Positions 1 to 64,000 of a stretch of DNA of 64,000 bases are shown here, in pieces. The notes beneath the pieces were generated by a model, which had not been told where the DNA came from, searched no databases, and worked only from the letters and a program-made list of their open reading frames with translations. Both the position numbers and the translations under genes were made by a program. This DNA is from an uncultured Lentisphaeria bacterium (GTDB lineage: Bacteria; Verrucomicrobiota; Lentisphaeria; Victivallales; UBA1829). Where the stretch lies: contig CASEFP010000014.1 of NCBI GenBank assembly GCA_949287225.1, forward strand, positions 1 to 64,000, written 5' to 3'. Position 1 is the first letter of the stretch; each line of letters begins with the position of its first letter.

Positions 1-11
1 GAGCAGGCTAT

Positions 12-147
12 CCCCGACGCAAAGCATCGGGGTATTACGCCCGCTCTTACACGGCTCGTAAACGAGCCGGATGCAAAAATGGAAAAACGAAGAATATAAA
101 GTCGCCCCAAGGGGCGAGGTATTGAACCCAAATGAATAAAACCTCGC
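12..147. repeat. Cluster of palindromes at the left edge
   Basis: Four inverted repeats lie within 136 bases: arms 12-17/27-32 (CCCCGA and TCGGGG), 52-58/63-69 (CGGCTCG and CGAGCCG), 103-108/111-116 (CGCCCC and GGGGCG), and an outer pair 114-120/141-147 (GCGAGGT and ACCTCGC). No gene fits here; rlmI ends at 227 on the minus strand. Stacked GC-rich hairpins of this kind occur in REP-type elements and at IS200/IS605-type ends, but no transposase is visible in the window, so the class is not assigned. Some of these stems may also terminate rlmI transcription. Confidence 0.5.
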
Positions 148-226
148 GGAATGGAATGTCAACTCCTTTTTTATCTTTTTTCCTTTTTTCATTTTTCATG
201 CAGAACCAATTCCCATGCGGATTCCG

Positions 227-1498
227 TCATCCGGAAACGCGGGCGTAAAGACATTTGAGATAGTGCGATTCGGGAAACAGCGCGGGATGATCAGGCGCCT
301 CGGCACGGCGGTCAAATTCCGTCAGCGGACGCCCCGCGTCCGCAGCGGCGCGATGCACCTCCTCAAAGAGTTCGTCCGCCCCCACACGGCTGGAACACGA
401 GGCGAAAACAAGAATCCCGTTCCGCGCCAGAAGCTTGACCGCGGATTTCGCCAGACGGGAATAGGATTTCAGCGCCTGCGCGCGCTCCGAAGAACGTTTC
501 GCAAACGAAGGCGGATCGACAATCACAACAGAAAAACGCTCCCGTGCCTGTTCCAGTTCGTTCATCGCGTGAAAGGCGTCGTCGGCAATCCCCCGGTGAC
601 GGCAGCGCGCGACGGCCGGAATCCCGGAATTGAGTTCAAAATTCCGCATGGAGGCTTCGATCGCGTGACGGTTGAAATCAATGTCCGTCACCTGTGCTGC
701 GCCGTTTTTCGCCGCATAAAGCGAAAATCCGCCGGAATAGGAAAAGACATTCAGCACCGAAGCGGCACCGGCGGCAAGCGCCCCCGCCCTCGCCCGGTTT
801 TCGCGCTGATCCAGAAAAAAACCGGTCTTCTGTCCGCATTTCACATCGGCGGAAAAGCGGAGCCCGTTTTCGAGAAAAACGACTTCGCCGTTCCAGGCGG
901 GATCGGAGGAAAAGAGCATTCCGTCACTCAGACCAAGGCGTTTCGCTTCACTCATGGAAGAGATTTCGCGCGAAAAGCGCAGGGCGAGGCGCTTCAGATC
1001 CGGATACTGCAGAGCCAGCGCGTCCGCAACATCCCCGATATGCGGAAGAAATGCGCCCGTATATACTTTCAGCACCAGCACATCGGCGTATTTGTCCGCC
1101 ACGAGTCCGGGAAATCCGTCCGACTCGCCGTTGAGCAGACGGCACGCATCGGTTTCAGCGCTCAGCACCCCTGTCCGGCGTTCCGCCGCGGATGCGGCAA
1201 GGCGCCGGAACAGCTCCGGCCCGACCTTCTCGCGCGACGCACCGAAAGCGAGAACACGCACACGCACAAGGGAATCGGGATCAGCAAGGCCGGCGCCGAC
1301 AATCTTTTTCCCGTCGTAAATGACCGCGACATCCCCCGGTTTCGCATCGGGGGAAAGCTTTTCGACGGAGTCTGCGAAAATCCACGGGTGTCTCCGCCGG
1401 ATGCTCCGGAGCCCCTTCTCCGAAAGGCGGACCGCCGCACACTTCGACGTCCCCCCGCGCGGCAGCCGATCCCAGGCAGGCATGGCCGAAGCAGTCAC
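227..1498 (-). CDS. rlmI: RlmI-like class I rRNA (cytosine-C5) methyltransferase
   Basis: Likely S-adenosylmethionine-dependent methyltransferase acting on a cytosine of 23S rRNA, in the cytoplasm. The 423-residue length fits the RlmI/RlmK-type family. The N-terminal third (after a short extension, about residues 22-105) reads as a PUA-like RNA-binding domain. The C-terminal Rossmann domain carries the motif VDPPSFAKR and a late FASCSSRV segment, where the family places its catalytic cysteine. The start codon overlaps the proC stop by 4 bases, so the two genes are translationally coupled and probably one transcript. The exact target base cannot be deduced from sequence alone. Confidence 0.85.
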   Translation of the reverse strand: MTASAMPAWDRLPRGGTSKCAAVRLSEKGLRSIRRRHPWIFADSVEKLSPDAKPGDVAVIYDGKKIVGAGLADPDSLVRVRVLAFGASREKVGPELFRRLAASAAERRTGVLSAETDACRLLNGESDGFPGLVADKYADVLVLKVYTGAFLPHIGDVADALALQYPDLKRLALRFSREISSMSEAKRLGLSDGMLFSSDPAWNGEVVFLENGLRFSADVKCGQKTGFFLDQRENRARAGALAAGAASVLNVFSYSGGFSLYAAKNGAAQVTDIDFNRHAIEASMRNFELNSGIPAVARCRHRGIADDAFHAMNELEQARERFSVVIVDPPSFAKRSSERAQALKSYSRLAKSAVKLLARNGILVFASCSSRVGADELFEEVHRAAADAGRPLTEFDRRAEAPDHPALFPESHYLKCLYARVSG

Positions 1499-2304
1499 TT
1501 TCTTCCGAGTTCCGCCGAACGTTCCGCCGCCGCGATCACGGCCCTCATCACGACACTGCGGAAAGCGCCCTCGTCGAGCGCCGCCACGCCGCGCGCGGTG
1601 GTTCCGCCGGGAGAAATCACAGCGTCGCGGAGCACGGCGGGATGCTCATTTCCGCGCTTGAGAACCATCAGCGCACTGCCGAATACGGTCTGCGCGGCAA
1701 GTTCAATCGCGGCATCGCGCGGAAGTCCGGCATACACGCCGCCGTCCGCCAGCGCCATAATGAATTCCAATACATACGCGGGCCCGCTTCCGCTGAGTCC
1801 CGTGACGGCGTCAAGCATGGATTCCGGCACCTTGCGGCAGAGCCCGAACGAGGAGAGGATTTCCGATGCTTTCGTGAGATCCTCCTCCGTCGCCCCGGGC
1901 GCCCCGCAGTAACAGCTCATGCCCGCTCCGACCAGCGCCGGGGTGTTCGGCATCACGCGGATGATCCTCGAGAGCCCCCCCGAAAGCTCCGTCAGGCGGC
2001 TGATGGTAAGCCCCGCCGCAATGGAGATCAGCAGTTTTTCATTCAGAAATTCGCGCGCCTCGTCGAAGGCGGAAACCGCATACTGCGGCTTGACGGCAAA
2101 AATCACAATCCGGGCATTCTTCAAGGCTTCGCCCATCGAAGCGGCACATGCCGCGCCTGTCAGCGCGGTAAAGGATTTCACCGCCGACTCAGCGGGATCA
2201 TAGGCGGAAATCTGTTCGGCGGGCACGCCCTTTGCGCGCAGTCCGCTGGCAATCGCGCAGGCCATCCTGCCCGCGCCGATGAAGGCGATTTTATCGTTCA
2301 GCAT
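1495..2304 (-). CDS. proC: Pyrroline-5-carboxylate reductase
   Basis: Last step of proline synthesis: reduction of 1-pyrroline-5-carboxylate with NAD(P)H in the cytoplasm. The 269 residues match the family length. The N-terminus has the Rossmann motif IGAGRMACAIASGL (about residues 9-22). The C-terminal dimerisation domain carries the family signature around TGLSGSGPAYV (about residue 168) and the conserved region DAVISPGGTTARG (about residue 227). It is first in a two-gene unit with rlmI, with an ATGA overlap. The divergent rsmB starts about 140 bases away. Confidence 0.95.
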   Translation of the reverse strand: MLNDKIAFIGAGRMACAIASGLRAKGVPAEQISAYDPAESAVKSFTALTGAACAASMGEALKNARIVIFAVKPQYAVSAFDEAREFLNEKLLISIAAGLTISRLTELSGGLSRIIRVMPNTPALVGAGMSCYCGAPGATEEDLTKASEILSSFGLCRKVPESMLDAVTGLSGSGPAYVLEFIMALADGGVYAGLPRDAAIELAAQTVFGSALMVLKRGNEHPAVLRDAVISPGGTTARGVAALDEGAFRSVVMRAVIAAAERSAELGRK

Positions 2305-2447
2305 TTTTCACTCCATTGGTTGACATCAGGAAAACGGCGTTTTTCCTGCCGCATACGGGATAATATATCATAAATCCGCCATTTTGTGAATAAAAAAAGA
2401 TGAAAAATCGCAATTTTGCGCTATTTTACCATCGGACAAAAGGTGAA

Positions 2448-3701
2448 ATGATGATCAAACGAAACAGTGTCTCTGAAAAAATACTCGAACGCGGCGCGGA
2501 ATCCCTGAAGGAATGGGAAAGCGGAAATGCCACGCTGGACGACTGCCTGGAACAGCTCCGGGCGGAAAACGGGCATGAGAAATCCGCTGTCGCCTCGCTT
2601 CTTTTTGAATACTTCCGCCACAAGGGATTCATCGACACCCTGATCCGGAATCACGCCCGGCGAGGCAATGTAAAACAGGAAATGCGTGTGGTCGTGGCGT
2701 GTGCGCTGACACAGGCGCTGTTCCAGACCGGAATCGCGCCGCAGTCCGCCGTGAATATCGCGGTCGATTCGGTCAAGCACCGCTTCGGGCATGGTCCGGG
2801 ATCCTTTGTCAACGCGATCCTTCGCGCGGTGCTGGCTTCGCCCGAAGCAAAAAAAATTCCGCCGTACTCCTTTCCGGAGGCTCTCCGCGAAAAATGGCTT
2901 GCCCAGTTCGGCAGGGAGACGACCGCGCGCCTGCTCTCCTGTTACGCCTCGAATCCGCCTCCGGCCTTCCGCCTCCGGGCGGAGCTGCCCGAGGAGGAAC
3001 TGCATGAACTGAGCTGCACACCAATTCTCACAGACGACCTGCCGAAGGATTTCCGTTTTTACCAGACCGCTGATCCGGACGGCTTCTTCCGGAAAAAATG
3101 GCTGGAACAGGGATTGGTTTATGTGCAGGATCCGGCAACTTCACTTGCGCTCTCGCTCCTGGACGGTGACGTATCAGGACGTGTGCTTGACGCATGCGCG
3201 GCACCGGGAGGAAAAACGATCATGCTTTCCGACCTTGCCGCCAGACGCGATCTCAAGCTGACCGCCGCCGACCGCTCCCCGCAGCGTCTGCGGCAGCTGA
3301 ACATCAATCTGAAACGTGCCGGAATCCGCGCCCGCACGGTTCAGGCGTCCGCACAGGAGAATCCGTTTGATGCGGCATCGTTCGACCTGATTCTGGCGGA
3401 TGTTCCGTGCAGCAACAGCGGCGTGATCCGCAGACGGCCCGATGCGCCCTGGCGCTATCACCTCAAACGGGTCACGGAGCTCACGCTCCTCCAGGCGGAT
3501 ATTCTTGATTCGCTCTCGCGTCTGGTGCGCCCCGGCGGACGTCTGCTCTACTCCACATGCAGCATCGAACCGGAGGAAAACACATTGCAGATCGAAAATT
3601 TCCTTGCGCTGCATCCGGATTTCACACTGAAGAAACAGGCGCTTTTCCTGCCGTCCGAGGCACACGACGGGGCGTTCGGCGCACTGTTGGAAAAAGCCTG
3701 A
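2448..3701 (+). CDS. rsmB: 16S rRNA (cytosine-C5) methyltransferase, RsmB/Sun family
   Basis: Methylates a cytosine (C967 in E. coli numbering) of 16S rRNA using SAM. The first ~150 residues form the NusB-like RNA-binding helical domain. The catalytic domain carries LDACAAPGGKT (about residue 255), DVPCSNSGVIRRRPD with one conserved cysteine, and STCSIEPEEN with the catalytic cysteine. The start chosen is the ATG at 2448, preceded by AAAGGTG at proper spacing; an upstream in-frame ATG at 2400 lacks a ribosome site. Length 417 residues, slightly short of the E. coli protein. It stands alone, divergent from proC. Confidence 0.92.
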   Translation: MMIKRNSVSEKILERGAESLKEWESGNATLDDCLEQLRAENGHEKSAVASLLFEYFRHKGFIDTLIRNHARRGNVKQEMRVVVACALTQALFQTGIAPQSAVNIAVDSVKHRFGHGPGSFVNAILRAVLASPEAKKIPPYSFPEALREKWLAQFGRETTARLLSCYASNPPPAFRLRAELPEEELHELSCTPILTDDLPKDFRFYQTADPDGFFRKKWLEQGLVYVQDPATSLALSLLDGDVSGRVLDACAAPGGKTIMLSDLAARRDLKLTAADRSPQRLRQLNINLKRAGIRARTVQASAQENPFDAASFDLILADVPCSNSGVIRRRPDAPWRYHLKRVTELTLLQADILDSLSRLVRPGGRLLYSTCSIEPEENTLQIENFLALHPDFTLKKQALFLPSEAHDGAFGALLEKA

Positions 3702-3750
3702 GCTTTATTGCAGAATTTTCCACACGGCAATCAGCAACACAAGGTTGACG

Positions 3751-3790
3751 TCATGATTTTCCCGATCGCCGTCATCGGAAAAAATCATGA
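3751..3790. terminator. Inverted repeat between convergent genes
   Basis: TCATGATTTT (3751-3760) pairs with AAAATCATGA (3781-3790), and CCGAT (3762-3766) with ATCGG (3774-3778), giving a stem of about 15 pairs with a small internal bulge. It sits between the convergent rsmB and the DUF4838 gene, where a bidirectional terminator is expected. A long U-tract is missing on both strands, so the terminator call is only moderate. Confidence 0.45.
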
Positions 3791-3812
3791 ACCAGCCCCC
3801 TTCCGTATTTCT

Positions 3813-6140
3813 TCACTCCTTCGTCAGAATGACCTGATCGAGGAAAATTTTATTTTCCTTCTTTGATCCCGGCACATATTCCGGTCCGGTGATCTTGACG
3901 GAAATCCAGACGGTCCATGTATTGAATCCGGGCAGACCGTCGGCGTTGGTCCATACGGAACGCAAATCCGCCCGTGTCAGCCAGAAGAAGCCCCACAGGA
4001 AGGTGTTGCCTCCGAAATCAAACTTCCCGACGCGGTACCAGTGGTATTTTTCGTCCTTCGGATAATCGTTCAGGCGAAGCTGGAGAGATTTTTTTGTGTC
4101 GCTGTCATAGAGTCCGAACCAGGTCGGATACAAACTGCCCGGCCCGGCTTGCTTCCGGTTATGGCGTTCGGGAATGTCCGGGCTCGCCATTGCTTTCCCC
4201 ATCACGGAATCGGGATCGTCTTCCACGCGGGAAAAGACCGGATATGCGAACTTGCGGATCCTGTCCGGCGGAAGAGAGGTAAACTGTTCCGGCGTCGGGA
4301 TTTCGAGCGAGAGTTTTTGCAGATCGTCGTCCAGGCGTTTGAGGAACGGCGCCTTCTTCGCGTCATCCGCCCAGGCATTGATCCGTTCGCGCCGGAGCAC
4401 AGCATACTCGTTCAGCAGTTTCTTCTTATCGAATCCCGGATTCAGAAGCGGATTATAAAGCATGACGGCAATCGGTGTGATCAGCTCCTTGTTGACGCGA
4501 AGGCGGTGGGAACTCCCCGGCTCCGTCATCGACTGCGCCCGTTTCAGCGTCTCATATGTCTTTTTCAGAAATGCCGGAGTCTGATATTCCCGGACCGGAT
4601 TCATGATATAGAAAAGGGGCTTTTTCTCCTCCTTGACCGCCTTGCGCAGAAAGGCGAGAAACTCCTTCATCGGAGCCCCCGCGGGTCCATAGTGCTTATC
4701 CATAAAAAGCGTGATGAGTTTCTCCTCGTCGCGCGCGGGATTTTCCAGCAGCTTGTATCCGAGCCAGACTTGCAGATCAATGAAATTCTGCGGATTGCGC
4801 TCCAGATGGGTTTCCGCTTCCGTAAAATAAAACCGCACGCCGTTTTTCTGAAAAAAGCGGATGTCCGGGGCGATCGCATCCAGCATGGTTTCCACGCGCG
4901 GGGGCTCAAAATAGGGTCCGGGAAAAATTCCCATGTTCCAGTAGTCCCAGACAGCCAGTTTCGCCCCGCGTTTGTGCCAAGCCTCAAGATTGGCCCGCTG
5001 AGCTGCGTTGAAGGGATGTGTGAGCGGGCGATAGCAGTCACTCCGGGTATAGAGGTCGCACCAGCGGATGCAGACATTTTTTGCAGGCGTGATGCCCATA
5101 GGAGGTTTTTCACTGGACACGTAGGCAAATGTCCGGATGATGACATCCGGATACTCCTTTGCAATCGCTTCGGCAATGAAATTGATGAACGGCAGAATCA
5201 GTCCGGCATCGCTCCCGGCTTTTTCCGAAACAGCCTTGCATTCGGGGCAGAGACAGAGAAACGCTGTGTCGTCGTTCTGCGAAATATCATAAATAACAGG
5301 CCATTTCTCCCGGGGAAGCGTTTCGCGGTCCTTTTTGATGAAGGCGCGGAGGGAATCCAGCGCGATCTTCCAGACCTCACGGTTGCTCAGGCACAGTTGT
5401 GCACCCACCTGCCGGGATCGACCGCGGCTGCGTTTGCCGCTCGCATCCATCGAAAAATATTCCGGGTGACTTTTGAAATAGAGATCGGGGTCAACGAAAA
5501 AATAAAAATTATGGCATCCCGGATACAAATTTGTCATGCGCAGGGAAGAACTGTAATCCGTTCCGAAATTCCGCAGAATGAACCTCGGCAATGTTTTCTG
5601 CCACATTTTCACTCCCTGTCCCCAGGCCGGAGTATAAATCGAGCGCGTCAGGAAGACAGGTCTCCCTTGCTTCTGCCACTTTTTCAGAACAAGGGCCCGG
5701 ATTTCCGGAACATACTCCGACTCGAACGTGAACCAGTGAACCCCAAGCTCATCTTCCAGAAAACGCAGCACAGCAAAGAGGGAACCGTTCTTCCCGCCCC
5801 CCCGGAAAACCATATTCTTCCCGACAGTCAAATAGCTCCATTCCTCCGGAGCAAAGCGTTTCCGCAAAGCGGCATTCTTTCGAGCAAATGCTGTCTCCCC
5901 CACATGGAGCGCCGGAGTCCGGCCTGAAAACGCCGTCTCTGCGACAAGGGGAAAATCCGCGCCGGTGATCCTGTCGAGATAGGTTTTCAGCTCCTTTGCC
6001 GCCTCCGCGGAGGAAGGCACAAAGACAATCGAATAAGAAGTTTTCCCGTCTTTTGCCAGATAGCCTTCACCGAATATGCTGAAAACCATGCAGTATAAAA
6101 TCAAAATCATCACTTTTGCCATGAACATCACCGATTTCAA
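3813..6140 (-). CDS. Secreted DUF4838-type protein, probable glycan-active enzyme
   Basis: 775 residues beginning with a signal-peptide-like segment (about residues 1-25). Residues ~45-70 (AAKELKTYLDRITGADFPLV) resemble the N-terminal domain shared by alpha-glucuronidases, GH20-type enzymes and DUF4838 proteins, followed by a long TIM-barrel-like region. A CLCPEC motif lies about residue 298, and many Trp/Tyr residues suit a carbohydrate site. No catalytic pair can be assigned, so a glycoside hydrolase role is inferred from family resemblance. It is last in a minus-strand cassette: sensor regulator, pseudopilin (17 bases upstream), this gene. Its product is expected in the periplasm or on the surface. 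Confidence 0.7.
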   Translation of the reverse strand: MKSVMFMAKVMILILYCMVFSIFGEGYLAKDGKTSYSIVFVPSSAEAAKELKTYLDRITGADFPLVAETAFSGRTPALHVGETAFARKNAALRKRFAPEEWSYLTVGKNMVFRGGGKNGSLFAVLRFLEDELGVHWFTFESEYVPEIRALVLKKWQKQGRPVFLTRSIYTPAWGQGVKMWQKTLPRFILRNFGTDYSSSLRMTNLYPGCHNFYFFVDPDLYFKSHPEYFSMDASGKRSRGRSRQVGAQLCLSNREVWKIALDSLRAFIKKDRETLPREKWPVIYDISQNDDTAFLCLCPECKAVSEKAGSDAGLILPFINFIAEAIAKEYPDVIIRTFAYVSSEKPPMGITPAKNVCIRWCDLYTRSDCYRPLTHPFNAAQRANLEAWHKRGAKLAVWDYWNMGIFPGPYFEPPRVETMLDAIAPDIRFFQKNGVRFYFTEAETHLERNPQNFIDLQVWLGYKLLENPARDEEKLITLFMDKHYGPAGAPMKEFLAFLRKAVKEEKKPLFYIMNPVREYQTPAFLKKTYETLKRAQSMTEPGSSHRLRVNKELITPIAVMLYNPLLNPGFDKKKLLNEYAVLRRERINAWADDAKKAPFLKRLDDDLQKLSLEIPTPEQFTSLPPDRIRKFAYPVFSRVEDDPDSVMGKAMASPDIPERHNRKQAGPGSLYPTWFGLYDSDTKKSLQLRLNDYPKDEKYHWYRVGKFDFGGNTFLWGFFWLTRADLRSVWTNADGLPGFNTWTVWISVKITGPEYVPGSKKENKIFLDQVILTKE

Positions 6141-6157
6141 AATTCGTTTTCAAATCC

Positions 6158-6919
6158 TCAGAGCGCACTTTCAGGGGCTGGATTCAACAGAGTATTCCAC
6201 GGGAGAATCTTCGAAAAACCACCTGTGCTTCCCACCCGGATCAATTGAAGAAGTTTCACTGCCTGTACATTCCCCGCGATAAACAACACATTCACCATGC
6301 CGCTATGGCTCTCCTCCTGATTTCTCAGATAAGGCCGGGCCAGAGATGGATAGACACCGTAATGTCCGGAACTCTCATCGGCATCCTGTCGGCGGGCATC
6401 CTCGCTGAGAAGAAGATGCTTTGTCGGGAACGGAATTTTTGAAATCAGAATCGTCGCCGGATCCACGCAGTCGGAACGTCCGCCAGTCACCCCGAAGAAC
6501 GCATTCATTCCGTAAGCCAGATGCGCGGTGGAATCTGAGCATTTCCCCAGCGAAGTCATCGAAGGGCAGTTCATCACTTTCAGACGCTTGTTGTAATCCA
6601 CATTGGGACGATCTTGTCCTCCCAGATAAGGAAAAAGCAGATCCGCCCAGGTTTTCCGCTGTGGGACAAGCACTATTTTCGGAATCATCCGTTCCTTGTA
6701 ATCGCCAAAATACATCTGAAACGCGGTTCCGTGCTGTTTCAGATTGCTGATACAACTGGCTGCACGCGCTTTCTCCCGTGCAGCCTGAAGCGCCGGGAGC
6801 AGCATGGCGGCGAGAATCGCAATGATTGCAATAACGACAAGAAGCTCTATCAATGTAAAAATGCGATTTGCACATCTTCTTCCGAAGACACCGTAAGTTT
6901 TTTCTGTTTCCTGTTTCAT
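6158..6919 (-). CDS. Pseudopilin-like protein with type IV prepilin leader
   Basis: 253 residues. A 19-residue basic leader ends at [19 protein letters not shown], the classic prepilin cleavage/methylation signal with a hydrophobic stalk helix; cleavage before Phe and a Glu at +5 are as in pilins. Next comes the segment [18 protein letters not shown], typical of the short pseudopilins abundant in Planctomycetota and Lentisphaerota. The C-terminal signature usually written H-X9-DG is altered here: a histidine is followed by FIAGN, with Ala in place of Asp. It lies 39 bases after the regulator and 17 bases before the DUF4838 gene, so the three are likely co-transcribed. No secretion ATPase or prepilin peptidase is in the window; the function is not known. 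Confidence 0.85.
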
Positions 6920-6958
6920 TCTGCACCTTTTCCTTAAATATGATATTTTCTGAAAAAA

Positions 6959-7984
6959 TCAGACAAGAGCGGCAGCAACCAGAACGGGCTCCTGCAATTC
7001 CCCGCATTCCAGTGCACGAAGCAAAATTTTCACCGCACTGTTCCCGATCTTTCTCCTGTAGCAATGGGCATTTTCAAACATGAAGTTCACTTTCACACGG
7101 GGATACTGCCGCTGAAGAAAACGGATACTGGATACATTTTCAACGCTCAAATCAAACTGGGATTCTGGCATATTGTCAAGGGTCCGGAACATCTCGTGAA
7201 AAAAACTGCCATTACAGAGTATGGCATTGATCCCGTATTTCTTTATCAGCAAGGGAAGACGCCCGGAGATATCCTCGACCCTGTCAATCAGGCAGTCTTC
7301 ATTCCATGGCAGGCCGTGCTCTTTCAAAACGGAGCAAAAACAGTTATAGGTCCATGTCCGGACAGAAAGATAAGCGATCCGGGTATGTCCGCGCCGAATG
7401 AAATATTCCGCCCGCGTCCGGCTCATATTCTCCCAGTCGAGGGCGGAAAACTGCTTTCCGAGACGCTTTTGCAGAAGAGTCGGATCGTCATTGGATGCAA
7501 CCACTATCTTTTTTCTGATATCCGCCGGCAGAGAGGCTATATATTTCTGCTCCTTCTCGGAAGGATTCAGCCAGGCACAGCCGTCAAGACAATACTGCCG
7601 GAAAAGTGATGCAAATTGTTCACAGCGGGAAAAATTAATGAGGCGCACCTGACAGTCCGCTTCATCCAGAGCATCAATCACCCCGTCGAACATTGAAAGA
7701 TGATTGATATACGGAGATGTTTCGCCGTTTTCAAGCACAATCCCGATCCGTTTCTGCATGTCGGGCCGGGAGATCAGAAAAGTCCCGCGGCGCGGTTTCC
7801 GGATCATCACACCTTCCTGAATCAGATCCCGGACGCAGTTCCGAAGCAGATAGCGGTTCACGTTCAGGGCAAGACTCAACTCCCGCTCCGGCGGCACTCT
7901 GCCCCCTTCGCCGTGCTGCTCCAGATATTTCAGGAGACGGCCGCGCAGCGCAATCTTTTTCTGTTTCGATTCTTCCGATTTCAT
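6959..7984 (-). CDS. GntR-type winged-helix regulator with LacI-like sensor domain
   Basis: 341 residues. Residues ~12-72 form a GntR-family DNA-binding domain (VPPERELSLALNVNRYLLRN, then LIQEGVMIRKPRRGTFLI). The remaining ~270 residues read as a periplasmic-binding-protein-like sensor (KRIGIVLENGETSPYI; TRIAYLSVRTW), as in regulators that respond to a sugar. It heads the cassette with the pseudopilin and the DUF4838 gene, so it probably controls that unit and itself. A close-to-consensus promoter lies just upstream. The ligand is unknown. Confidence 0.8.
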   Translation of the reverse strand: MKSEESKQKKIALRGRLLKYLEQHGEGGRVPPERELSLALNVNRYLLRNCVRDLIQEGVMIRKPRRGTFLISRPDMQKRIGIVLENGETSPYINHLSMFDGVIDALDEADCQVRLINFSRCEQFASLFRQYCLDGCAWLNPSEKEQKYIASLPADIRKKIVVASNDDPTLLQKRLGKQFSALDWENMSRTRAEYFIRRGHTRIAYLSVRTWTYNCFCSVLKEHGLPWNEDCLIDRVEDISGRLPLLIKKYGINAILCNGSFFHEMFRTLDNMPESQFDLSVENVSSIRFLQRQYPRVKVNFMFENAHCYRRKIGNSAVKILLRALECGELQEPVLVAAALV

Positions 7985-8015
7985 GATCCTGTCAGTTTTC
8001 CTCTGGTTGATTTTA

Positions 8016-8044
8016 ATTATACCACAGAATCATAAAATCGTCAA
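8016..8044 (-). promoter_or_regulatory. Sigma70-type promoter of the first regulator cassette
   Basis: On the minus strand, TTGACG (8044-8039) and TATAAT (8021-8016) are separated by exactly 17 bases, 32 bases before the regulator start at 7984. This is one base from consensus. The rest of the 8045-8220 gap shows no gene. Confidence 0.75.
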
Positions 8045-8220
8045 GGGGTGGAAACAAAAAAAACAGGATTTATTCAATGGGGGCAGTTCCCCATCTCCCC
8101 GGGTTGGCTTTCAGACGGAAAAAATACGGAGTCATTCCCTGTTTTTCCCTTTTAAGGAAAGTCAGAAAAGCTTCTCTGCTCATGCGGCGGCAGTGGATAC
8201 CAGAAGGGAATACTGCATGC

Positions 8221-9408
8221 TCACGGATTACGGGAAACAGGAGGAAGCAGCGGCCTGTCCAGAGGGGGGAGCTTGCGGCGCGTTGAAATCAGCGTTGCAT
8301 TGGCGTTGCGGCGCATCCGCCCGTCGGAAGGACGGTTGACGCACATCCCGCGCACCCACGCGGTAGTGCTTCCGCCGCCGTCGATGTTGCACGCGTCGGT
8401 GCAGCCGAGTTCACGCATCAGGAGAGCCTGATCAAAGGAGCGCATCCCTTTCGACCATCCTTCCTGACGGCCGTCCACAGTGACAAAAAAGATTTCGTTC
8501 CTGTTGAAGCCGATCATCGTCCGCGGGTGGCGCGGCGCTTTCGGATTGTCCTTCGGAAGGATCACGCCGTTCCGGAGGAGCACCTCCCACGATCCCAGAC
8601 TTGTCCGGATCGGACGAGTGCATTCGGCAAATCCGAACGAGATCCTCACCTTTCCCGTCAGCGCCAGGATTTCGCTTTGCCGGCTTCCCGTTCCGACGAG
8701 AACAGCCTCGCGCGGATCCCCGGAAACGGACTCATCCGGTCGGAATGGACCCGTCACGACGCCGGTCCGGACGCAGCTTGTCCCCGAAAAGGGCAGATCA
8801 AGCCTTACCCTGACTCCAGAATAGGGAATCTTCCATTTCCAGTCGGAGGAGAACAGCGTCACGGCGTTTCCCCGTTTCTGGTCTGGCTGTCTGACACTCC
8901 GCGCATTCCGGCTCGAATCCTCCCAGTTGAAGAAACGAAGCGCAATGCGCTTCCCCTGCGACTCCACGAATCCCTCGAACGTCAGAGTGCCGATCCGGGG
9001 GATTCCGTCATCGGCGATGTAAAACGCGCCTTTTGTGGAACCGGATGTATAAAGTTTTCCATTCGAAACGGATGGACCGAGCGGAAGTCCGACTTTCTCA
9101 TGATTCGACATAAAATAAAAGTCACCGTTGACGCCGGCAATCACCTGTCTGCCTTTTTTCTCCATCCGCATCGCCGCCTCGGCAACCGACTCAAGCCCGC
9201 GCAGAGAATCCTTCGCCATCACCATGTCCACAGCCAGATCGGGATTGTTCCGCGCAATCCGGATCACCCTGATCTCATACGGCTCTTCCGGACGGCTGAC
9301 ACTGCTATAAACGGCGCCGTCGGCAATTTTCCAGGATTCGGTTTTCTCCGCGCAGAGGGCACATGCGCAGCAGAACAGGAAAAACAGGCTGAACAGGTAT
9401 TTTCTCAT
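8221..9408 (-). CDS. Exported phosphodiester glycosidase (NAGPA-like domain)
   Basis: 395 residues with an N-terminal signal peptide (about residues 1-20, rich in Phe, Leu and Cys). The mature part matches the phosphodiester glycosidase family, named after the human uncovering enzyme that removes GlcNAc from phosphodiester links: AGVNGDFYFMS, GPSVSNGKLYTS, and the C-terminal ACNIDGGGSTTAWV followed by an asparagine-rich RRNANATLI. The start at 9408 is preceded by AAGGAG at seven bases; an ATG at 9432 has none. Bacterial members act on cell-wall or exopolysaccharide glycans; the substrate here is unknown. Next upstream on the same strand is the flavin reductase. Confidence 0.82.
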   Translation of the reverse strand: MRKYLFSLFFLFCCACALCAEKTESWKIADGAVYSSVSRPEEPYEIRVIRIARNNPDLAVDMVMAKDSLRGLESVAEAAMRMEKKGRQVIAGVNGDFYFMSNHEKVGLPLGPSVSNGKLYTSGSTKGAFYIADDGIPRIGTLTFEGFVESQGKRIALRFFNWEDSSRNARSVRQPDQKRGNAVTLFSSDWKWKIPYSGVRVRLDLPFSGTSCVRTGVVTGPFRPDESVSGDPREAVLVGTGSRQSEILALTGKVRISFGFAECTRPIRTSLGSWEVLLRNGVILPKDNPKAPRHPRTMIGFNRNEIFFVTVDGRQEGWSKGMRSFDQALLMRELGCTDACNIDGGGSTTAWVRGMCVNRPSDGRMRRNANATLISTRRKLPPLDRPLLPPVSRNP

Positions 9409-9459
9409 TCCTCGGCTCCTTCTCATTGTCATTCCGCAATTCTCATTGCGGGAGCCGTA

Positions 9460-10005
9460 TCACTTTCCGTTGCGGATCCAGACTCCGGCGATCTCGGCGA
9501 TGAACATCTTGTGCGCCTCCTCGTCGGGCGCGTACATCGTGGTTTTCGCCGTCAGGTCGAGAATGTTCTCCTTGAAAAGCTGCCCGGCGTAGAGCTTCCG
9601 GCAGGACATCACAAGCGAGGCCTCGGCATAGGCGACCGTACCGGACGGCGTCTCAACAGGCGTGAATCCGCTTTCCGCCGCCTTGTCGCAGTCGCGCCCG
9701 GACTTCCTTCCGAAAATATGAAGCAGTTCGTTCCGGTACTGTTCCGGGTAGACGGAAAGCGAAAAGTCCGTTTTCTCTTCCAGAAACGAAAGCGTGTGGC
9801 GTGTCCTGCGGATGAAGACAAACGCAACCGGCTTGTTCCAGAGCACGCCGAGACCGCCCCACGACGCGGTCATGGAATTGAACGATTCCGGTGTGCCGCC
9901 GGTCACAAGAAGCCAGTCCTTCCCGATCAGGTCGAAGACGTTCCGGCTGATCTCCTCCGGACGGATTTCATGATATCGCGTTTGAAACACTGTTTTGTCA
10001 AGCAT
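9460..10005 (-). CDS. Flavin reductase-like FMN-binding protein
   Basis: 181 residues, the usual size for flavoredoxin/flavin-reductase-domain proteins of anaerobes. The family pattern is clear: DWLLVTGGTPESFNSMTASWGG (FMN phosphate binding), VAFVFIRRTRHTLSFLEE, and FSLSVYPEQYRNEL. It likely binds FMN and transfers electrons in the cytoplasm; partner and substrate are not evident. It lies 33 bases downstream of the Na/Pi-type transporter and 51 bases upstream of the glycosidase on the same strand, but no functional link is obvious. Confidence 0.85.
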   Translation of the reverse strand: MLDKTVFQTRYHEIRPEEISRNVFDLIGKDWLLVTGGTPESFNSMTASWGGLGVLWNKPVAFVFIRRTRHTLSFLEEKTDFSLSVYPEQYRNELLHIFGRKSGRDCDKAAESGFTPVETPSGTVAYAEASLVMSCRKLYAGQLFKENILDLTAKTTMYAPDEEAHKMFIAEIAGVWIRNGK

Positions 10006-10038
10006 AAGAGTCCTCCTGCTGTTCCGTGCAGTGCACGT

Positions 10039-12636
10039 TTATTTCATTGCAAAATAATGTTTCTGGATTTCGGGAGCGCGGACGGCGATGTTCGCGAGAT
10101 GGTCGCCGATGCGTTCGAGCTCCCAGAGCATTTCGATGAAAATGACGCTTGCCTCGACCGCGCACTTGCCCTCGTTGCGGCGTTCGATGTGCGACTGCTC
10201 ATAGCGTTTCGTCAGCTGGTTGATCTCCTCCTCGTTCTCCATGGCAAGCGTGGAAATCTCCTCGCCGACCGCCTCGGCTGCATCATCGGAAAGCGTGGTC
10301 TGCGCGGGATCGATTCCACGGATGGTATCCTGATTGCGCATGTAATCCTTCTCGTAGCGTTTGGCCAGCTTGTTGATCTTCTTCTCCTCCTTCAGAGCGG
10401 ACAATACGCTCTCCTTGTCCGTTCCGGCAAGGGCGATCCGGACGTTGTTCGCCTGCGAGTTGAGCAGTTCCCAGAGCCTTGCCAGATCCGCCTTCGCCAC
10501 ATCGGAGAGCGCGGCATTCGCCTTGGCCATGCGTTTCGTGAGCTTCATGATGTTTTCCGTATGGTCGGCGATCCGTTCGGCGTCGTTGGTGCAGTGCATC
10601 AGAAGCGGGATCAGGTCGGACTGGTGCTGGGTCAGCGGGCGGCGGGTGATCTGCACGAGATAATTCGTGATCGCCGTCTGCATGTCGTCGATCTTCTGCT
10701 CCTGTTCGCGGAGTTCTCGGAAGGCGTCGGCATCCACATTCACGGAGAGGAAATGACTGTTGACCACGCGGTCGATCATCTTCCAGGAGCGGGAGACCAT
10801 CTTGCGGATTTCGACAACCGTCTGCTCCAGTGCCACGGACGGCGTTTTCAGGAGCAGAGGTTCGAGCGTATGGGTCTTGAGCGAGGCTTCGTCATGCACC
10901 GGCAGGATCCATTCGCAGAGGTGCGCGAACCACCCCATGAACGGGAAGAGCGCGATCACCGTGACGATGTTGAACAGCGTATGCGCCATCGCAATATGCC
11001 GCTCGATGTTCTGCGGAACGGGCGCGAAGGCGTTTCCTGGCGTAATCATGTTGACGAAATAAAGAAAGACCGATGTCCGCGCCTCGCCGCAGGGGACATA
11101 GAAGAGAATCACCATCAGGAGCGCCCCGATGACGTTGAATAGGAAATGCGCCAGCGCGGACTGTTTCGCGACGCGGTTCGCGCCGAGCGAGGCAAGCCAC
11201 GCCGTGATCGTGGTCCCGATGTTCGTCCCGATCAGCAGCGGAACCGCCGTATAGAAGTTGACCAGCCCGCCCGCGGAGAGCGCAAGGATGATGCCGACCG
11301 CCGCCGCGCTGGACTGGATCAGGAATGTGGCAAGCATTCCGATTCCGATCGCGCCGAGCACCGCGCCGAGCGGCATGAATCCGCCGTATGTATGCGGAGC
11401 GCAGTCGAAGAGCCTGAAGAAGTTCACGAACGAGGGAAACGTTCCGAGCGTCCGCAGTTCATTGCTCATCATCGACATGCCGAAGAAGATCAGCCCGAAG
11501 CCGAGAATCGACGAACCCCATCCCCTGACAACGCGGTTTTTCGAAACCATCACCAGAAATCCGACGGCGACCGCCGGAAGCGCAAGCCCCGAAAGGTTGA
11601 AGGAGATGATCTGCGCGGTCACGGTGGTTCCGATGTTCGCGCCGAAGATGATCCCGATCGACTGGCGCAGCGTCAGGAGTCCGGCGTTGATGAAGCCGAT
11701 CACCATCACGGTCGTCGCGCTGGACGACTGAATGACCGCCGTGACGACGGTTCCGGCCAGCACGGCGACCAGTCCGTTCCGGGAGAAATACTGGAGGAAT
11801 TTCTTCATGTTCTCTCCGGCGATCTGCTGAAGCCCTTCCGCCATCAGCTGCATGCCGAAGATGAAGAAGGCGAGCCCGCCGATCACGCCGATGATCACCG
11901 TGACCAGATCAATGCCGAGCACCCGCATCTGGGCAAGACGCATGAAGTAGCCGCTTTTCGGGTCGGCAACCTCGACGGCGATCCGGTATTCGCCGGTCGC
12001 GCCGCCGAGCTGCACATGCGTCTGCGCAACGCCGTTGTCATCGGTTACTGCGGAACGGGTCAGCACCCTTGCAGTGTTGACATCCTCGGGCGAAGCTATG
12101 ACGCTGAAATAAACCGGAACATGAGAAGCCGGCCCTCCGTCCGGACGCACAAGGCGGATCGAAAGCGGATCGGGAAGGAGGCTGTTGACCCATCCCTCCT
12201 GCTCGCCGCCGGAGAGTTTCGCTCCGACGCCGACGCGGACCAGAATGGAGCGGTCCTCGAAACCTGCGGGAATCACGCGGATGTAGTTGTCCCCGACCTT
12301 TTTCCCGGCGGTGATCCGCACCGAAACCGTGCCGGTGATGTCCGTTTCCACACGCGCTGGTTCAATGGTCAGGTCGGACCCCTCGGCAGGGGTCAGCAGG
12401 ATCACCGCGCCGGGAACGCCGTCGGAGCGCACCTTGCCGCCGACACCGCGCACCTCGGGGCCGCAGGCGATGATCCGCAGATCCAGCGGGAAGGTCTCTC
12501 CCGGCAGGGCATACTGATCCGCCCCCTGTGCGACTTTCAGAAGTTTCACCTCATGCGCCCGCTCGGGCGCACAGGCGGCAAGACAGAGCGCCAGCGTGAA
12601 AAACATCACGGCGAGGACAATGATTTTCCGGACCAT
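10039..12636 (-). CDS. Na/Pi-cotransporter-like protein with N-terminal lipoprotein/Ig-like region and C-terminal PhoU domain
   Basis: 865 residues. Residues 1-25 form a lipoprotein signal ending in LAAC. Residues ~25-240 look like two beta-rich Ig-like (Big-type) extracytoplasmic domains (VTDDNGVAQTHVQLGG). Residues ~245-560 are the NptA/PNaS transporter core with the duplicated motif QSSSATTVMVIGF and QSSAAAVGIILAL, and a twin GTNIGTTITA/GANIGTTVTA. The final ~250 residues are a PhoU-like helical bundle with the tandem pattern found in this family. Likely role: sodium-driven phosphate uptake or efflux. The start at 12636 follows GGAG by six bases. The large exported N-terminal part is the unusual element. 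Confidence 0.85.
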   Translation of the reverse strand: MVRKIIVLAVMFFTLALCLAACAPERAHEVKLLKVAQGADQYALPGETFPLDLRIIACGPEVRGVGGKVRSDGVPGAVILLTPAEGSDLTIEPARVETDITGTVSVRITAGKKVGDNYIRVIPAGFEDRSILVRVGVGAKLSGGEQEGWVNSLLPDPLSIRLVRPDGGPASHVPVYFSVIASPEDVNTARVLTRSAVTDDNGVAQTHVQLGGATGEYRIAVEVADPKSGYFMRLAQMRVLGIDLVTVIIGVIGGLAFFIFGMQLMAEGLQQIAGENMKKFLQYFSRNGLVAVLAGTVVTAVIQSSSATTVMVIGFINAGLLTLRQSIGIIFGANIGTTVTAQIISFNLSGLALPAVAVGFLVMVSKNRVVRGWGSSILGFGLIFFGMSMMSNELRTLGTFPSFVNFFRLFDCAPHTYGGFMPLGAVLGAIGIGMLATFLIQSSAAAVGIILALSAGGLVNFYTAVPLLIGTNIGTTITAWLASLGANRVAKQSALAHFLFNVIGALLMVILFYVPCGEARTSVFLYFVNMITPGNAFAPVPQNIERHIAMAHTLFNIVTVIALFPFMGWFAHLCEWILPVHDEASLKTHTLEPLLLKTPSVALEQTVVEIRKMVSRSWKMIDRVVNSHFLSVNVDADAFRELREQEQKIDDMQTAITNYLVQITRRPLTQHQSDLIPLLMHCTNDAERIADHTENIMKLTKRMAKANAALSDVAKADLARLWELLNSQANNVRIALAGTDKESVLSALKEEKKINKLAKRYEKDYMRNQDTIRGIDPAQTTLSDDAAEAVGEEISTLAMENEEEINQLTKRYEQSHIERRNEGKCAVEASVIFIEMLWELERIGDHLANIAVRAPEIQKHYFAMK

Positions 12637-12682
12637 AAACAACTCCATGCAGGATTCAGAAATTCATACAAAAGTTTTCATC

Positions 12683-12733
12683 ACTATACCACGGATTCCG
12701 GGGTTTGACAATTCCCGGGAACATTAATATTGA
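12683..12733. promoter_or_regulatory. Divergent promoters sharing the -35 region
   Basis: Plus strand: TTGACA (12705-12710), 17 bases, TATTGA (12728-12733), toward the aldolase gene. Minus strand: TTGTCA (12711-12706), 17 bases, TATAGT (12688-12683), toward the transporter. The two -35 hexamers overlap by five bases, so the two polymerases could not bind together. A second plus-strand candidate is TTGAGT with TAAAGT further downstream. Confidence 0.55.
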
Positions 12734-12816
12734 ATTTTTTGTGATCCGGCATTGAGTTTTCACGAAAGGCAGTGTAAAGTATATGTTCCAGTTCCAACAA
12801 AAACAAGGAGTCGATC

Positions 12817-14109
12817 ATGAATCTTGAAATGATGCACCCGCGCGACCTCATCACCCTTATCATGAAGCGCCTTTACGGCTACGGCATGACGACCACCTCC
12901 GGCGGCAATCTCTCAATCCTCGACAACGAGGGCAACATGTGGATCAGCCCCGGCAGCGTGGACAAAGGCACGCTCCGCCCCGAAGACATCGTCTGCGTCA
13001 AGGCCGACGGCACAATCGAGGGGATTCACAAACCCTCCAGCGAATTCCCGTTCCACCGCCACATCTATAAACTGCGCCCCGACATCAAGGCGGTCCTTCA
13101 CGCACATCCGGCGGCGCTCGTCGCCTTCAGCATCACGGGCCGCAAGCCCAACACCTCGCTCCTGACCAAGGCTTCCGAAATCTGCGGCGACATCGGATTC
13201 GCCGGTTACGAGGTTCCGGGAAGCGAGGCGCTCGGCAACCTGGTCTCCGCCGAATTCGAAAAGGGCCACAACTGCATCCTGCTCCAGAACCACGGCGTCT
13301 GCACGACGGGAAAAGACCTGCTCGAAGCCTTCGAGCGCTTTGAAACGCTGGACTATCTGGCGAGAATCGAAATCAAGGCCGAGGCGCTCGGCAAGATCAA
13401 ACCGCTTGACGCGGAAACCCGCGCCCTCTCCCGGACGCTCGAAAAGAAGCTGATGCCCGAGTTCATCCCGGCGGAACACTCCGTGCGCGAGTGCGAACTC
13501 CGCGAGGAGATGGTCAAACTCATCAACCGCTCCTACAACCGGATGCTCTCGTTCTCCACCGACGGAACCTTCTCCGCACGCGTGTCTCCTGATCAGTTCC
13601 TCGTGACGCCCAAGGGACTTGACCGCATGAACCTGCGCAACGACGAACTGGTGCTGATCCAGGACAACTACCGCGAAATGGGCAAGGTTCCGAGCCGTGC
13701 GGCCGGCTTCTTCAAGGCGATCTACGACACCCATCCGTGGGTCAACGCGATCATTGTCTCCAAGCCCGTGAACATCATGGGATACGCCGTGACGGAGGAA
13801 AAGATCGACACCAAGACCATTCCGGAAAGCTACATTCTGCTCCGCGACATCGTGGACATCCCCTGCGCGGAACATTACAAGGATCCGATGGCAACTGTGA
13901 ATAAAATTGCGCCGAACGCGCCGGTCATCATGCTGCGCAACGACTGTCTGCTGACGGTCGGATCCACACTGCTCCAGGCGTTCGACCGTCTGGAAGTCGC
14001 GGAATTCTGCGCCAACAGCCTCCTTGCCTCCAAACGTCTCGGCGGCGTCAAGCCGATCACGGAAGAGCAGAAGAAGGATCTCATCAAGGCGTTCCATCTT
14101 CCGGAGTGA
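12817..14109 (+). CDS. Tandem class II aldolase/adducin-domain protein
   Basis: 430 residues with two copies of the class II aldolase fold. The first (about 6-200) keeps the metal site: SSEFPFHRH (Glu), HAHPAALVAFS (two His) and LLQNHGVCTTG (third His). The second (about 222-425) aligns in order but has lost these residues: PSRAAGFFKAIY, DTHPWVNAI and LRNDCLLTVGS, where Glu becomes Ala, the first His becomes Asp and NHG becomes NDC. The first domain may act on a phosphorylated sugar such as fuculose- or rhamnulose-1-phosphate, while the second is probably structural or regulatory. The convergent GH29 fucosidase downstream is consistent with, but does not prove, fucose use. Confidence 0.85.
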   Translation: MNLEMMHPRDLITLIMKRLYGYGMTTTSGGNLSILDNEGNMWISPGSVDKGTLRPEDIVCVKADGTIEGIHKPSSEFPFHRHIYKLRPDIKAVLHAHPAALVAFSITGRKPNTSLLTKASEICGDIGFAGYEVPGSEALGNLVSAEFEKGHNCILLQNHGVCTTGKDLLEAFERFETLDYLARIEIKAEALGKIKPLDAETRALSRTLEKKLMPEFIPAEHSVRECELREEMVKLINRSYNRMLSFSTDGTFSARVSPDQFLVTPKGLDRMNLRNDELVLIQDNYREMGKVPSRAAGFFKAIYDTHPWVNAIIVSKPVNIMGYAVTEEKIDTKTIPESYILLRDIVDIPCAEHYKDPMATVNKIAPNAPVIMLRNDCLLTVGSTLLQAFDRLEVAEFCANSLLASKRLGGVKPITEEQKKDLIKAFHLPE

Positions 14110-14148
14110 TTCTCTCGAGGAAATATCGGCAGGGCCGTCCTGCCTGAA

Positions 14149-14196
14149 CAGACACACCCGTATCGCCTGCGGTATGGGTATGTCTGTTTTTCTTTT
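14149..14196 (+). terminator. Intrinsic terminator of the aldolase gene
   Basis: A hairpin runs from about 14149 to 14187, with outer arms CAGACA and TGTCTG and inner pairing of the CCC and GGG blocks, followed by a T-rich run (14186-14196, TGTTTTTCTTTT). Confidence 0.7.
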
Positions 14197-14229
14197 GAGT
14201 GCCGGCGACGACAGGGACAGCCGGACAGC

Positions 14230-14279
14230 AAAAAAAGATCCGCGGAAGTCCGGGGATTCCCCGCCACGCTTCCGCGGAT
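14230..14279 (-). terminator. Intrinsic terminator of the fucosidase gene
   Basis: Perfect 11-base arms ATCCGCGGAAG (14238-14248) and CTTCCGCGGAT (14269-14279) enclose a second stem CGGGG/CCCCG. Read on the minus strand it is followed by seven T (14236-14230). It lies 28 bases after the fucosidase stop. Confidence 0.85.
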
Positions 14280-14306
14280 GATGAGAACGCCTCTTTGACG
14301 CAGCAC

Positions 14307-15593
14307 TTATTTCAGAAAAATTTCAATCACAGGAACTTCGACCGGCGGCTTCACGACAGGAAGTTCCAGTGTAACGGCGCCCTGGACAGTTTTGTGAAGC
14401 AGTCCGGAATGTACGGCCCTGTCGGCGGCATCACGGATCTTCACTTCGCTTCCATCATGAAGGAACTGGGCATATGCCACTTTGCCGGAGAGGCCTTTCA
14501 ATGTAACATGTTTGAAAGGCCAGTTCATAATATGAAGATAAAGGCGGTTCGTCTCCGGATTGAAGGTATAGCGGCAGTCGCGCGGTTCGAGCAGACCTTC
14601 GGCCATGCCGCAGCCGTAAATGGAACGGGAATGATATTTCATCCACTCTGCAAACCCTTTCAGACGTTCCATCGCCCGGCCGTCGAGATAGCCTCTTGAG
14701 GTCGGTCCGACATTCATCAGAAGATTGCCGTTGCGGCAGACATGGTTGATCAGCAGGTCGATGCACTGCTTCATCGACTTCCAGGTCAGTTCGTCGCGAT
14801 GATAACCCCCGGAACCGGAGACGGTCTGGCAACCTTCCCAGACAACGGGATTGCCGTCGGCGTCGGTCACGGGATCATCCGGCGTATTCTGTTCCGGAGT
14901 CGTAACATCGCCGGCGCCGGGCAGATCCAGACGGTTGTTGATGATGATGCCAGGCTGGAGTTCGCGGATCATTTTCACCAGTCCCTCGGAATCCCAGTCG
15001 AGATGCCCCTTTCCTGATTCCCACAGCGGATAGGAGAAATCAAACCAGATGATGTCGATTTTCCCGTATCCGGTCAGCAGTTCGCGGACCTGGTTGTGAA
15101 GGTATTCGCGGTAACGCGCCATGTCACGTCCGGCGTTGAGCGCCTCGCGGTCGGGGCGGTTGCGGAGGGGATGCACGGAATCGACGGTGAAGTCGGGGTG
15201 ATGCCAGTCGATCAGCGAGTGGTAGAAGCCGACGCGCAGACCTTCCGCCCGGAACGCATCGACGATCTCGCGGAGCAGATCGCGTCCGCACGGGGTGTTC
15301 GTCACCTTGTAATCGGTGTATCTGGAATCCCACATGCAGAATCCCTCATGGTGTTTGGTCGTGATGACAAAGTACTTCATCCCTGCTTCGCGTGCGGCTT
15401 TCGCCCACTCCTTCGGATCAAAAAGGTCGGGATTGAAGCGTTCAAAATATTTCTCATACGCCTCATCCGGAATCTCCTCGTAATTCCGAACCCACTCATG
15501 CCGTCCCGGCATGGAATAGAGTCCCCAGTGAATGAACATTCCGAAGCGGTCATGGGTAAACCAGCTTGTGTCGCCTTTTCCGAAATCCGTCAT
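14307..15593 (-). CDS. Alpha-L-fucosidase, GH29 family
   Basis: Retaining glycosidase that removes terminal alpha-linked L-fucose. 428 residues, no signal peptide visible, so likely cytoplasmic. The GH29 hallmarks are present: RFGMFIHWGLYSMPGRHEWV near the N-terminus, YFVITTKHHEGFCMWDS (about residue 75), RVGFYHSLIDWHHPDF, and IDIIWFDFSYP (about residue 182), where the Asp is the expected nucleophile. A beta-sandwich C-terminal domain follows. AAGGAGG precedes the start. It is divergent from an AraC-family regulator that probably controls it, and convergent with the tandem aldolase gene. Confidence 0.93.
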   Translation of the reverse strand: MTDFGKGDTSWFTHDRFGMFIHWGLYSMPGRHEWVRNYEEIPDEAYEKYFERFNPDLFDPKEWAKAAREAGMKYFVITTKHHEGFCMWDSRYTDYKVTNTPCGRDLLREIVDAFRAEGLRVGFYHSLIDWHHPDFTVDSVHPLRNRPDREALNAGRDMARYREYLHNQVRELLTGYGKIDIIWFDFSYPLWESGKGHLDWDSEGLVKMIRELQPGIIINNRLDLPGAGDVTTPEQNTPDDPVTDADGNPVVWEGCQTVSGSGGYHRDELTWKSMKQCIDLLINHVCRNGNLLMNVGPTSRGYLDGRAMERLKGFAEWMKYHSRSIYGCGMAEGLLEPRDCRYTFNPETNRLYLHIMNWPFKHVTLKGLSGKVAYAQFLHDGSEVKIRDAADRAVHSGLLHKTVQGAVTLELPVVKPPVEVPVIEIFLK

Positions 15594-15683
15594 TTCAGCC
15601 TCCTTTTTCGCCTTTTTTGACTTTGTCGGGTTGCAACTTTGGAAACAATAGGCTATTTTATGAAAGAATTCAATCGATCAACT

Positions 15684-15701
15684 ATGAATAAAGCACAGTA
15701 A
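15684..15701 (+). other. Five-codon leader ORF before the AraC gene
   Basis: ATG AAT AAA GCA CAG TAA ends three bases before the AraC start, which begins with the same nine bases ATGAATAAA. Neither start has a clear ribosome-binding site. It may be a small leader peptide or a chance duplication. Confidence 0.3.
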
Positions 15702-15704
15702 ATT

Positions 15705-16502
15705 ATGAATAAAATCAATGCGGCGATTCTGGAGTATCCGCAGCTTCGCATGAATTCCGTCGGCTATGTACGTCTGGGAAAGTTCTGGAATTCCCTGAAT
15801 CTCGGCGGACACTACTGGCGTCTTTATTATCATGACAGTCCCGGAGCGGGAATCTACGCCGGCCGAAAAAAAGTGGAGCTCCAGCCGGACCGCGTCTATC
15901 TCCTTCCTCCGAACTGCGACCTGGAGACCTGGTGCACGGGAGAACCCGTCCAGCTTTATCTGCATTTTGAAATGACACAGATCGCGGGGAATCCGGATTA
16001 TCCCTACAACGAGCTGCCCGTCAGCGACGATATGCGGACGTTGCTCGCGCGTCTGAGCCATCTTCTGGAACACAAGGAGGACGCGGGAAGGGCCCAGGCG
16101 AAACTGCTTGCCATTGCAATCGCGGGATGCGCCATGGCACTGCTCCCCCCGGAAGCGCTGACCGAACTCAATTCCGACAAGCGAATTGCAGCAGTCTGCG
16201 ATTACCTGCGGGAAAACCTGCAGAAGGAGCATTCCATCGACCTGCTCGCCGTCCGGGCAAGGATGGCGCCCAACGCCTTTCTGCGACAGTTCCGGGAAAT
16301 CACGGGGAGCACCCCTTATCAGTATCTGCTTCAGCTGCGATACAGTTACGCCTCCCGGCTGCTGGAATCACAGGCATTTTCGATCGACGAGATCTGTGAC
16401 CTGATCGGCGTCAAAGACCGCTTCCATTTCTCACGGCGCTTCAAAAAACTCTATGGCGCACCGCCGGCACTCTACCGGAAACAGCATGCGCCGCATCTGT
16501 AA
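15705..16502 (+). CDS. AraC-family transcriptional regulator
   Basis: 265 residues. The N-terminal ~165 residues form a cupin-like sensor (GRKKVELQPDRVYLLPPNC). The C-terminal ~100 residues are the double helix-turn-helix domain: IDLLAVRARMAPNAFLRQFR and the second signature FSIDEICDLIGVKDRFHFSR, ending in the usual FKKLYGAPPALYR. It is transcribed away from the GH29 fucosidase across a 111-base spacer, so it most likely activates that gene in response to a sugar. The start lacks a clear ribosome-binding site and follows a tiny leader ORF. Confidence 0.88.
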   Translation: MNKINAAILEYPQLRMNSVGYVRLGKFWNSLNLGGHYWRLYYHDSPGAGIYAGRKKVELQPDRVYLLPPNCDLETWCTGEPVQLYLHFEMTQIAGNPDYPYNELPVSDDMRTLLARLSHLLEHKEDAGRAQAKLLAIAIAGCAMALLPPEALTELNSDKRIAAVCDYLRENLQKEHSIDLLAVRARMAPNAFLRQFREITGSTPYQYLLQLRYSYASRLLESQAFSIDEICDLIGVKDRFHFSRRFKKLYGAPPALYRKQHAPHL

Positions 16503-17161
16503 AAATCCGCCTTGAGTATGAAAAAAACTCTCTTTCTTCTCCGGACGACAGAAAAATCTTCAAAAAAAATGAAATATTCTCCGTTTTCCGCTTTTATTTT
16601 TTCCACAATGGATTATTGTTCTTTTTCAGAAGGGCCGCATGTGCGAAACGGTTTTTTTCCGCACACGCGACGTTAATATATTATGAAAAGCAATCAGGCG
16701 AATTCGGATTGCATGTTTGACCTGAAAGTCTCGTGACAGATGGAAATATTTGCTGAATTGAAAAACGATGCGCACCTCTCCAGCCCCGGGCAGGATCGTT
16801 CTTCCGCCGGAGCCTTGGGAATGTGTACAACCGCAAGAAAAACGCCATGCGGCATTTTTCCAAGTTTTCTTTTTATGAAAATATGACGTAACACACGATT
16901 TTTTCAGATCATCGGCTCTCCGTTCCGCTTCATGGCACGGTGCAACCAGATGAAGCAGTTTTTTGTTGACATGACCGGGAAAACAGCAGACGGACACCCC
17001 GTGGGGAATTCCGCTGTTCTGATTTTTTCTCCGCACGGACTCGACACTCCTCCTTCCGGCATGCGCCGAAACCATTCAACCCCAGGCGGTATTGACAGGT
17101 TGTGTGTATCCGCGCGCGCTCTGCCGCTGCCGCCGCTGCTCTTTCAGGGAACAGTTTGAAA
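16503..17161. other. Non-coding stretch with several inverted repeats
   Basis: No convincing protein gene over 659 bases; the few open frames lack ribosome sites and family features. Visible structures: a stem GTGCG/CGCAC near 16638-16664; AACGAT...ATCGTT enclosing CCT...AGG near 16766-16803; an AAAAA...TTTTT stem around GCC/GGC near 16848-16870; and a terminator-like hairpin AACAGC...GCTGTT with inner CCCC/GGGG, followed by GATTTTTTCT, near 16983-17032. A small RNA could be encoded here. It precedes the 5-FTHF cyclo-ligase gene, next to which 6S RNA lies in some bacteria, but no 6S signature could be confirmed. Confidence 0.4.
16983..17032 (+). terminator. Terminator-like hairpin in the non-coding stretch
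   Basis: AACAGC near 16984 pairs with GCTGTT near 17016; GGA pairs with TCC, and an inner stem CCCC/GGGG is present; T-rich tract after it. No upstream gene on the plus strand is close (AraC ends at 16502), so it may end a small transcript. Confidence 0.5.
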
Positions 17162-17782
17162 ATGACGGTGTCGAACCCATCTGAAAAACAACTTTTGCGT
17201 CGGGAGAAACTGCTTTTGAGAAAGAGTCTTTCCCCCGCCGTCAGATGCGCGGCCGATGCTGCCATTCTGAAACAACTGGAAGCTCTGCCGGAATTCGCGG
17301 AAGCTTCCGTCATCGCGGCGTATGCCGGCGATGGAACCGAGCCGGATCTGATGCCGCTGCTCAAACGCGCCGCCGCCGCGGGCAAGATCATCTGCCTGCC
17401 GCGCTGGCGTGACGATTCCAGTTATGAAATGGCACTGCTGGGCGGAGACTTCAAAACGGTCCCCGGCAAATGGAACATGCCGGAACCGCCGAAAGAGGCT
17501 CCGGTCGTGGAAGAGAAACTGCTGAACAGTGCGCTCTGGCTTGTGCCGGGTGTGGCGTTTGATGAGAACTGCGCCAGGCTCGGACGCGGCAAGGGAATCT
17601 ACGACAGACTCCTTGCCGGAACGGACGGAGTGTCCGCGGGAGTCTTTTACGAGTGCCAGCAAACCGCCGGGCTGCCGACCGAACCGCACGACCGTCCTCT
17701 GGACATCGTCGTGACGGAATCGTGTGTCCGCCGCCGGAACCAATTGAACTGCAAAAACCTGCATGGAAAGGAACTACGATGA
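17162..17782 (+). CDS. 5-formyltetrahydrofolate cyclo-ligase family protein
   Basis: 206 residues, the family size. Converts 5-formyl-THF to 5,10-methenyl-THF with ATP in the cytoplasm. Family motifs: an N-terminal basic helix with LLRREKLLLRKSLSP, then IAAYAGDGTEPDLMPLL, and the C-terminal core LVPGVAFDENCARLGRGKGIYD (about residues 138-159). The ATG at 17162 is chosen over an upstream in-frame ATG at 17102, whose extension is only low-complexity Ala/Ser; the ribosome site is weak. Its stop overlaps the RNase Y start by 4 bases, so the two are coupled. Confidence 0.88.
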   Translation: MTVSNPSEKQLLRREKLLLRKSLSPAVRCAADAAILKQLEALPEFAEASVIAAYAGDGTEPDLMPLLKRAAAAGKIICLPRWRDDSSYEMALLGGDFKTVPGKWNMPEPPKEAPVVEEKLLNSALWLVPGVAFDENCARLGRGKGIYDRLLAGTDGVSAGVFYECQQTAGLPTEPHDRPLDIVVTESCVRRRNQLNCKNLHGKELR

Positions 17783-19320
17783 TTTATGTTATTCCCGCTG
17801 CCGCGGGGCTGATTGTCGGTTTCATTCTCCACCTGCTCTTTGTCAAGGTGGCCGGATCGAAATCCATCGACGCCGCGAACAAAATGAAAAACGACGCCGA
17901 ACGAGAGGCGGAACGCCTGCTCCGGGAGGCCAGGGTCACGGCCAAGAGCGATGTTCTCAAAATCAAGGAGGATTTTGAGAACGAAATGAAGGAGCGCCGC
18001 CGGGAAATCCAGTCCTCCGAACGCCGCCTCGCCCAGAAGGAGGAGAATCTCGACCGGAAGGCGGATTCCTTCGAATCCAAAGTCCGGAATCTGGAGCGCA
18101 AGGAGCGTGACATCGACGCACTCAAGGATCGTCTCTCTGCACGTGAGGAGGAGATGAAAAAGGCAATCGCGCGTCAGATTGATGAACTCGAACGCATCAC
18201 CGAACTCGACCGCGAAAGCGCCAAAAACCTTCTGCTGGACAAATTGAAAGGCGAAGTCGAAAACGAATGCGGCATTCTCATCCGCAACATCGTTGACGAA
18301 GCCAAACAGAAAGCCGAACGCGAATCCCAGCGCCTGCTGGTTCACGCGATCCAGCGCTACGCGGGCGAATGCACCTACGAGCGCACCACGGCAACCATTC
18401 CGCTGCCCAGCGACGAAATGAAAGGGCGCATCATCGGACGTGAGGGACGCAACATCCGCGCACTCGAGGCCGCAACCGGCGTCAACATCCTGATCGACGA
18501 TACTCCTGAAGCGGTCGTCATCTCCTGTTTCGACCCGATCCGCAAGGAAATTGCACGCCGCCTTCTCGAAAAACTCATCTCCGACGGACGGATTCATCCG
18601 ACGAGAATCGAGGATCTCATCAAGAAGATCCGCAAGGAGATCGACGAGGAGGTCTTCGACGCAGGCGAAAAAGCCGTGCTCGACTGCGGCGTGCAGGGCG
18701 TGCCAAAACCGATCATCAATCTGCTGGGCAGACTCCAGTTCCGCTTCAGCTTCTCGCAGAACGTGCTCAAGCACTCGATCGAAACCGCCGCCTTCATGGG
18801 GGCGATCGCCGCCGAGCTCGGGCTTGACGAACAGAAGGCGCGCAGAATCGGACTCTTCCACGACATCGGCAAAGCCGTCGACCATGAAGTCGAAGGGACC
18901 CATGCCGCGATCGGTGCGGACATCCTCCGCAAGCACAACGAAGCCAAGGATGTCGTCAACGCTGTCGCCGCGCACCATGAGGAGGTCGAGGGCACCTCGA
19001 TTTACGCCGCGCTTGCGAACGCCTGCGATGCGCTGAGCGCCTCCAGACCCGGCGCCAGAAGCGAGACGACCGAACTTTATCTCAAGCGTCTGGAGCAGCT
19101 GGAGAACATCGCCAACGAGTTCGCCGGCGTGGAATCCTGCTTCGCCTTGCAGGCGGGGCGCGAAATCCGCGTCGTCGTCCAGCCGGAGAAGATCACCGAA
19201 GCACAGGCACAGGTGCTCAGCCGCGACATCTGCTGCCGGATCGAAAAAGAGATGAATTATCCGGGACAGATCAAAGTCACGGTCATCCGCGAAACCCGCT
19301 CCGTCGAGTATGCCAAATAA
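17779..19320 (+). CDS. rny: Ribonuclease Y
   Basis: Membrane-anchored endoribonuclease that starts mRNA decay. 513 residues in the standard order: one N-terminal transmembrane segment (about 2-22), a long coiled coil rich in Glu/Arg/Lys (about 25-190), a KH domain (PLPSDEMKGRIIGREGRNIR, about residue 210), and an HD domain (GLFHDIGKAVDHE and AAHHEEVEG). The first ATG with AAAGGA at seven bases lies at 17779; the open frame extends further upstream inside the preceding gene but lacks support. Followed closely by another HD protein. Confidence 0.96.
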   Translation: MIYVIPAAAGLIVGFILHLLFVKVAGSKSIDAANKMKNDAEREAERLLREARVTAKSDVLKIKEDFENEMKERRREIQSSERRLAQKEENLDRKADSFESKVRNLERKERDIDALKDRLSAREEEMKKAIARQIDELERITELDRESAKNLLLDKLKGEVENECGILIRNIVDEAKQKAERESQRLLVHAIQRYAGECTYERTTATIPLPSDEMKGRIIGREGRNIRALEAATGVNILIDDTPEAVVISCFDPIRKEIARRLLEKLISDGRIHPTRIEDLIKKIRKEIDEEVFDAGEKAVLDCGVQGVPKPIINLLGRLQFRFSFSQNVLKHSIETAAFMGAIAAELGLDEQKARRIGLFHDIGKAVDHEVEGTHAAIGADILRKHNEAKDVVNAVAAHHEEVEGTSIYAALANACDALSASRPGARSETTELYLKRLEQLENIANEFAGVESCFALQAGREIRVVVQPEKITEAQAQVLSRDICCRIEKEMNYPGQIKVTVIRETRSVEYAK

Positions 19321-19336
19321 CCGCCGGAGGCGGAAG

Positions 19337-20137
19337 ATGTTGACCGAGGCGGATCACCCTCTGCTGAAAGAACAGTTCCGGAGCTATGCGCTTTCGTTCG
19401 CTGACGCTCCGGAAAACGTCCCGCAGGCGATTCAGCTCAAGATTGCACACACGTTCGACGTCTGTGCGATCTCCGACCGGATCGCCGAGCGGGAGGGCGG
19501 CGTATTCAGCGGGCGCGGACGCTTCCTTGCGTTTCTCTGCGCGCTCTTTCATGATGTTTCGCGCTTCCGGCAGTACCGGGAGTTCCGGACGTTCCGGGAC
19601 GCGGACTCCTTCGATCACGGTGAAGTCAGTGCGGAAATCTTTCTGCAGAAGTTTCCTCTCGAAGGACTTTCCCGCGCGGAAACCGAACTGGTCGCCACTG
19701 CGGTCCGGCACCACAACAAGAGGGTGCTGCCGCCGGACATTCCCGGAGAATTCCTCCCGTTTGCAAAACTGGTCCGGGACGCGGACAAACTCTCCATCAT
19801 CCGGATTATCAACAACTTTCTCGCAACTCCGGAGGAGTATCAGGAAGCCGCCGTCAAAATCGGCATGGAGGAGACGCCCGGTTTTACAAAAGCTCTGGCG
19901 CAGGCCGCGATCGACGGCGGGCAGATCGCGCATGCTTCCATGCACAACCTGAACGACTTCAAAATCTCCATCTTCGCCTGGGCGCAGGACCTCAATTATC
20001 CGGCCGCGGCGGAATATCTTGTGGAACAGCGTCTCTACGAAACGCTCCGGACCTTTCTTCCCGATGATCCGATGATGGACACGCTGCTGGAGGTTTCTCT
20101 GGCAAGAGTGCGGAACAAGGCGCGCGAAAGGAGCTGA
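19337..20137 (+). CDS. HD-domain metal-dependent phosphohydrolase
   Basis: 266 residues. HD-superfamily signatures: [16 protein letters not shown] (first His), [17 protein letters not shown] (His-Asp pair, about residue 75), [12 protein letters not shown], and [14 protein letters not shown] (final Asp). Such proteins hydrolyse phosphoesters of nucleotides or signalling molecules; the substrate cannot be read from the sequence. GGAGG lies six bases before the ATG at 19337; an alternative start at 19310 would overlap the rny end. Same strand, 16 bases after rny and four bases before the ABC ATPase, so it is probably in one transcript with both. Confidence 0.85.
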
Positions 20138-20141
20138 CGCC

Positions 20142-21131
20142 ATGGCGCTTCTTCATGTGGAACATCTGAAAAAATACTATCCCGTCCCCTCCCCTCTTTT
20201 CGCACCGAAACGCTGCGTCAAGGCACTGGACGACGTTTCCTTCGAACTGAATGAGGGTGAAACGCTCGGGCTTGTCGGGGAAAGCGGATGCGGGAAAAGC
20301 ACAATGGCACGGCTCCTGATGCGTCTCGAACCGCCGACAGGGGGCTCTATCCTCCTCGACGGCATGGACTTGTGCGCAGTCAAAGGGGAAAAACTCCGGA
20401 GGATGCGCGGCGAGTTCCAGATGATTTTCCAGGATCCCTACGGCTCCCTGAATCCCCGCATGAGCGTCTACACCGCCATCGAGGAGGCGTTGAAGCTCCA
20501 TACGGACTTGAACGCCTCCGAACGGGCGGACCGCATCGGAGAACTCCTTGCGCTTGTCGGACTCAAGCCGGAATATGCGCGGCGCTACCCGCACCAGTTC
20601 AGCGGCGGCCAGCGCCAGAGAATCGGCATCGCACGGGCGCTGGCGGTCAATCCGCGCTTCATTGTGGCGGATGAACCGGTGTCCGCGCTGGATGTCAGCG
20701 TCCAGTCGCAGATTGTGAATCTCCTGCAGGACATCCAGAAACAGACGCGTGTGGCGTTTCTGTTTATCGCGCATGATCTCGCGGTTGTCGAGCACATCAG
20801 CCACAGGATCATGGTGATGTATCTGGGAAAACTCGCGGAGACCGGCCCGGCGCGGGAGCTCTGCGCGAACCCGGCGCACCCGTATACGAAGGCGCTTCTC
20901 TCGTCGGTTCCCTCGCTGGATCCGAAACACAGGATCGGGCGGATCATGCTGAAAGGCGATGTGCCTTCCCCGCTCGACCCGCCGAAGGGCTGCCGCTTCC
21001 ATCCGCGCTGCCCGATGCGCCAGGCGCGCTGTGAGACCGAGGAACCCGTTCTGCGGCAGGTGCCGGGCGCCTCACCGGGCCATTGCAGCGCCTGCCATTT
21101 TGCCGAACAGGTTGCCGCATTCAAACGCTGA
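20142..21131 (+). CDS. Peptide/nickel-type ABC transporter ATP-binding protein (DppF/OppF-like), orphan
   Basis: 329 residues. Walker [19 protein letters not shown]-loop [15 protein letters not shown], signature [16 protein letters not shown], Walker [15 protein letters not shown], switch His in [12 protein letters not shown]. The C-terminal extension with [14 protein letters not shown] and two more Cys is the oligopeptide/dipeptide-type tail. It normally works with a second ATPase, two permeases and a binding protein; none is in the window, so it is an orphan or serves a remote operon. Its last 11 bases overlap the end of the convergent esterase gene. Confidence 0.93.
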
Positions 21132-21933
21132 ACGGCGGAATTTCGAATCCGCAGGTGCGGATCAGGAAGCGTTTCGCCATCTCCGGCCACTGGACGACAT
21201 CGAGCGTCCCGTTCCCGAGAAGCATGCCGTGTCCTCCGTGCGGGAAAATATGCAGACTGCACGGAATCTTCTTTTCGTACAGCGCTTCCGCCATCATTGC
21301 GCTGTTCCGCCACGGGACAAGCTGATCCTCGGCCGTATGCCAGAGGAAGGCGGGCGGTGTTTTTTCCGTGACGCGCGTTTCCAGTGAAAACCGCTCCTTC
21401 CATTGTCCAAAATGTTCCCCGAGCAGATTCCTGCCCGATCCCTCATGCGCAAAACGGGCAAAGGAGATCACCGGATAGCAGAGAATCATTGCGTCGGGAC
21501 GCGCGCTCTGCGCGTCGGCATCATCTCCGGCGTCAGCGGAAATTTCATCAAAGAGCGTGCCCGCGGAAGCCGCAAGGTGTCCGCCTGCGGAAAAACCGCA
21601 GACCGCCAGACGGTCCGGGATGACACGCCATGCTTCAGAACGGGCACGGATCAGGCGGATTGCCCGGAAGAGATCCTCCTGCGGTTCGGGGAAACGGTGC
21701 GGCGCCACGCGGTAGTGAAGGACAAACGCATGGAATCCGAGTTCATTGAATTTTCTTGCGATCGGTTCGCCCTCGGTCGCCTCGCAGACGCATCCGTAGC
21801 CGCCGCCGGGAATCACAAGTATGGCGGGGCGCGGACTGCTGTTTCCGGGCAGAAGATAACAGCAGAGCTCGGGAGCCGGAGCAGTGTTTTTCGCGGGATC
21901 GTTCCAGAGAAGAATCGTCGCCGGCGCGCTCAT
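21121..21933 (-). CDS. Alpha/beta-hydrolase esterase (acetyl-esterase/lipase type)
   Basis: 270 residues. Oxyanion-type N-terminal motif [13 protein letters not shown] (about residue 37), nucleophile elbow [12 protein letters not shown] (Ser about residue 113), Asp in [11 protein letters not shown] and His in FPHGGHGM. This is the pattern of carbohydrate-acetyl esterases and related BD-FAE/lipase proteins that act on decorated sugars. No signal peptide is visible. The ATG at 21933 overlaps the HIT stop by 4 bases. Convergent with the ABC ATPase with an 11-base overlap of the coding ends. Confidence 0.85.
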
Positions 21934-22427
21934 GCCTCCCACTCCTTCCGCAGCAGTTCGGCGGTATCGCGCAGCGCCTCTGGAACGACGCGGATATCGC
22001 CGATCACGGGCATGAAGTTGTTGTCGCCCGTCCAGCGGGGAACAATGTGCAGATGCAGATGGTCGGCAACGCCCGCGCCGGCCGCGACGCCGAGGTTGAA
22101 GCCGATGTTGTAGGCCTGCGGGCGCATGACCTTCTGAAGCGTGTTCTTCGCCTTGACGCAGACATCCATGATCTCGTGAAGCTCCTCCGGCGCGAGCGCG
22201 GCAATATCGCCGACATGCCGGTACGGCGCAACCAGAAGATGCCCCGAATTGTAGGGATAACGGTTCAGGATGGCGAAACAGTGTGCGTAACGGGCGACAA
22301 TCAGCTCCTCCTCGGGGGAATCCGGGCGGATTTCCCGGTTGCCGCATAAAAAGCAACCGGGCGTTTTTTCCGAACGGATGAAGCTGATTCTCCAGGGAGC
22401 CCACAACGGGCGGGATTCTTCCTTCAT
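21930..22427 (-). CDS. HIT-family nucleotide hydrolase/transferase (Ap4A phosphorylase-like)
   Basis: 165 residues. The histidine triad appears as VADHLHLHIVPRW (about residue 110). FLCGNREI with another Cys-containing N-terminal segment and the spacing to YPYNSGHLLVAPYRH match the HIT subgroup with an N-terminal zinc-type CxxC remnant. It cleaves phosphate anhydride or phosphoramidate bonds of nucleotides in the cytoplasm. GGAGG is eight bases before the ATG at 22427. Coupled to the downstream esterase by an ATGA overlap. Confidence 0.9.
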   Translation of the reverse strand: MKEESRPLWAPWRISFIRSEKTPGCFLCGNREIRPDSPEEELIVARYAHCFAILNRYPYNSGHLLVAPYRHVGDIAALAPEELHEIMDVCVKAKNTLQKVMRPQAYNIGFNLGVAAGAGVADHLHLHIVPRWTGDNNFMPVIGDIRVVPEALRDTAELLRKEWEA

Positions 22428-22542
22428 GATCCAAACCTCCAGATCGTTTGCATTGGAAATTCCATCTATCCTGAAATGTAGCATCATTCCGGAAAAAAGC
22501 CTGCGCGGGACGGAAAAAAAGACGGAAATCTTTCGTCTGGAC

Positions 22543-23403
22543 TCAAATTCTCACGAATTCGCGCCGGTACTGCTGCGGGGAAAATCCGATCACGGCCTTG
22601 AAGCGGCGGCTGAAATGAAACGCGTCCTGATATCCCATCATCTCGGCGATTTCCGCAACGTTCAGATTGGTTTCCATCAGGAGCTCGGCGGCTTTGTTCA
22701 GGCGGAGTTTGTCGATGTAGAGTTTGGGAAGAACGCCGAAGCGGTTCATGAAAACGCGCCGGAACTGATCATCGCTCATATCGCAGTATTCCGCCATGGC
22801 ATTGATGCTCCACCATTTTTCCGGATTCTCGCGGATCCGGGCCACCAGTTCCTCAATCTGCGGATAACGGTCGGGCCGGGTCTGCGCGGCACGGCGGTTG
22901 TAAAGTTCCATCAGAAGTTTCTGCAAGGCGAAGTTCGCATTGATCTGGGAGTGGTCGGAAGGCTCCATCGCCAGTTCGATCACGTCAAGCAGCCGATGGG
23001 AAAGCCCCAGATCGTAGACGCCGTCGCGGATCACGCCGCTGCGCTGCATCATCACGGCGAGCTCTCCGGTGAAATTGACGGTATCCTCCGTATAGAATTC
23101 CCCCTCGATGCCGCCGTAATTGTGGATCGTGCCCGGTGTCACGACGACACACTGGCCGGGATGAATTTCCTGCGCGGGCGCATCGGGCCGCCAGAAAATC
23201 CCTTTTCCGGCGGTCATGTGCGAGATTGCATAAAACTCAAAACGGCGCGGATTCTCGTGCCACCAGGAAGCGGGATGACCGGAACTGCATCCGCCGCGCC
23301 CGAAACGGAAGATCCACAGTCCATAGTTACGGTGGACGGTCCGCATCCGCAACGCGGGCAGGCGGTGAACCAGAATGCCGGAGTTGTCCTGATCGAGCCT
23401 CAT
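22543..23403 (-). CDS. AraC-family transcriptional regulator
   Basis: 286 residues. The N-terminal cupin-type sensor shows HPGQCVVVTPGTIHNYGG (about residues 80-97). The C-terminal ~100 residues carry both helix-turn-helix units: WSINAMAEYCDMSDDQFRR and LNVAEIAEMMGYQDAFHFSR, then the standard FKAVIGFSPQQYR. It begins 7 bases after the Prc protease stop on the same strand. Local targets are not obvious; a sugar-responsive role is inferred from the family. Confidence 0.88.
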   Translation of the reverse strand: MRLDQDNSGILVHRLPALRMRTVHRNYGLWIFRFGRGGCSSGHPASWWHENPRRFEFYAISHMTAGKGIFWRPDAPAQEIHPGQCVVVTPGTIHNYGGIEGEFYTEDTVNFTGELAVMMQRSGVIRDGVYDLGLSHRLLDVIELAMEPSDHSQINANFALQKLLMELYNRRAAQTRPDRYPQIEELVARIRENPEKWWSINAMAEYCDMSDDQFRRVFMNRFGVLPKLYIDKLRLNKAAELLMETNLNVAEIAEMMGYQDAFHFSRRFKAVIGFSPQQYRREFVRI

Positions 23404-23409
23404 TCCCGT

Positions 23410-25584
23410 TTATTTTGCGGTGACGGTCGCCATCGCACCGGCGGGCCGGCCGTTCAGCGAAATGTAATCGGCCACCACATTGAGCGTTTCGTCCAGATAG
23501 AGATCCTTGATCTCCTTTTTCGACGCATCGGGAGCGGCATCCGTGTCAAGACGCATCAGTTTCTCCTGCTCGTCATGCAGTTTTTTCTCGGCAAGATACT
23601 CCTGCCAGCGCTTCTTCAGATTCAGGGAAATGTTTTTCCGGTCGCGGATCTTGCGGAACGCCTCGATGTCCTTCTTGAGCATTGTGAATTCAGGGTTGTT
23701 CTGAATCCGTCGCTCGGAACGTTCGCGCAGCACGGGGATGAGATTGCTCAGACCCGGATCGAACACATTGTAGTTCAGCGGCTGGATCGTATCCCATGCC
23801 ATCGCATGGGGCAGTTTCTCCTCGCCGATGTCCATCGTATCGGAAAAAGACGGGTAGATGATGTCCGGCGTCACGCCTTTGAGCTGGGTGGACTCTCCGT
23901 TGATCCGGTAGAATTTCGCGCTGGTCAGCTTGATGGAGCCGACCGGCACTTTCGCGCCGAGAAACGCGGTGTATTTCTCCAGCTCGATCACCCGCTGGAC
24001 GGTTCCCTTCCCATGGGTCTTGGAGTCGCCGAGAATGATGCCGCGCTGATGATCCTTGATCGCACCGGCGAAAATCTCGGTTGCCGAGGCGCTGAAACGG
24101 TTGGTCAGCACCGCAAGCGGGCCGCCGTAGAGGATTTTCCCGCCGTCATTGTCCTCGTCGACGCTCCGCCCCTTGATGTCCTTGACCTGCACCACGGGAC
24201 CGTCCTTGATGAAGAGACCGGTCAGGGTCACGGCTTCCAGAAGACTTCCCCCGCCGTTGGAACGCAGATCCATCACGAGTCCGTCGAGCGGCGCCTTCGC
24301 GGTGAATTCCCGGATCAGGTTCGTCACATCGCGCGTGGAACTCTTGTAGTTGCGGTCTCCGCGCCATGCGGCGTCGAAATCGATGTAGAAGGATGGCAGC
24401 GTAATCACGCCGATCCGGAGCGTTTTGCCGTTCTGCTTGACCTCATGCACCTTGCCGGAGGCTTCGGATTCCTTCAAACGGACCTTTTCGCGTGTCAGGG
24501 TGATGACGGTCGGCACGGCTGCCGCCCCCTTGGCGGCCTCCAGAATGGTCAGGGAGACTTTCGTATTCTCCTTGCCGCGGATATGCTCGACAACTTTGGA
24601 AACCGGCATATCGAGAATATCGACCGGATCGGAATTCTCCTGCGCGACGGCAATGATCTTGTCCTCCGCTTTCAGACGCCCGTCCACATCGGCGGGGCCG
24701 CCGGGGATGATCTTCACGATTTTCGTGTAGCCGTCCTCATTGGTCAGAAGCGCCCCGATTCCGACCAGAGAAAGCTTCATGCCGATGTTGAAATCCTCCT
24801 CGGTGCGGGGGGACATGTACTCCGAATGCGGATCATAGATGCGCGTCAGGCTGGAAAGATAGAACTCCAGAATATCAACGGCTTCCAGATTCTTATAGAG
24901 CTGGACGAACTGCTCGACCCGCTTGAGCGTGCGCTCCTCGGGGGACTTCTGCGGAGGCTGTTTGACTTTCGGAGCTGTCTTTGCCGAATCGGATTTTTTG
25001 TTCTTTGCGGGCTCTTTCGCCTCTTCCTTCTTCGCAAGTTCCAGAAGATTCAGAAGAATGAGATCGTTTTTGATTTTCTTGCGCCAGAGATCTTCCAGCG
25101 CCGCACGGTCGGCGGCCCAGGGAGCCTTGGAGCGGTTCACCTCGAACTCCTCGTCGGTATTGAGACCGGGTTTCTCCGCCAGATATGCGGCGGTGAATTT
25201 TTCGTATTCCTCCAGACGCTGAATGAACAGTTTGAAAACATCGAATGCGAACTGCACATTGCCGGTGCGGATCTGTGAACCAAGTTCTTTTTTCTGCGGT
25301 TCAAACGACTTGATATCCCCGGCGGTGAAAAACATGCGCGTCGGATCCAGCGCCTTGAAGTAATCGTCGAAAAGCTGTTCGGAAATCTGTTCGTTGATCT
25401 GCTGCTGGTTATAATGGGAATTGGCGATCAGGTACGCGGCGGCACGGGAGATCGTCGCCATCTCCGGGGTCTGTTTGTATTTGTCGGGTTTCGGCGCGGC
25501 TCCGGACGCGGGAAGCACGGCGGAAGAAATCAGAAACAGCACGGCGGCCGTCATGAAAAATCGAATCAATTTTTTCTGCTGCAT
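23410..25584 (-). CDS. Tail-specific carboxy-terminal processing protease, S41/Prc family
   Basis: Periplasmic serine protease that degrades or trims envelope proteins. 724 residues: signal peptide (about 1-29), long N-terminal helical domain of the Prc type (about 35-235, with TRMFFTAGDIKSFE), a PDZ domain (about 245-340, DVDGRLKAEDKIIAV), and the S41 core. The catalytic Ser lies in NRFSASATEIFAGAI (about residue 497) and the Lys in KTHGKGTVQRV (about residue 524). The C-terminal DUF3340-type region is present. Lysine/proline-rich insert near residues 190-225. Downstream of the ankyrin gene and directly upstream of an AraC gene. Confidence 0.93.
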   Translation of the reverse strand: MQQKKLIRFFMTAAVLFLISSAVLPASGAAPKPDKYKQTPEMATISRAAAYLIANSHYNQQQINEQISEQLFDDYFKALDPTRMFFTAGDIKSFEPQKKELGSQIRTGNVQFAFDVFKLFIQRLEEYEKFTAAYLAEKPGLNTDEEFEVNRSKAPWAADRAALEDLWRKKIKNDLILLNLLELAKKEEAKEPAKNKKSDSAKTAPKVKQPPQKSPEERTLKRVEQFVQLYKNLEAVDILEFYLSSLTRIYDPHSEYMSPRTEEDFNIGMKLSLVGIGALLTNEDGYTKIVKIIPGGPADVDGRLKAEDKIIAVAQENSDPVDILDMPVSKVVEHIRGKENTKVSLTILEAAKGAAAVPTVITLTREKVRLKESEASGKVHEVKQNGKTLRIGVITLPSFYIDFDAAWRGDRNYKSSTRDVTNLIREFTAKAPLDGLVMDLRSNGGGSLLEAVTLTGLFIKDGPVVQVKDIKGRSVDEDNDGGKILYGGPLAVLTNRFSASATEIFAGAIKDHQRGIILGDSKTHGKGTVQRVIELEKYTAFLGAKVPVGSIKLTSAKFYRINGESTQLKGVTPDIIYPSFSDTMDIGEEKLPHAMAWDTIQPLNYNVFDPGLSNLIPVLRERSERRIQNNPEFTMLKKDIEAFRKIRDRKNISLNLKKRWQEYLAEKKLHDEQEKLMRLDTDAAPDASKKEIKDLYLDETLNVVADYISLNGRPAGAMATVTAK

Positions 25585-25826
25585 AAGCGGAACCTCACCT
25601 CTTCAATGATTTTGGAAAGTCGATCCATTAAAATACACCCGGTTCCCCGGATTTTCCAACGATATTCCGTACAGACACGGCAAAAAAAGGAAGGATTCAT
25701 GAAAAAAAGGTTTTTCGCGGATTTTTTGCAAAAAATAGAGAACTGTGACGGGAAAGGCCCCGGGTTCCCCCCCGGGAAGAGGTTCCGGATTTTCCATTGC
25801 ACGCCGCACAATGGTAAAAAGAGCTC
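25585..25826. other. Intergenic spacer with two inverted repeats
   Basis: Between the ankyrin gene and prc. CCATTG...CAATGG (about 25794-25814) and CCCGGG (25759-25764)...CCCGGG (25771-25776) form stems that could attenuate or end the ankyrin transcript. No gene is seen. Confidence 0.4.
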
Positions 25827-26687
25827 TCATTGACGTTCTTTTCCCGGAACAATCAAGGATTCCGCTGTCTGTCCGGAGAGATTTCTGATCCGCGGATCAG
25901 CTCCCGCATTCAAAAGCAGACGCACAAGATTCCCGCGTCCCAGCAGCAATGCCAGATGAAGCGGAGTATTCTGAAAACAATCCATGGCATCGACGTCCGC
26001 ACCGTAACGCAGAAGAATGCGTATGGCAGGAGCATTGTCTGCATGGACGGCTTCATGAAGCGCGGTGCGGTTCCCATGTCCCCTTTGATTCGGATCCATC
26101 TTTGCGGACAGCAGTATTTCCAGCATGCTGTTTTTTTTCTTCCGGACAGCGGTGAACAGCAGTGGATCACCGCGCTGATCCGTGAAATCCGGATTTCTGC
26201 AATATTTCAACAGCAGAGAAAGCAGTTCGCCGGACTCATGAAGCACCGCGTATTCCATCAGACTGATCCCCCCGCATCGCCCTGTTTCCGGCGAGGCACC
26301 TCTACGCAGCAGATAATCAACCACATTTCTGCGGCGCTTTTTCACTGCCAGCGACAACGGAGTTTCCTCCGGCAAGCCCAATCGCGGGAAATCAGGAGAA
26401 ATGCCGTTCTTCTCAACAAGAATCCGGATTTTTTTCAAATCTCCCTCGGACGCGGCGATGCAAAATTCATAACTGAGCTGAATTTTCTTCCGGGCAGCCG
26501 CAGCGAAATCTTCATCCTCACGTTTGCCGCAATCCTTCAAGAACAGTCCCGCAATCACTCCCAGCAGAAGGCAGACTATCAAAAACAGAAACTCTCCGGA
26601 TGTTCCGCGGAAACAACACATCCGTCCGGACAGTATACTCCCGGGAGAACGCAATAGACGGAGGCGGAATGATAATCGTGGAAGCAT
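25827..26687 (-). CDS. Membrane-anchored ankyrin-repeat protein
   Basis: 286 residues. Basic N-terminus, one membrane segment (about residues 33-51, FLFLIVCLLLGVIAGLFL), then about six ankyrin repeats: GDLKKIRILVEKNGISPDF, ETPLSLAVKKRRRNVVDYLL, then MEYAVLHESGELLSLLLKYC, PLLFTAVRKKKNSMLEILLS, TALHEAVHADNAPAIRILL and TPLHLALLLGRGNLVRLLL. Expected topology places the repeats in the periplasm or cytoplasm depending on the anchor; the basic flank favours N-in, repeats outside. Binding partner unknown. The ATG at 26687 is preceded by AAGGAG inside a small hairpin (see the leader). Same strand as prc. Confidence 0.8.
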   Translation of the reverse strand: MLPRLSFRLRLLRSPGSILSGRMCCFRGTSGEFLFLIVCLLLGVIAGLFLKDCGKREDEDFAAAARKKIQLSYEFCIAASEGDLKKIRILVEKNGISPDFPRLGLPEETPLSLAVKKRRRNVVDYLLRRGASPETGRCGGISLMEYAVLHESGELLSLLLKYCRNPDFTDQRGDPLLFTAVRKKKNSMLEILLSAKMDPNQRGHGNRTALHEAVHADNAPAIRILLRYGADVDAMDCFQNTPLHLALLLGRGNLVRLLLNAGADPRIRNLSGQTAESLIVPGKERQ

Positions 26688-27068
26688 CGGACTCTCCTTC
26701 TCGGAGTCCGTCTTTTTCAAAAAAAGCGTACTCCGATTGAATTATGCGAGCCTTACGCCTACCACAGCGTTACACAACCCATAAGGAACCGAAGTACGCT
26801 AAAAAACATCAGCGCGTCCGTTTTTTCCGGTTGTGCAACGTCATTCATTTGAAGTGGTAGTTCAAGGCTCGACGTTTTAACGGTTATTTTTTCAATTCAT
26901 ATTCAGCTGATTTCTGTTCTGTTCCGCAATCTCCTGATTACTGTTGATCTTGAAAAATCTGTTATTACAATACATCCGCCTCTTCGGAAAGTCAACGAAA
27001 AAAAGAAAAGAAGAAGTGTGATTTTTCCCTATTTATTGAACACAGTGTCGGCAATGCGGGAAACGGAA
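26688..27068 (-). promoter_or_regulatory. Structured 5' leader region of the ankyrin gene
   Basis: 381 bases without a gene between xseA's end and the ankyrin start. Read on the minus strand, AGCGTACTTCG (26800-26790) pairs with CGGAGTACGCT (26735-26725) across an ~54-base loop that itself holds a CCTTAT/GTAAGG stem, and is followed by a T-run: a terminator-like element. Closer to the gene, GGACTC (26709-26704 region) pairs with GAGTCC (26694-26689 region), placing part of the AAGGAG ribosome site in a stem just before the ATG. This layout fits attenuation or translational control. No known riboswitch class was recognised. The rest (26801-27068) is AT-rich without further features seen. Confidence 0.45.
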
Positions 27069-28274
27069 TTACCCATCCGCCTCGCCCTCGGAACGGACGC
27101 GGAGCGAGCCCCGGGCAAGGCGCGCCGTCAGAAGTGTCCCCGCCGGAGCGGCGGAAGCGTCCGTCAGCGGACGGCCCTCCGGATCGAACATCATCGCATA
27201 TCCCCGGTTCAGAATGGAGAACGGGCTCAGTGTCCTGAGCTGTCCGTGCAGAAGACGCAGACTGCCGTCCGCGTCGGAAAACGCGCCGTCCAGCGCAGCA
27301 GCCATGTCCTTGAGCAGCAGGTCGATCTCCTGACTCTTTTCCATCACGAAATAGGAGGGTCTGCGCAGCGCTTCCGAGGCGATCAGACCGTCCAGACGGC
27401 TTTTCGCGCGCTCATAGGAAAGCGAAACCGCGCCGAGGATCCGGCTCCGGAATGAGGCAAGAGACTCCTCCAGCGCCGCCTTCTCCGGGATCAGCATCTC
27501 CGCCGCGCCCGACGGCGTGGGGGCGCGCAGATCGGCGGCGAAATCCGCGATCGTGAAGTCGATCTCATGGCCGACCGCGCTCACGACCGGAATCCGGCTC
27601 GCGGCAATCGCGCGCGCCACGGCCTCCTCGTTGAACGGCCAGAGATCCTCGAGACTCCCGCCGCCGCGCGTCAGCACGATCACATCGACCTTGCCGTAGC
27701 GGTTGAAGAAATTCACTCCGGCGGCGAGATAGCGTTCCGCCCCCTTCCCCTGCACGGGCGAAGGATAAATTTTTATGTCGAGCGCGGGAAAACGTGAAAG
27801 GGAGATTTTCAGGAAATCGTGCAGAGCCGCGCCGTCCGGTGAAGTCACCAGCCCGATGCGTGCGGGCAGAAACGGAATCGGCTTTTTGCGCGATTCGTCG
27901 AACAGCCCTTCGGAAGCGAGGCGCTGTTTCAGAAGTTCAAACTGCCGCTGGAGTTCGCCCAGCCCCAGCGGGCGCAGACTGCGGATCGCAAACTGATATT
28001 CGCCGCGCGGCATGTAGACGGAGAGTTTTCCGTAAGCCTCGATCCGGGAGCCCTCGGCGACCTTGAGCTTCGCACACTCGTTCGCGCCGCCGAAGTAGAC
28101 CGCCTTGATCTGCGAGGAGGCGTCCTTGAGCGTCATGTAGGCGTGACCGCTCCGGTGCAGCGTCAGATTGCCGACCTCGCCGCCGACCCACATCGGGCGG
28201 AGCGAACCTTCCACGATCTCACGCATGATCCCGTTGAGTTCGCTTACGCTGAAAATATGTTCCTCTTCCGGCAT
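27069..28274 (-). CDS. xseA: Exodeoxyribonuclease VII large subunit
   Basis: Nuclease subunit that digests single-stranded DNA. 401 residues, slightly shorter than E. coli XseA. N-terminal OB domain (HIFSVSELNGIMREIVEGS, then GHAYMTLKDASSQIKAV). Catalytic core with ARIGLVTSPDGAALHDFL, the RGGGSLEDLWPFNEEAVARAI block (about residue 205) and GHEIDFTIADFAADLRAPTPS. The C-terminal coiled coil is shortened. The small subunit xseB is not nearby. It starts one base after the M50 protease stop, last in the yjbQ-led unit. Confidence 0.95.
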   Translation of the reverse strand: MPEEEHIFSVSELNGIMREIVEGSLRPMWVGGEVGNLTLHRSGHAYMTLKDASSQIKAVYFGGANECAKLKVAEGSRIEAYGKLSVYMPRGEYQFAIRSLRPLGLGELQRQFELLKQRLASEGLFDESRKKPIPFLPARIGLVTSPDGAALHDFLKISLSRFPALDIKIYPSPVQGKGAERYLAAGVNFFNRYGKVDVIVLTRGGGSLEDLWPFNEEAVARAIAASRIPVVSAVGHEIDFTIADFAADLRAPTPSGAAEMLIPEKAALEESLASFRSRILGAVSLSYERAKSRLDGLIASEALRRPSYFVMEKSQEIDLLLKDMAAALDGAFSDADGSLRLLHGQLRTLSPFSILNRGYAMMFDPEGRPLTDASAAPAGTLLTARLARGSLRVRSEGEADG

Positions 28275-28275
28275 G

Positions 28276-28911
28276 TCACGCGGCTCCCGCTCCGGCGACC
28301 AGCCCGGCGATGTTGTTCACCAGAATGCTTCCGATGATGATGATGAAACGGACGGCGAAAAAGGCAAGCAGCATGAGAAAAAGCATGAATCCCTTGATGA
28401 CTTCCGAGGAGACGGTATTGAGTTTCGGGAAAATGCTCGAGAGAATATGCCAGCCGTCCAGTCCCGGCGCGGGAATCAGGTTGAAAACAAGAAGCACGAA
28501 ATTATAGATGCCGAACAGGTTCATAAACTGCAGGAGCCTCACGTTTTCATTCCCCTCCCCTCCGGAAAAACGGTAACAGAGTCCGAACAGAACCGCCCCG
28601 GTCAGGAACAGGACGAAATTGGCGAACGGTCCGGCGGCGGACACAAGAAGCATGCTCCAGCGCCGCCGGAGCAGAGAAGGGTCCACCGGAACACCGCCCC
28701 AGGCAATGCCGAAAAACGCCATCATCACCAGCGACATCACCCCCATCTGCTTCATCGGATTGAGCGTGAGGTGATCCCGGAGCGTGTAGTCGCCCTCCCA
28801 GACCGCCATCTGTGCGTGAAAATACTCATGCACACAGACGGAAAAGGTCACGATCAGGCACACCATGCAGAAATAAACCGGATTCGTCCACAGCGTCTGA
28901 ATGAAAAGCAT
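28276..28911 (-). CDS. Site-2-protease-type membrane metallopeptidase (M50)
   Basis: 211 residues with about five membrane segments. The zinc motif HEYFHA (about residue 28) and the second-ligand motif LIPAPGLDGW (about residue 147) identify the short, PDZ-lacking group of M50 rhomboid-like Zn proteases seen widely in bacteria. Substrate unknown; members cleave within or near the membrane. It lies between the inositol-phosphatase-family gene (12 bases) and xseA (1 base) and is likely co-transcribed. Confidence 0.88.
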   Translation of the reverse strand: MLFIQTLWTNPVYFCMVCLIVTFSVCVHEYFHAQMAVWEGDYTLRDHLTLNPMKQMGVMSLVMMAFFGIAWGGVPVDPSLLRRRWSMLLVSAAGPFANFVLFLTGAVLFGLCYRFSGGEGNENVRLLQFMNLFGIYNFVLLVFNLIPAPGLDGWHILSSIFPKLNTVSSEVIKGFMLFLMLLAFFAVRFIIIIGSILVNNIAGLVAGAGAA

Positions 28912-28923
28912 GTCGATCTCTCC

Positions 28924-29805
28924 TTAAGAAGAAAGTTTTTTCGCGGATTCCGGCCATACACAGGACACCGCCACGGCATCCATGATGGATTCGTTCAGAG
29001 CCAGAATCGTCTGCCCTCGAATGGAAAAGAGACGCGGGGAACGGAAATCCAGATCATAAAGCTGTTCCCTGATCTCCCCCGTGAGCAGATCGTCCCCGGC
29101 GGGCGTCCGCCCGTGGAAGCCGAGAGCGCGCAGCGAGGGAAGCGCGCCGGCAATGTCCCAGATCTTGCATCCCGTGATGTAGGCGGCGTCCTTCCCGAGG
29201 GCGAGCTCGACGCAGGAATAGGCGCATGTTCCCGTGGCAATCACCGGATTCGGCCCCCGGAACATGCCGCGTTTCGTCATCGCCTGCGAGAGATTGACCG
29301 AGGCGGAATCGTCGAAGCGGATCTGCGGCGGAGCCATTTCCCGCAACGCGGAAGCAAGCGCCCCGGCATCGGGCGCGCCGGAGACGGAGGCGTAATACGC
29401 TTTCGCGCCGGATGAAATCATCAGTTCTCCTAGTTCGGGCATGTAGACGCCTCCTTCGCGGATCACGCCGCCCTCGGCAAACGCGATGGAAATCCCCCAC
29501 AGCGTCCGGCCGTGCGCGAAATTGGCGGTGCCGTCGATCGGATCGACGATCCAGGTTTTTCCGGTCAGCGCGGCGGCAAGTTCGGACTCCGTCCGGTTCC
29601 GATGGGTCTCCTCGCCGAGGAGATGCACGCTTCCATCGCCGGAACACAGTGCGTCGGAAAGAAAGCGTTCGACCGCGTGATCGGCGTCGGTCACGAGCGT
29701 GCGATCCGGCTTGAGCATCGTGTTCGGGCGCTTTTTGATGGAAAGAGCAAGTTCTCCGCACGCGGCGAAAAGCCCGATGACGCGCGGGACGTTCCAGGAA
29801 TCCAT
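28924..29805 (-). CDS. Inositol monophosphatase-family phosphatase
   Basis: 293 residues. Metal site motifs: LVTDADHAVERF, LLGEETHRN (Glu), WIVDPIDGTANFAHG (about residue 90) and GCKIWDIAGALPSLRALG (about residue 216). The family removes phosphate from inositol phosphate, PAP, fructose-1,6-bisphosphate or histidinol phosphate; the exact substrate is not clear from these motifs. ATG at 29805 is chosen; a GTG one codon earlier is also possible. The start lies almost on the yjbQ stop (3 bases apart), so they are coupled. Confidence 0.87.
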   Translation of the reverse strand: MDSWNVPRVIGLFAACGELALSIKKRPNTMLKPDRTLVTDADHAVERFLSDALCSGDGSVHLLGEETHRNRTESELAAALTGKTWIVDPIDGTANFAHGRTLWGISIAFAEGGVIREGGVYMPELGELMISSGAKAYYASVSGAPDAGALASALREMAPPQIRFDDSASVNLSQAMTKRGMFRGPNPVIATGTCAYSCVELALGKDAAYITGCKIWDIAGALPSLRALGFHGRTPAGDDLLTGEIREQLYDLDFRSPRLFSIRGQTILALNESIMDAVAVSCVWPESAKKLSS

Positions 29806-29808
29806 CAC

Positions 29809-30228
29809 TCAGTCACCGATGATCTTGATCAGCGCGCGTTTGCGCCGTCCGCCGTCGAATTCGCCGTAGAAGACCTGTTCCCAGGGACCGAAGTCGAGCT
29901 TGCCGCCGGTAACGGCGATCACGACCTCGCGCCCCATGATCTGGCGTTTCATATGGGCGTCGGCGTTGTCCTCGCCCGCGAGATTGTGCAGATAGGCGGT
30001 GGTCGGTTCATGCGGCGCGAGTTTCTCCAGCCATCTGTCGTAATCCTGATGGAGTCCGGACTCGTCGTCGTTGATGAAAACCGACGCCGTGATGTGCATG
30101 GCGTTGCAGAGCAGCAGTCCCTCGCGGATGCCGGACTCCTCCAGCGCCTTCTGGATCTGCGGCGTAATGTTGACGAACCCGCGCCGCCCGGGGATGTTGA
30201 ACACAAGTTCCTTGCGGTAACTCTTCAT
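29809..30228 (-). CDS. YjbQ/UPF0047-family protein
   Basis: 139 residues, the standard size of this conserved family. Recognised by [41 protein letters not shown] and [39 protein letters not shown]. Reported in the literature as having weak thiamine-phosphate synthase activity in E. coli; the physiological role is unclear. GGAGG stands seven bases before the ATG at 30228; an upstream ATG is not supported. First gene of a unit with the phosphatase, M50 protease and xseA. Confidence 0.88.
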
Positions 30229-30317
30229 AAGCGCTCCTCCTTGTTTTTCTGATTTCCTGTTGGAAGGCAATGTAACACAACTTCGGCAAAAAGCCAGCAG
30301 GATTTCACAACTTGGAC

Positions 30318-30346
30318 TTGATTTCCGTGCAATCCGCAGGTATTTT
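30318..30346 (+). promoter_or_regulatory. Candidate promoter of the TIM-barrel gene
   Basis: TTGATT (30318-30323), 17 bases, TATTTT (30341-30346), 57 bases before the start at 30404. Two mismatches in each hexamer at most. Confidence 0.45.
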
Positions 30347-30403
30347 AAATGATTTTAAAGCCGCGGATTTGTTTTGCGGCATAAACCGACGGGAGAAAAA
30401 ACA

Positions 30404-31294
30404 ATGCATCAGATCAAAATCGGCACCATGGTTCAGGCCAATGAAAAGGCGGCCTCCTACGTGGAACAGATCATTCCTTACGGCTTTGAATGCTTCACCT
30501 TCACCTACGGGGGAGGAAAATTCAACGGATTCGATCCGGAACAGCTCGCCGAATCGGTGATGCCCGTTCTCCGCAGGAACAACATCGAGGTCTCCAACAT
30601 CTCGGTGTTCGGCAACATGCTCGAGCACACGGAGGAAGCCGAACACACGCGCCAGTGCTTCAAACGCGCCATCGACACGGTCGCGCTCTTCGGCAGCGAT
30701 CTCGTCACGGGCTTCACGGGGCGCGAAATCGGCAAATCCGTTCCGGACAACATCGCGCGCTTCCGGGAGATCTGGCTCCCGCTGACCGAATACGCTGCGG
30801 AAAAAGGCGTGCGGATCGCGTTTGAAAACTGCAACATGGGCGGCGACTGGAAGAGCGGCTCCTGGAACATCGCCATCAATCCGGACGCCTGGGAATTGAT
30901 GTTCGAAGCCGTCCCGATGGAGAATATCGGACTGGAATGGGAGCCCTGCCATCAGATGGTTCAGCTGATCGACCCGATGCCGCAGATCCGCGAATGGGGG
31001 CACAAGTTCTTCCACATCCACGGCAAGGACGCGACCATCCGGCGCGACGTCATCGCAAAACACGGCTACTACGGGAAAGAGATCCCCTGCTGGCACCGCA
31101 CGCCGGGCTTCGGCGACTCCAACTGGACGGACATCATCTCGGAACTGCGCATGATTTCCTACAAAGGAAACATCGACATCGAAGGTTGGCACGATCCGGT
31201 CTACCGCGGAGAACTGGAGATGACCGGACAGGTCGCGGGACTCAACTATCTGAAGAGATGCCGCGGCGAATCGTTCGTCGCCAATCCCGTCTGA
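30404..31294 (+). CDS. Sugar phosphate isomerase/epimerase-like TIM-barrel protein
   Basis: 296 residues of the AP-endonuclease-2/xylose-isomerase-like barrel family. Metal-site motifs appear in order: IAFENCNMGGDW (Glu), GLEWEPCHQM (second Glu and His), FHIHGKDATI (His-x-His and Asp) and the final DIEGWHD. Typical members isomerise or epimerise sugars or inositol derivatives in the cytoplasm. The substrate is not defined here. GGGAG precedes the ATG at 30404; an in-frame ATG at 30374 has no site. It stands just before nrdR but is probably a separate function. Confidence 0.85.
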   Translation: MHQIKIGTMVQANEKAASYVEQIIPYGFECFTFTYGGGKFNGFDPEQLAESVMPVLRRNNIEVSNISVFGNMLEHTEEAEHTRQCFKRAIDTVALFGSDLVTGFTGREIGKSVPDNIARFREIWLPLTEYAAEKGVRIAFENCNMGGDWKSGSWNIAINPDAWELMFEAVPMENIGLEWEPCHQMVQLIDPMPQIREWGHKFFHIHGKDATIRRDVIAKHGYYGKEIPCWHRTPGFGDSNWTDIISELRMISYKGNIDIEGWHDPVYRGELEMTGQVAGLNYLKRCRGESFVANPV

Positions 31295-31336
31295 GCTTCA
31301 CGCGGAACCCTTTGACCGGATGGAGGATTCGGAATC

Positions 31337-31795
31337 ATGAGATGCCCAAGATGCGCCTGTCAGGACGACAAGGTGATGGACTCCCGGGCCACCAAGGAGG
31401 GCGCAGGTGTCCGCCGCCGCCGGGAATGCCTCAACTGCGGACACCGTTTCACGACCTACGAGGAGATCATCCAGGCGGAACTCAAGGTCCTGAAACGCGA
31501 CAACACGCACGAGGATTTCGACAGGGAGAAACTGCGGCGCGGCATCGAGAAAGCCTGCTGGAAGCGGAACATCCGCCCCGAACAGATCGACGCGCTGCTC
31601 TCCAAAATCATCACGGAGATCGAATCCGAATACGACCGGGAGATCCCCAGCGTGGAGATCGGCAACAAGGCGATGGCGGCGCTGCGCCAGCTCGACAAGG
31701 TCGCCTACGTGCGTTTCGCCTCCGTCTACCGGGATTTCAAGGACATCGAAGAGTTCATCTCCGAGATCCGCACGATGGGGGCGAAGAAACGCTGA
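31337..31795 (+). CDS. nrdR: Transcriptional repressor NrdR
   Basis: 152 residues. Represses ribonucleotide reductase genes; binds DNA with an N-terminal zinc ribbon and senses ATP/dATP with an ATP-cone. The zinc ribbon is MRCPRCACQDDKVMDSR with the second pair CLNCGHRF; the ATP-cone runs from VLKRDNTHEDFDREKLRRGI to about residue 140 and includes VAYVRFASVYRDF. Standard length. No ribonucleotide reductase gene lies in this window. Eight bases before the ClC channel gene. Confidence 0.96.
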   Translation: MRCPRCACQDDKVMDSRATKEGAGVRRRRECLNCGHRFTTYEEIIQAELKVLKRDNTHEDFDREKLRRGIEKACWKRNIRPEQIDALLSKIITEIESEYDREIPSVEIGNKAMAALRQLDKVAYVRFASVYRDFKDIEEFISEIRTMGAKKR

Positions 31796-31802
31796 CGCGC
31801 GC

Positions 31803-33605
31803 ATGAAATTTCTCGCTTTCACGAAACGGATCATTCAGAACTACTCCTTCATGGGCGTCATTCACCGGACGCTCGGGGACAAGGGTTATATTCTGCTCCT
31901 GAGCATCGCGGTCGGGGTCATCTCCGGCAGCGCGGCCGTGCTTCTGAAACTTTTCGCGCACAGCTGCCATGATCTTGCCGTAATGCTCGGAAGCCGCCTC
32001 CCCTGGATGATGTGGATTCTGCCGCTCGTGCCCGCCGTCGGCATCTTCGGGTGCATCGTCATCGTCCGGCTCTTCTTCAACAGGGGGCCGTATGAGAAGA
32101 GTCTGGCGGGCGTCATCACGGCGACCACCAACGGCACTAGCGACCTGCCCCGCAGCAAAACCTATTCGCATATCATTACCAGCGGTCTGGCAGTCGGAAT
32201 GGGGGCTTCCGCCGGACTTGAGGCGCCGATCGCGCTGACCGGTTCGGCCATCGGTTCCAATGTGGCGAAGGTGCTTCAGCTCGGGCGCGAGAGCCGGACG
32301 CTGCTTCTCGCCTGCGGCGGCGGAGCGGGCATTTCCGCCATCTTCAACAGCCCGGTTGCGGGAGCGCTCTTTGCCTGCGAGATTCTGCTGCCTTCCTTTT
32401 CCGTTCCGGCGCTGGTGCCGCTTCTGATGGCGTCCGCGGCTGCGGCGGTGGTTTCGGAACTCTTCTACAGCCAGGACACCTTCATCCAGCTGAGCGAAGG
32501 CACGGCCTGGACCGTCAGCAACATCCCCTACTACGTCCTGATCGGACTGGCGGCCGGACTGGTCTCCTCGTTCATCATCCGGACGTCGATCGTAACGGCA
32601 AAACAGGCGGAGAAATACAGAAACGTCTGGGTGCGCGGCGCGCTCGGCTGTCTCATCCTCTACGTATTCTTCCTGCTCTTTCCCGCGTTGAAGGGAGAGG
32701 GCTACGGATATGTCTCCAGTCTGCTCGCCGGAAACGAGAGCGCAATCGCGGCGGGAAGCCCGATCACCTCCTGGTTCAGCGGTCCGAACGCGCTGGTCGT
32801 GCTTCTGGGACTTCTGGTCGTCATCAAGCCGTTCGTATCGGCGGTCTCCATCGAGAGCGGCGGCGACGGAGGCATCTTCGGACCGTCCATGTTCATCGGG
32901 GCCTTTCTCGGCTACTTCTTCGCGAAAATCCTGAATCTCACCGGCGTGACCGTGATCGACCCGGTCAACTGCGTCGCGGTGGGAATGGGAGGCGTGCTGG
33001 CCGGCGTGATGCACGCGCCGCTCACGGGAATGTTCCTGATCGCGGAACTGACCGGAGGCTACAAGCTCTTCGTTCCGCTGATGATCGTCGTTGCGCTGTC
33101 CAGCTTCATCAGCAAGCGCATTGCCAGGCACAATGTCTACAAGTCCATGATCGCGATGAAGGGGGGCACGCCGGAACAGAAGGACGACGCGGTGATCCTG
33201 ATGGGCACCCAGCTCCGGGATCTCGTTGAGAATGACTACGTTCCGGTCAAGCAGACGGATACACTCCGGACACTCCTGAAAGCGTTGATGAAGTCGAGGA
33301 GAAACATTTTCCCCGTGCTCTCCGACGAGGGGGCGATCGTCGGGATTGTCCGCGTCGAGAACATCCGCCCGTTCCTGCTGGACACCGAACTCTATGACAT
33401 GGTGCTGGTCTTCGACATGATGTCAGCGACCGGCCCCGTGCTGGAGGCGACCGATTCGCTGCACGATGCAACCCAGTTGTTTGAAAATCTGCACGTCTGG
33501 AACCTGCCGGTCGTGGAAAACGGAAAATATCTCGGATTCGTCTCCAAGGCGGGCGTGTTCGACAGCTACCGGAAGATGCTCAGCACGAAACAGGAGCTGT
33601 TCTGA
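31803..33605 (+). CDS. ClC-family chloride channel/transporter with C-terminal CBS pair
   Basis: 600 residues. Ten or more membrane segments. ClC selectivity motifs: GASAGLEAPIALTGSAIGS (Gly-x-Glu-x-Pro with the gating Glu, about residue 136) and GGDGGIFGPSMFIGAFLGY (GxFxP, about residue 353). Two CBS domains lie at about residues 470-590 (VKQTDTLRTLLKALMKS, NIFPVLSDEGAIVGIV; LHDATQLFENLHVWNLPVVE). It likely exchanges chloride for protons or passes chloride across the inner membrane, with CBS regulation by nucleotides. Confidence 0.93.
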   Translation: MKFLAFTKRIIQNYSFMGVIHRTLGDKGYILLLSIAVGVISGSAAVLLKLFAHSCHDLAVMLGSRLPWMMWILPLVPAVGIFGCIVIVRLFFNRGPYEKSLAGVITATTNGTSDLPRSKTYSHIITSGLAVGMGASAGLEAPIALTGSAIGSNVAKVLQLGRESRTLLLACGGGAGISAIFNSPVAGALFACEILLPSFSVPALVPLLMASAAAAVVSELFYSQDTFIQLSEGTAWTVSNIPYYVLIGLAAGLVSSFIIRTSIVTAKQAEKYRNVWVRGALGCLILYVFFLLFPALKGEGYGYVSSLLAGNESAIAAGSPITSWFSGPNALVVLLGLLVVIKPFVSAVSIESGGDGGIFGPSMFIGAFLGYFFAKILNLTGVTVIDPVNCVAVGMGGVLAGVMHAPLTGMFLIAELTGGYKLFVPLMIVVALSSFISKRIARHNVYKSMIAMKGGTPEQKDDAVILMGTQLRDLVENDYVPVKQTDTLRTLLKALMKSRRNIFPVLSDEGAIVGIVRVENIRPFLLDTELYDMVLVFDMMSATGPVLEATDSLHDATQLFENLHVWNLPVVENGKYLGFVSKAGVFDSYRKMLSTKQELF

Positions 33606-33651
33606 GAAACACGCAGGAAGAAGATTTTCCCGCCGCCGTCCCCCCGTTTTC

Positions 33652-33679
33652 TTGCAAGTTGGCCGAAGTGATGTATATT
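33652..33679 (+). promoter_or_regulatory. Candidate promoter of the Mla-type unit
   Basis: TTGCAA (33652-33657), 16 bases, TATATT (33674-33679), 48 bases before the start at 33727; spacing and hexamers are plausible. Confidence 0.45.
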
Positions 33680-33726
33680 TCGGCGTTGCCGTCCGATCCG
33701 AACGACAGAAGAAGGAGAATGTGCTT

Positions 33727-35154
33727 ATGAAATGCTCTGTTTTTGCGCTGCTGCTTCCGGCACTTCTTTCCGTCACGGGAGCGGAAAAACCTGCCGCATC
33801 CCCGGGCGGGGAGAATCCGGTACTCCGGATCAATCTTCCGCCGCTCGTGGTTTACGAACCGGACAATCCCGTAACCGGAAAAAAGAACCGCCTGCGCATT
33901 CTGGGACCGCTGTTCGAGTCAAGCAGGAATGCCGAAGGCACTTCGATGGCGGCGCTGCGCCCGCTCTGGAGCACGGAAACCAGACCGGACGGACGTTCCG
34001 CAACCGATGTAATCTGGCCGCTTTCGATGTACCGGAACACGCGCTCGGGGAGCTACTTCTGGCTCCTGCCCTACTTCACGACGCGTGGGAAAAACGATTC
34101 TTATGAACACTATCTCTTTCCCTTCTGGTTTCTGGAACGTCACACGGACGGGAAATATTCCTGGTTCTTTTTTCCCTTCTATGGCGACATGCGCAAATTC
34201 TTCTCCTATGACAGGCTTGAGTTCATCCTGTTTCCGCTCTACAAATACGGGGAAAAGAATCATGTCGTCACCAACACGTATCTCTGGCCGTTCTTCAGCC
34301 GCGACCGGGCGCCGGGAATGCACTCCATCCGGATCTTTCCCTTCTATGCGTCGCGCACGTTTGAAGGCATCCGGGTCAACCGCTCGATTCTCTGGCCGGT
34401 TGCAAACTACGCGTATTCCCTGAAAAATCCGGAAGACTTCGCGTTTTTCTCGTTCCCGTTCGGCGGCTACGAGAGCTGGGGCGGCATTACAAACATCACT
34501 GTTCTGCCGTCGGTATTCTCCTGGAAGGAGTTTCAGGACCGCCAGATGGCGCTGAGCATTCTGTGGCCGCTCTTCAAATACGGCGGCGACGAGGAGGGCG
34601 GAGAGTGTCTCTACTTCTGGCCGTTCTGGGGCAAGGCTGTCTCGGATCAGGCGTATTATTCCTTCTTTCTCTGGCCGATGGGGCTGAATCTCCAGACAAC
34701 GACGCAAACAAGGAAAACAACACGGCGCGCATTTCTGCCGTTCTACCTGAGCAGCCGCAAAAATGAAATTCCGGACGGAGAAATGCTCTCGGACTACATC
34801 CATCTCTGGCCGTTCGTCTCGAAATATGCAGCTGGAGAAAAAACGGAAATCCGGGGACTGGATTTCATTCCGATGAAGCGCCTCGGCTTCGCGGAGCGGA
34901 ACTATGCGGCGTTCTGGCGGCTTTTCGAAGTGGAACAAAATGAAAGGGGATTCGCGTTCGACATCCTCTGGGGGCTCTCGCGCGGCTACCGCACGGAGAA
35001 TGCGGACGGATTTTCCATCGGACCGTTTTATGCACAGGACCGTTCCGGCGACGGGAAGAGCGATTACGATATTCTGTTCGGACTGCTCCGGATCGGGAAG
35101 AGGGCGGAAAATACGCACGTGAGTTTGTTTTACTGCCTTGATTTTTCGCTGTAA
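33727..35154 (+). CDS. Exported repeat protein with recurring WP/FP motifs, function unknown
   Basis: 475 residues with a signal peptide (about 1-18). From about residue 70 to the end a short motif of an aliphatic or aromatic residue, then Trp or Phe, Pro and an aromatic or aliphatic residue recurs every 20-30 residues: VIWPLS, LFPFWF, FFFPFY, LFPLYK, LWPFFS, IFPFYA, LWPVAN, FSFPFG, LWPLFK, FWPFWG, LWPMGL, FLPFYL, LWPFVS, then degenerate ILWGLS and IGPFYA. Between motifs lie charged turns. This suggests a repeated beta-hairpin fold, possibly on the periplasmic or outer-membrane side. I do not recognise the family. AAGGAG lies nine bases before the ATG. It is followed at 48 bases by the Mla-type ABC genes on the same strand, which suggests an envelope role. 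Confidence 0.75.
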   Translation: MKCSVFALLLPALLSVTGAEKPAASPGGENPVLRINLPPLVVYEPDNPVTGKKNRLRILGPLFESSRNAEGTSMAALRPLWSTETRPDGRSATDVIWPLSMYRNTRSGSYFWLLPYFTTRGKNDSYEHYLFPFWFLERHTDGKYSWFFFPFYGDMRKFFSYDRLEFILFPLYKYGEKNHVVTNTYLWPFFSRDRAPGMHSIRIFPFYASRTFEGIRVNRSILWPVANYAYSLKNPEDFAFFSFPFGGYESWGGITNITVLPSVFSWKEFQDRQMALSILWPLFKYGGDEEGGECLYFWPFWGKAVSDQAYYSFFLWPMGLNLQTTTQTRKTTRRAFLPFYLSSRKNEIPDGEMLSDYIHLWPFVSKYAAGEKTEIRGLDFIPMKRLGFAERNYAAFWRLFEVEQNERGFAFDILWGLSRGYRTENADGFSIGPFYAQDRSGDGKSDYDILFGLLRIGKRAENTHVSLFYCLDFSL

Positions 35155-35202
35155 CGGAGTTATTTTTCCGGATTGATCCACCGGCGGATATACGGAGAGA
35201 AG

Positions 35203-35973
35203 ATGAACAAACAGGTTTTTGTATTCGGAAAAGGCGTCATAGAGTATCTGGCGCAGGTCGGGAGCGGGGTCAGGATGATCGCGCTCGCCTTCTGCTTCCT
35301 GCCGACGCTCCGGCACAGCCGCCGGGAGGTCTACCGGCAGATGATGCTCTGCGGAGTGCGCAGTTTCGGCGTGACGTCGGTGGTGGCGCTGTTCACGGGA
35401 ATGATCCTGTCACTTCAGGCGGGGCTGATCCTGAAGACCTACGGTCAGGAAATGCGCGTCGGTTTTCTGGTGGCGCAGACGATGTTCCGGGAGATGGGGC
35501 CGTTCATGACGGCACTGATTCTTGCGGCGAGTGTCGGATCCGGCATGGCGGCGCTGCTCGGGACGATGAAGGTCTCGCAGGAGCTGGCGGCGCTGGAGGT
35601 GATGTCGATCCATCCGGTGCGTTTTCTGGTTGCGCCGCGGCTGCTCGCGATGATGGTGATGTGCCCGGTGCTGACGATGTACACGGATCTGATCGGGATT
35701 CTCGGCGGGGGGCTCGTCGCCTATACGCAGCTCGGCGTCGGCTGGATCATGTATTTCGACAATGTGCGCTTCATGCTCTATGAGAAGGAGCTGTGGGTCG
35801 GTATCTTCAAGGCGTGGGTGTTCGCGATTCTGATCGTGGCGATCAGCTGCCATCAGGGGATGACGGCGCGCGACGGCGCGGTCGGCGTCGGTCTGGCGAC
35901 GAAAAGATCGGTGGTCATCTGCTTTCTGGTGATTCTGATCGTCGGATATATCATAACGAGGATGTTCTACTGA
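35203..35973 (+). CDS. mlaE: MlaE-type ABC transporter permease (lipid transport)
   Basis: 256 residues, the MlaE/YrbE family size, with five or six membrane helices. Typical segments: VVALFTGMILSLQAGLILK, FREMGPFMTALILAASVGSGMAA, and LAALEVMSIHPVRFLVAPRLLAMMVMCP. It forms the inner-membrane permease dimer that moves phospholipid between inner membrane and the MCE protein. GGAG near the ATG at 35203. Its stop overlaps the MlaF start by one base (TGATG). Confidence 0.93.
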   Translation: MNKQVFVFGKGVIEYLAQVGSGVRMIALAFCFLPTLRHSRREVYRQMMLCGVRSFGVTSVVALFTGMILSLQAGLILKTYGQEMRVGFLVAQTMFREMGPFMTALILAASVGSGMAALLGTMKVSQELAALEVMSIHPVRFLVAPRLLAMMVMCPVLTMYTDLIGILGGGLVAYTQLGVGWIMYFDNVRFMLYEKELWVGIFKAWVFAILIVAISCHQGMTARDGAVGVGLATKRSVVICFLVILIVGYIITRMFY

Positions 35974-36722
35974 TGATTACGTTCCGCAATGTGGAAAAGT
36001 CGCTCGGGGGGCGCAAAATTCTGGACAAACTCTCCTTTCATGTGAACGAGGGCGAGACCTTCATGCTGGTCGGACCGTCAGGCACGGGGAAGTCGGTCAC
36101 GCTCTCGCACATCATCGGGCTGATGCGCCCGGATGCGGGGAGCGTGATCGTCGACGGCCTCCATGTGGAGACCATGCGCAGAAAGGAACTTGAATCGCTG
36201 CGGCTCCGGACAGGAATGCTCTTTCAGGGCGGCGCGCTGATGAACTGGATGAACATCTACGACAACGTCGCGCTGCCGCTTCGCGAACGCTACCGTTACA
36301 CGGAGGAGGAGATCCGGAAAAAGGTCATGGAGATCCTTGTCTTCCTGGAGCTGGAGGACTCCATGTACAAGATGCCCGGAGAAATTTCGGGAGGCATGGT
36401 GAAGCGGGCGGGCCTTGCACGGGCGGTGGTCTGCGAACCGAAGATCATGCTCTACGACGAGCCGACCTCCGGCCTCGACCCGGTGATGTCGCGCAAGATC
36501 GACGGACTGATCGACCTCCTGAAACGGGAGTTTCACATGACCTCGGTGGTGGTCACGCACGATCTGGTCAGCGCCCTGAACATCGGGGACACCGTAGCAA
36601 TGCTTTACGAGGGGCGGGTGATCGAGTGCGCGCCCCCGAAAACATTCATGAAAAGTGAAAATCCGCTTGTGAGGGAGTTCATCACGGCGCAATTCCATAC
36701 ACGAAAGGCTGGTGACTTATGA
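35973..36722 (+). CDS. mlaF: MlaF-type ABC transporter ATP-binding protein
   Basis: 249 residues. Walker A LVGPSGTGKSVTLSHI, Q-loop MLFQGGALMNWM, signature ISGGMVKRAGLARA (the GGM form typical of MlaF), Walker B IMLYDEPTSGLDPV, switch His VVVTHDL. Powers lipid movement with MlaE. Upstream overlap with mlaE by one base and downstream ATGA overlap with mlaD show a tight operon. Confidence 0.94.
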   Translation: MITFRNVEKSLGGRKILDKLSFHVNEGETFMLVGPSGTGKSVTLSHIIGLMRPDAGSVIVDGLHVETMRRKELESLRLRTGMLFQGGALMNWMNIYDNVALPLRERYRYTEEEIRKKVMEILVFLELEDSMYKMPGEISGGMVKRAGLARAVVCEPKIMLYDEPTSGLDPVMSRKIDGLIDLLKREFHMTSVVVTHDLVSALNIGDTVAMLYEGRVIECAPPKTFMKSENPLVREFITAQFHTRKAGDL

Positions 36723-37795
36723 ATCTGTTCAACCGGAAACGCAATCTGCTGCTGTCCGCGGAGTTCCTGACGGGACTCTTCTGCATCGGCGCGCTCTGCA
36801 TTCTCTTCTACTTCACGGTTATCATCCGGGGAAAGGATTACTTCGACACGCGGAAACACTTCTACATCTCCGCGCGCTTCCCGCACGCGAGCACGCTTGC
36901 CGTGAACGACAAGGTCAAGGTGATCGGCGTCGAGATGGGAACGGTGGACTCGCTGGAACTCGCGCCCGGCAACAACGCCGTCATCGTGAGGATGAAACTC
37001 CGCAGGGATATTCCGATCTACAAGGGATACGAAATGCTGATCCAGAACTCCTCGGTCTTCGGCGGCGCGTATGTGAACATCAATCCCGGAAAATCCGAAG
37101 GAGAGCCCCTGCCCCCGGACACGGTGTTTGACGGACTCCAGCCGATCGACATCATCAAGGAGGCGTCCGAACTGCTCGCGGCTTTCCGCGAGGATGAAAA
37201 ATATTTTCGCGAGGTGATTCTCGAAGGCGGCGTGCTGGAGAAGATCCGCGACGCCCTGAAAAGCCTGGAGAAAAACGCCGAAAATCTCAATGACATCTGC
37301 ACGGAAATCAAGGCAGGCAAAGGAACATTGGGAAAACTTTTCACAGATCCGGCTTTTTATGTGGATGCACAGAAAGCCTTCGTTGAACTTTCGGCGGTCT
37401 CGAAGAAATTCGACACGGTTCTTGCCGAGGTGCAGTCGGGTAAAGGAACGCTAGGCAAACTTCTGAATGACGAGGAGGCCTACCGTGAAATGACCTTTTT
37501 CATGAAAAACATGAATGCGTTCGCCGCGAAACTGAATGCGGACAAGGGGAGTCTGGCCAGACTCATGCTTGATGACGGGCGCTTCTATGAAAATCTGAAT
37601 TCGACTCTGGAAAATCTGGATAAGCTGGCAAAAATGATGAACAATGAAAAGGGGACGCTGAACCGCCTTCTGGTCGACGACTCCCTTTACAATGAAATGC
37701 GCGACACGGTCAAGGCGATCCGGTCCGCGGTGGACGATCTGCGGGAGATGGCGCCGGTCGCCACGTTCGGCAGCGTCCTGCTCGGCGCGCTCTGA
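36719..37795 (+). CDS. mlaD: MlaD-type MCE-domain lipid-binding protein with repeated C-terminal helices
   Basis: 358 residues. N-terminal membrane anchor (about 10-35). MCE domain about 45-130 (FPHASTLAVNDKVKVIGVEM, SSVFGGAYVNINPG). The C-terminal half is helical and carries four units with the motif GKGTLGKLL-x-D: at about residues 200, 240, 274 and 310 (the last two DKGSLARLM and EKGTLNRLL), each followed by Tyr and about 30 helical residues. Long C-terminal helices of MCE proteins form channels or needles in the periplasm. Part of the mla operon by 4-base overlap. Confidence 0.92.
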   Translation: MNLFNRKRNLLLSAEFLTGLFCIGALCILFYFTVIIRGKDYFDTRKHFYISARFPHASTLAVNDKVKVIGVEMGTVDSLELAPGNNAVIVRMKLRRDIPIYKGYEMLIQNSSVFGGAYVNINPGKSEGEPLPPDTVFDGLQPIDIIKEASELLAAFREDEKYFREVILEGGVLEKIRDALKSLEKNAENLNDICTEIKAGKGTLGKLFTDPAFYVDAQKAFVELSAVSKKFDTVLAEVQSGKGTLGKLLNDEEAYREMTFFMKNMNAFAAKLNADKGSLARLMLDDGRFYENLNSTLENLDKLAKMMNNEKGTLNRLLVDDSLYNEMRDTVKAIRSAVDDLREMAPVATFGSVLLGAL

Positions 37796-37834
37796 TGCTT
37801 GTTGATTAATCAAAATATTTATGGAGGAAACAGA

Positions 37835-38389
37835 ATGAAAACGTCCCGAATCCTGTCCGTCCTTGCCGCCGGAATCACTGCCGTCTTTCTGACCGGCGCA
37901 ACCTCGTGTGAGGAGGCGCTCAACAATCCTGACGCCTATTTCGACAATGAGATTGACCAGACGCCGAGCTATGTCATTACTCTGCATGACATTATCAAAT
38001 ACCGGCGCGGCGACATGATGGAAAAGGAGGTTGAGTCCTTTTCCGGCGGAACGGTCTGCGTCAACCGCAACTCCTACTTGCATTCGCGTGACATCATGAA
38101 AATCGGAATGGTGCAGAGAAAGAGTGATCCGGAATTCTTTGATCTTGTCATCACGCTGACGGAACGCGGACAGAGAATCTGGAGTGCCCTCTCGGTCAAT
38201 ATGCGGGCGAAAGGCAGTGCCACGGAACTTGCTTTCATTATCGACGGGATGTACTACCGCTCCTTCAAACCGGAATTGATCACGGATAACGAAACCATGG
38301 TTGTGACGATTGAGGGTCCGTTTGATCCGGCGACGGCGAACGGACTTGTCAAGAACGCCGAACGCAACTATAAGATCTTCAATAAATAA
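37835..38389 (+). CDS. Small exported SecD-P1-like protein, function unknown
   Basis: 184 residues. A signal sequence ends near LTGATSC, a lipobox-like site with Cys at about residue 25. The mature part contains FFDLVITLTERGQRIWSALS and ELAFIIDGMYYRSF, followed by MVVTIEGPFDPATANGLVKN. This order (ITLTxxG, aliphatic IDG, IEGxF, A-x-x-L) resembles the periplasmic head subdomain of SecD, but the rest of SecD is absent. The resemblance is read by eye. GGAGG is seven bases before the ATG. It follows MlaD by 39 bases and is the last gene of the unit, so a role in the same envelope pathway is likely but not proven. Confidence 0.6.
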   Translation: MKTSRILSVLAAGITAVFLTGATSCEEALNNPDAYFDNEIDQTPSYVITLHDIIKYRRGDMMEKEVESFSGGTVCVNRNSYLHSRDIMKIGMVQRKSDPEFFDLVITLTERGQRIWSALSVNMRAKGSATELAFIIDGMYYRSFKPELITDNETMVVTIEGPFDPATANGLVKNAERNYKIFNK

Positions 38390-38477
38390 CGGAAAAATGC
38401 AACGCATTTTCCCGGGGTCAAGGGTCCGCCCCGGGGAAACGGAAAAATGCAACGCATTTTTCTCGGGGTCAAGGGTC
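38389..38477 (+). terminator. Twin terminator-like direct repeats
   Basis: Two near-identical copies of ~37 bases start at 38389 and 38439. Each carries AAAAATGC-AAC-GCATTTT, a stem with a T-rich end, followed by CGGGGTCAAGGGTC. The first sits right on the stop codon of the last mla-unit gene and probably ends that transcript. Further stems follow: CCCGGGG...CCCCGGG (38411-38436) and CAAGGGTC...GACCCTTG (38470-38489). Confidence 0.6.
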
Positions 38478-38489
38478 GCTGACCCTTGT

Positions 38490-38529
38490 GCGGTCCAGCT
38501 GCATAAGCTGGTCGCGCGGAGCGCGAAAT
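38490..38529 (+). repeat. Left arm of a 40-base imperfect inverted repeat
   Basis: This 40-base stretch matches the reverse complement of 38773-38812 at 36 of 40 positions. The arm itself contains the palindrome CCAGCTGCATAAGCTGG. 243 bases separate the two arms. Confidence 0.7.
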
Positions 38530-38772
38530 CTCCCCCGGCGGCGGTTCCACCCGCTCAAGGACGAGAAGCGAAGCTTCGAGAGCCGCCGGCACAGCGCATA
38601 ACCTCGGAGACGCGCTGGAGATCTCGAACACAATTAATTGGTGAAAAAACTCTCCCCCAGGTAATGGGAAATGTGCCGGATAGAGATCTGGCGCTTTGCT
38701 GTTTTTCTTAATAAAAAAAGAAATGCGAAAATATTTTTCGCAATCAAGGGCTTGTTTCTTGTCGTGCTTTTT

Positions 38773-38812
38773 ATTTCGTGCTGCGCACGACCAGCTTACG
38801 CAGCTGGACCGC
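38773..38812 (-). repeat. Right arm of the 40-base imperfect inverted repeat
   Basis: Inverted partner of 38490-38529. Between the arms are further stems: CCGGCGGC (38535-38542)/GCCGCCGG (38582-38589) and GCGAAAA/TTTTCGC near 38722-38740. No transposase or open frame lies inside, so a non-autonomous element or a folded RNA are both possible. Confidence 0.7.
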
Positions 38813-38837
38813 GGCAGGACTGAGAGGAGAGCACGAA

Positions 38838-38925
38838 TCAAAATTGCTGGCGCAATTTTTTTATTGCGCAGCTGCGCGCGCATTTTTTTTATTGCGCTGC
38901 TGCGCGCGCATTTTTTATTTTTTTT
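38838..38925 (+). repeat. Tandem terminator-like hairpins next to asnB
   Basis: AAAATTGC/GCAATTTT near 38840-38860 followed by a T-run, then two near copies of ATTGCGC(AG/TG)CTGCGCGCGCATTTTTT separated by about 30 bases. The last ends at the asnB stop. They can serve as terminators for both converging transcripts. Confidence 0.6.
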
Positions 38926-40819
38926 ACGCATCCGCAAGAAACAATTCCAGCACAAGCGCGGAAAACAAGAAATAACTGTAATCCATCCTCTTTTCCTGAT
39001 GCGCACACAAAACCCGTTCCAATCCGTTCTTATCAAAAATCTGTTTCCGGACGCAGACTCCATCCAGCAGCCGCTCCCGAAGCAGATCACGCCACTCATT
39101 CCGGAACCATGCGGCAAGCGGAACCCCGAACCCGCGTTTCCCCCTGCGCGCAAGCCCCTCCGGAAGATATCTGCCGAAGGCGTCCGCCAGAATCCGTTTA
39201 CGCACCCCGTCCTTCTCCTTGAATTCATAGGGATACAGACACGAAAGTTTCACCACCTTGTAATCCAGGAACGGAGAACGCACCTCCAGCGACGCACTCA
39301 TCGACGCAACATCCACCTTTTTCAGAATGTCCTCGCGCAGATAACTGAGGATGTCCACTTCCGAAGCCCGCTCGGAAGGATTCGCCGAAAACGCATTCCG
39401 GTAAAATTCCTCCGTAAAGGTCTCCAGCGTCGGATGCACATTCGCAAACACCTTCCCGCAGACAGTATGCTTGAGCGCCTCGTCAGTCCGGGAGAGAATC
39501 CCGAAATAACGTTCCGCACCGGAAGCCGCCGCCCCACGGAGGAAGCGTTTGCCGCGCGCCCATTTCTGGCGCTCGTTCCCGATATTCGGGATCATCGCGG
39601 CAGCAAGGCGGAACAGCGGACGCCGAACCGCTTCCGGCACAGAATCAAACTTGCCCAGATAACGCAGTGCAAGATAACGCTCATAACCGCCGAAAAGCTC
39701 GTCCGCGCCGTCCCCGCTCAATGCAACCGTGACCTCCTCACGCGCGAAACTGCTCAAAAGGTAAGTCGGAATCATTGATGCGTCGGCAAAGGGCTCCCCG
39801 AACTGTTTCACCAGAAAAGAAAGAGATTCAAAATTACACGGATTCACAACCTTCACGCGGTGCTCAAAACCATAACGGGCGAATTTCCCGATGTGCGCGG
39901 CAGTCGCGGCGGCGGCCTCCCGTTCGTCATAAGACTGATCCTCGAAGCCGATCGTATAGCATTTAAGCGGAGATTCCATCTGTTCCGCGGCAAGTCCCGC
40001 AATGATGGCGGAATCAAGCCCGCCGGAGAGAAACACCCCCAGCGGCACATCGGCAATCAGCCGGTCACGCACCGAAGCCGTCACGACGGAAGCAAGTTCC
40101 CTGCAGGCGTCCGCATAAGGCTGAGTTGTTTTCTTCGTGAAATCAGGTTCCCAGTACCGGGTTTTCTGGAAATGGCGGCGCGGCCCTTCGGAATGAAACG
40201 AGAACGTATGCCCCGGCGCAATCTGGCGGATCTGCTTGTAAACCGTTCCCGTCGGCACATACTGGAGCGAGAGATAGTCCCACAGCGCCTGTTCATCGAG
40301 CTGCTGTTTCACGAACGGAAGCTGTTTCAGCGCATTGATCGAGCTTGCAAATGCAAAATGGGCCGCGTCCCGGTAGCAGTAAAGCGGCTTGATTCCCATG
40401 CGGTCGCGCGCAAGAATCATAAGACCGAGTTTCGTATCATAGAGCGCGAAAGCGAAAAAGCCGTCGAGATGCTGGATAAAAGCACTTCCGCACTCCTCAT
40501 AGAGGTGGAGGATCACCTCGGTGTCGCTCTGCGTCCGGAACTGGTGCCCCCGTTCGAGAAGCGTATTGCGAAGCGCGCGGTAGTTGAAGATTTCGCCGTT
40601 GCAGACCACCCAGAGCGTGCAGTCCTCATTGCAGATCGGCTGTCCGCCGGTTTCGAGGTCAATCACCGAAAGACGGGTGTGACCGATTCCCGTATTGTAA
40701 TTGATGAAGATGTCGCGCCCGTCCGGTCCGCGCAATGCCATCGTGTCCAGCATTTTATACAGCAGTTCCGGATCCGGTTCGGCAAAATCAAAGTTCACAT
40801 AGCCGGCGATTCCACACAT
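38924..40819 (-). CDS. asnB: Glutamine-hydrolysing asparagine synthase
   Basis: 631 residues. The N-terminal class II amidotransferase begins MCGIAGYVNF with catalytic Cys2; NGEIFNY and the DTEVILHLYEE segment follow. The synthase domain has the ATP loop FLSGGLDSAIIA (about residue 255) and SGDGADELFGGYERYL (about residue 363). Makes asparagine from aspartate, glutamine and ATP; the long-form family includes members that amidate other carboxylates during cell-wall or polysaccharide assembly. The start lies inside the last 25 bases of the GSCFA gene, so the pair is coupled. Confidence 0.92.
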   Translation of the reverse strand: MCGIAGYVNFDFAEPDPELLYKMLDTMALRGPDGRDIFINYNTGIGHTRLSVIDLETGGQPICNEDCTLWVVCNGEIFNYRALRNTLLERGHQFRTQSDTEVILHLYEECGSAFIQHLDGFFAFALYDTKLGLMILARDRMGIKPLYCYRDAAHFAFASSINALKQLPFVKQQLDEQALWDYLSLQYVPTGTVYKQIRQIAPGHTFSFHSEGPRRHFQKTRYWEPDFTKKTTQPYADACRELASVVTASVRDRLIADVPLGVFLSGGLDSAIIAGLAAEQMESPLKCYTIGFEDQSYDEREAAAATAAHIGKFARYGFEHRVKVVNPCNFESLSFLVKQFGEPFADASMIPTYLLSSFAREEVTVALSGDGADELFGGYERYLALRYLGKFDSVPEAVRRPLFRLAAAMIPNIGNERQKWARGKRFLRGAAASGAERYFGILSRTDEALKHTVCGKVFANVHPTLETFTEEFYRNAFSANPSERASEVDILSYLREDILKKVDVASMSASLEVRSPFLDYKVVKLSCLYPYEFKEKDGVRKRILADAFGRYLPEGLARRGKRGFGVPLAAWFRNEWRDLLRERLLDGVCVRKQIFDKNGLERVLCAHQEKRMDYSYFLFSALVLELFLADA

Positions 40820-41706
40820 TTCTTCCTCCCATTCTCCTGATGCAGCGATGAAGCAAGACGTTTTCTCCCCTCGGCAAGCTTCCGCACTCCTTCGGGTCCA
40901 AAACAGGTTGCTGCAAAACTGTCGGCAAGCATCCGCACCGTCGCAGGAGCCGGATGCACCAGATCTTCTTTGTAAAAACGATAATCGCGCAGTTCGTCCA
41001 TGACGATTTCATACGCGGGAAAATACGCACAGTCCCGTTCGGATTCGCATGTCTCGTGAATCGCGGTCAGCAGCAGCGCCTTGCTCCGCGCGTTCAGCAC
41101 CGGATCCCCCGGATAGTGGCGGACGGGCGAAAGCGTGAACAGCACCGGAGCCGTTTCATTGCAGCATCGGAACGCGCATACGATCCGTTTCAGGCTTTCA
41201 AGGCACTCGCCGGCGGTCAGGAGGCGCCGGGAAAATTCCGTCCCCGGCACCTTGTGGCAGTTCGCGACAATGCGGTGCAAACGCTTTTCCACGTAAACCA
41301 CGGCGGATGAGACGGTGACAATCAGAATCCCCGCCTTGCAGAGCACCTCGCGGAACTGCTGCGCGGCGCGATTGCAGCTGGAGACGGCCTCCCCGCACGT
41401 TTCCGCCGAGAAGCTCCCGTGATGCAGCCACGAGTGCCAGAGTCCGTTGAAGAGAAAAAACTCCTTCTCCGTGTAAGGCGGTCCGCCGGCAACACGCTCC
41501 AGAGCATCGGCGATCGAAACGGGATTGTAGAGAATGCCGTTGGGATTCTGCGCACCATGAAACCCGCAGGCAAAGAGTTCGGAAACAAGCTCGGCGGAAA
41601 AACACGAGCCGACAGAGGCGATCCACGCTTCCGCGGAAAGTTTCGGATAATCCCAGCGGACGTTGACGCGCAGGGTCGGCGGACGGGTGTAATCGACGCT
41701 ATTCAC
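40795..41706 (-). CDS. GSCFA-domain protein (SGNH-like hydrolase)
   Basis: 303 residues. The namesake motif is ASVGSCFSAELVSELFACG near residue 31, followed by QNPNGILYNPVSIADAL; these match the GSCFA family, which shares features with SGNH esterases and is common in Bacteroidota and PVC bacteria. Later segments LFTLSPVRHYPGDPVLNARSKA and YFPAYEIVMDELRDYRFYK contain the usual Ser/His/Asp region. The substrate is unknown. It overlaps recD2 by 4 bases upstream and asnB by 25 bases downstream, suggesting one transcript. Confidence 0.87.
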   Translation of the reverse strand: MNSVDYTRPPTLRVNVRWDYPKLSAEAWIASVGSCFSAELVSELFACGFHGAQNPNGILYNPVSIADALERVAGGPPYTEKEFFLFNGLWHSWLHHGSFSAETCGEAVSSCNRAAQQFREVLCKAGILIVTVSSAVVYVEKRLHRIVANCHKVPGTEFSRRLLTAGECLESLKRIVCAFRCCNETAPVLFTLSPVRHYPGDPVLNARSKALLLTAIHETCESERDCAYFPAYEIVMDELRDYRFYKEDLVHPAPATVRMLADSFAATCFGPEGVRKLAEGRKRLASSLHQENGRKKCVESPAM

Positions 41707-43943
41707 GGCTCCGCTCCTTTCGCGCGGAAAGCATCCGCCAGTCTCTCGTTCAGAAGCGAATGCCTCGGCTCGCGCACAGCGTTGCGCACCGCCATCGAAA
41801 CGGCTTTTCTGGAGCCGACCAGCACCATCAGCTTCTTTGCGCGGGTCATGCCGGTATAGAGGAGGTTCCGCTGGAGCATCATATAGTGCTGGGGTAGAAT
41901 CGGCATGATCACAACGGGGAATTCACTGCCCTGCGATTTGTGAATCGTGACGGCATAGGCGAGCGTGAGCTGTTCGGCATCCTCAAAGGCGTAGGTGACG
42001 TCATTCGTATCGTAGCGGACGATGAATTCGGAATCCGAGTGCCGGATCGCAAGAATACGTCCCATGTCGCCGTTGAACACTCCCTTGTCATAGTTGTTGG
42101 TGATCTGCATGACGCGGTCGCCGAGCCGGAACGTCCGCCCGGAAGCGGAAAAGGCAAGGCGGCTGTCGCCGTTCAGAAGGCTTTGCAGAGACTCGTTCAT
42201 TGCAATCGTCCCGCAGGCGCCCCGGTTCATCGGGGTGATGAGCTGGATGTCGGTTTTCGGGTCAAACTGGAAACGCGCGGGAATGCGGTCGAGAATCATG
42301 CGCCTGATCACATCCTCGGCCTCGGCGGGATCCTCCTTTTCGATCCAGTAAAAGTCCGCGAGCTCGTTTTTCGGATAGACGAGCCCTTCGTCGGGCATTC
42401 TCCCGGCATTGACGTTGTGGGCGGCGCGGATGATCCCGCTTCCCGCCCCCTGCCGGAAAATCCGCGTGAGGCGCGAAACGGGAACCAGTCCTGAGGAGAT
42501 CAGGTCGTTCAGCACGTTTCCGGGGCCGACGGAGGGCAGCTGATCGGCGTCCCCGACCAGAATGACGCAGGCGCCGGGACGCACCGCGCGGAAAAACGCC
42601 ACGGAGAGCGGCAGATCCAGCATCGAAACCTCGTCGAGCACATAGAGTTCATAGGGCAGCGGATTGGCGCGCCCGTGGACGAAACGGTGTTCGGCGGGCT
42701 CCCATTTGAGCAGCCGATGGATCGTGCTCGCGGCAATGCCGGTCGTCTCGGAAAGGCGTTTGGCGGCGCGTCCGGTCGGCGCGGCAAGCACAAGATGCAC
42801 TTTCGCGGCCTTCGCGCGCCGGACAATCTCCGAAACGACGGTTGTCTTGCCGACACCGGGGCCGCCGGTGATGATCGAAAACGCCGATCCTCCGGCGGTC
42901 TCGACGGCGCGGAGCTGTTCGTCGCTGAACATCGAATCCTGCGGCGTACGGTATTTGAGAATGACATTTCCGAAATGCCGTTCCCGCAAGGCCAGATTCG
43001 CAATCAGTTTCGGGAGCTCCTCCTCGCAGCGGAGGAGGCCTGGTTCGTAGACCATCTCCACCCCGGAATGCGAACGCCGGACCGCGGCAAGTTCTTCGGC
43101 AAGCGCGGCGGAGAGCGCCAGTTCGGCGGCGGGCTCTTCCACATCCAGCAGACGCGCGAGCGTCTGAAGGAACTCGGCGCGCGGCATGCAGACGTGTCCG
43201 GCAAGGCGGATCTGCGACAGCGCGTAGGTCACCCCCGATTTCAGGCGCATGACATCGGATTTCCCGATCCCCGCCTTCTCCGCGATCCGGTCCGCCATCA
43301 GGAAGCCGATCCCGTCGATGTCCGATGCGAGACGGTAGGGATCCTTCCGGACGATTTCGGCGCACTCATTGCCGTAGTTGTTATAGATTCTGTTGAAATA
43401 CGCGGGCGTCACGCCGAGACTCTGGAGGGAGATCTGGAGATTGCGCTTCTCGGCGTTCGCGCCCCAGGACTTCCGGATCGCTTCGATGCGTTTCCGCCCG
43501 AGCCCGGGGACTTCGTTCAGCCGGACCGACGCATTGTCCAGAACCTCCAGCGTCTGCGCGCCGAAGGTTCTGACAATATCCTTCGCGTATTTCGGGCCGA
43601 CTCCCTTGATGATGCCGGAAGCCAGATACTTTTCAATCCCCTCCGTGGTCGTCGGAAGGGTGAACGACCATGATTCCGCCTTCAGGCGGCGGCCGTGCTC
43701 CTTGTGAAACTCCCATCTGCCCGTGACCTCGATCCCCTGCCCCGCGTAAGCGCCCGTGATCGGGCCGCGGACACAGTGAAGATTGCCCTGCGCGTCCCGG
43801 ATGCTCAACACACAGTAGGCTCCGTCCTCGCTCTGAAAGAGCAGTTTCTCCACTTCGCCGCGCAGCGTCGTCTCCGTGACGCTTCCATCCGGGGACGAAG
43901 CATCCGGCGCATTCGGCAGCGAAGCGGATTCCAGTTCAGACAT
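41703..43943 (-). CDS. recD2: RecD2-type 5'-3' DNA helicase
   Basis: 746 residues. N-terminal OB-like region, then a helix-hairpin-helix set (LNEVPGLGRKRIEAIRKSW), characteristic of RecD2 rather than RecBCD-RecD. SF1B helicase motifs: I in ITGGPGVGKTTVVSEIVRRA (about residue 358), II in YVLDEVSMLDL, III in LVGDADQLPSVGPG, and VI in TIHKSQGSEFPVVIMP and YTGMTRAKKLMVLVG near the C-terminus. It acts in repair or mutation avoidance. The gene heads the GSCFA-asnB unit by a 4-base overlap. Confidence 0.95.
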   Translation of the reverse strand: MSELESASLPNAPDASSPDGSVTETTLRGEVEKLLFQSEDGAYCVLSIRDAQGNLHCVRGPITGAYAGQGIEVTGRWEFHKEHGRRLKAESWSFTLPTTTEGIEKYLASGIIKGVGPKYAKDIVRTFGAQTLEVLDNASVRLNEVPGLGRKRIEAIRKSWGANAEKRNLQISLQSLGVTPAYFNRIYNNYGNECAEIVRKDPYRLASDIDGIGFLMADRIAEKAGIGKSDVMRLKSGVTYALSQIRLAGHVCMPRAEFLQTLARLLDVEEPAAELALSAALAEELAAVRRSHSGVEMVYEPGLLRCEEELPKLIANLALRERHFGNVILKYRTPQDSMFSDEQLRAVETAGGSAFSIITGGPGVGKTTVVSEIVRRAKAAKVHLVLAAPTGRAAKRLSETTGIAASTIHRLLKWEPAEHRFVHGRANPLPYELYVLDEVSMLDLPLSVAFFRAVRPGACVILVGDADQLPSVGPGNVLNDLISSGLVPVSRLTRIFRQGAGSGIIRAAHNVNAGRMPDEGLVYPKNELADFYWIEKEDPAEAEDVIRRMILDRIPARFQFDPKTDIQLITPMNRGACGTIAMNESLQSLLNGDSRLAFSASGRTFRLGDRVMQITNNYDKGVFNGDMGRILAIRHSDSEFIVRYDTNDVTYAFEDAEQLTLAYAVTIHKSQGSEFPVVIMPILPQHYMMLQRNLLYTGMTRAKKLMVLVGSRKAVSMAVRNAVREPRHSLLNERLADAFRAKGAEP

Positions 43944-43976
43944 TTCTGCTCCTTCTTTGAGCGGGATCTCCGGGAA

Positions 43977-45101
43977 TCAGTGATGTGAAAAGACGCGTTC
44001 GGGCGCGTGGCGCAGGGCGACGCCGAGCTCGTTGGCGCGCTTCACGACATCCGCGTCCTTGAGCGAACCCGACGGTGCGACAATCGCCCTGATGCCCGCC
44101 TTCGCGGCGGTTTCCACCGCGTCGTAGAAGGGGAAGAATCCGTCGCTGGACATCACCGCGCCCTCCAGCGTGGCGTCCCCGGTGTATTTCTGGCTGAATT
44201 TCTCGATCGCCTGCTCGACGGCGCCGACGCGGTCCTGTTCGCCGGTTCCGACCGCGAGCGTCTGGCCGTTCTTCACGATCACGACACCGTTGGAACGGAC
44301 GCTGATGTTGATGTACCAGGCGGCGAGGAGGTCGTCAAGCTGTTCCTTCGTCGGTTCAACCGTGGAGGTCCGGGGTCCGCAGTTCCTGTTCTCGCCGGAA
44401 GCCGGCGGCAGGTCTTCGACGCTCCGGACGTTCGTCAGAAGCGGCGCGGCGATCACAAGCGAACCGTCGCAGAGCACCTTGAGCGTGTTGGCGTTTCCTT
44501 CGGGATCGTCGCCGACGTATCTGGGGAGGCGCGCAATGTCGCCGCACTGGAGAATCCGGATCTGCTTGTTGAGCTTGAACCGTTCCTGATCGTTGAAGAC
44601 GGCGAGCGCCTCGGGCGTATAGCCGGGGGCGACGACGCACTCGCAGAAGGTGGACATGATCTCGACGGCGGTCTCCTCGTCTACCGTGACGTTGAAGGCG
44701 ATCACGCTTCCGAATGCGGCACGGGCGTCACAGTCGCGCGCCTTGATGTAGACCTGTCTGAGGGTCTCGCCGGGACGCGCGACGGCGGCGCCGCTCGGGT
44801 TGACGTGCTTCATCACCGCGCAGGCGGGGGTTCCGCAGAAGTATTTGACGATGTTCAGCGCGCCGGAGATGTCCTCCAGATTCGTCTGGGAGAGTCCGTT
44901 CTTCCCGCTTTTGAGCGTTTTCATGTCCATGATCGCGCCGTGAGCGTCCGCGGGAGCATAGAACGCCGCGGGCTGATGGGGATTCGTCCCGTAACGCAGA
45001 TCGGTGGCTTTCACATATCTGCGTCCGCCGACGGTGATTTCGGACGGAAAATCGCCGATGTTCTGGGTAAGATAGGAATTTCTGGCCAATTTTGCTGCCA
45101 T
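43977..45101 (-). CDS. Stand-alone AICAR transformylase (PurH C-terminal domain)
   Basis: 374 residues. Formylates AICAR using 10-formyl-THF in purine synthesis. The sequence begins in the transformylase domain with DLRYGTNPHQPAAFY and the active-site motif MKHVNPSGAAVARPG (canonical KHxNPCG with Cys to Ser). Then AFGSVIAFNVTVDEETA, VRSNGVVIVKNGQTLAVGTG and MSSDGFFPFYDAVETAAKAG. The usual N-terminal IMP-cyclohydrolase domain is absent from the protein and from the window, so it should be encoded elsewhere. Divergent from tmk across 139 bases. Confidence 0.9.
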   Translation of the reverse strand: MAAKLARNSYLTQNIGDFPSEITVGGRRYVKATDLRYGTNPHQPAAFYAPADAHGAIMDMKTLKSGKNGLSQTNLEDISGALNIVKYFCGTPACAVMKHVNPSGAAVARPGETLRQVYIKARDCDARAAFGSVIAFNVTVDEETAVEIMSTFCECVVAPGYTPEALAVFNDQERFKLNKQIRILQCGDIARLPRYVGDDPEGNANTLKVLCDGSLVIAAPLLTNVRSVEDLPPASGENRNCGPRTSTVEPTKEQLDDLLAAWYINISVRSNGVVIVKNGQTLAVGTGEQDRVGAVEQAIEKFSQKYTGDATLEGAVMSSDGFFPFYDAVETAAKAGIRAIVAPSGSLKDADVVKRANELGVALRHAPERVFSHH

Positions 45102-45240
45102 TTTTTCACTCTCCGCTTTTGAAGGTTCGCCTTTTCGGTGTTATTGTTAATAGTAAAAATATCGTTCCGCAATGTACATTCGTTTCGGCGGATTCGCAAA
45201 TGCCAAGCGGAAAAAACAGACGAAATGACAGGAAAAAAGA

Positions 45241-45888
45241 ATGACAAAAGGCTTTTTCATCACTTTTGAAGGAATGGAGGGTTCCGGCAAAAGCACCCAG
45301 ATACACCTGCTGGCGGACAGGCTGGCGGAAACGAAACGCGAAATCATCGTGACGCGCTCGCCGGGGGGAACGCCCATCGCGGAGAAGATCCGCGAGATCC
45401 TCAAGATCCGCGATCCGCGCGAGAATGTCATGCCGGAGACCGAACTGCTTCTCTTCGCGGCGTGCCACTCGCAGATGACCGACCACCTCATCGCGCCCGC
45501 GCTCGAACGCGGGGCAGTCATCCTCTGCGACCGCTTCTACGACTCGACGATGGCGTATCAGGGCTATGCCCGGACGCTTGACCGCGATTTTGTGGCACAG
45601 ATCAACGCCTTCTCCTGCCGGGGAATCCGCCCCGATCTGACGCTGGTTCTGGATCTTGATCCGGCGGAAGGCATCCGCCGCAGCCGCGTCCGCGCCACGG
45701 CAAAGGAGGTCGCGGACGACCGCTTCGATTCGGAGGCCATGCAGTTCCATCACGCCGTGCGCAATGCGTTTCTCGACCTTGCCGCCAAAGAACCGGAGCG
45801 CTTCGTCGTGATCGACGCCGCACGCACGGAAGAGGAAGTTCAAAGAGAGATTACGGAGACCGTTCATGCTCGACTGGCAGCACTTTGA
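45241..45888 (+). CDS. tmk: Thymidylate kinase
   Basis: 215 residues. Phosphorylates dTMP to dTDP. P-loop FEGMEGSGKSTQIHLLADRL near the N-terminus, DR-motif VILCDRFYDSTMAYQGYAR (about residue 95), and a LID region RSRVRATAKEVADDRFD. Its last 23 bases overlap the holB start, a coupling seen in many bacteria where tmk and holB adjoin. Confidence 0.96.
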   Translation: MTKGFFITFEGMEGSGKSTQIHLLADRLAETKREIIVTRSPGGTPIAEKIREILKIRDPRENVMPETELLLFAACHSQMTDHLIAPALERGAVILCDRFYDSTMAYQGYARTLDRDFVAQINAFSCRGIRPDLTLVLDLDPAEGIRRSRVRATAKEVADDRFDSEAMQFHHAVRNAFLDLAAKEPERFVVIDAARTEEEVQREITETVHARLAAL

Positions 45889-46921
45889 AACACACTTCCC
45901 GATGGTGATGAACGCGCTCAAACACGCGAAACGCTCCGGGCGGATGGCACACGCGTATCTCGTGGTCACGTCGAATCCGGACTACCGGATCGCGTTCCCG
46001 CTTCTTCTCTCGCTTCTGGCCGCCTGCACATCGCCCGCGCCGGACGGAGCGCCCTGCATGAAATGCGACACCTGCCGCCAGCTCGCAGCCGGACTCTATC
46101 CGGACGCCTATACGCTCGCGCCGACCTCGAAGGCGCGCGAAATCGTCATCGGCAAAGACTCCGACGACATCGACACGCTCCGCTGGTTCGAGGGGCTCTT
46201 CCATCTGAGCAGCGTCACGGAATCCGGCTGGAAAATCGGCACGATCCAGGAGGCGGACACGATGAACGAATCCGCCCAGAACGCCTTTCTGAAAACGCTG
46301 GAGGAGCCGCCGGGCAAATGCCTCTTCATCCTGACGACGGGACGCGTCTCGCACCTTCTGCCGACGATCCGCTCCCGCTGCCAGGCGCTCGCGCTTACGG
46401 ACAACAAATGCACCTACCGCTTTCCCCGCAGCGCGGATCTCCCGGGCATTCTCGCCGGACTCTGCCGCAATCCGGAACGGAGCATCATGAAAGCCGAGGA
46501 CGCCGCACGGGCGCTGATCGACATCGCCGATTCCCTCTACGACGCGGCGGAAAAAGAGGTTGCGGCACGCTGGGCGCCCCGGATCGAGGCGGCGAAGAAT
46601 CTCGAAAACGCCGGCGTGAAACTCCTCGAAAAACGGATCGAGGGCGAAACCAGCAGCGAATACCGCCGCTACCGCGAACAGTTCATGAGCATGATTCACG
46701 CATGGTTCGCCCAGCGAGCGCTTCTCTCCTCGGGACTGGCAGATTCTCTGCTCCCGAATCCGGAGATTCTGGACGGGGACGCGCCCGCGGAAACCCCTTC
46801 CGAGGAAACGGCATACAAGGCTTTGGCCTTCGCCGAAGACCTCCTCAAAGCCATGCGGACCAATGTGAATGATGAACTGGCAATCCGCACATTCTGTTTG
46901 AAAGTGACTTCAAAAGCCTGA
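45866..46921 (+). CDS. holB: DNA polymerase III delta-prime subunit
   Basis: 351 residues. Clamp-loader subunit of the AAA+ fold. Zinc-binding Cys group CMKCDTCRQLAAG (about residues 59-71). It lacks a working Walker A, as usual for delta-prime. QEADTMNESAQNAFLKTLEE (about residue 129) and PPGKCLFILTTGRVSHLLPTIRSRC (sensor region) are diagnostic. Follows tmk with overlapping ends. Confidence 0.9.
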   Translation: MLDWQHFETHFPMVMNALKHAKRSGRMAHAYLVVTSNPDYRIAFPLLLSLLAACTSPAPDGAPCMKCDTCRQLAAGLYPDAYTLAPTSKAREIVIGKDSDDIDTLRWFEGLFHLSSVTESGWKIGTIQEADTMNESAQNAFLKTLEEPPGKCLFILTTGRVSHLLPTIRSRCQALALTDNKCTYRFPRSADLPGILAGLCRNPERSIMKAEDAARALIDIADSLYDAAEKEVAARWAPRIEAAKNLENAGVKLLEKRIEGETSSEYRRYREQFMSMIHAWFAQRALLSSGLADSLLPNPEILDGDAPAETPSEETAYKALAFAEDLLKAMRTNVNDELAIRTFCLKVTSKA

Positions 46922-47028
46922 AAAGAAAGAAAAAAAGCGCATTTTCTTCTTTTCGCTGTTTGTAATTGCCCGTGAAAAAGGTTACATTTGGTGGTTTCAC
47001 AGCAAATTCGGAAATAAAACAAGGAAAG

Positions 47029-48177
47029 ATGCCGATCATGTTTGATTTTGAAAGATTCTTCGCCGTTCCGGAGACGTTTGAAGCGGAAGGATTCCAGGCC
47101 GCGGATGCCGGAGTGAAAAGTGTGTTCCTCGCAGGGCCGGATTACAACGGAGAACCGACCAGGATTTTCGCCTGGTACGGCGTGCCGGAAGGCGCGTCGA
47201 AGGAAAATCCCGTTCCCGGAATCGTGCTCGTCCACGGAGGAAACGGCACAGCCTACGCTCCGTGGGTGAAGATGTGGCTTGACCGCGGATTCGCGGCAAT
47301 CGCCATCGACATGTTCGGCGGAGTTCCGGAAAAGGACGGGAAACTGGCAGGAGCCGTCCCGGAGTCCGCGCGCCACGATTTTTCCGGACCGGGACACCTG
47401 GATCAGTTTGCAAAGGTGGACGAGGCGCCCGAAAACCAGTGGCCCTATCACGCGGTCGCGGCCATCATCACGGCAAACAGTTTTCTCGGTTCGCTCGAAG
47501 GCGTCGCGGCGGGACGCATCGGCATTACGGGCATCTCCTGGGGCGGATTCGCCACCGCGCTTACAATCGGATTCGACAACCGCTTCAAATTTGCCGCCCC
47601 GGTCTACGGCTGCGGCGGATTTGCAAACCTCAAGCTGGTTCCCGAGACAACCCCCATGAAGAACCTCAAAAAATGGATCTCGCTCTGGGATCCGGACAAC
47701 TATCTCTCCGAGGCGAAAATGCCGATCCTCTGGATCAACGGGACCGCGGACGCTTCTTTCGACATCGCCAGCTGGAACCATTCCACGAAACTCTCCGCAA
47801 AGCAGACTTACCGGGCGCTGCGGATCAATATGACGCACGATCAGAATACCGGCATGCATGTTCCGGAACTCCTTCCGTTCGCCAAGTCGGCGGTCTCGGG
47901 AACAGAGTATCCCGCGTTCACGAAAATCCGGCTCGACGACGAGGGCGAACGTCTCGGCGCAAAATGGAACTCTCCGGTCAAGATCAAGACGGCCGAACTC
48001 GTCGCGACCCGCGCGGCGGAGTGCTGGAACGACTGCCTCTTCCGCAGTTATCCGGCAAAACTCAACCGCGAAAACGGAACCGTCGTCGGCACCCTGCCCG
48101 AAGGCTGGACAGCCGCCTATCTGAATCTCGAGGACGAAAACGGCCTCATGTATTCCTCTGAAGTCTTCTTCAGCTGA
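47029..48177 (+). CDS. Alpha/beta-hydrolase, acetylxylan-esterase/dienelactone-hydrolase-like
   Basis: 382 residues without a clear signal peptide. Motifs: GIVLVHGGNGTAYAPWVKMW (oxyanion region), FAAIAIDMFGGV, nucleophile elbow GRIGITGISWGGFATALTIG (Ser about residue 174), and WINGTADASFD with a later Asn/His-rich segment. It probably removes acetyl or other ester groups from sugars, inferred from the fold family. AAGGA lies close (three to four bases) before the ATG at 47029; the ATG at 47038 is an alternative. No operon link upstream (107 bases from holB). Confidence 0.8.
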   Translation: MPIMFDFERFFAVPETFEAEGFQAADAGVKSVFLAGPDYNGEPTRIFAWYGVPEGASKENPVPGIVLVHGGNGTAYAPWVKMWLDRGFAAIAIDMFGGVPEKDGKLAGAVPESARHDFSGPGHLDQFAKVDEAPENQWPYHAVAAIITANSFLGSLEGVAAGRIGITGISWGGFATALTIGFDNRFKFAAPVYGCGGFANLKLVPETTPMKNLKKWISLWDPDNYLSEAKMPILWINGTADASFDIASWNHSTKLSAKQTYRALRINMTHDQNTGMHVPELLPFAKSAVSGTEYPAFTKIRLDDEGERLGAKWNSPVKIKTAELVATRAAECWNDCLFRSYPAKLNRENGTVVGTLPEGWTAAYLNLEDENGLMYSSEVFFS

Positions 48178-48261
48178 AATCAACTCTTGCACGAACACGG
48201 GACAGACGCGGCGGACAGGCCCGTTTGTCCTGTTTCTTTATCCGGGAGGGACTTTGATACG

Positions 48262-49077
48262 ATGATGACACAGATCACCAGCGCGAAAAACCAGAAGGTC
48301 AAACACGCATGCGCGCTCCGGGAGCGGCGCGAACGTGACCGCGAAGGCGTCACGCTGCTCGAAGGATACCGGGAACTCTCCCGCGCGCTGGTGCTCGGCA
48401 TCCGCATCCGCGAATGCTTCTGCTGCCCGGAACTCTATCTCGGCGAGAATGAAAACGCGCTGATCGAGGACATCGAACGCTCCGGCGCGGAAATCTATGA
48501 AACCACAAAAGAGATTCTGGTCAAACTCGCCTACCGCGACCGTCCCGAAGGGCTGATCGCCATTGCGGAAATGCGGAAAAAGGGGCTTGACGAGATGCTG
48601 GTCCGGAAGGACGGGCTCTATCTTGTCGCCGAAACGATCGAAAAGCCCGGCAATCTCGGTTCGATCCTGCGCAGTGCTGACGCGGTCGGCGCCACCGGCG
48701 TCATTATCTGCAACCGCCAGACCGACCTCTTCAATCCGAATGTGATCCGTGCCAGCACGGGGGCGATCTTCTCCGTTCCGGTCGCGGAAACGACCTCGGA
48801 AGAGGCGCTTGCCTGGCTCCGCGGACACGGCATCCGGACACTCGCGGCAACCCCGCACACGGACTTCGTCTACACGGAAAACGATATGACGTGCGGCACC
48901 GCGATCGTCGTGGGCGCGGAACAATACGGACTCTCCGACTACTGGATGAACGCCGCCGACACGCAGGTGGTCATCCCGATGCTCGGAAAAATGGACTCTC
49001 TGAATGTGGCAACGGCCGCGACCCTCCTTCTCTACGAGGCGGCGCGCCAGCGCAAATGGAAACCTTCAAACAGGTGA
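48262..49077 (+). CDS. TrmH/SpoU-family RNA 2'-O-methyltransferase
   Basis: 271 residues. The N-terminal substrate-binding domain (VTLLEGYRELSRALVLGIRI) is of the L30e-like kind. The SPOUT knot is seen in LVAETIEKPGNLGSILRSADAVGA (about residue 125), then TGVIICNRQTDLFNPNVIRAST, VVGAEQYGLSDYWMNAADTQV, and MDSLNVATAATLLLYEAARQ. It methylates a ribose of rRNA or tRNA; the target is not deduced. An upstream in-frame ATG at 48187 is weaker. The stop TGA lies in the ribosome site of the next gene. Confidence 0.9.
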   Translation: MMTQITSAKNQKVKHACALRERRERDREGVTLLEGYRELSRALVLGIRIRECFCCPELYLGENENALIEDIERSGAEIYETTKEILVKLAYRDRPEGLIAIAEMRKKGLDEMLVRKDGLYLVAETIEKPGNLGSILRSADAVGATGVIICNRQTDLFNPNVIRASTGAIFSVPVAETTSEEALAWLRGHGIRTLAATPHTDFVYTENDMTCGTAIVVGAEQYGLSDYWMNAADTQVVIPMLGKMDSLNVATAATLLLYEAARQRKWKPSNR

Positions 49078-49082
49078 TTTTT

Positions 49083-51077
49083 ATGGAAAATATCATTCTC
49101 TCCTTTCAGGACGTTACCGTCACGCGCTCCGGAAATGAACTGATTCTCGCAAACAGCCGAATCCGCCGGGTGCTGGATCTCGCTTGCGGCGCGCCGCGCA
49201 CCGTCTCGCTCACGGATGCACAGGGCAAAGAATATGCCGATGCAACCAAAACTTCTCCTGATCTGGCCTTCATCGCCATGTATCCGGCAGGCATGAACGA
49301 GGCGATCCCGTGGCACATCACGGATATATCCGCTGAAGCCGTCCCCGCTTCGTTCCGGGACAGCGCCCATGTGAAAGTCTCCATTTCGATGCGCGAAGAG
49401 GTTTCCGAAACCGAATATCTGCGCGAATATCTTCTGTATCCGGATTTCCCCGCAGTCAGTGTGCGGAATGCAATCCGCCCGAAGGTCCTCCCGATGCGCT
49501 ACTGGACAGCACGGGGTAAACTCAATCAGGAACCGGGACGACCCGATGTGCCGGAATCCACGGCCGACGCCATCCGGACCGCGGAGGGCTTCCATCCCGT
49601 CAAAACAGTCTCCTTCGCCGGAAGAACCGATTATCATGACGAACTGATGACCGAACACAAGGCGGACGGCGAATTTCTGAACGGAAATCTTCTTTTCTGT
49701 GAAAACACCTCCGGCGTCGGCTTCCTCTTTCTCCAGGAAGCGCCGCCGAGCGTGGAACGCCGCGACATGGAATCTTATGATTTCCGGATCCGCGACGGGG
49801 AAATTCTCTCCTGTTCGTGGGGCATTCATCCCTCGGAAATCCGCCCGGACCGAACCTTTCACGGATACCGCCATGACCTGATTCTTTATCATACCCCGCT
49901 GGAGCGCGATTCGCTTCTGAAGGCATTCCTGAAAAAACGCTTTCCCGCCAGACCCGCCTCGGTCATGGTCAACCCATGGGGATGCGGGCAGTTCCCGCAG
50001 CTGGTTTCCGAAGCCTTCCTGATCGAGGAGATGAAGGCCGCGCCGGAAGTCGGGGCTACCCATTACCAGATCGACGACACGTGGCAGGAGGGCGGTTCGC
50101 TTTCCGAGCTCGGTGTCAAAAACAGGCATATCACAGAACGCTTCTGGCAGATTTCACAGGAGAGACTGAACGGCACGTTTGCGCCGATCATGAAAGCGGC
50201 GAAAGAAGCTGGAATCGAACCGGGGCTCTGGATGGCGCCTTCGTGCAACTGCGAATACGCCGACTGGAGGGCGTTTGCGGACCGGATTCTCGAACTCCAC
50301 AAGGAATACGGCTTCCGGGCATTCAAGATCGACTCGGTCATGATCCGCACTGCCGAGGCGGAAGAGAATCTGCGCAGTCTGCTGGACTCTGTCCGGGAGA
50401 AAACAGACGGAACCGTCTATTTCAATCTTGACACAACCAACGGGCAGCGCCCCGGCTACTTTCTTTTTCTGGAATACGGAAACATCTTTCTGGAAAACCG
50501 CTACGTCTGCCACATGTGGGGCGTCGGCTACCATCCGGAAAAGACGCTGCGCAGTCTCTGGCGCCTCGCAAAATACATGCGGACGCAGGAACTTCAGATC
50601 GAAGTGCCCTATGCCGGAGACATCAACGAGGCCTTCTACGCGGACAAGCCGTGGGTGCCCCCGCGGACCTATCCCCAGGAATACTGGGCGGCAATCGCAA
50701 TGTTCGCCAATCCCCTGCTCTGGTTCGCACCCTCCCGGGTCAGGCCGGAGGACCGCCCCGCAATCCGGAATGTCATGGAGATTCACAGGAAATACCGCGA
50801 CGGCATTTTCGCCGGAGAGATCTTCCCCGTCGGAGAGGAACCGTCCGGGAGAGCATACACCGGGCTTCTCTCGCGGAACGACGAAACGGGAAAAGCGTAT
50901 CTGATCCTCTACCGCGAGGCGGGCGCAGTGGAAGAAAACGCCGAAATCGCCCTCCCCGGAACCCGGACGGAACAATGGCGCGTCATCACGGGAAGCGGAA
51001 ACATCGTCCGGAGCAGTGCGGGAAAAATCACCGTCGCCATGCCGCGCGCGTCGTATCTGATGCTGGAGTCCGTCTGA
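49083..51077 (+). CDS. Glycoside hydrolase of clan GH-D type (GH36/alpha-galactosidase-like)
   Basis: 664 residues without a signal peptide. An N-terminal beta-sandwich domain is followed by a TIM barrel with QIDDTWQEGG (about residue 329), GIEPGLWMAPSCN and GFRAFKIDSVMIRTA (about residue 411), the K-x-D nucleophile position of GH36/GH27. Then FNLDTTNGQRPGYFLFLEYG and a C-terminal beta domain. The acid/base position is less clear, so the exact specificity (alpha-galactosidase or related) is uncertain. AGGTGA, overlapping the preceding stop codon, serves as ribosome site, showing coupling to the methyltransferase. The GltS-like symporter follows at 27 bases. Confidence 0.75.
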   Translation: MENIILSFQDVTVTRSGNELILANSRIRRVLDLACGAPRTVSLTDAQGKEYADATKTSPDLAFIAMYPAGMNEAIPWHITDISAEAVPASFRDSAHVKVSISMREEVSETEYLREYLLYPDFPAVSVRNAIRPKVLPMRYWTARGKLNQEPGRPDVPESTADAIRTAEGFHPVKTVSFAGRTDYHDELMTEHKADGEFLNGNLLFCENTSGVGFLFLQEAPPSVERRDMESYDFRIRDGEILSCSWGIHPSEIRPDRTFHGYRHDLILYHTPLERDSLLKAFLKKRFPARPASVMVNPWGCGQFPQLVSEAFLIEEMKAAPEVGATHYQIDDTWQEGGSLSELGVKNRHITERFWQISQERLNGTFAPIMKAAKEAGIEPGLWMAPSCNCEYADWRAFADRILELHKEYGFRAFKIDSVMIRTAEAEENLRSLLDSVREKTDGTVYFNLDTTNGQRPGYFLFLEYGNIFLENRYVCHMWGVGYHPEKTLRSLWRLAKYMRTQELQIEVPYAGDINEAFYADKPWVPPRTYPQEYWAAIAMFANPLLWFAPSRVRPEDRPAIRNVMEIHRKYRDGIFAGEIFPVGEEPSGRAYTGLLSRNDETGKAYLILYREAGAVEENAEIALPGTRTEQWRVITGSGNIVRSSAGKITVAMPRASYLMLESV

Positions 51078-51104
51078 CGGGAACAGGATGGGACGGAGAA
51101 AACC

Positions 51105-52466
51105 ATGGTCATTGTAATGTCATTCTGCGGACTGTGTCTGCTGCTGGTCGCGGGAAAAATCCTGCGGAGCCTGATCCCGCTCTTCCAGAAACTCTATCTG
51201 CCCGCCTCGGTCATCGGCGGCATCGTCGGGCTCGTGCTGATCAACACGATCGGGCCGCACGTGTCACCGAACTGGTTCGCGGGATGGACGGCATTGCCGG
51301 GCTTCCTCATCAACGTTGTATTCGCATCGCTCTTTCTCGGCGCGCCGACTCCGAAACTGCGGGGGATCTGGAACATCACAGCTCCGCAGCTCTGCTTCGG
51401 GCAGATCATCGCCTGGGGACAGTATGCGGTCGGTCTCGGCCTGACGGGGCTGGTGCTGATGCCGCTTTTCGGCGTTCCGATTCAGTTCGGCAATCTGCTG
51501 GAAATCGGCTTCGAGGGCGGGCACGGCACCGTCGCGGGACTGACGGAGTCCTTTGAAAAGCTGAACTGGGAGGCGGGCAAGGATCTCGGATTCGCGATGG
51601 CAACCGCCGGAATGATCCTCGGCATCGTCATCGGGATGTGGCTCATCAACTGGGCGGCACGGCGCGGGCACATCACCAACATCCGCAGTTTTGAAGCGCA
51701 GTCGAAGCTGGAACAGCGCGGCGTTTATCCGCCGGGGGAACAGCCGTCCGCGGGGCGGCAGACCGTGTTTTCCGACTCGGTGGACTCCCTCGCGCTCCAT
51801 GTCGCGCTGATCGGAATCGCGGTTCTGATCGGCTACGGATTCAAGGAAATTCTGCTTCTGCTGGACAAGGTTGCGCCGGAAGGGGTGCGGAACATGCACA
51901 TTCTCCCGAGCTTCCCGCTCTTCCCGCTGTGCATGATCGGCGGACTCCTGCTCCAGATGGTGCTGCGGATCACGAAACTGCACATCATCGTGGATCACGC
52001 GCAGATGCAGCGCGTCTCGGGGGCGGCGCTCGACTTTCTGGTGCTGTCGGCAGTGGCGTCGATCCGCATCGACTTCGTCGCGGCCTACTGGCTGCCGCTG
52101 CTGCTTCTGATCCTCTTCGGCGCACTGTGGAACATCTTCGGAGTTCTGGTTCTGGCGCCGCGCCTCTTCAAGGTGGCATGGTTCGAGCGCGCGATCGCGG
52201 AGTTCGGGCAGGCGTCCGGCGTCACGGCAACGGGGCTTCTGCTGCTGCGGACCGTCGACCCGGAAAACAAGACCTGCGCCGCTTCGGCGTTCGGCTACAA
52301 ACAGCTCTTTCACGAACCGTTCATGGGCGGAGGGATCATCACCTCGCTGGCACTGCCGGTCGTAATGGCCCGGGGCGGCGGGCTCCTCTTCTGGATCGTC
52401 AGCGTGATCGGCGTGATTTTCTGGTTTCTGCTCTGGTTTTTCCTCCTGCGCGGAAGAACGGAATAA
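51105..52466 (+). CDS. Sodium/glutamate symporter (GltS/ESS)-like permease
   Basis: 453 residues with about ten to twelve membrane segments. Two inverted-repeat signature loops typical of the ESS family: EGGHGTVAGLTESFEKL (about residue 137) and FGQASGVTATGLLLLRTVDPE (about residue 365). Segments LPASVIGGIVGLVLINTIG and ADDHAQ-like IIVDHAQMQRVSGAALDFL are typical too. Probably Na+-driven uptake of glutamate or a related anion; substrate not certain. GGAG is six bases before the ATG. Confidence 0.87.
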   Translation: MVIVMSFCGLCLLLVAGKILRSLIPLFQKLYLPASVIGGIVGLVLINTIGPHVSPNWFAGWTALPGFLINVVFASLFLGAPTPKLRGIWNITAPQLCFGQIIAWGQYAVGLGLTGLVLMPLFGVPIQFGNLLEIGFEGGHGTVAGLTESFEKLNWEAGKDLGFAMATAGMILGIVIGMWLINWAARRGHITNIRSFEAQSKLEQRGVYPPGEQPSAGRQTVFSDSVDSLALHVALIGIAVLIGYGFKEILLLLDKVAPEGVRNMHILPSFPLFPLCMIGGLLLQMVLRITKLHIIVDHAQMQRVSGAALDFLVLSAVASIRIDFVAAYWLPLLLLILFGALWNIFGVLVLAPRLFKVAWFERAIAEFGQASGVTATGLLLLRTVDPENKTCAASAFGYKQLFHEPFMGGGIITSLALPVVMARGGGLLFWIVSVIGVIFWFLLWFFLLRGRTE

Positions 52467-52495
52467 CGGCCGGAAAATTTTCTTTTCATTTTTTT

Positions 52496-52557
52496 TCATT
52501 CCGGGCTATGATTTTTCCGGAATGACTCTATCTTACCAGAGAAAAAAAGAGTTTTTC
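52496..52557 (+). terminator. Stem-loops after the symporter gene
   Basis: TCATTCCGG (52496-52504) and CCGGAATGA (52517-52525) form a nine-base stem; a second weaker stem ACTCT...AGAGT (52525-52554) is followed by TTTTT. The first lacks a U-tract. Confidence 0.5.
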
Positions 52558-52577
52558 ATCATTTGCGGGAGCATTTT

Positions 52578-53444
52578 TTGAAGGGAAGCGGACAGACACT
52601 CTTTCCGGCGGTCATGACGATCGCGGGAAGCGACAGCGGCGGCGGCGCCGGAATTCAGGCGGACTTGCGGACATTCACGTATTTCCGCGTCTTCGGCACC
52701 TCTGCCGTGACCGCTCTCACCGCTCAGAATCCCCTCCGCGTCGCCGGGATTGAACCAGTTAAAGCGTCTGCCGTCGAGCTCCAGATTCAAGCTGTCCGCG
52801 CGGAAATCCCGGTTGCCGCGGTCAAAACGGGAATGCTCTTTTCCCGTCCGCTCATTCTCGCCGTCGCGCGTGCGCTTTCCGATTTCAGAGGGACACTGGT
52901 CGTGGATCCCGTCATGATCTCCACCAGCGGGAAGAAACTGCTGCTCGACTCCGCGGTCAATGCCATGAAGAAACATCTGCTCCCGCTGGCAACCTGGCTC
53001 ACACCGAACCTCCCGGAAGCCGAGGCGCTCTCCGGCATGAAAGTCACCTCGCAGGACGACTGCCACCGCATCGCAGCATACTGCGCGGAACGCTGGAACT
53101 GTTCCGTCATCGTCAAGGGCGGACACGCGGACGATCCGGAATACGCCTCCGATCTTGTTTATCATGAGGGAGAATTCCATATTTTCCGTACCAGACGCTT
53201 CCCGGTGAAGAAAAACACGGATCACGGAACCGGCTGCACCTTCAGCGCCGCGCTGACCGCGCTTCTGGCAAAAGGGCTTCCCTGGGACAAGGCCGTGCAC
53301 CGCGCCAAGGCACTGGTGGCGGCTTCGCTGGCGGAATCCGTGAAACTCTCGAAAAGCGGGCTCCGCGCCATGTTCCCGCCGGAAACGGCGCTGGAAGAGT
53401 ATGAACGGAAAATCTCCATGGAAAAGGCGGTGTTTCATGCGTGA
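52578..53444 (+). CDS. thiD: Hydroxymethylpyrimidine/phosphomethylpyrimidine kinase
   Basis: 288 residues. Phosphorylates HMP and HMP-P for thiamine synthesis. Motifs: AGSDSGGGAGIQADLRTF near the start, TALTAQNP, GTLVVDPVMISTSGKKLL, WLTPNLPEAEALSGM, VIVKGGH and the anion-hole block NTDHGTGCTFSAALTALLAKG. Start taken as TTG at 52578 with GGGAG six bases upstream; an earlier TTG at 52563 is possible. No TPP riboswitch is visible before it. Eight-base overlap with the amidase gene downstream. Confidence 0.92.
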   Translation: MKGSGQTLFPAVMTIAGSDSGGGAGIQADLRTFTYFRVFGTSAVTALTAQNPLRVAGIEPVKASAVELQIQAVRAEIPVAAVKTGMLFSRPLILAVARALSDFRGTLVVDPVMISTSGKKLLLDSAVNAMKKHLLPLATWLTPNLPEAEALSGMKVTSQDDCHRIAAYCAERWNCSVIVKGGHADDPEYASDLVYHEGEFHIFRTRRFPVKKNTDHGTGCTFSAALTALLAKGLPWDKAVHRAKALVAASLAESVKLSKSGLRAMFPPETALEEYERKISMEKAVFHA

Positions 53445-54588
53445 AAAGATCCGCCGTTTTCTCTCGGCACGCCGCCGCGCCATGCTCTGGAGCATCTTCC
53501 TTCCGACCTTTCTCTTCGGAGACATCACCGAAGCGCAGGAAAAAACCTATCAGAAAACCCGCGCGCAGCTGCGTCTGGAAGAACAGCGACGCCTCCAGAA
53601 TCAGAAAATCGCTGAAATCCGCCGCCGGAACGCCGAACGGAACGCGGCGAAAGCGGAGGCGGCCCGCACAGCAAGCACCAAGGCGGCGGCAGCGGTGCCG
53701 AAGCTCCGCTATACCTGGATCAAATCCCAGCGCTATGTGCTGCTGAGCGACATCGCGAAATTTTACAGTCTCTCGCTGGTTCCGACCAAAATCGGCGCGG
53801 TTCTGCGCGGAAGGAAAAAAGTCGATCTCTACTACAACAAGCGCATCGCCGCCGTCGACGGCGTCACCATCTATTTCACCAATGCCCCCGTCCTGCGCGG
53901 GACAAACGCGTATCTGCACGAAAAGGATCTTCTGCTTGTTCTGGACCCCCTTCTGCGTGGCGGCGGACTTATGAAATATCAGATCCGGACCATCATGATT
54001 GATCCCGGGCACGGGGGCAGCGACAAAGGCGCGGCGGGTCCGCGCGGACTGCTGGAAAAAAATCTGAATCTGGCGATGGCGCTGAAACTCCGGACCGCGC
54101 TGCGGAAGCTCGGCTATCAGGTCATCATGACGCGCGCGGCGGACTCCACGCTTTCCCTCCAGGGACGCAGTGACCTCTGTGAAAAATTCCGTCCCGATCT
54201 CTTCCTCTCGATCCACTGCAACGCGGCCTCGGGAAAGACCATCACCGGAATCGAAACCTTTGCCATGACGCCGCAGGGATGCGCTTCCTCCAACGATTCC
54301 AAGCCGGGAAACACGAAGAGCAGCGGCAATGCCTTCGACAAGAACAACTACCGCCTCGCCTATGAAATCCAGAAGGCATTGCTGCGGAATACGGAAGCCG
54401 AAGACCGCGGCGTCAAGCACGCCAGATTCTTCGTGCTGCGCAACGCCTCCTGCCCCGCAGTTCTGATCGAAACAGGCTTCATCTCCAACCAGCGCGAAGG
54501 CGCGCTTCTCAACCGTGCGGACTATCAGGCGAAGATCGTCAACGCCATCGTCCTCGGCATACTGAATTACAGAGCGGCTTACCGCTGA
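53437..54588 (+). CDS. N-acetylmuramoyl-L-alanine amidase (Amidase_3) with N-terminal stalk domain
   Basis: 383 residues. Basic/hydrophobic N-terminus (about 10-30) could be an anchor or signal sequence; then a charged Ala/Arg/Glu-rich helical linker (30-85); a beta domain (about 87-175, SQRYVLLSDIAKFYSLSL) resembling copper-amine-oxidase-N/stalk modules; and the zinc amidase with MIDPGHGGSDKGAAGP (about residue 186), LSIHCNAASGKTITG (about 258) and VLIETGFISNQ (Glu about 344). It cleaves the amide bond between peptidoglycan sugar and peptide. The ATG at 53437 has a GGCGG-type ribosome site and overlaps thiD. Confidence 0.9.
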   Translation: MREKIRRFLSARRRAMLWSIFLPTFLFGDITEAQEKTYQKTRAQLRLEEQRRLQNQKIAEIRRRNAERNAAKAEAARTASTKAAAAVPKLRYTWIKSQRYVLLSDIAKFYSLSLVPTKIGAVLRGRKKVDLYYNKRIAAVDGVTIYFTNAPVLRGTNAYLHEKDLLLVLDPLLRGGGLMKYQIRTIMIDPGHGGSDKGAAGPRGLLEKNLNLAMALKLRTALRKLGYQVIMTRAADSTLSLQGRSDLCEKFRPDLFLSIHCNAASGKTITGIETFAMTPQGCASSNDSKPGNTKSSGNAFDKNNYRLAYEIQKALLRNTEAEDRGVKHARFFVLRNASCPAVLIETGFISNQREGALLNRADYQAKIVNAIVLGILNYRAAYR

Positions 54589-54679
54589 ATCCGAAATCCG
54601 CGGAAAAGACATTTGATTTCCGGTGCAGCGGCAGTGAATCTCCTTTAAAGTCCATCCGGAAAAGTTGTTTTTCCCGATA

Positions 54680-54760
54680 TCCGCACTATATTACTGGTGA
54701 ATTCCGGGCCGGGCAGTGCGGAGAGAATATTGTATCTCTCACGAGTCCCCGCCATTTCGT
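54680..54760 (+). promoter_or_regulatory. Possible structured leader before the purine permease
   Basis: CCGCAC (about 54680) pairs with GTGCGG (about 54717), enclosing a short GC-rich stem, and GAGAGA...TCTCTC follows (54721-54751). The 209-base gap before the permease lacks a clear ribosome site. No purine riboswitch core was recognised. Confidence 0.35.
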
Positions 54761-54797
54761 TTTCCACATTTCGAAACCACTCACAGACAGATAGAAC

Positions 54798-56165
54798 ATG
54801 GACAGGATTCTTGACCGGTTTTTCCGCTATTCGGCCCACGGCAGTTCCCTCAGAACAGAAATCATCGCCGGACTCTCGACATTCGCCGCGATGGCATACA
54901 TCATCTGCATCCAGCCGGCACTGTTTTCCGGACGGATGACAGGCGCTCCGACGGGAATGTCTTTCGACGCGCTCGTCACAACCACCTGCATCGCCTCCGC
55001 ATTCGGGACAATCCTGATGGGAGTGCTGGCAAACTATCCGGTCGGACTCGCGCCGGGAATGGGGACGAATTTCTTTGTCATGTTCAGCGTCATGGGCGCC
55101 TGTGCCGCCGTAACCGGAGGGAAAGTTGGCGATCCGGTTGTCTGGCAGACTGCAATGGGAGTCGTCCTGATTTCCGGAATTCTCTTTCTGGTCATCTCGT
55201 TCACAAAACTTCGGAAGATGATGCTTCATTCGCTGAGCCCCTCGCTGAAATTCGCCATTGTGACGGGAATCGGGCTCTTCATCGCGATGGTCGGGCTGAA
55301 AAACGGCGGTATCATCGCCGTGGAAGCCGGACAATACACATTGAAAACCGCAGTGACCGACACGCCGTCACTCATTTTCTTCTCCGGACTGCTCGTCATA
55401 GCGGCACTGCAATACTACAAAATCAAGGGAAGCGTGCTGATCGGAATTCTCTTTTCCGCGCTGGTGGCGTTTCTCTGCGGCAAAATATCCTTCTCCGGAT
55501 TAATCGGTCTCCCTGCGGACCCGTCGGAGCTGATCGGCAAAGCGGATGTCACCATGGTCCTCCGCCACATTCTGGAACTGCTGCCGCTGATCTTCATCTG
55601 TTTCTTCATGGACATGTTCGACACAATGGGAACCATCATCGGGGTGGCGACAAGTGCAAAGCTCCTGAATGAAAACAATGAAATCGAACGGATCAAACGG
55701 ATTTTCGCAGCGGATGCAACCGCTACGGTGGCAGGAGCCCTCTGCGGGCAGAGCACGGTCACATCCTATCTGGAAAGCGCCGCCGGCGCCGAGGCCGGCG
55801 GAAAAACCGGACTTGTCGCCGTCGTCATCGGCATATGTTTTCTTCTTGCCATGTTTTTCGCCCCCGTCATCACGGCGGTCGCGGGGTATCCGCCCGTCAC
55901 CTCCGGAGCGCTTGTCGCCGTGGGGGTCATGATGATGCGCTCCGTTTCGGAAATCCAGTGGAATGACTGCACGGAAAGCGTCCCGGCCTTCCTGATTTTC
56001 GCCGGGATTCCTTTCAGCAGCAGCATCATCGGCGGAATTTCCATCGGCATCATCATTTATCCGTTCCTCAAAGTCTGCTGCGGAAAAATCCGGGAGGTAA
56101 GCTGGTTCGCCTGGATTTCCGCAGTGCTGCTGATTCTGTATCTGATTCTTCTGAACGGGAAATGA
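54798..56165 (+). CDS. NCS2-family purine permease (AzgA/PbuG-like)
   Basis: 455 residues with about 12-14 membrane segments. Diagnostic AzgA-type motifs: TEIIAGLSTFAAMAYI at the N-terminus, CIASAFGTILMGVLANYPVGLAPGMGTNFF (about residue 65), GLFIAMVGLKNGGI, MDMFDTMGTIIGVA (about residue 274) and GALCGQSTVTSYLESAAGAEAGGKTG (about residue 315). Imports adenine, guanine or hypoxanthine with protons. No near ribosome-binding site is visible. Confidence 0.93.
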   Translation: MDRILDRFFRYSAHGSSLRTEIIAGLSTFAAMAYIICIQPALFSGRMTGAPTGMSFDALVTTTCIASAFGTILMGVLANYPVGLAPGMGTNFFVMFSVMGACAAVTGGKVGDPVVWQTAMGVVLISGILFLVISFTKLRKMMLHSLSPSLKFAIVTGIGLFIAMVGLKNGGIIAVEAGQYTLKTAVTDTPSLIFFSGLLVIAALQYYKIKGSVLIGILFSALVAFLCGKISFSGLIGLPADPSELIGKADVTMVLRHILELLPLIFICFFMDMFDTMGTIIGVATSAKLLNENNEIERIKRIFAADATATVAGALCGQSTVTSYLESAAGAEAGGKTGLVAVVIGICFLLAMFFAPVITAVAGYPPVTSGALVAVGVMMMRSVSEIQWNDCTESVPAFLIFAGIPFSSSIIGGISIGIIIYPFLKVCCGKIREVSWFAWISAVLLILYLILLNGK

Positions 56166-56177
56166 CACACGCCGCCG

Positions 56178-56851
56178 TTATTTCCGGATGAGAATCGCCA
56201 TTCCCTTTTCCGGCACACGAACCGGAAACATGCCGCTGGAGGAAGTTGTTTGTTCCACCCCCGCGGCCCGTCCGGCTCTGTCAAACAGACGCAGTTCAAT
56301 GGCAACGGGAGCGCCTTCCCAGCCGAAGGTGCCGGAATGAATGGTGATAATCCGCTCCTTCCCGCGGATCCAGCAGGCATGAAGGTCTTTGGGTGTGATG
56401 TGCCAGCGGATATTCATTGCAGATGAGTTCTTCCCGCCTTTTTCCCGAGATAAGGCGCATAGACATTGTAAAGCACACCGTTCTGAATCTTCCATCGGAT
56501 ATCATCCATGAAATCATCCGTGCCGAGCCAGGTTTTCCGCCATCCGCAGAGAGAGCGGACGGGAGCGTTGTAATTGGAATGTTCTCCAAAGCACAGCGTC
56601 AGATGGAGGGCGGCAAGCTGCAGATCGACGTCTCCCTCAATCATGAAGACACAATTCGGCATGCGGAACATTTCATCAGACAGCGGCGGATTTTTGTTAA
56701 ATGATGCAGAAGGAAAGCCATCTGTCCCATCTCCTGCAGGAGCTGACGATTGCGCTTGAAAACTCAAATGTTTTTGTTTGCCAGCACGCTTTATCAAAAT
56801 ATTATAGCAGAAGCTCTCAAAACAACAGGGAACGCAAAACAATTTTTTCAA
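56178..56851 (-). pseudogene. Frameshifted gene remnant of unknown family
   Basis: Two overlapping open frames read as parts of one protein. The upstream part holds FMIEGDVDLQLAALHLTLCF, then WRKTWLGTDDFMDDIRWKIQ, ending about 56414; the downstream part, in another frame, runs from SREKGGKNSSAMNIRWHITP to an FPVRVPEKGMAILIRK end at 56178. A frameshift near 56420-56460 joins them. No clean start is visible, so the 5' end is also missing or degenerate. It follows the terminator of the heparinase operon, thus probably silent. The family is not recognised; the neighbours suggest a carbohydrate-active protein. Confidence 0.5.
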
Positions 56852-56943
56852 CTTCTGAAGATTGCCGGAAAAACTTCTGATATATTCCTATCTCCAGACG
56901 ACAGGATGTATGTCGGATGAAAATCATGCCCCGGAAAACCTTG

Positions 56944-56973
56944 CGGGAAAAACGTGCGGAATGATCCTCCGCA
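56944..56973 (-). terminator. Terminator of the second cassette
   Basis: TGCGGA (56955-56960) pairs with TCCGCA (56968-56973); on the minus strand a T-run (CGTTTTTCC) follows. Located about 130 bases after the dehydrogenase stop. Confidence 0.6.
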
Positions 56974-57101
56974 TGAAAAAAAGCAGCAGTTCCGCGTGAT
57001 CTTTCACATGGAGAGCGGATGGTTCCGGGCAGCGGACAGGGCAGGATTATTCCTGCGTCTCTGAATAACCGTACTTTCCGATCTCGGATTCTCCGTAAAA
57101 A

Positions 57102-58079
57102 TCAGCTGGTCATCAGCATGGATTCGGAAATGCGCCGGAGCGGGGAACCCCCGCGCCGCACCCGGTGAAACTCGTCGATCATGGCATCGGACATGCGCAG
57201 CACCTCATCATGATAGGAGCCCGCGATATGCCCGGAAAGCCGGACGTTCGGAAGCGTGTAAAGTTCCGATTCCGGAGGAAGCGGATCACTTGAAGCGACA
57301 TCCAGAAGCGCAGTCAGGTCAGGACGCTGTTTGAGCGCCGCGATCATCCCCGCCTCGTCGACCTGAGCTCCCCGACCCGTATTGAGAAAGGTCGCGCCGT
57401 GCCGCATCATCAGGAAATGTTCCGCACGGATGATTTTCAGGTTGTCGGCGCGGTTCGGCAGATGGTTGCTCACCACGAACGCGCGTTGAAACGCATCCTC
57501 CAGGGAAATGCGCCGGTGCTCCGGGCGCGAGGCCATGACAAGAACATTCACGTTGAAGTTTTGCAGAAACTCCTGAAGTTTCTGCGAAATCGCCCCTGCC
57601 CCGAGGAGGGCAACAGTCTCACCGTAACAGCCGGGGCCGATGTTTTCGCGGAAATGTTCCGGAGAACGGTAGTCCCGGGAGTTCCGGAAATATCCTTTCA
57701 GCGACAGAAGGATCTGCGCAAGCGTGAACTCCGCGACGGGAACGGCATTTTCGCGCTAGGCACTGTGGACGGCAATTCCACGCCGCAGGAGGGGACGTGC
57801 AAACGCGTCGGTCGCTCCGGCCGCGTAATAGAACTCCCGCAGACGCGGCATTGCACCAAGCTGAGATTCGCTCATGCTCCACATTCCCCAGGTTGAAAAA
57901 ACAGCCTCTGTGGACGAAAGGAAATCTGCATGGTGCCCGAAATTCTCCGGGGTAACGATTTCGGGCAGGATTTCGCACTCCTTTTCCAGCGCGGCGCGCC
58001 GGCCGTGTCCGTAGACATAGTCGATCTGAAACGGTTCGGCGGAAAAGAACGCCGCACGGATTTTTCCAGTATTCATCAT
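57102..58079 (-). pseudogene. D-2-hydroxyacid dehydrogenase interrupted by one in-frame TAG
   Basis: One continuous frame, 325 codons, with a single TAG at 57758-57756 (about codon 108). Before it: substrate-domain sequence ending in GIAVHSA; after it, in the same frame: RENAVPVAEFTLAQILLSLK, a Rossmann loop TVALLGAGAISQKLQEFL (Gly-rich), MASRPEHRRISLED, GATFLNTGRGAQVDEAGMI (catalytic Arg is replaced by the surrounding pattern or lies near this block) and LSGHIAGS (His). In relatives the residue in place of TAG is usually Trp (SAW-xx-NA-x-PVAEF), so TGG to TAG is the simplest change. It overlaps the heparinase stop by 4 bases, indicating an operon. It is either a fresh pseudogene, a sequence error, or a readthrough case. 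Confidence 0.8.
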
Positions 58080-59932
58080 TGCTCCTCCGGGATCCGGTAA
58101 GTCAGGCGGATCCGCGCATCCAGCACGGGTTCGGAGAGCGTAACTGCGATCCGGTGCGGATTCTCCTTCCAGCGGATCTTTTCGCGGATCTCCTCCGAGG
58201 AGACGCGGAAAGGTTTTCCTCCCGTGTCAACCGTGACTTCGACCTTTTTTCCGCGATAAGTCAGGATGAGTTTGTCCTGCGAGGTCTGTTTCCACGTTCC
58301 GAAGGTAATGACAGCGGTCTCAAACGTTCCGGGTTCAGAAAGCGACACACTGTCGGCAACCTCAAAGGTTCCGCTTCCTGCGCGGGAATAGCGGAATGTG
58401 CGTTCCAGTTTGCGGATTGTGGAAATCTGATGATAAGCCTTCCGGATGTCAAAGACGATTTCCGCATCCGTATCGGAGAGATGCTTTTTCAATACTTTCG
58501 ACTCCGTACCCTTTCCCGCGATCTGGAGCTGTCCATTAATGCGCGGGACGCTGTGCCCGAAGGAATTGTTGAGCTTGCTCTCGTAACGCCGAGCGCTGAA
58601 GGAGCGTCCATCGTAATGTTCCGCACCGGGATCCAGGGCCACGGGGACACTCCCGTCAACGGCGAGGACATAGCTTCCGACATCGTTGTGATTGTGGAAT
58701 TCGTTATTGCTCCCCCCCTTGACGGCGGCGGCAAGACGCGTTTTCGCTCCGGGCAGCGGGCGCAGGACAAAAATCCCCGCATCCGGAAATTCGGAAAACG
58801 CGGGAATTCTCCCGGTATCAGCCGATTTTACTGAATCAGAATGAGGAAGACCAAGAAAAACTGCCGCCTCTGACAGGGAAGCCTTATAGACAACAAGCGA
58901 CTTCCAATAGCTGGAATGTCTGCCCATCAGATAATCCCGGAGACCAAGCCAGCGGCGGGGCAGTTTTGATCCGAGTTCGGAATCAGAAAATGCGGGAATC
59001 AAAGAGTCCGATATCCGAATTTTTTCCGGATATGCACCCGCAGAAACAGCCTGCGGACGCACCATCAGGTTGATGTTTCCGGCGGATGCCTTGTGCAGAA
59101 TCCGGGAAAGTATCAGGTAATGTCCAAAACCATATCCCCAGTAAGTGATTCCTTCCGAGCAGTAGCCGTCGGGAGCGATACCTTCAAGATAATGGATGGA
59201 GTGACGGATCACTTCACCAAGCAGTTTTTTTCTGCGTTTTGGAGCAACATCTGCGGCCAGAAGCGTCCCGCAGACATTGGTCAGACAGACAATGCTCCAA
59301 TTGTTTTTCGCACAAAGCCAGTAGGGCGACTGTTTTCCTTCAATCATCCGCTCAAACGGCGCGACAATGCGCCGCTCCAGCTCCCTGTCCAGCAGAGCGA
59401 TGGTTTCCTGCGCAAACACGGAACGGAATATCTGACGGCAGAGTGCCAGATTCCAGCCGACCTCAGAGGAAACAAGATCAACAGTAACCACTTCTTTTTT
59501 CCAATTTTTCAGCGCGGTGTCATGCGCGGGCAGAAGCCAGCTGGGATGTTCACAGAGCGGGACGATCAAAGTCTCCAGTTTTGCCGCAAAGGCTTTTTCA
59601 ACGGAAAGACAGGCGCATAGAGCCAGAAGATAAACCGTACGCAAATAATCTCCGTAAGCCCGTTCATAATTGCTCCGATTTCCGTTCCGGGAATATTCGG
59701 AATAAAGCGTTTCTCCGGGAAGCGTCCATTTTTTCTTCAATGCCTGCTCTCCCTGTGCAAGAATGAATTTGCGTTGCGCTGCGCTCATACAGTTTTCCCA
59801 GAAACTCCGGTTGCCAATAACGGGAAGCAGTTCGATTTCCCCATGGGGAATCTGTTTTTCAGTCAAACGTTCCTCTGCAATAGTAAAAAAGAACAGGAAA
59901 AAAGTAAGAAATAATGTAAGGAATCTCATCAT
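58076..59932 (-). CDS. Exported heparinase II/III-like polysaccharide lyase
   Basis: 618 residues with a signal peptide (about 1-22, Phe/Leu-rich). An alpha/alpha-toroid N-terminal domain ([23 protein letters not shown]-like [19 protein letters not shown]) is followed by the beta-sheet C-terminal domain whose [16 protein letters not shown] (about residue 412) and [16 protein letters not shown] carry the metal and catalytic region of the family. Related enzymes cleave glycosaminoglycans or alginate by beta-elimination; the substrate here is unknown. GGAG lies six bases before the ATG at 59932. The start overlaps the pseudopilin stop by 4 bases and the stop overlaps the dehydrogenase start by 4 bases. 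Confidence 0.85.
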
Positions 59933-60627
59933 TTCACACTCCGCCACCAGTTGTTATCACTGTCCACAGTATTAGCCATAACTTCCACATACATCTTTGT
60001 TGCCACATGTCCGTCCATCCACGCAACCGTGGTGCTTTTTCCTCCGTTATGGGAAAAACCGACCTGCCAGTTTCGGGTGGGCAGATCATGGCTGGTCCAG
60101 AAATATGCGGATGTTCCCCCATTGCCGCCTTCCGTGAAGAGAAGACGCTGGGATGTATTTTTAACCGACGGAAGCTTGAGCCCCGGTGCCCCCCATGATC
60201 CGCTGCCCCAGACAATTCCGCACTGCATATTAAGCGCGTAATTTACCGAAGAATATCCCCATCCGCCTTTCCAATAATACGGATTTGACGGACAGGTAAA
60301 ATCAGTCGGAGGGGACTTCGCCGCTTCCTCCTCTGTCGGCAATGCCGAGTGATTTCGATAATCCCAGAGAACGATCGGCCAAGCGGGATCTCGATAAAAA
60401 ATATCCGGATAACATAAGGCGTTTGCATTGACAGTAATCAGCCAGTCTTTATGATCAATTGTATAAGAAAGTGTTGTGGTTCCAATCTGTTTCAAATTGT
60501 TGATACATTGCGTCTGCTGCGCTTTTTTCTTTGCCGCATTTAAAGCAGGCAGCAGCAGCGCCGCCAGAATCGCGATGATCGCAATTACGACCAACAGCTC
60601 GATAAGTGTGAAATTTTTCCTTCTCAT
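59929..60627 (-). CDS. Pseudopilin-like protein with type IV prepilin leader
   Basis: 232 residues. Leader MRRKN then [18 protein letters not shown], stalk helix, and [21 protein letters not shown]. The C-terminal signature H-X9-DG is present as [19 protein letters not shown]. It is the counterpart of the pseudopilin at 6158-6919, including the single Cys before N-L-K-Q. AGGAGG precedes the start. It follows the GntR-type regulator by 40 bases and overlaps the heparinase gene by 4 bases. No pilus-assembly gene is in the window. Confidence 0.87.
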
Positions 60628-60667
60628 TTCTTCTCCTCCTTATTTTCCTTTATGTATCTGCAAAAAA

Positions 60668-61777
60668 TCATAACCCGGCACTCTGCTTCCAGTTGCGCGG
60701 CAATGCACACCCGGAACGGATCAGAAGCTCCGCGTCAAACAGCCGCATCGAATCATCCCGCGTAGCGTTCCGATGGTAATCCGCAATCCGGGCAATCGCA
60801 CTTTGACCAACAGCGGAACGCGGCTCAGTCAGGATCGAATACGGATAGTCCGTATGCTGTCCGAAGTCCCGGTTCTCCCCCCAGAGAATCACGGAAAGCT
60901 CGCGGGGAACACCAATTCGCATCTCTTTCAGATAATGATGAAACTGCATCATAAATACATTCGACACAATGAGCGCAGTGATTTCGGGAATCCGGAACAG
61001 ATCGCGGGCAATCGTAAGTTCTGGAGTACTGTCACAGCTGCAAATCGGAATCAGGTAATTCTCCGCCTGTTCCACTCCGGCAAAGCGCAGCTGCTCGAAA
61101 AAAGCCTCCTGACGTTCGGCGAAGATTGCGGCGGACTCCGGCGCATGGTCGATCAATGCCACATACGTGTGTCCGATGCTCCGCAGATAACGCATCGCCT
61201 GACGGATCGCCGCCGGATAATTGCAGCCGACAGCCGGAATCCCTTCCAGATGGCGGTTGACCGTCACCTGCGGAACCCCGCTCGAAGCAAGAGCAATAAT
61301 ACGCGGAGATTCCTCCGGCAGAGGACGATCCCAGATCACACCCGAAACGACATCATCAAGAAGCACATCAACCTCCGACGGACAGCAGGGATGAATCTCA
61401 TATCCGCTCAAATACCCCTGCTTCACCGCCCCCAGAATCAGATTCCGGTTGAAAAGGTTTTCCGCAGCCGTATCTCCCGAAAAATCCGGGATCGCCAGAA
61501 GAACACGCCCCTTCTCCGGAGGACATGAGCAGCCGTTCACCGTGTCACTCACAAAGGTTCCCTTGCTCGGAATCCGGACGATCAGACCGTCCTCCTCCAG
61601 ACGGGCAAGCGCGGCACGCAGCGTCAGGAAGGAAACCCCGAGCTCCCGCGCGAAATCCAGCTCCTTCGGAAGCCGCGATCCCGGAGCGTAAACACCCGAA
61701 CGGATCGCCGCGCTCAGTTTTTCATATACAACATCTTTTTTGAACTTCGGAACCATTTTTTTTCTTTTCAATATCAT
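60668..61777 (-). CDS. GntR-type winged-helix regulator with LacI-like sensor domain
   Basis: 369 residues (an internal ATG at 61756 is an alternative; ribosome sites are weak for both). Residues ~12-80 are the GntR DNA-binding domain: VVYEKLSAAIRSGVYAPGSR, then ELGVSFLTLRAALARLEEDG. The sensor domain (about 90-365) is LacI-like: RVLLAIPDFSGDTAAENLF, IGHTYVALIDHAPESAAIFA, ALIVSNVFMMQFHHYL, ELSVILWGENRDFGQ, and the end with SQSAIARIADYHRN-like GQSAIARIADYHRNAT. It heads the pseudopilin-heparinase-dehydrogenase unit and probably controls it in response to a sugar. Confidence 0.82.
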   Translation of the reverse strand: MILKRKKMVPKFKKDVVYEKLSAAIRSGVYAPGSRLPKELDFARELGVSFLTLRAALARLEEDGLIVRIPSKGTFVSDTVNGCSCPPEKGRVLLAIPDFSGDTAAENLFNRNLILGAVKQGYLSGYEIHPCCPSEVDVLLDDVVSGVIWDRPLPEESPRIIALASSGVPQVTVNRHLEGIPAVGCNYPAAIRQAMRYLRSIGHTYVALIDHAPESAAIFAERQEAFFEQLRFAGVEQAENYLIPICSCDSTPELTIARDLFRIPEITALIVSNVFMMQFHHYLKEMRIGVPRELSVILWGENRDFGQHTDYPYSILTEPRSAVGQSAIARIADYHRNATRDDSMRLFDAELLIRSGCALPRNWKQSAGL

Positions 61778-61836
61778 TCAATATATCTTCTCGATATTAT
61801 TTAATATTATTATAAACAGAAAAAACGTTCTGTCAA
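61765..61836 (-). promoter_or_regulatory. Promoter and possible operator of the second cassette
   Basis: TTGACA (61836-61831), 16 bases, TATAAT (61814-61809) form a full-consensus pair. Just downstream an AT-rich palindromic area (AATATC...GATATATT and further ATATT repeats, about 61765-61805) covers the transcription start and could bind the regulator. Confidence 0.7.
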
Positions 61837-61853
61837 GAGCAAAAGAAAAATAA

Positions 61854-62655
61854 ATGAAAAATGTTCCCTCCTCCCCCTGCGGAAAAAAGTCTTATCACGA
61901 GAGGGACAAGAGGACAGGAAGCCGGAAAAGGAGGCGGATTGCCGCCGGATCATTCATGGATAAAGAACTCTTTTCCATCCGCGAGAAGATGAGACGACAA
62001 TCACTGAGAAGCCTGAAACACCATGAGAAACGTCCCGTTAATCGGAAACGGGTCTCCCGACTCAGGAAGAAAATTCATTTGCTTGTCTTGAAGAAGCGTC
62101 TTTTAAAAGCGCCTCGGAAAACGGACACGCGGAATCCTGGCATTTATTCCCAGTCGATATTGGGCGTCGATATGACGAAAATGGTGATTCCTGCTTTCGG
62201 GGGGCCATCGTCATGAAGCAATAGATTGGAAAACAAAGAATTTGTTATCTGCTCACATGAGCCCAAACCGCCAATCATCGGACTGGAATGCAGCGTTGCG
62301 TGAAGCAGTCAGCCAGCCGTTTCCGAATGGGATTCGAGAAGGCATCTTCATTCCTGAAGTCGTCAGTGAGCATGAATGCCGCCCTTGAAAAAAGGGGGGA
62401 CATACATAGTGCCCATGATTCTGATCAGCAAGGAAGGGCGCGGACGCTGTTTGAATACTGCTAAGGAAGGAATGTTCCAGGTGAGCACAAGAATATGAGG
62501 ACATCAAAATCAAAAAGCATGTCAACTTGCCGCAACTCAGCATCGATGTACAGCATTATATAAACTTTTACAACTACAGGAGAATTCATTCGATTCTGCA
62601 ATATCAAACTTCGGACGAAGTCTATTTCGAGACTTGCAATCAACAAACTGTGTGA
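61854..62655 (+). pseudogene. Decayed IS3-family transposase
   Basis: Parts of an IS3-type OrfB can be followed across two frames. Frame one (to 62216): HHEKRPVNRKRVSRLRKK and KKRLLKAPRKT (the HTH_21-like region), then LGVDMTKMVIPAFGG, matching the start of the integrase core where an Asp is catalytic. After a shift: SDWNAALREAVSQPFPNG (62276-62330), and finally INFYNYRRIHSILQYQTSDE near the end (about 62560-62620), which matches the family C-terminus with a YNYxRIHSxLxYxTP block. Several stops and the lost core between mark it inactive. Terminal repeats are not evident. Evidence for past mobile activity next to the AT-rich glycosyltransferase. Confidence 0.75.
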
Positions 62656-62859
62656 TATAGTAAATCAAGGGACCGTGCGACGATCTTTCAATAAAAAAAG
62701 TTATCCAACCAATTGAAGATGCGCAAGTTACAACTTGATTGCATTATCAGGATTTCCTTGTCTGATAACAGTTGTTTGCTTACCGGTTCTAACAATCAAC
62801 TCCGGAAAATTTTACCGGACAGCAATGAACCATTGACCGGATAAAATGGAGAAACTTTC

Positions 62860-63879
62860 ATGCAGCCGGCATTTTCTAAAAACAATATTCCGATTGCTTT
62901 TGCAACTGATACTAATTATTTTTGGGCGTTAATGGTTGCACTTGAATCTTTACAAGTGAATTCCAGCAACGAATATAATTATGATATTATTGTTTTAGAG
63001 GAAAACCTGAATGAAAACCAAATACAACTGTTGCAATCCTATATGAAAGACAAGCAGAATTATTCTGTCCGCCTCATTGATATGGCACCGATTTTAAGTA
63101 AATATGGTGAGGAGCTTTTTTATAAGAGAGAATATTGGTCTCGAGCAATCTATTATCGTCTGTTTTTACCGGAATTATTGCCAGAACATGAAAAACTTAT
63201 ATATCTGGATGTTGATTTACTTTTGCTGGGAAATATCAAGGATTTATTTTCTATCGATTTGCAGGATGCATTGTTGGGGGGAGTTCTGGATCTCTCTCTT
63301 TTCCGGCAAAAATTTATTAAGTATGTAAAAAAAATAAAGCAACCCATATACCCTTATATCAATTCAGGAGTTCTCTTGATGAATTTGAAAAAAATGCGCG
63401 AATACAATATTGTAAAAAAATACATAAAAATATTGCAACATCAGCCTGACTTGCATTATCCAGACCAAGACATCATAAACATTGTATGCCAGGGGAATAT
63501 AAAGCTTTTAAATATTGTCTGGAATTATTCTAATTTCCCATTTAGGGAATTTTCCTCCTGCAAAGGAAATCTTACTCTGAGGAACTTAAAAAAAGACTAT
63601 CTTGCTGCTCGCAGTCATATAAAAATTCTGCATTATCATATAAAACCCTGGCGTTTTCCGGATGCCGGATTTTCCGATATCTGGTGGTCGTACGTTGACC
63701 GTCTTCCTTGTGCCGATGCAATCCGACAGAATTCATTAATGCTTTTTAAAATGGAATATCAGGCTCTGAAAACTAGATATTCCGATCTAGAAAAATCAAC
63801 CTCATGGAAAATAACATTACCGCTGCGTATTTTCGCGGACATTCTGAAAAAGCTTAAATCTGTCAATGACAACAGGTAA
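62860..63879 (+). CDS. Glycosyltransferase family 8 protein
   Basis: 339 residues. GT8 fold: NIPIAFATDTNYFWALMVAL (N-terminal UDP site), SRAIYYRLFLPELLPEHEKL, the metal-binding DVDLLLLGNIKDLFSIDL (about residue 116, D-x-D), YINSGVLLMNLKKMR, and YPDQDIINIVCQGNIKLL; HYHIKPWRFPDAG carries the late His and Trp. It transfers a sugar from UDP-glucose or UDP-galactose to a surface glycan such as LPS core or exopolysaccharide. The final STSWKITLPLR segment is common in bacterial glycosyltransferases. The gene is far more AT-rich than the rest of the window, which together with the IS remnant supports recent acquisition. No clear promoter is identified. Confidence 0.9.
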   Translation: MQPAFSKNNIPIAFATDTNYFWALMVALESLQVNSSNEYNYDIIVLEENLNENQIQLLQSYMKDKQNYSVRLIDMAPILSKYGEELFYKREYWSRAIYYRLFLPELLPEHEKLIYLDVDLLLLGNIKDLFSIDLQDALLGGVLDLSLFRQKFIKYVKKIKQPIYPYINSGVLLMNLKKMREYNIVKKYIKILQHQPDLHYPDQDIINIVCQGNIKLLNIVWNYSNFPFREFSSCKGNLTLRNLKKDYLAARSHIKILHYHIKPWRFPDAGFSDIWWSYVDRLPCADAIRQNSLMLFKMEYQALKTRYSDLEKSTSWKITLPLRIFADILKKLKSVNDNR

Positions 63880-64000
63880 ATTGCGCACCATTGGAAATGA
63901 TTTTTACTCACAACCGTCCCATAGAGAAATGAAAAACGTTTCGATTCTGAAAAATAAAGGAACCTGCTAAATTACTTTTCCCATGGGCAACGGAAGCAGA

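Follow-up and report, generated by a model that had tools for sequence, protein, structure and literature searches.

MlaEFD is regarded as the ancestral route of phospholipid traffic in diderm bacteria, and its reach to the outer membrane outside the Proteobacteria is mostly unclear. In the six-part Mla system of Escherichia coli, it is MlaC and MlaA-OmpC that act between MlaD and the outer membrane. A published survey (PMC10665443) describes an outer-membrane barrel fused to MlaD in Veillonella, gives MlaA as mostly proteobacterial, and reports PVC MlaD proteins as being without the C-terminal beta-barrel of their counterparts in diderm Terrabacteria and some Proteobacteria. In the Pqi system, the MCE protein PqiB is accompanied by a separately encoded outer-membrane lipoprotein, PqiC.

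Here, we describe a locus of an uncultured Lentisphaeria bacterium (assembly GCA_949287225.1) in which a gene for an exported repeat protein heads a set of mlaEFD genes. The window, which is the whole stretch of DNA that was analysed, covers the first 64,000 nucleotides of contig CASEFP010000014.1, and the features of the locus are collected in Table 1.

Table 1. Features of the repeat gene and mlaEFD unit in the window
Feature	Position	Strand	Basis or remark
Gene for exported 'WPF-repeat' protein, 475 aa, ~24 units	33727..35154	+	First gene of the unit
Predicted Sec signal peptide MKCSVFALLLPALLSVTGA	33727..33783	+	Read from sequence
~24 repeat units, 17-21 aa each, core F-x-L-W/F-P-F-Y	33826..35148	+	102-sequence alignment, covariation, AlphaFold fragment
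mlaE, ABC permease, repeat-associated clade ('type 2')	35203..35973	+	PF02405 E=4.8e-65
mlaF, ABC ATPase	35973..36722	+	PF00005 E=2.1e-28; 1-nt overlap with mlaE stop
mlaD, long MCE protein, 358 aa, extended C-terminal region	36719..37795	+	PF02470 E=3.9e-16; 4-nt overlap with mlaF
Conserved MlaD C-terminal tail REMAPVATFGSVLLGAL-COOH, typical of repeat-associated MlaD	37742..37792	+	C-termini compared

The repeat gene opens with an ATG, directly preceded by the Shine-Dalgarno sequence AGAAGGAG, and closes with a stop codon at 35152-35154; mlaE, mlaF and mlaD follow directly on the same strand, as the preliminary description had said. The promoter that it considered plausible is at chance level, with three promoter-like sites near the gene (among them TTGCAA-16-TATATT at 33652) against 2.5 expected. 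The operon encodes the parts of an MlaEFD/MCE transporter, namely a PF02405 permease and a PF02470 MCE protein with an adjoining PF00005 ATPase. The top NCBIfam match of the ATPase is MlaF, under its cut-off.

With the Veillonella parvula-type MlaEFD (PMC10665443) the locus shares a three-gene mlaEFD core, a long MlaD and, throughout the window's family, the lack of MlaC. The two differ in that V. parvula MlaD has its own C-terminal outer-membrane beta-barrel, whereas inspection of the window MlaD finds no such barrel, only a short conserved hydrophobic tail straight after the extended region, and a separate repeat gene stands first. The likeness to Pqi lies in the pairing of an MCE protein with a separately encoded exported partner, which in some repeat-protein members is a lipoprotein; the repeat protein has no sequence match to PqiC and has 24 units, and the window encodes the ABC-type MlaE and MlaF where Pqi has PqiA. 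Compared with E. coli, the repeat protein would take the same step as MlaA-OmpC and MlaC, to which it is unrelated in sequence. Since PVC MlaD is reported to be without an outer-membrane beta-barrel (PMC10665443), such a partner would fill a real gap.

We searched the 36 genomes of the window's family for the remaining E. coli components. MlaC (PF05494) was found in none of them, with the control detected in E. coli and Caulobacter, and MlaA (PF04333) was found in 35, with or without the repeat protein, in long open frames of ~700 aa in most. As nearly every family genome has an MlaA-like protein, such a protein might serve the outer-membrane end; as it occurs whether or not the repeat protein is there, it is more likely part of the other Mla system of these genomes, or of both. 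The statement that periplasmic and outer-membrane partners are not seen in the window is right for the window itself, but the same genome encodes an MlaA-like protein elsewhere. This is a separate 694-aa fusion (contig C110, 2379-4463, minus strand) in which an MlaA domain (PF04333) with a lipobox is joined to a C-terminal alpha/beta hydrolase of the Abhydrolase_6 type carrying G-Y-S-L-G-G.

Besides the mlaE described here, the window's genome has a second, separate copy on contig C100, accompanied by mlaF and mlaD genes of its own and by no repeat gene. The mlaE of the window belongs to a clade set apart from other MlaE. Within the family, the repeat protein occurs in 10 of the 36 genomes, and these ten are the ones with two separate MlaE copies (in one, G021, the two are fragments on different contigs that may be one gene), the others having one or none. 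In all ten, mlaE lies directly 3' of the repeat gene, one contig ending inside mlaE, and the adjacency holds at 31-35% repeat-protein identity and with differing upstream genes. Inside three genera, the presence of the repeat gene and of a second mlaE varies jointly, some of the genomes concerned being incomplete.

The pattern extends to the class and the phylum. A full-length repeat protein was found in 23 of 198 Lentisphaeria genomes, and 22 of these 23 have an MlaE that falls into the clade of the window's own (>=48% identity and E<=1e-69, the next in line being clearly separated at 1e-45); the 23rd, G002, has a contig-edge fragment. The clade occurs in one further Lentisphaeria genome, G042. 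There, the type-2-like MlaE (48%) is accompanied by no detectable repeat protein, and the contig stops after mlaF. The repeat gene and type-2 mlaE are unlinked in ten of the 23 genomes and yet both are present, so linkage does not account for their co-occurrence. Among 388 Verrucomicrobiota genomes, a sample that includes incomplete MAGs, 174 have a repeat-protein match at E<1e-20, and the repeat protein is present in 136 of the 139 with a window-type MlaE (E<1e-55); as the genomes are related, these counts do not represent independent events. Repeat proteins without a close MlaE come mostly from six families whose MlaE diverges more, and the operon is present in all three of these that we inspected. 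Where both positions were listed on the same contig, the two genes are neighbours in 108 of 108 pairs, with gaps under 400 bp in 106 (median 96 bp) and of 419 and 578 bp in the other two. A further 19 pairs lie on different contigs, which breaks in draft genomes may explain.

In neighbourhoods drawn from 40 families, the order repeat gene-mlaE-mlaF-mlaD on one strand is kept in 39, one of which is counted although its sequence ends before mlaD. The homologues are thus not scattered, and the gene lies directly 5' of mlaEFD in all but one family. The partnership of the repeat protein with type-2 MlaEFD is well supported, and is far stronger than the link by position only from which the preliminary description had proposed a missing periplasmic or outer-membrane role; the counts across families and genomes speak for that role, which we infer from them. 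They also indicate that Verrucomicrobiota Mla systems fall into two kinds, which should be studied separately.

It is very improbable, in our judgement, that the protein is a co-transcribed envelope protein, binding the surface or cell wall, that has no direct role in lipid transport and is kept with mlaEFD for shared regulation. Such a reading has in its favour that the function is read from genomic context alone and that Lentisphaeria also have longer proteins with this type of repeat at sites apart from mla genes, but shared regulation gives no account of the co-occurrence of unlinked genes, and mlaEFD is retained while the upstream genes vary among the lineages compared.

A second line of evidence for the partnership comes from MlaD. 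The repeat-associated MlaD proteins end in a hydrophobic tail, typically D-D-F-R-E-T-x-P-x-x-T-F-T-S-x-F-F-G-A-F up to the stop codon. The ending G-x-F/L/M at the stop is shared by 54 of the 57 complete C-termini, and the three exceptions, from divergent families, still end in L-F. The second MlaD of the window's genome ends in ...NPSSVLHGKGREEK, without the conserved tail. The tail is a natural candidate for the site of contact with the repeat protein. Downstream of mlaD, the window has a gene for a small putative lipoprotein (MKTSRILSVLAAGITAVFLTGATSCEE..., 37835-38389, plus strand) that has no Pfam match; tblastn of more distant repeat operons did not find it.

The repeat protein itself belongs to an unnamed family with an unusual repeat. 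Searches against Pfam, NCBIfam and PDB sequences gave zero matches; among other family members, one of 22 had a single ubiquitin-like Pfam match (E=0.039) and none of ten more had any. The closest named relatives share 75% identity (uncultured Victivallales) and 63% (an uncultured Lentisphaeria bacterium), and homologues occur throughout Verrucomicrobiota, the one phylum covered by the search. No relatives were found in viral contigs or among plasmids, and open-licence papers on Verrucomicrobia, Lentisphaerae or Akkermansia yielded nothing on the gene.

Strict matches to the pattern [hydrophobic][W/F/L..]P[F/L/M/V/I/Y/S] number 18 in the protein, compared with 2.1 +/- 1.4 expected and a maximum of eight when the same protein was shuffled 5000 times. 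About fifteen copies, 20-30 residues apart, had been counted initially; an alignment of 102 homologues, through which degenerate units could be placed, revises this to about 24 units at a near-constant spacing of mostly 17-21 residues, with strikingly constant loop lengths. Each unit consists of a short strand A, a WP turn and a short strand B, and its hydrophobic core spans positions -4 to +2 around the proline. A longer internal period of five units, hinted at by glycine positions, gave no clear signal in the same alignment.

To examine the fold, we used mean-field covariation across the 102 homologues (effective number 96). Neighbouring units are strongly coupled in antiparallel fashion (mean 2.25 versus -0.04 +/- 0.22 for the control). 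When the signal is split by side of the proline, the post-proline half of a unit couples to the pre-proline half of the next, B(k)-A(k+1), with z 9.6 (7.9 after separation correction), the two strands of a unit couple across the WP turn, A(k)-B(k), with z 4.8, and A(k)-B(k+1) shows no coupling (z 0.1-1.7). The split pattern therefore indicates a meander of short strands whose turns alternate between W-P and D/G-rich. We had at first taken the covariation to mean that 24 long strands form a meander, and so possibly a barrel, and gave this up once the split had been made.

AlphaFold was run on a 114-aa piece of the 475 residues; the input alignment combined internal repeats of the same protein with three close homologues. 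The model has a pLDDT of 74 (85-90 mid-piece) and a pTM of 0.61. It contains ten strands, each 5-6 residues long, and its pattern of successive hairpins of two short strands agrees, over those 114 residues, with the covariation; the pairing into hairpins is thus supported by computation. A full-length prediction from four sequences was unusable (pLDDT 27). Foldseek with the fragment returned weak matches, including the CPAP G-box (4ld1, TM 0.49) and a viral MORN protein, none at E<=0.001, and neither Foldseek nor the sequence searches matched a known enzyme. Of the folds first suggested, the repeated hairpin stands, and an elongated sheet is likelier than a solenoid, propeller or barrel. A beta-solenoid and a beta-propeller were rejected, as the coupling to the next unit is antiparallel, where a solenoid would have parallel rungs, and there is no regular drop-out of the pairing, which a propeller would lose at every fourth strand.

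The modelled architecture is likely to be an elongated MORN/G-box-like sheet formed by a continuous meander of short beta-hairpins. The resemblance to MORN proteins and the CPAP G-box, which is weak, lies in the predicted six-residue antiparallel strands, successive hairpins and an elongated single sheet (PMC7725318); the MORN repeat has 23 residues and the WPF unit 19, the repeat protein is exported, and the MORN profile PF02493 matched none of the 22 + 10 family members. In MORN proteins of solved structure, each repeat contributes two 6-residue strands, the elongated groove has an aromatic lining, and nine repeats extend over ~80 A (PMC7725318). By this yardstick, which is not a measurement, 24 units would be ~20 nm long.

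An integral outer-membrane beta-barrel serving the Mla system as its lipid port is unlikely, even though the many antiparallel strands, the richness in aromatic residues, a C-terminal strand of the form R-L-L-Y-F-x-R-F/W and the Veillonella precedent of a barrel fused to MlaD (PMC10665443) are what such a port would lead one to expect. A proline-centred turn interrupts nearly all of the would-be long strands, and the covariation lacks the A(k)-B(k+1) signal on which a barrel of long strands would depend. There is no inside/outside alternation, both central faces being hydrophobic, and the loops are symmetric, neither their length nor their charge alternating from one side to the other. Covariation between the first and last units, as expected from barrel closure, gave no clear signal. 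Most homologue C-termini carry a tail beyond the last strand, and the last residue is F, W or Y in only 18 of 102 (the window protein ends in L).

The N-termini count against a barrel as well. The window protein has a Sec-like N-terminus (MKCSVFALLLPALLSVTGA/EK), and about 18 of the 102 homologues, with start codons picked by a simple rule, have a classical lipobox (mostly G-C-A/M/V), the rest resembling ordinary, SPI-like Sec substrates when read by eye. Taken together, the lipoboxes and the tails suit a periplasmic location at the outer-membrane side better than an integral barrel.

On balance, we lean towards the view that the repeat protein is the dedicated exported partner of one of the two Verrucomicrobiota MlaEFD-type transporters, passing phospholipid between MlaD and the outer membrane. 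It would fold as a long twisted sheet of ~46 short antiparallel strands of about six residues, each 19-residue unit forming a hairpin and the L-W-P-F turns running along one long edge. It would sit in the periplasm at the outer-membrane side, held in some lineages by a lipid anchor, where the hydrophobic C-terminal tail of an MlaD assembly projecting from the inner membrane could meet it. Phospholipid would then be handed, through the repeat protein, from the tip of MlaD to the outer membrane or the reverse. Being conserved, unannotated and found with one class of MlaEFD across the phylum, the protein is a concrete candidate for the missing outer-membrane end of the system.

We also regard it as a tentative idea that the protein is a bridge-like lipid conduit with a new fold, in which a single sheet of ~46 strands would offer a hydrophobic groove lined by W-P-F for phospholipid moving between MlaEFD and the outer membrane. 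If so, its length of ~20 nm on MORN geometry would be about the width of the periplasm. TamB-like proteins are proposed lipid conduits, from which this one would differ by its coupling to an ABC transporter.

A structural docking factor, which would anchor or orient the MlaD assembly at the outer membrane without carrying lipid, much as the PqiC toroid sits on PqiB, seems to us possible but rather doubtful. The lipoprotein forms of some members and the conserved MlaD tail would fit it, as would the description of MORN repeats as protein-protein interaction modules and not lipid binders (PMC7725318) and the PqiC precedent (PMC10897342). A continuous L-W-P-F edge of ~24 repeats, however, seems more than a docking ring needs, and there were zero PqiC matches in Pfam or NCBIfam.

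Related proteins and further genes were also seen around these loci. Six Lentisphaeria loci apart from mla genes encode related W-P repeat proteins of ~465 to 1350 aa, several with lipoboxes; at one of the six, L118, the W-P repeat gene is divergent from mlaEFD. In several Lentisphaeria in which the repeat gene is unlinked, a gene resembling Ser/Thr protein kinases, up to ~1200 aa long, follows or flanks type-2 mlaEFD (five loci). In three lineages, a CheY-like receiver gene directly adjoins the repeat gene, and in two of these it lies upstream within the same operon-like run.
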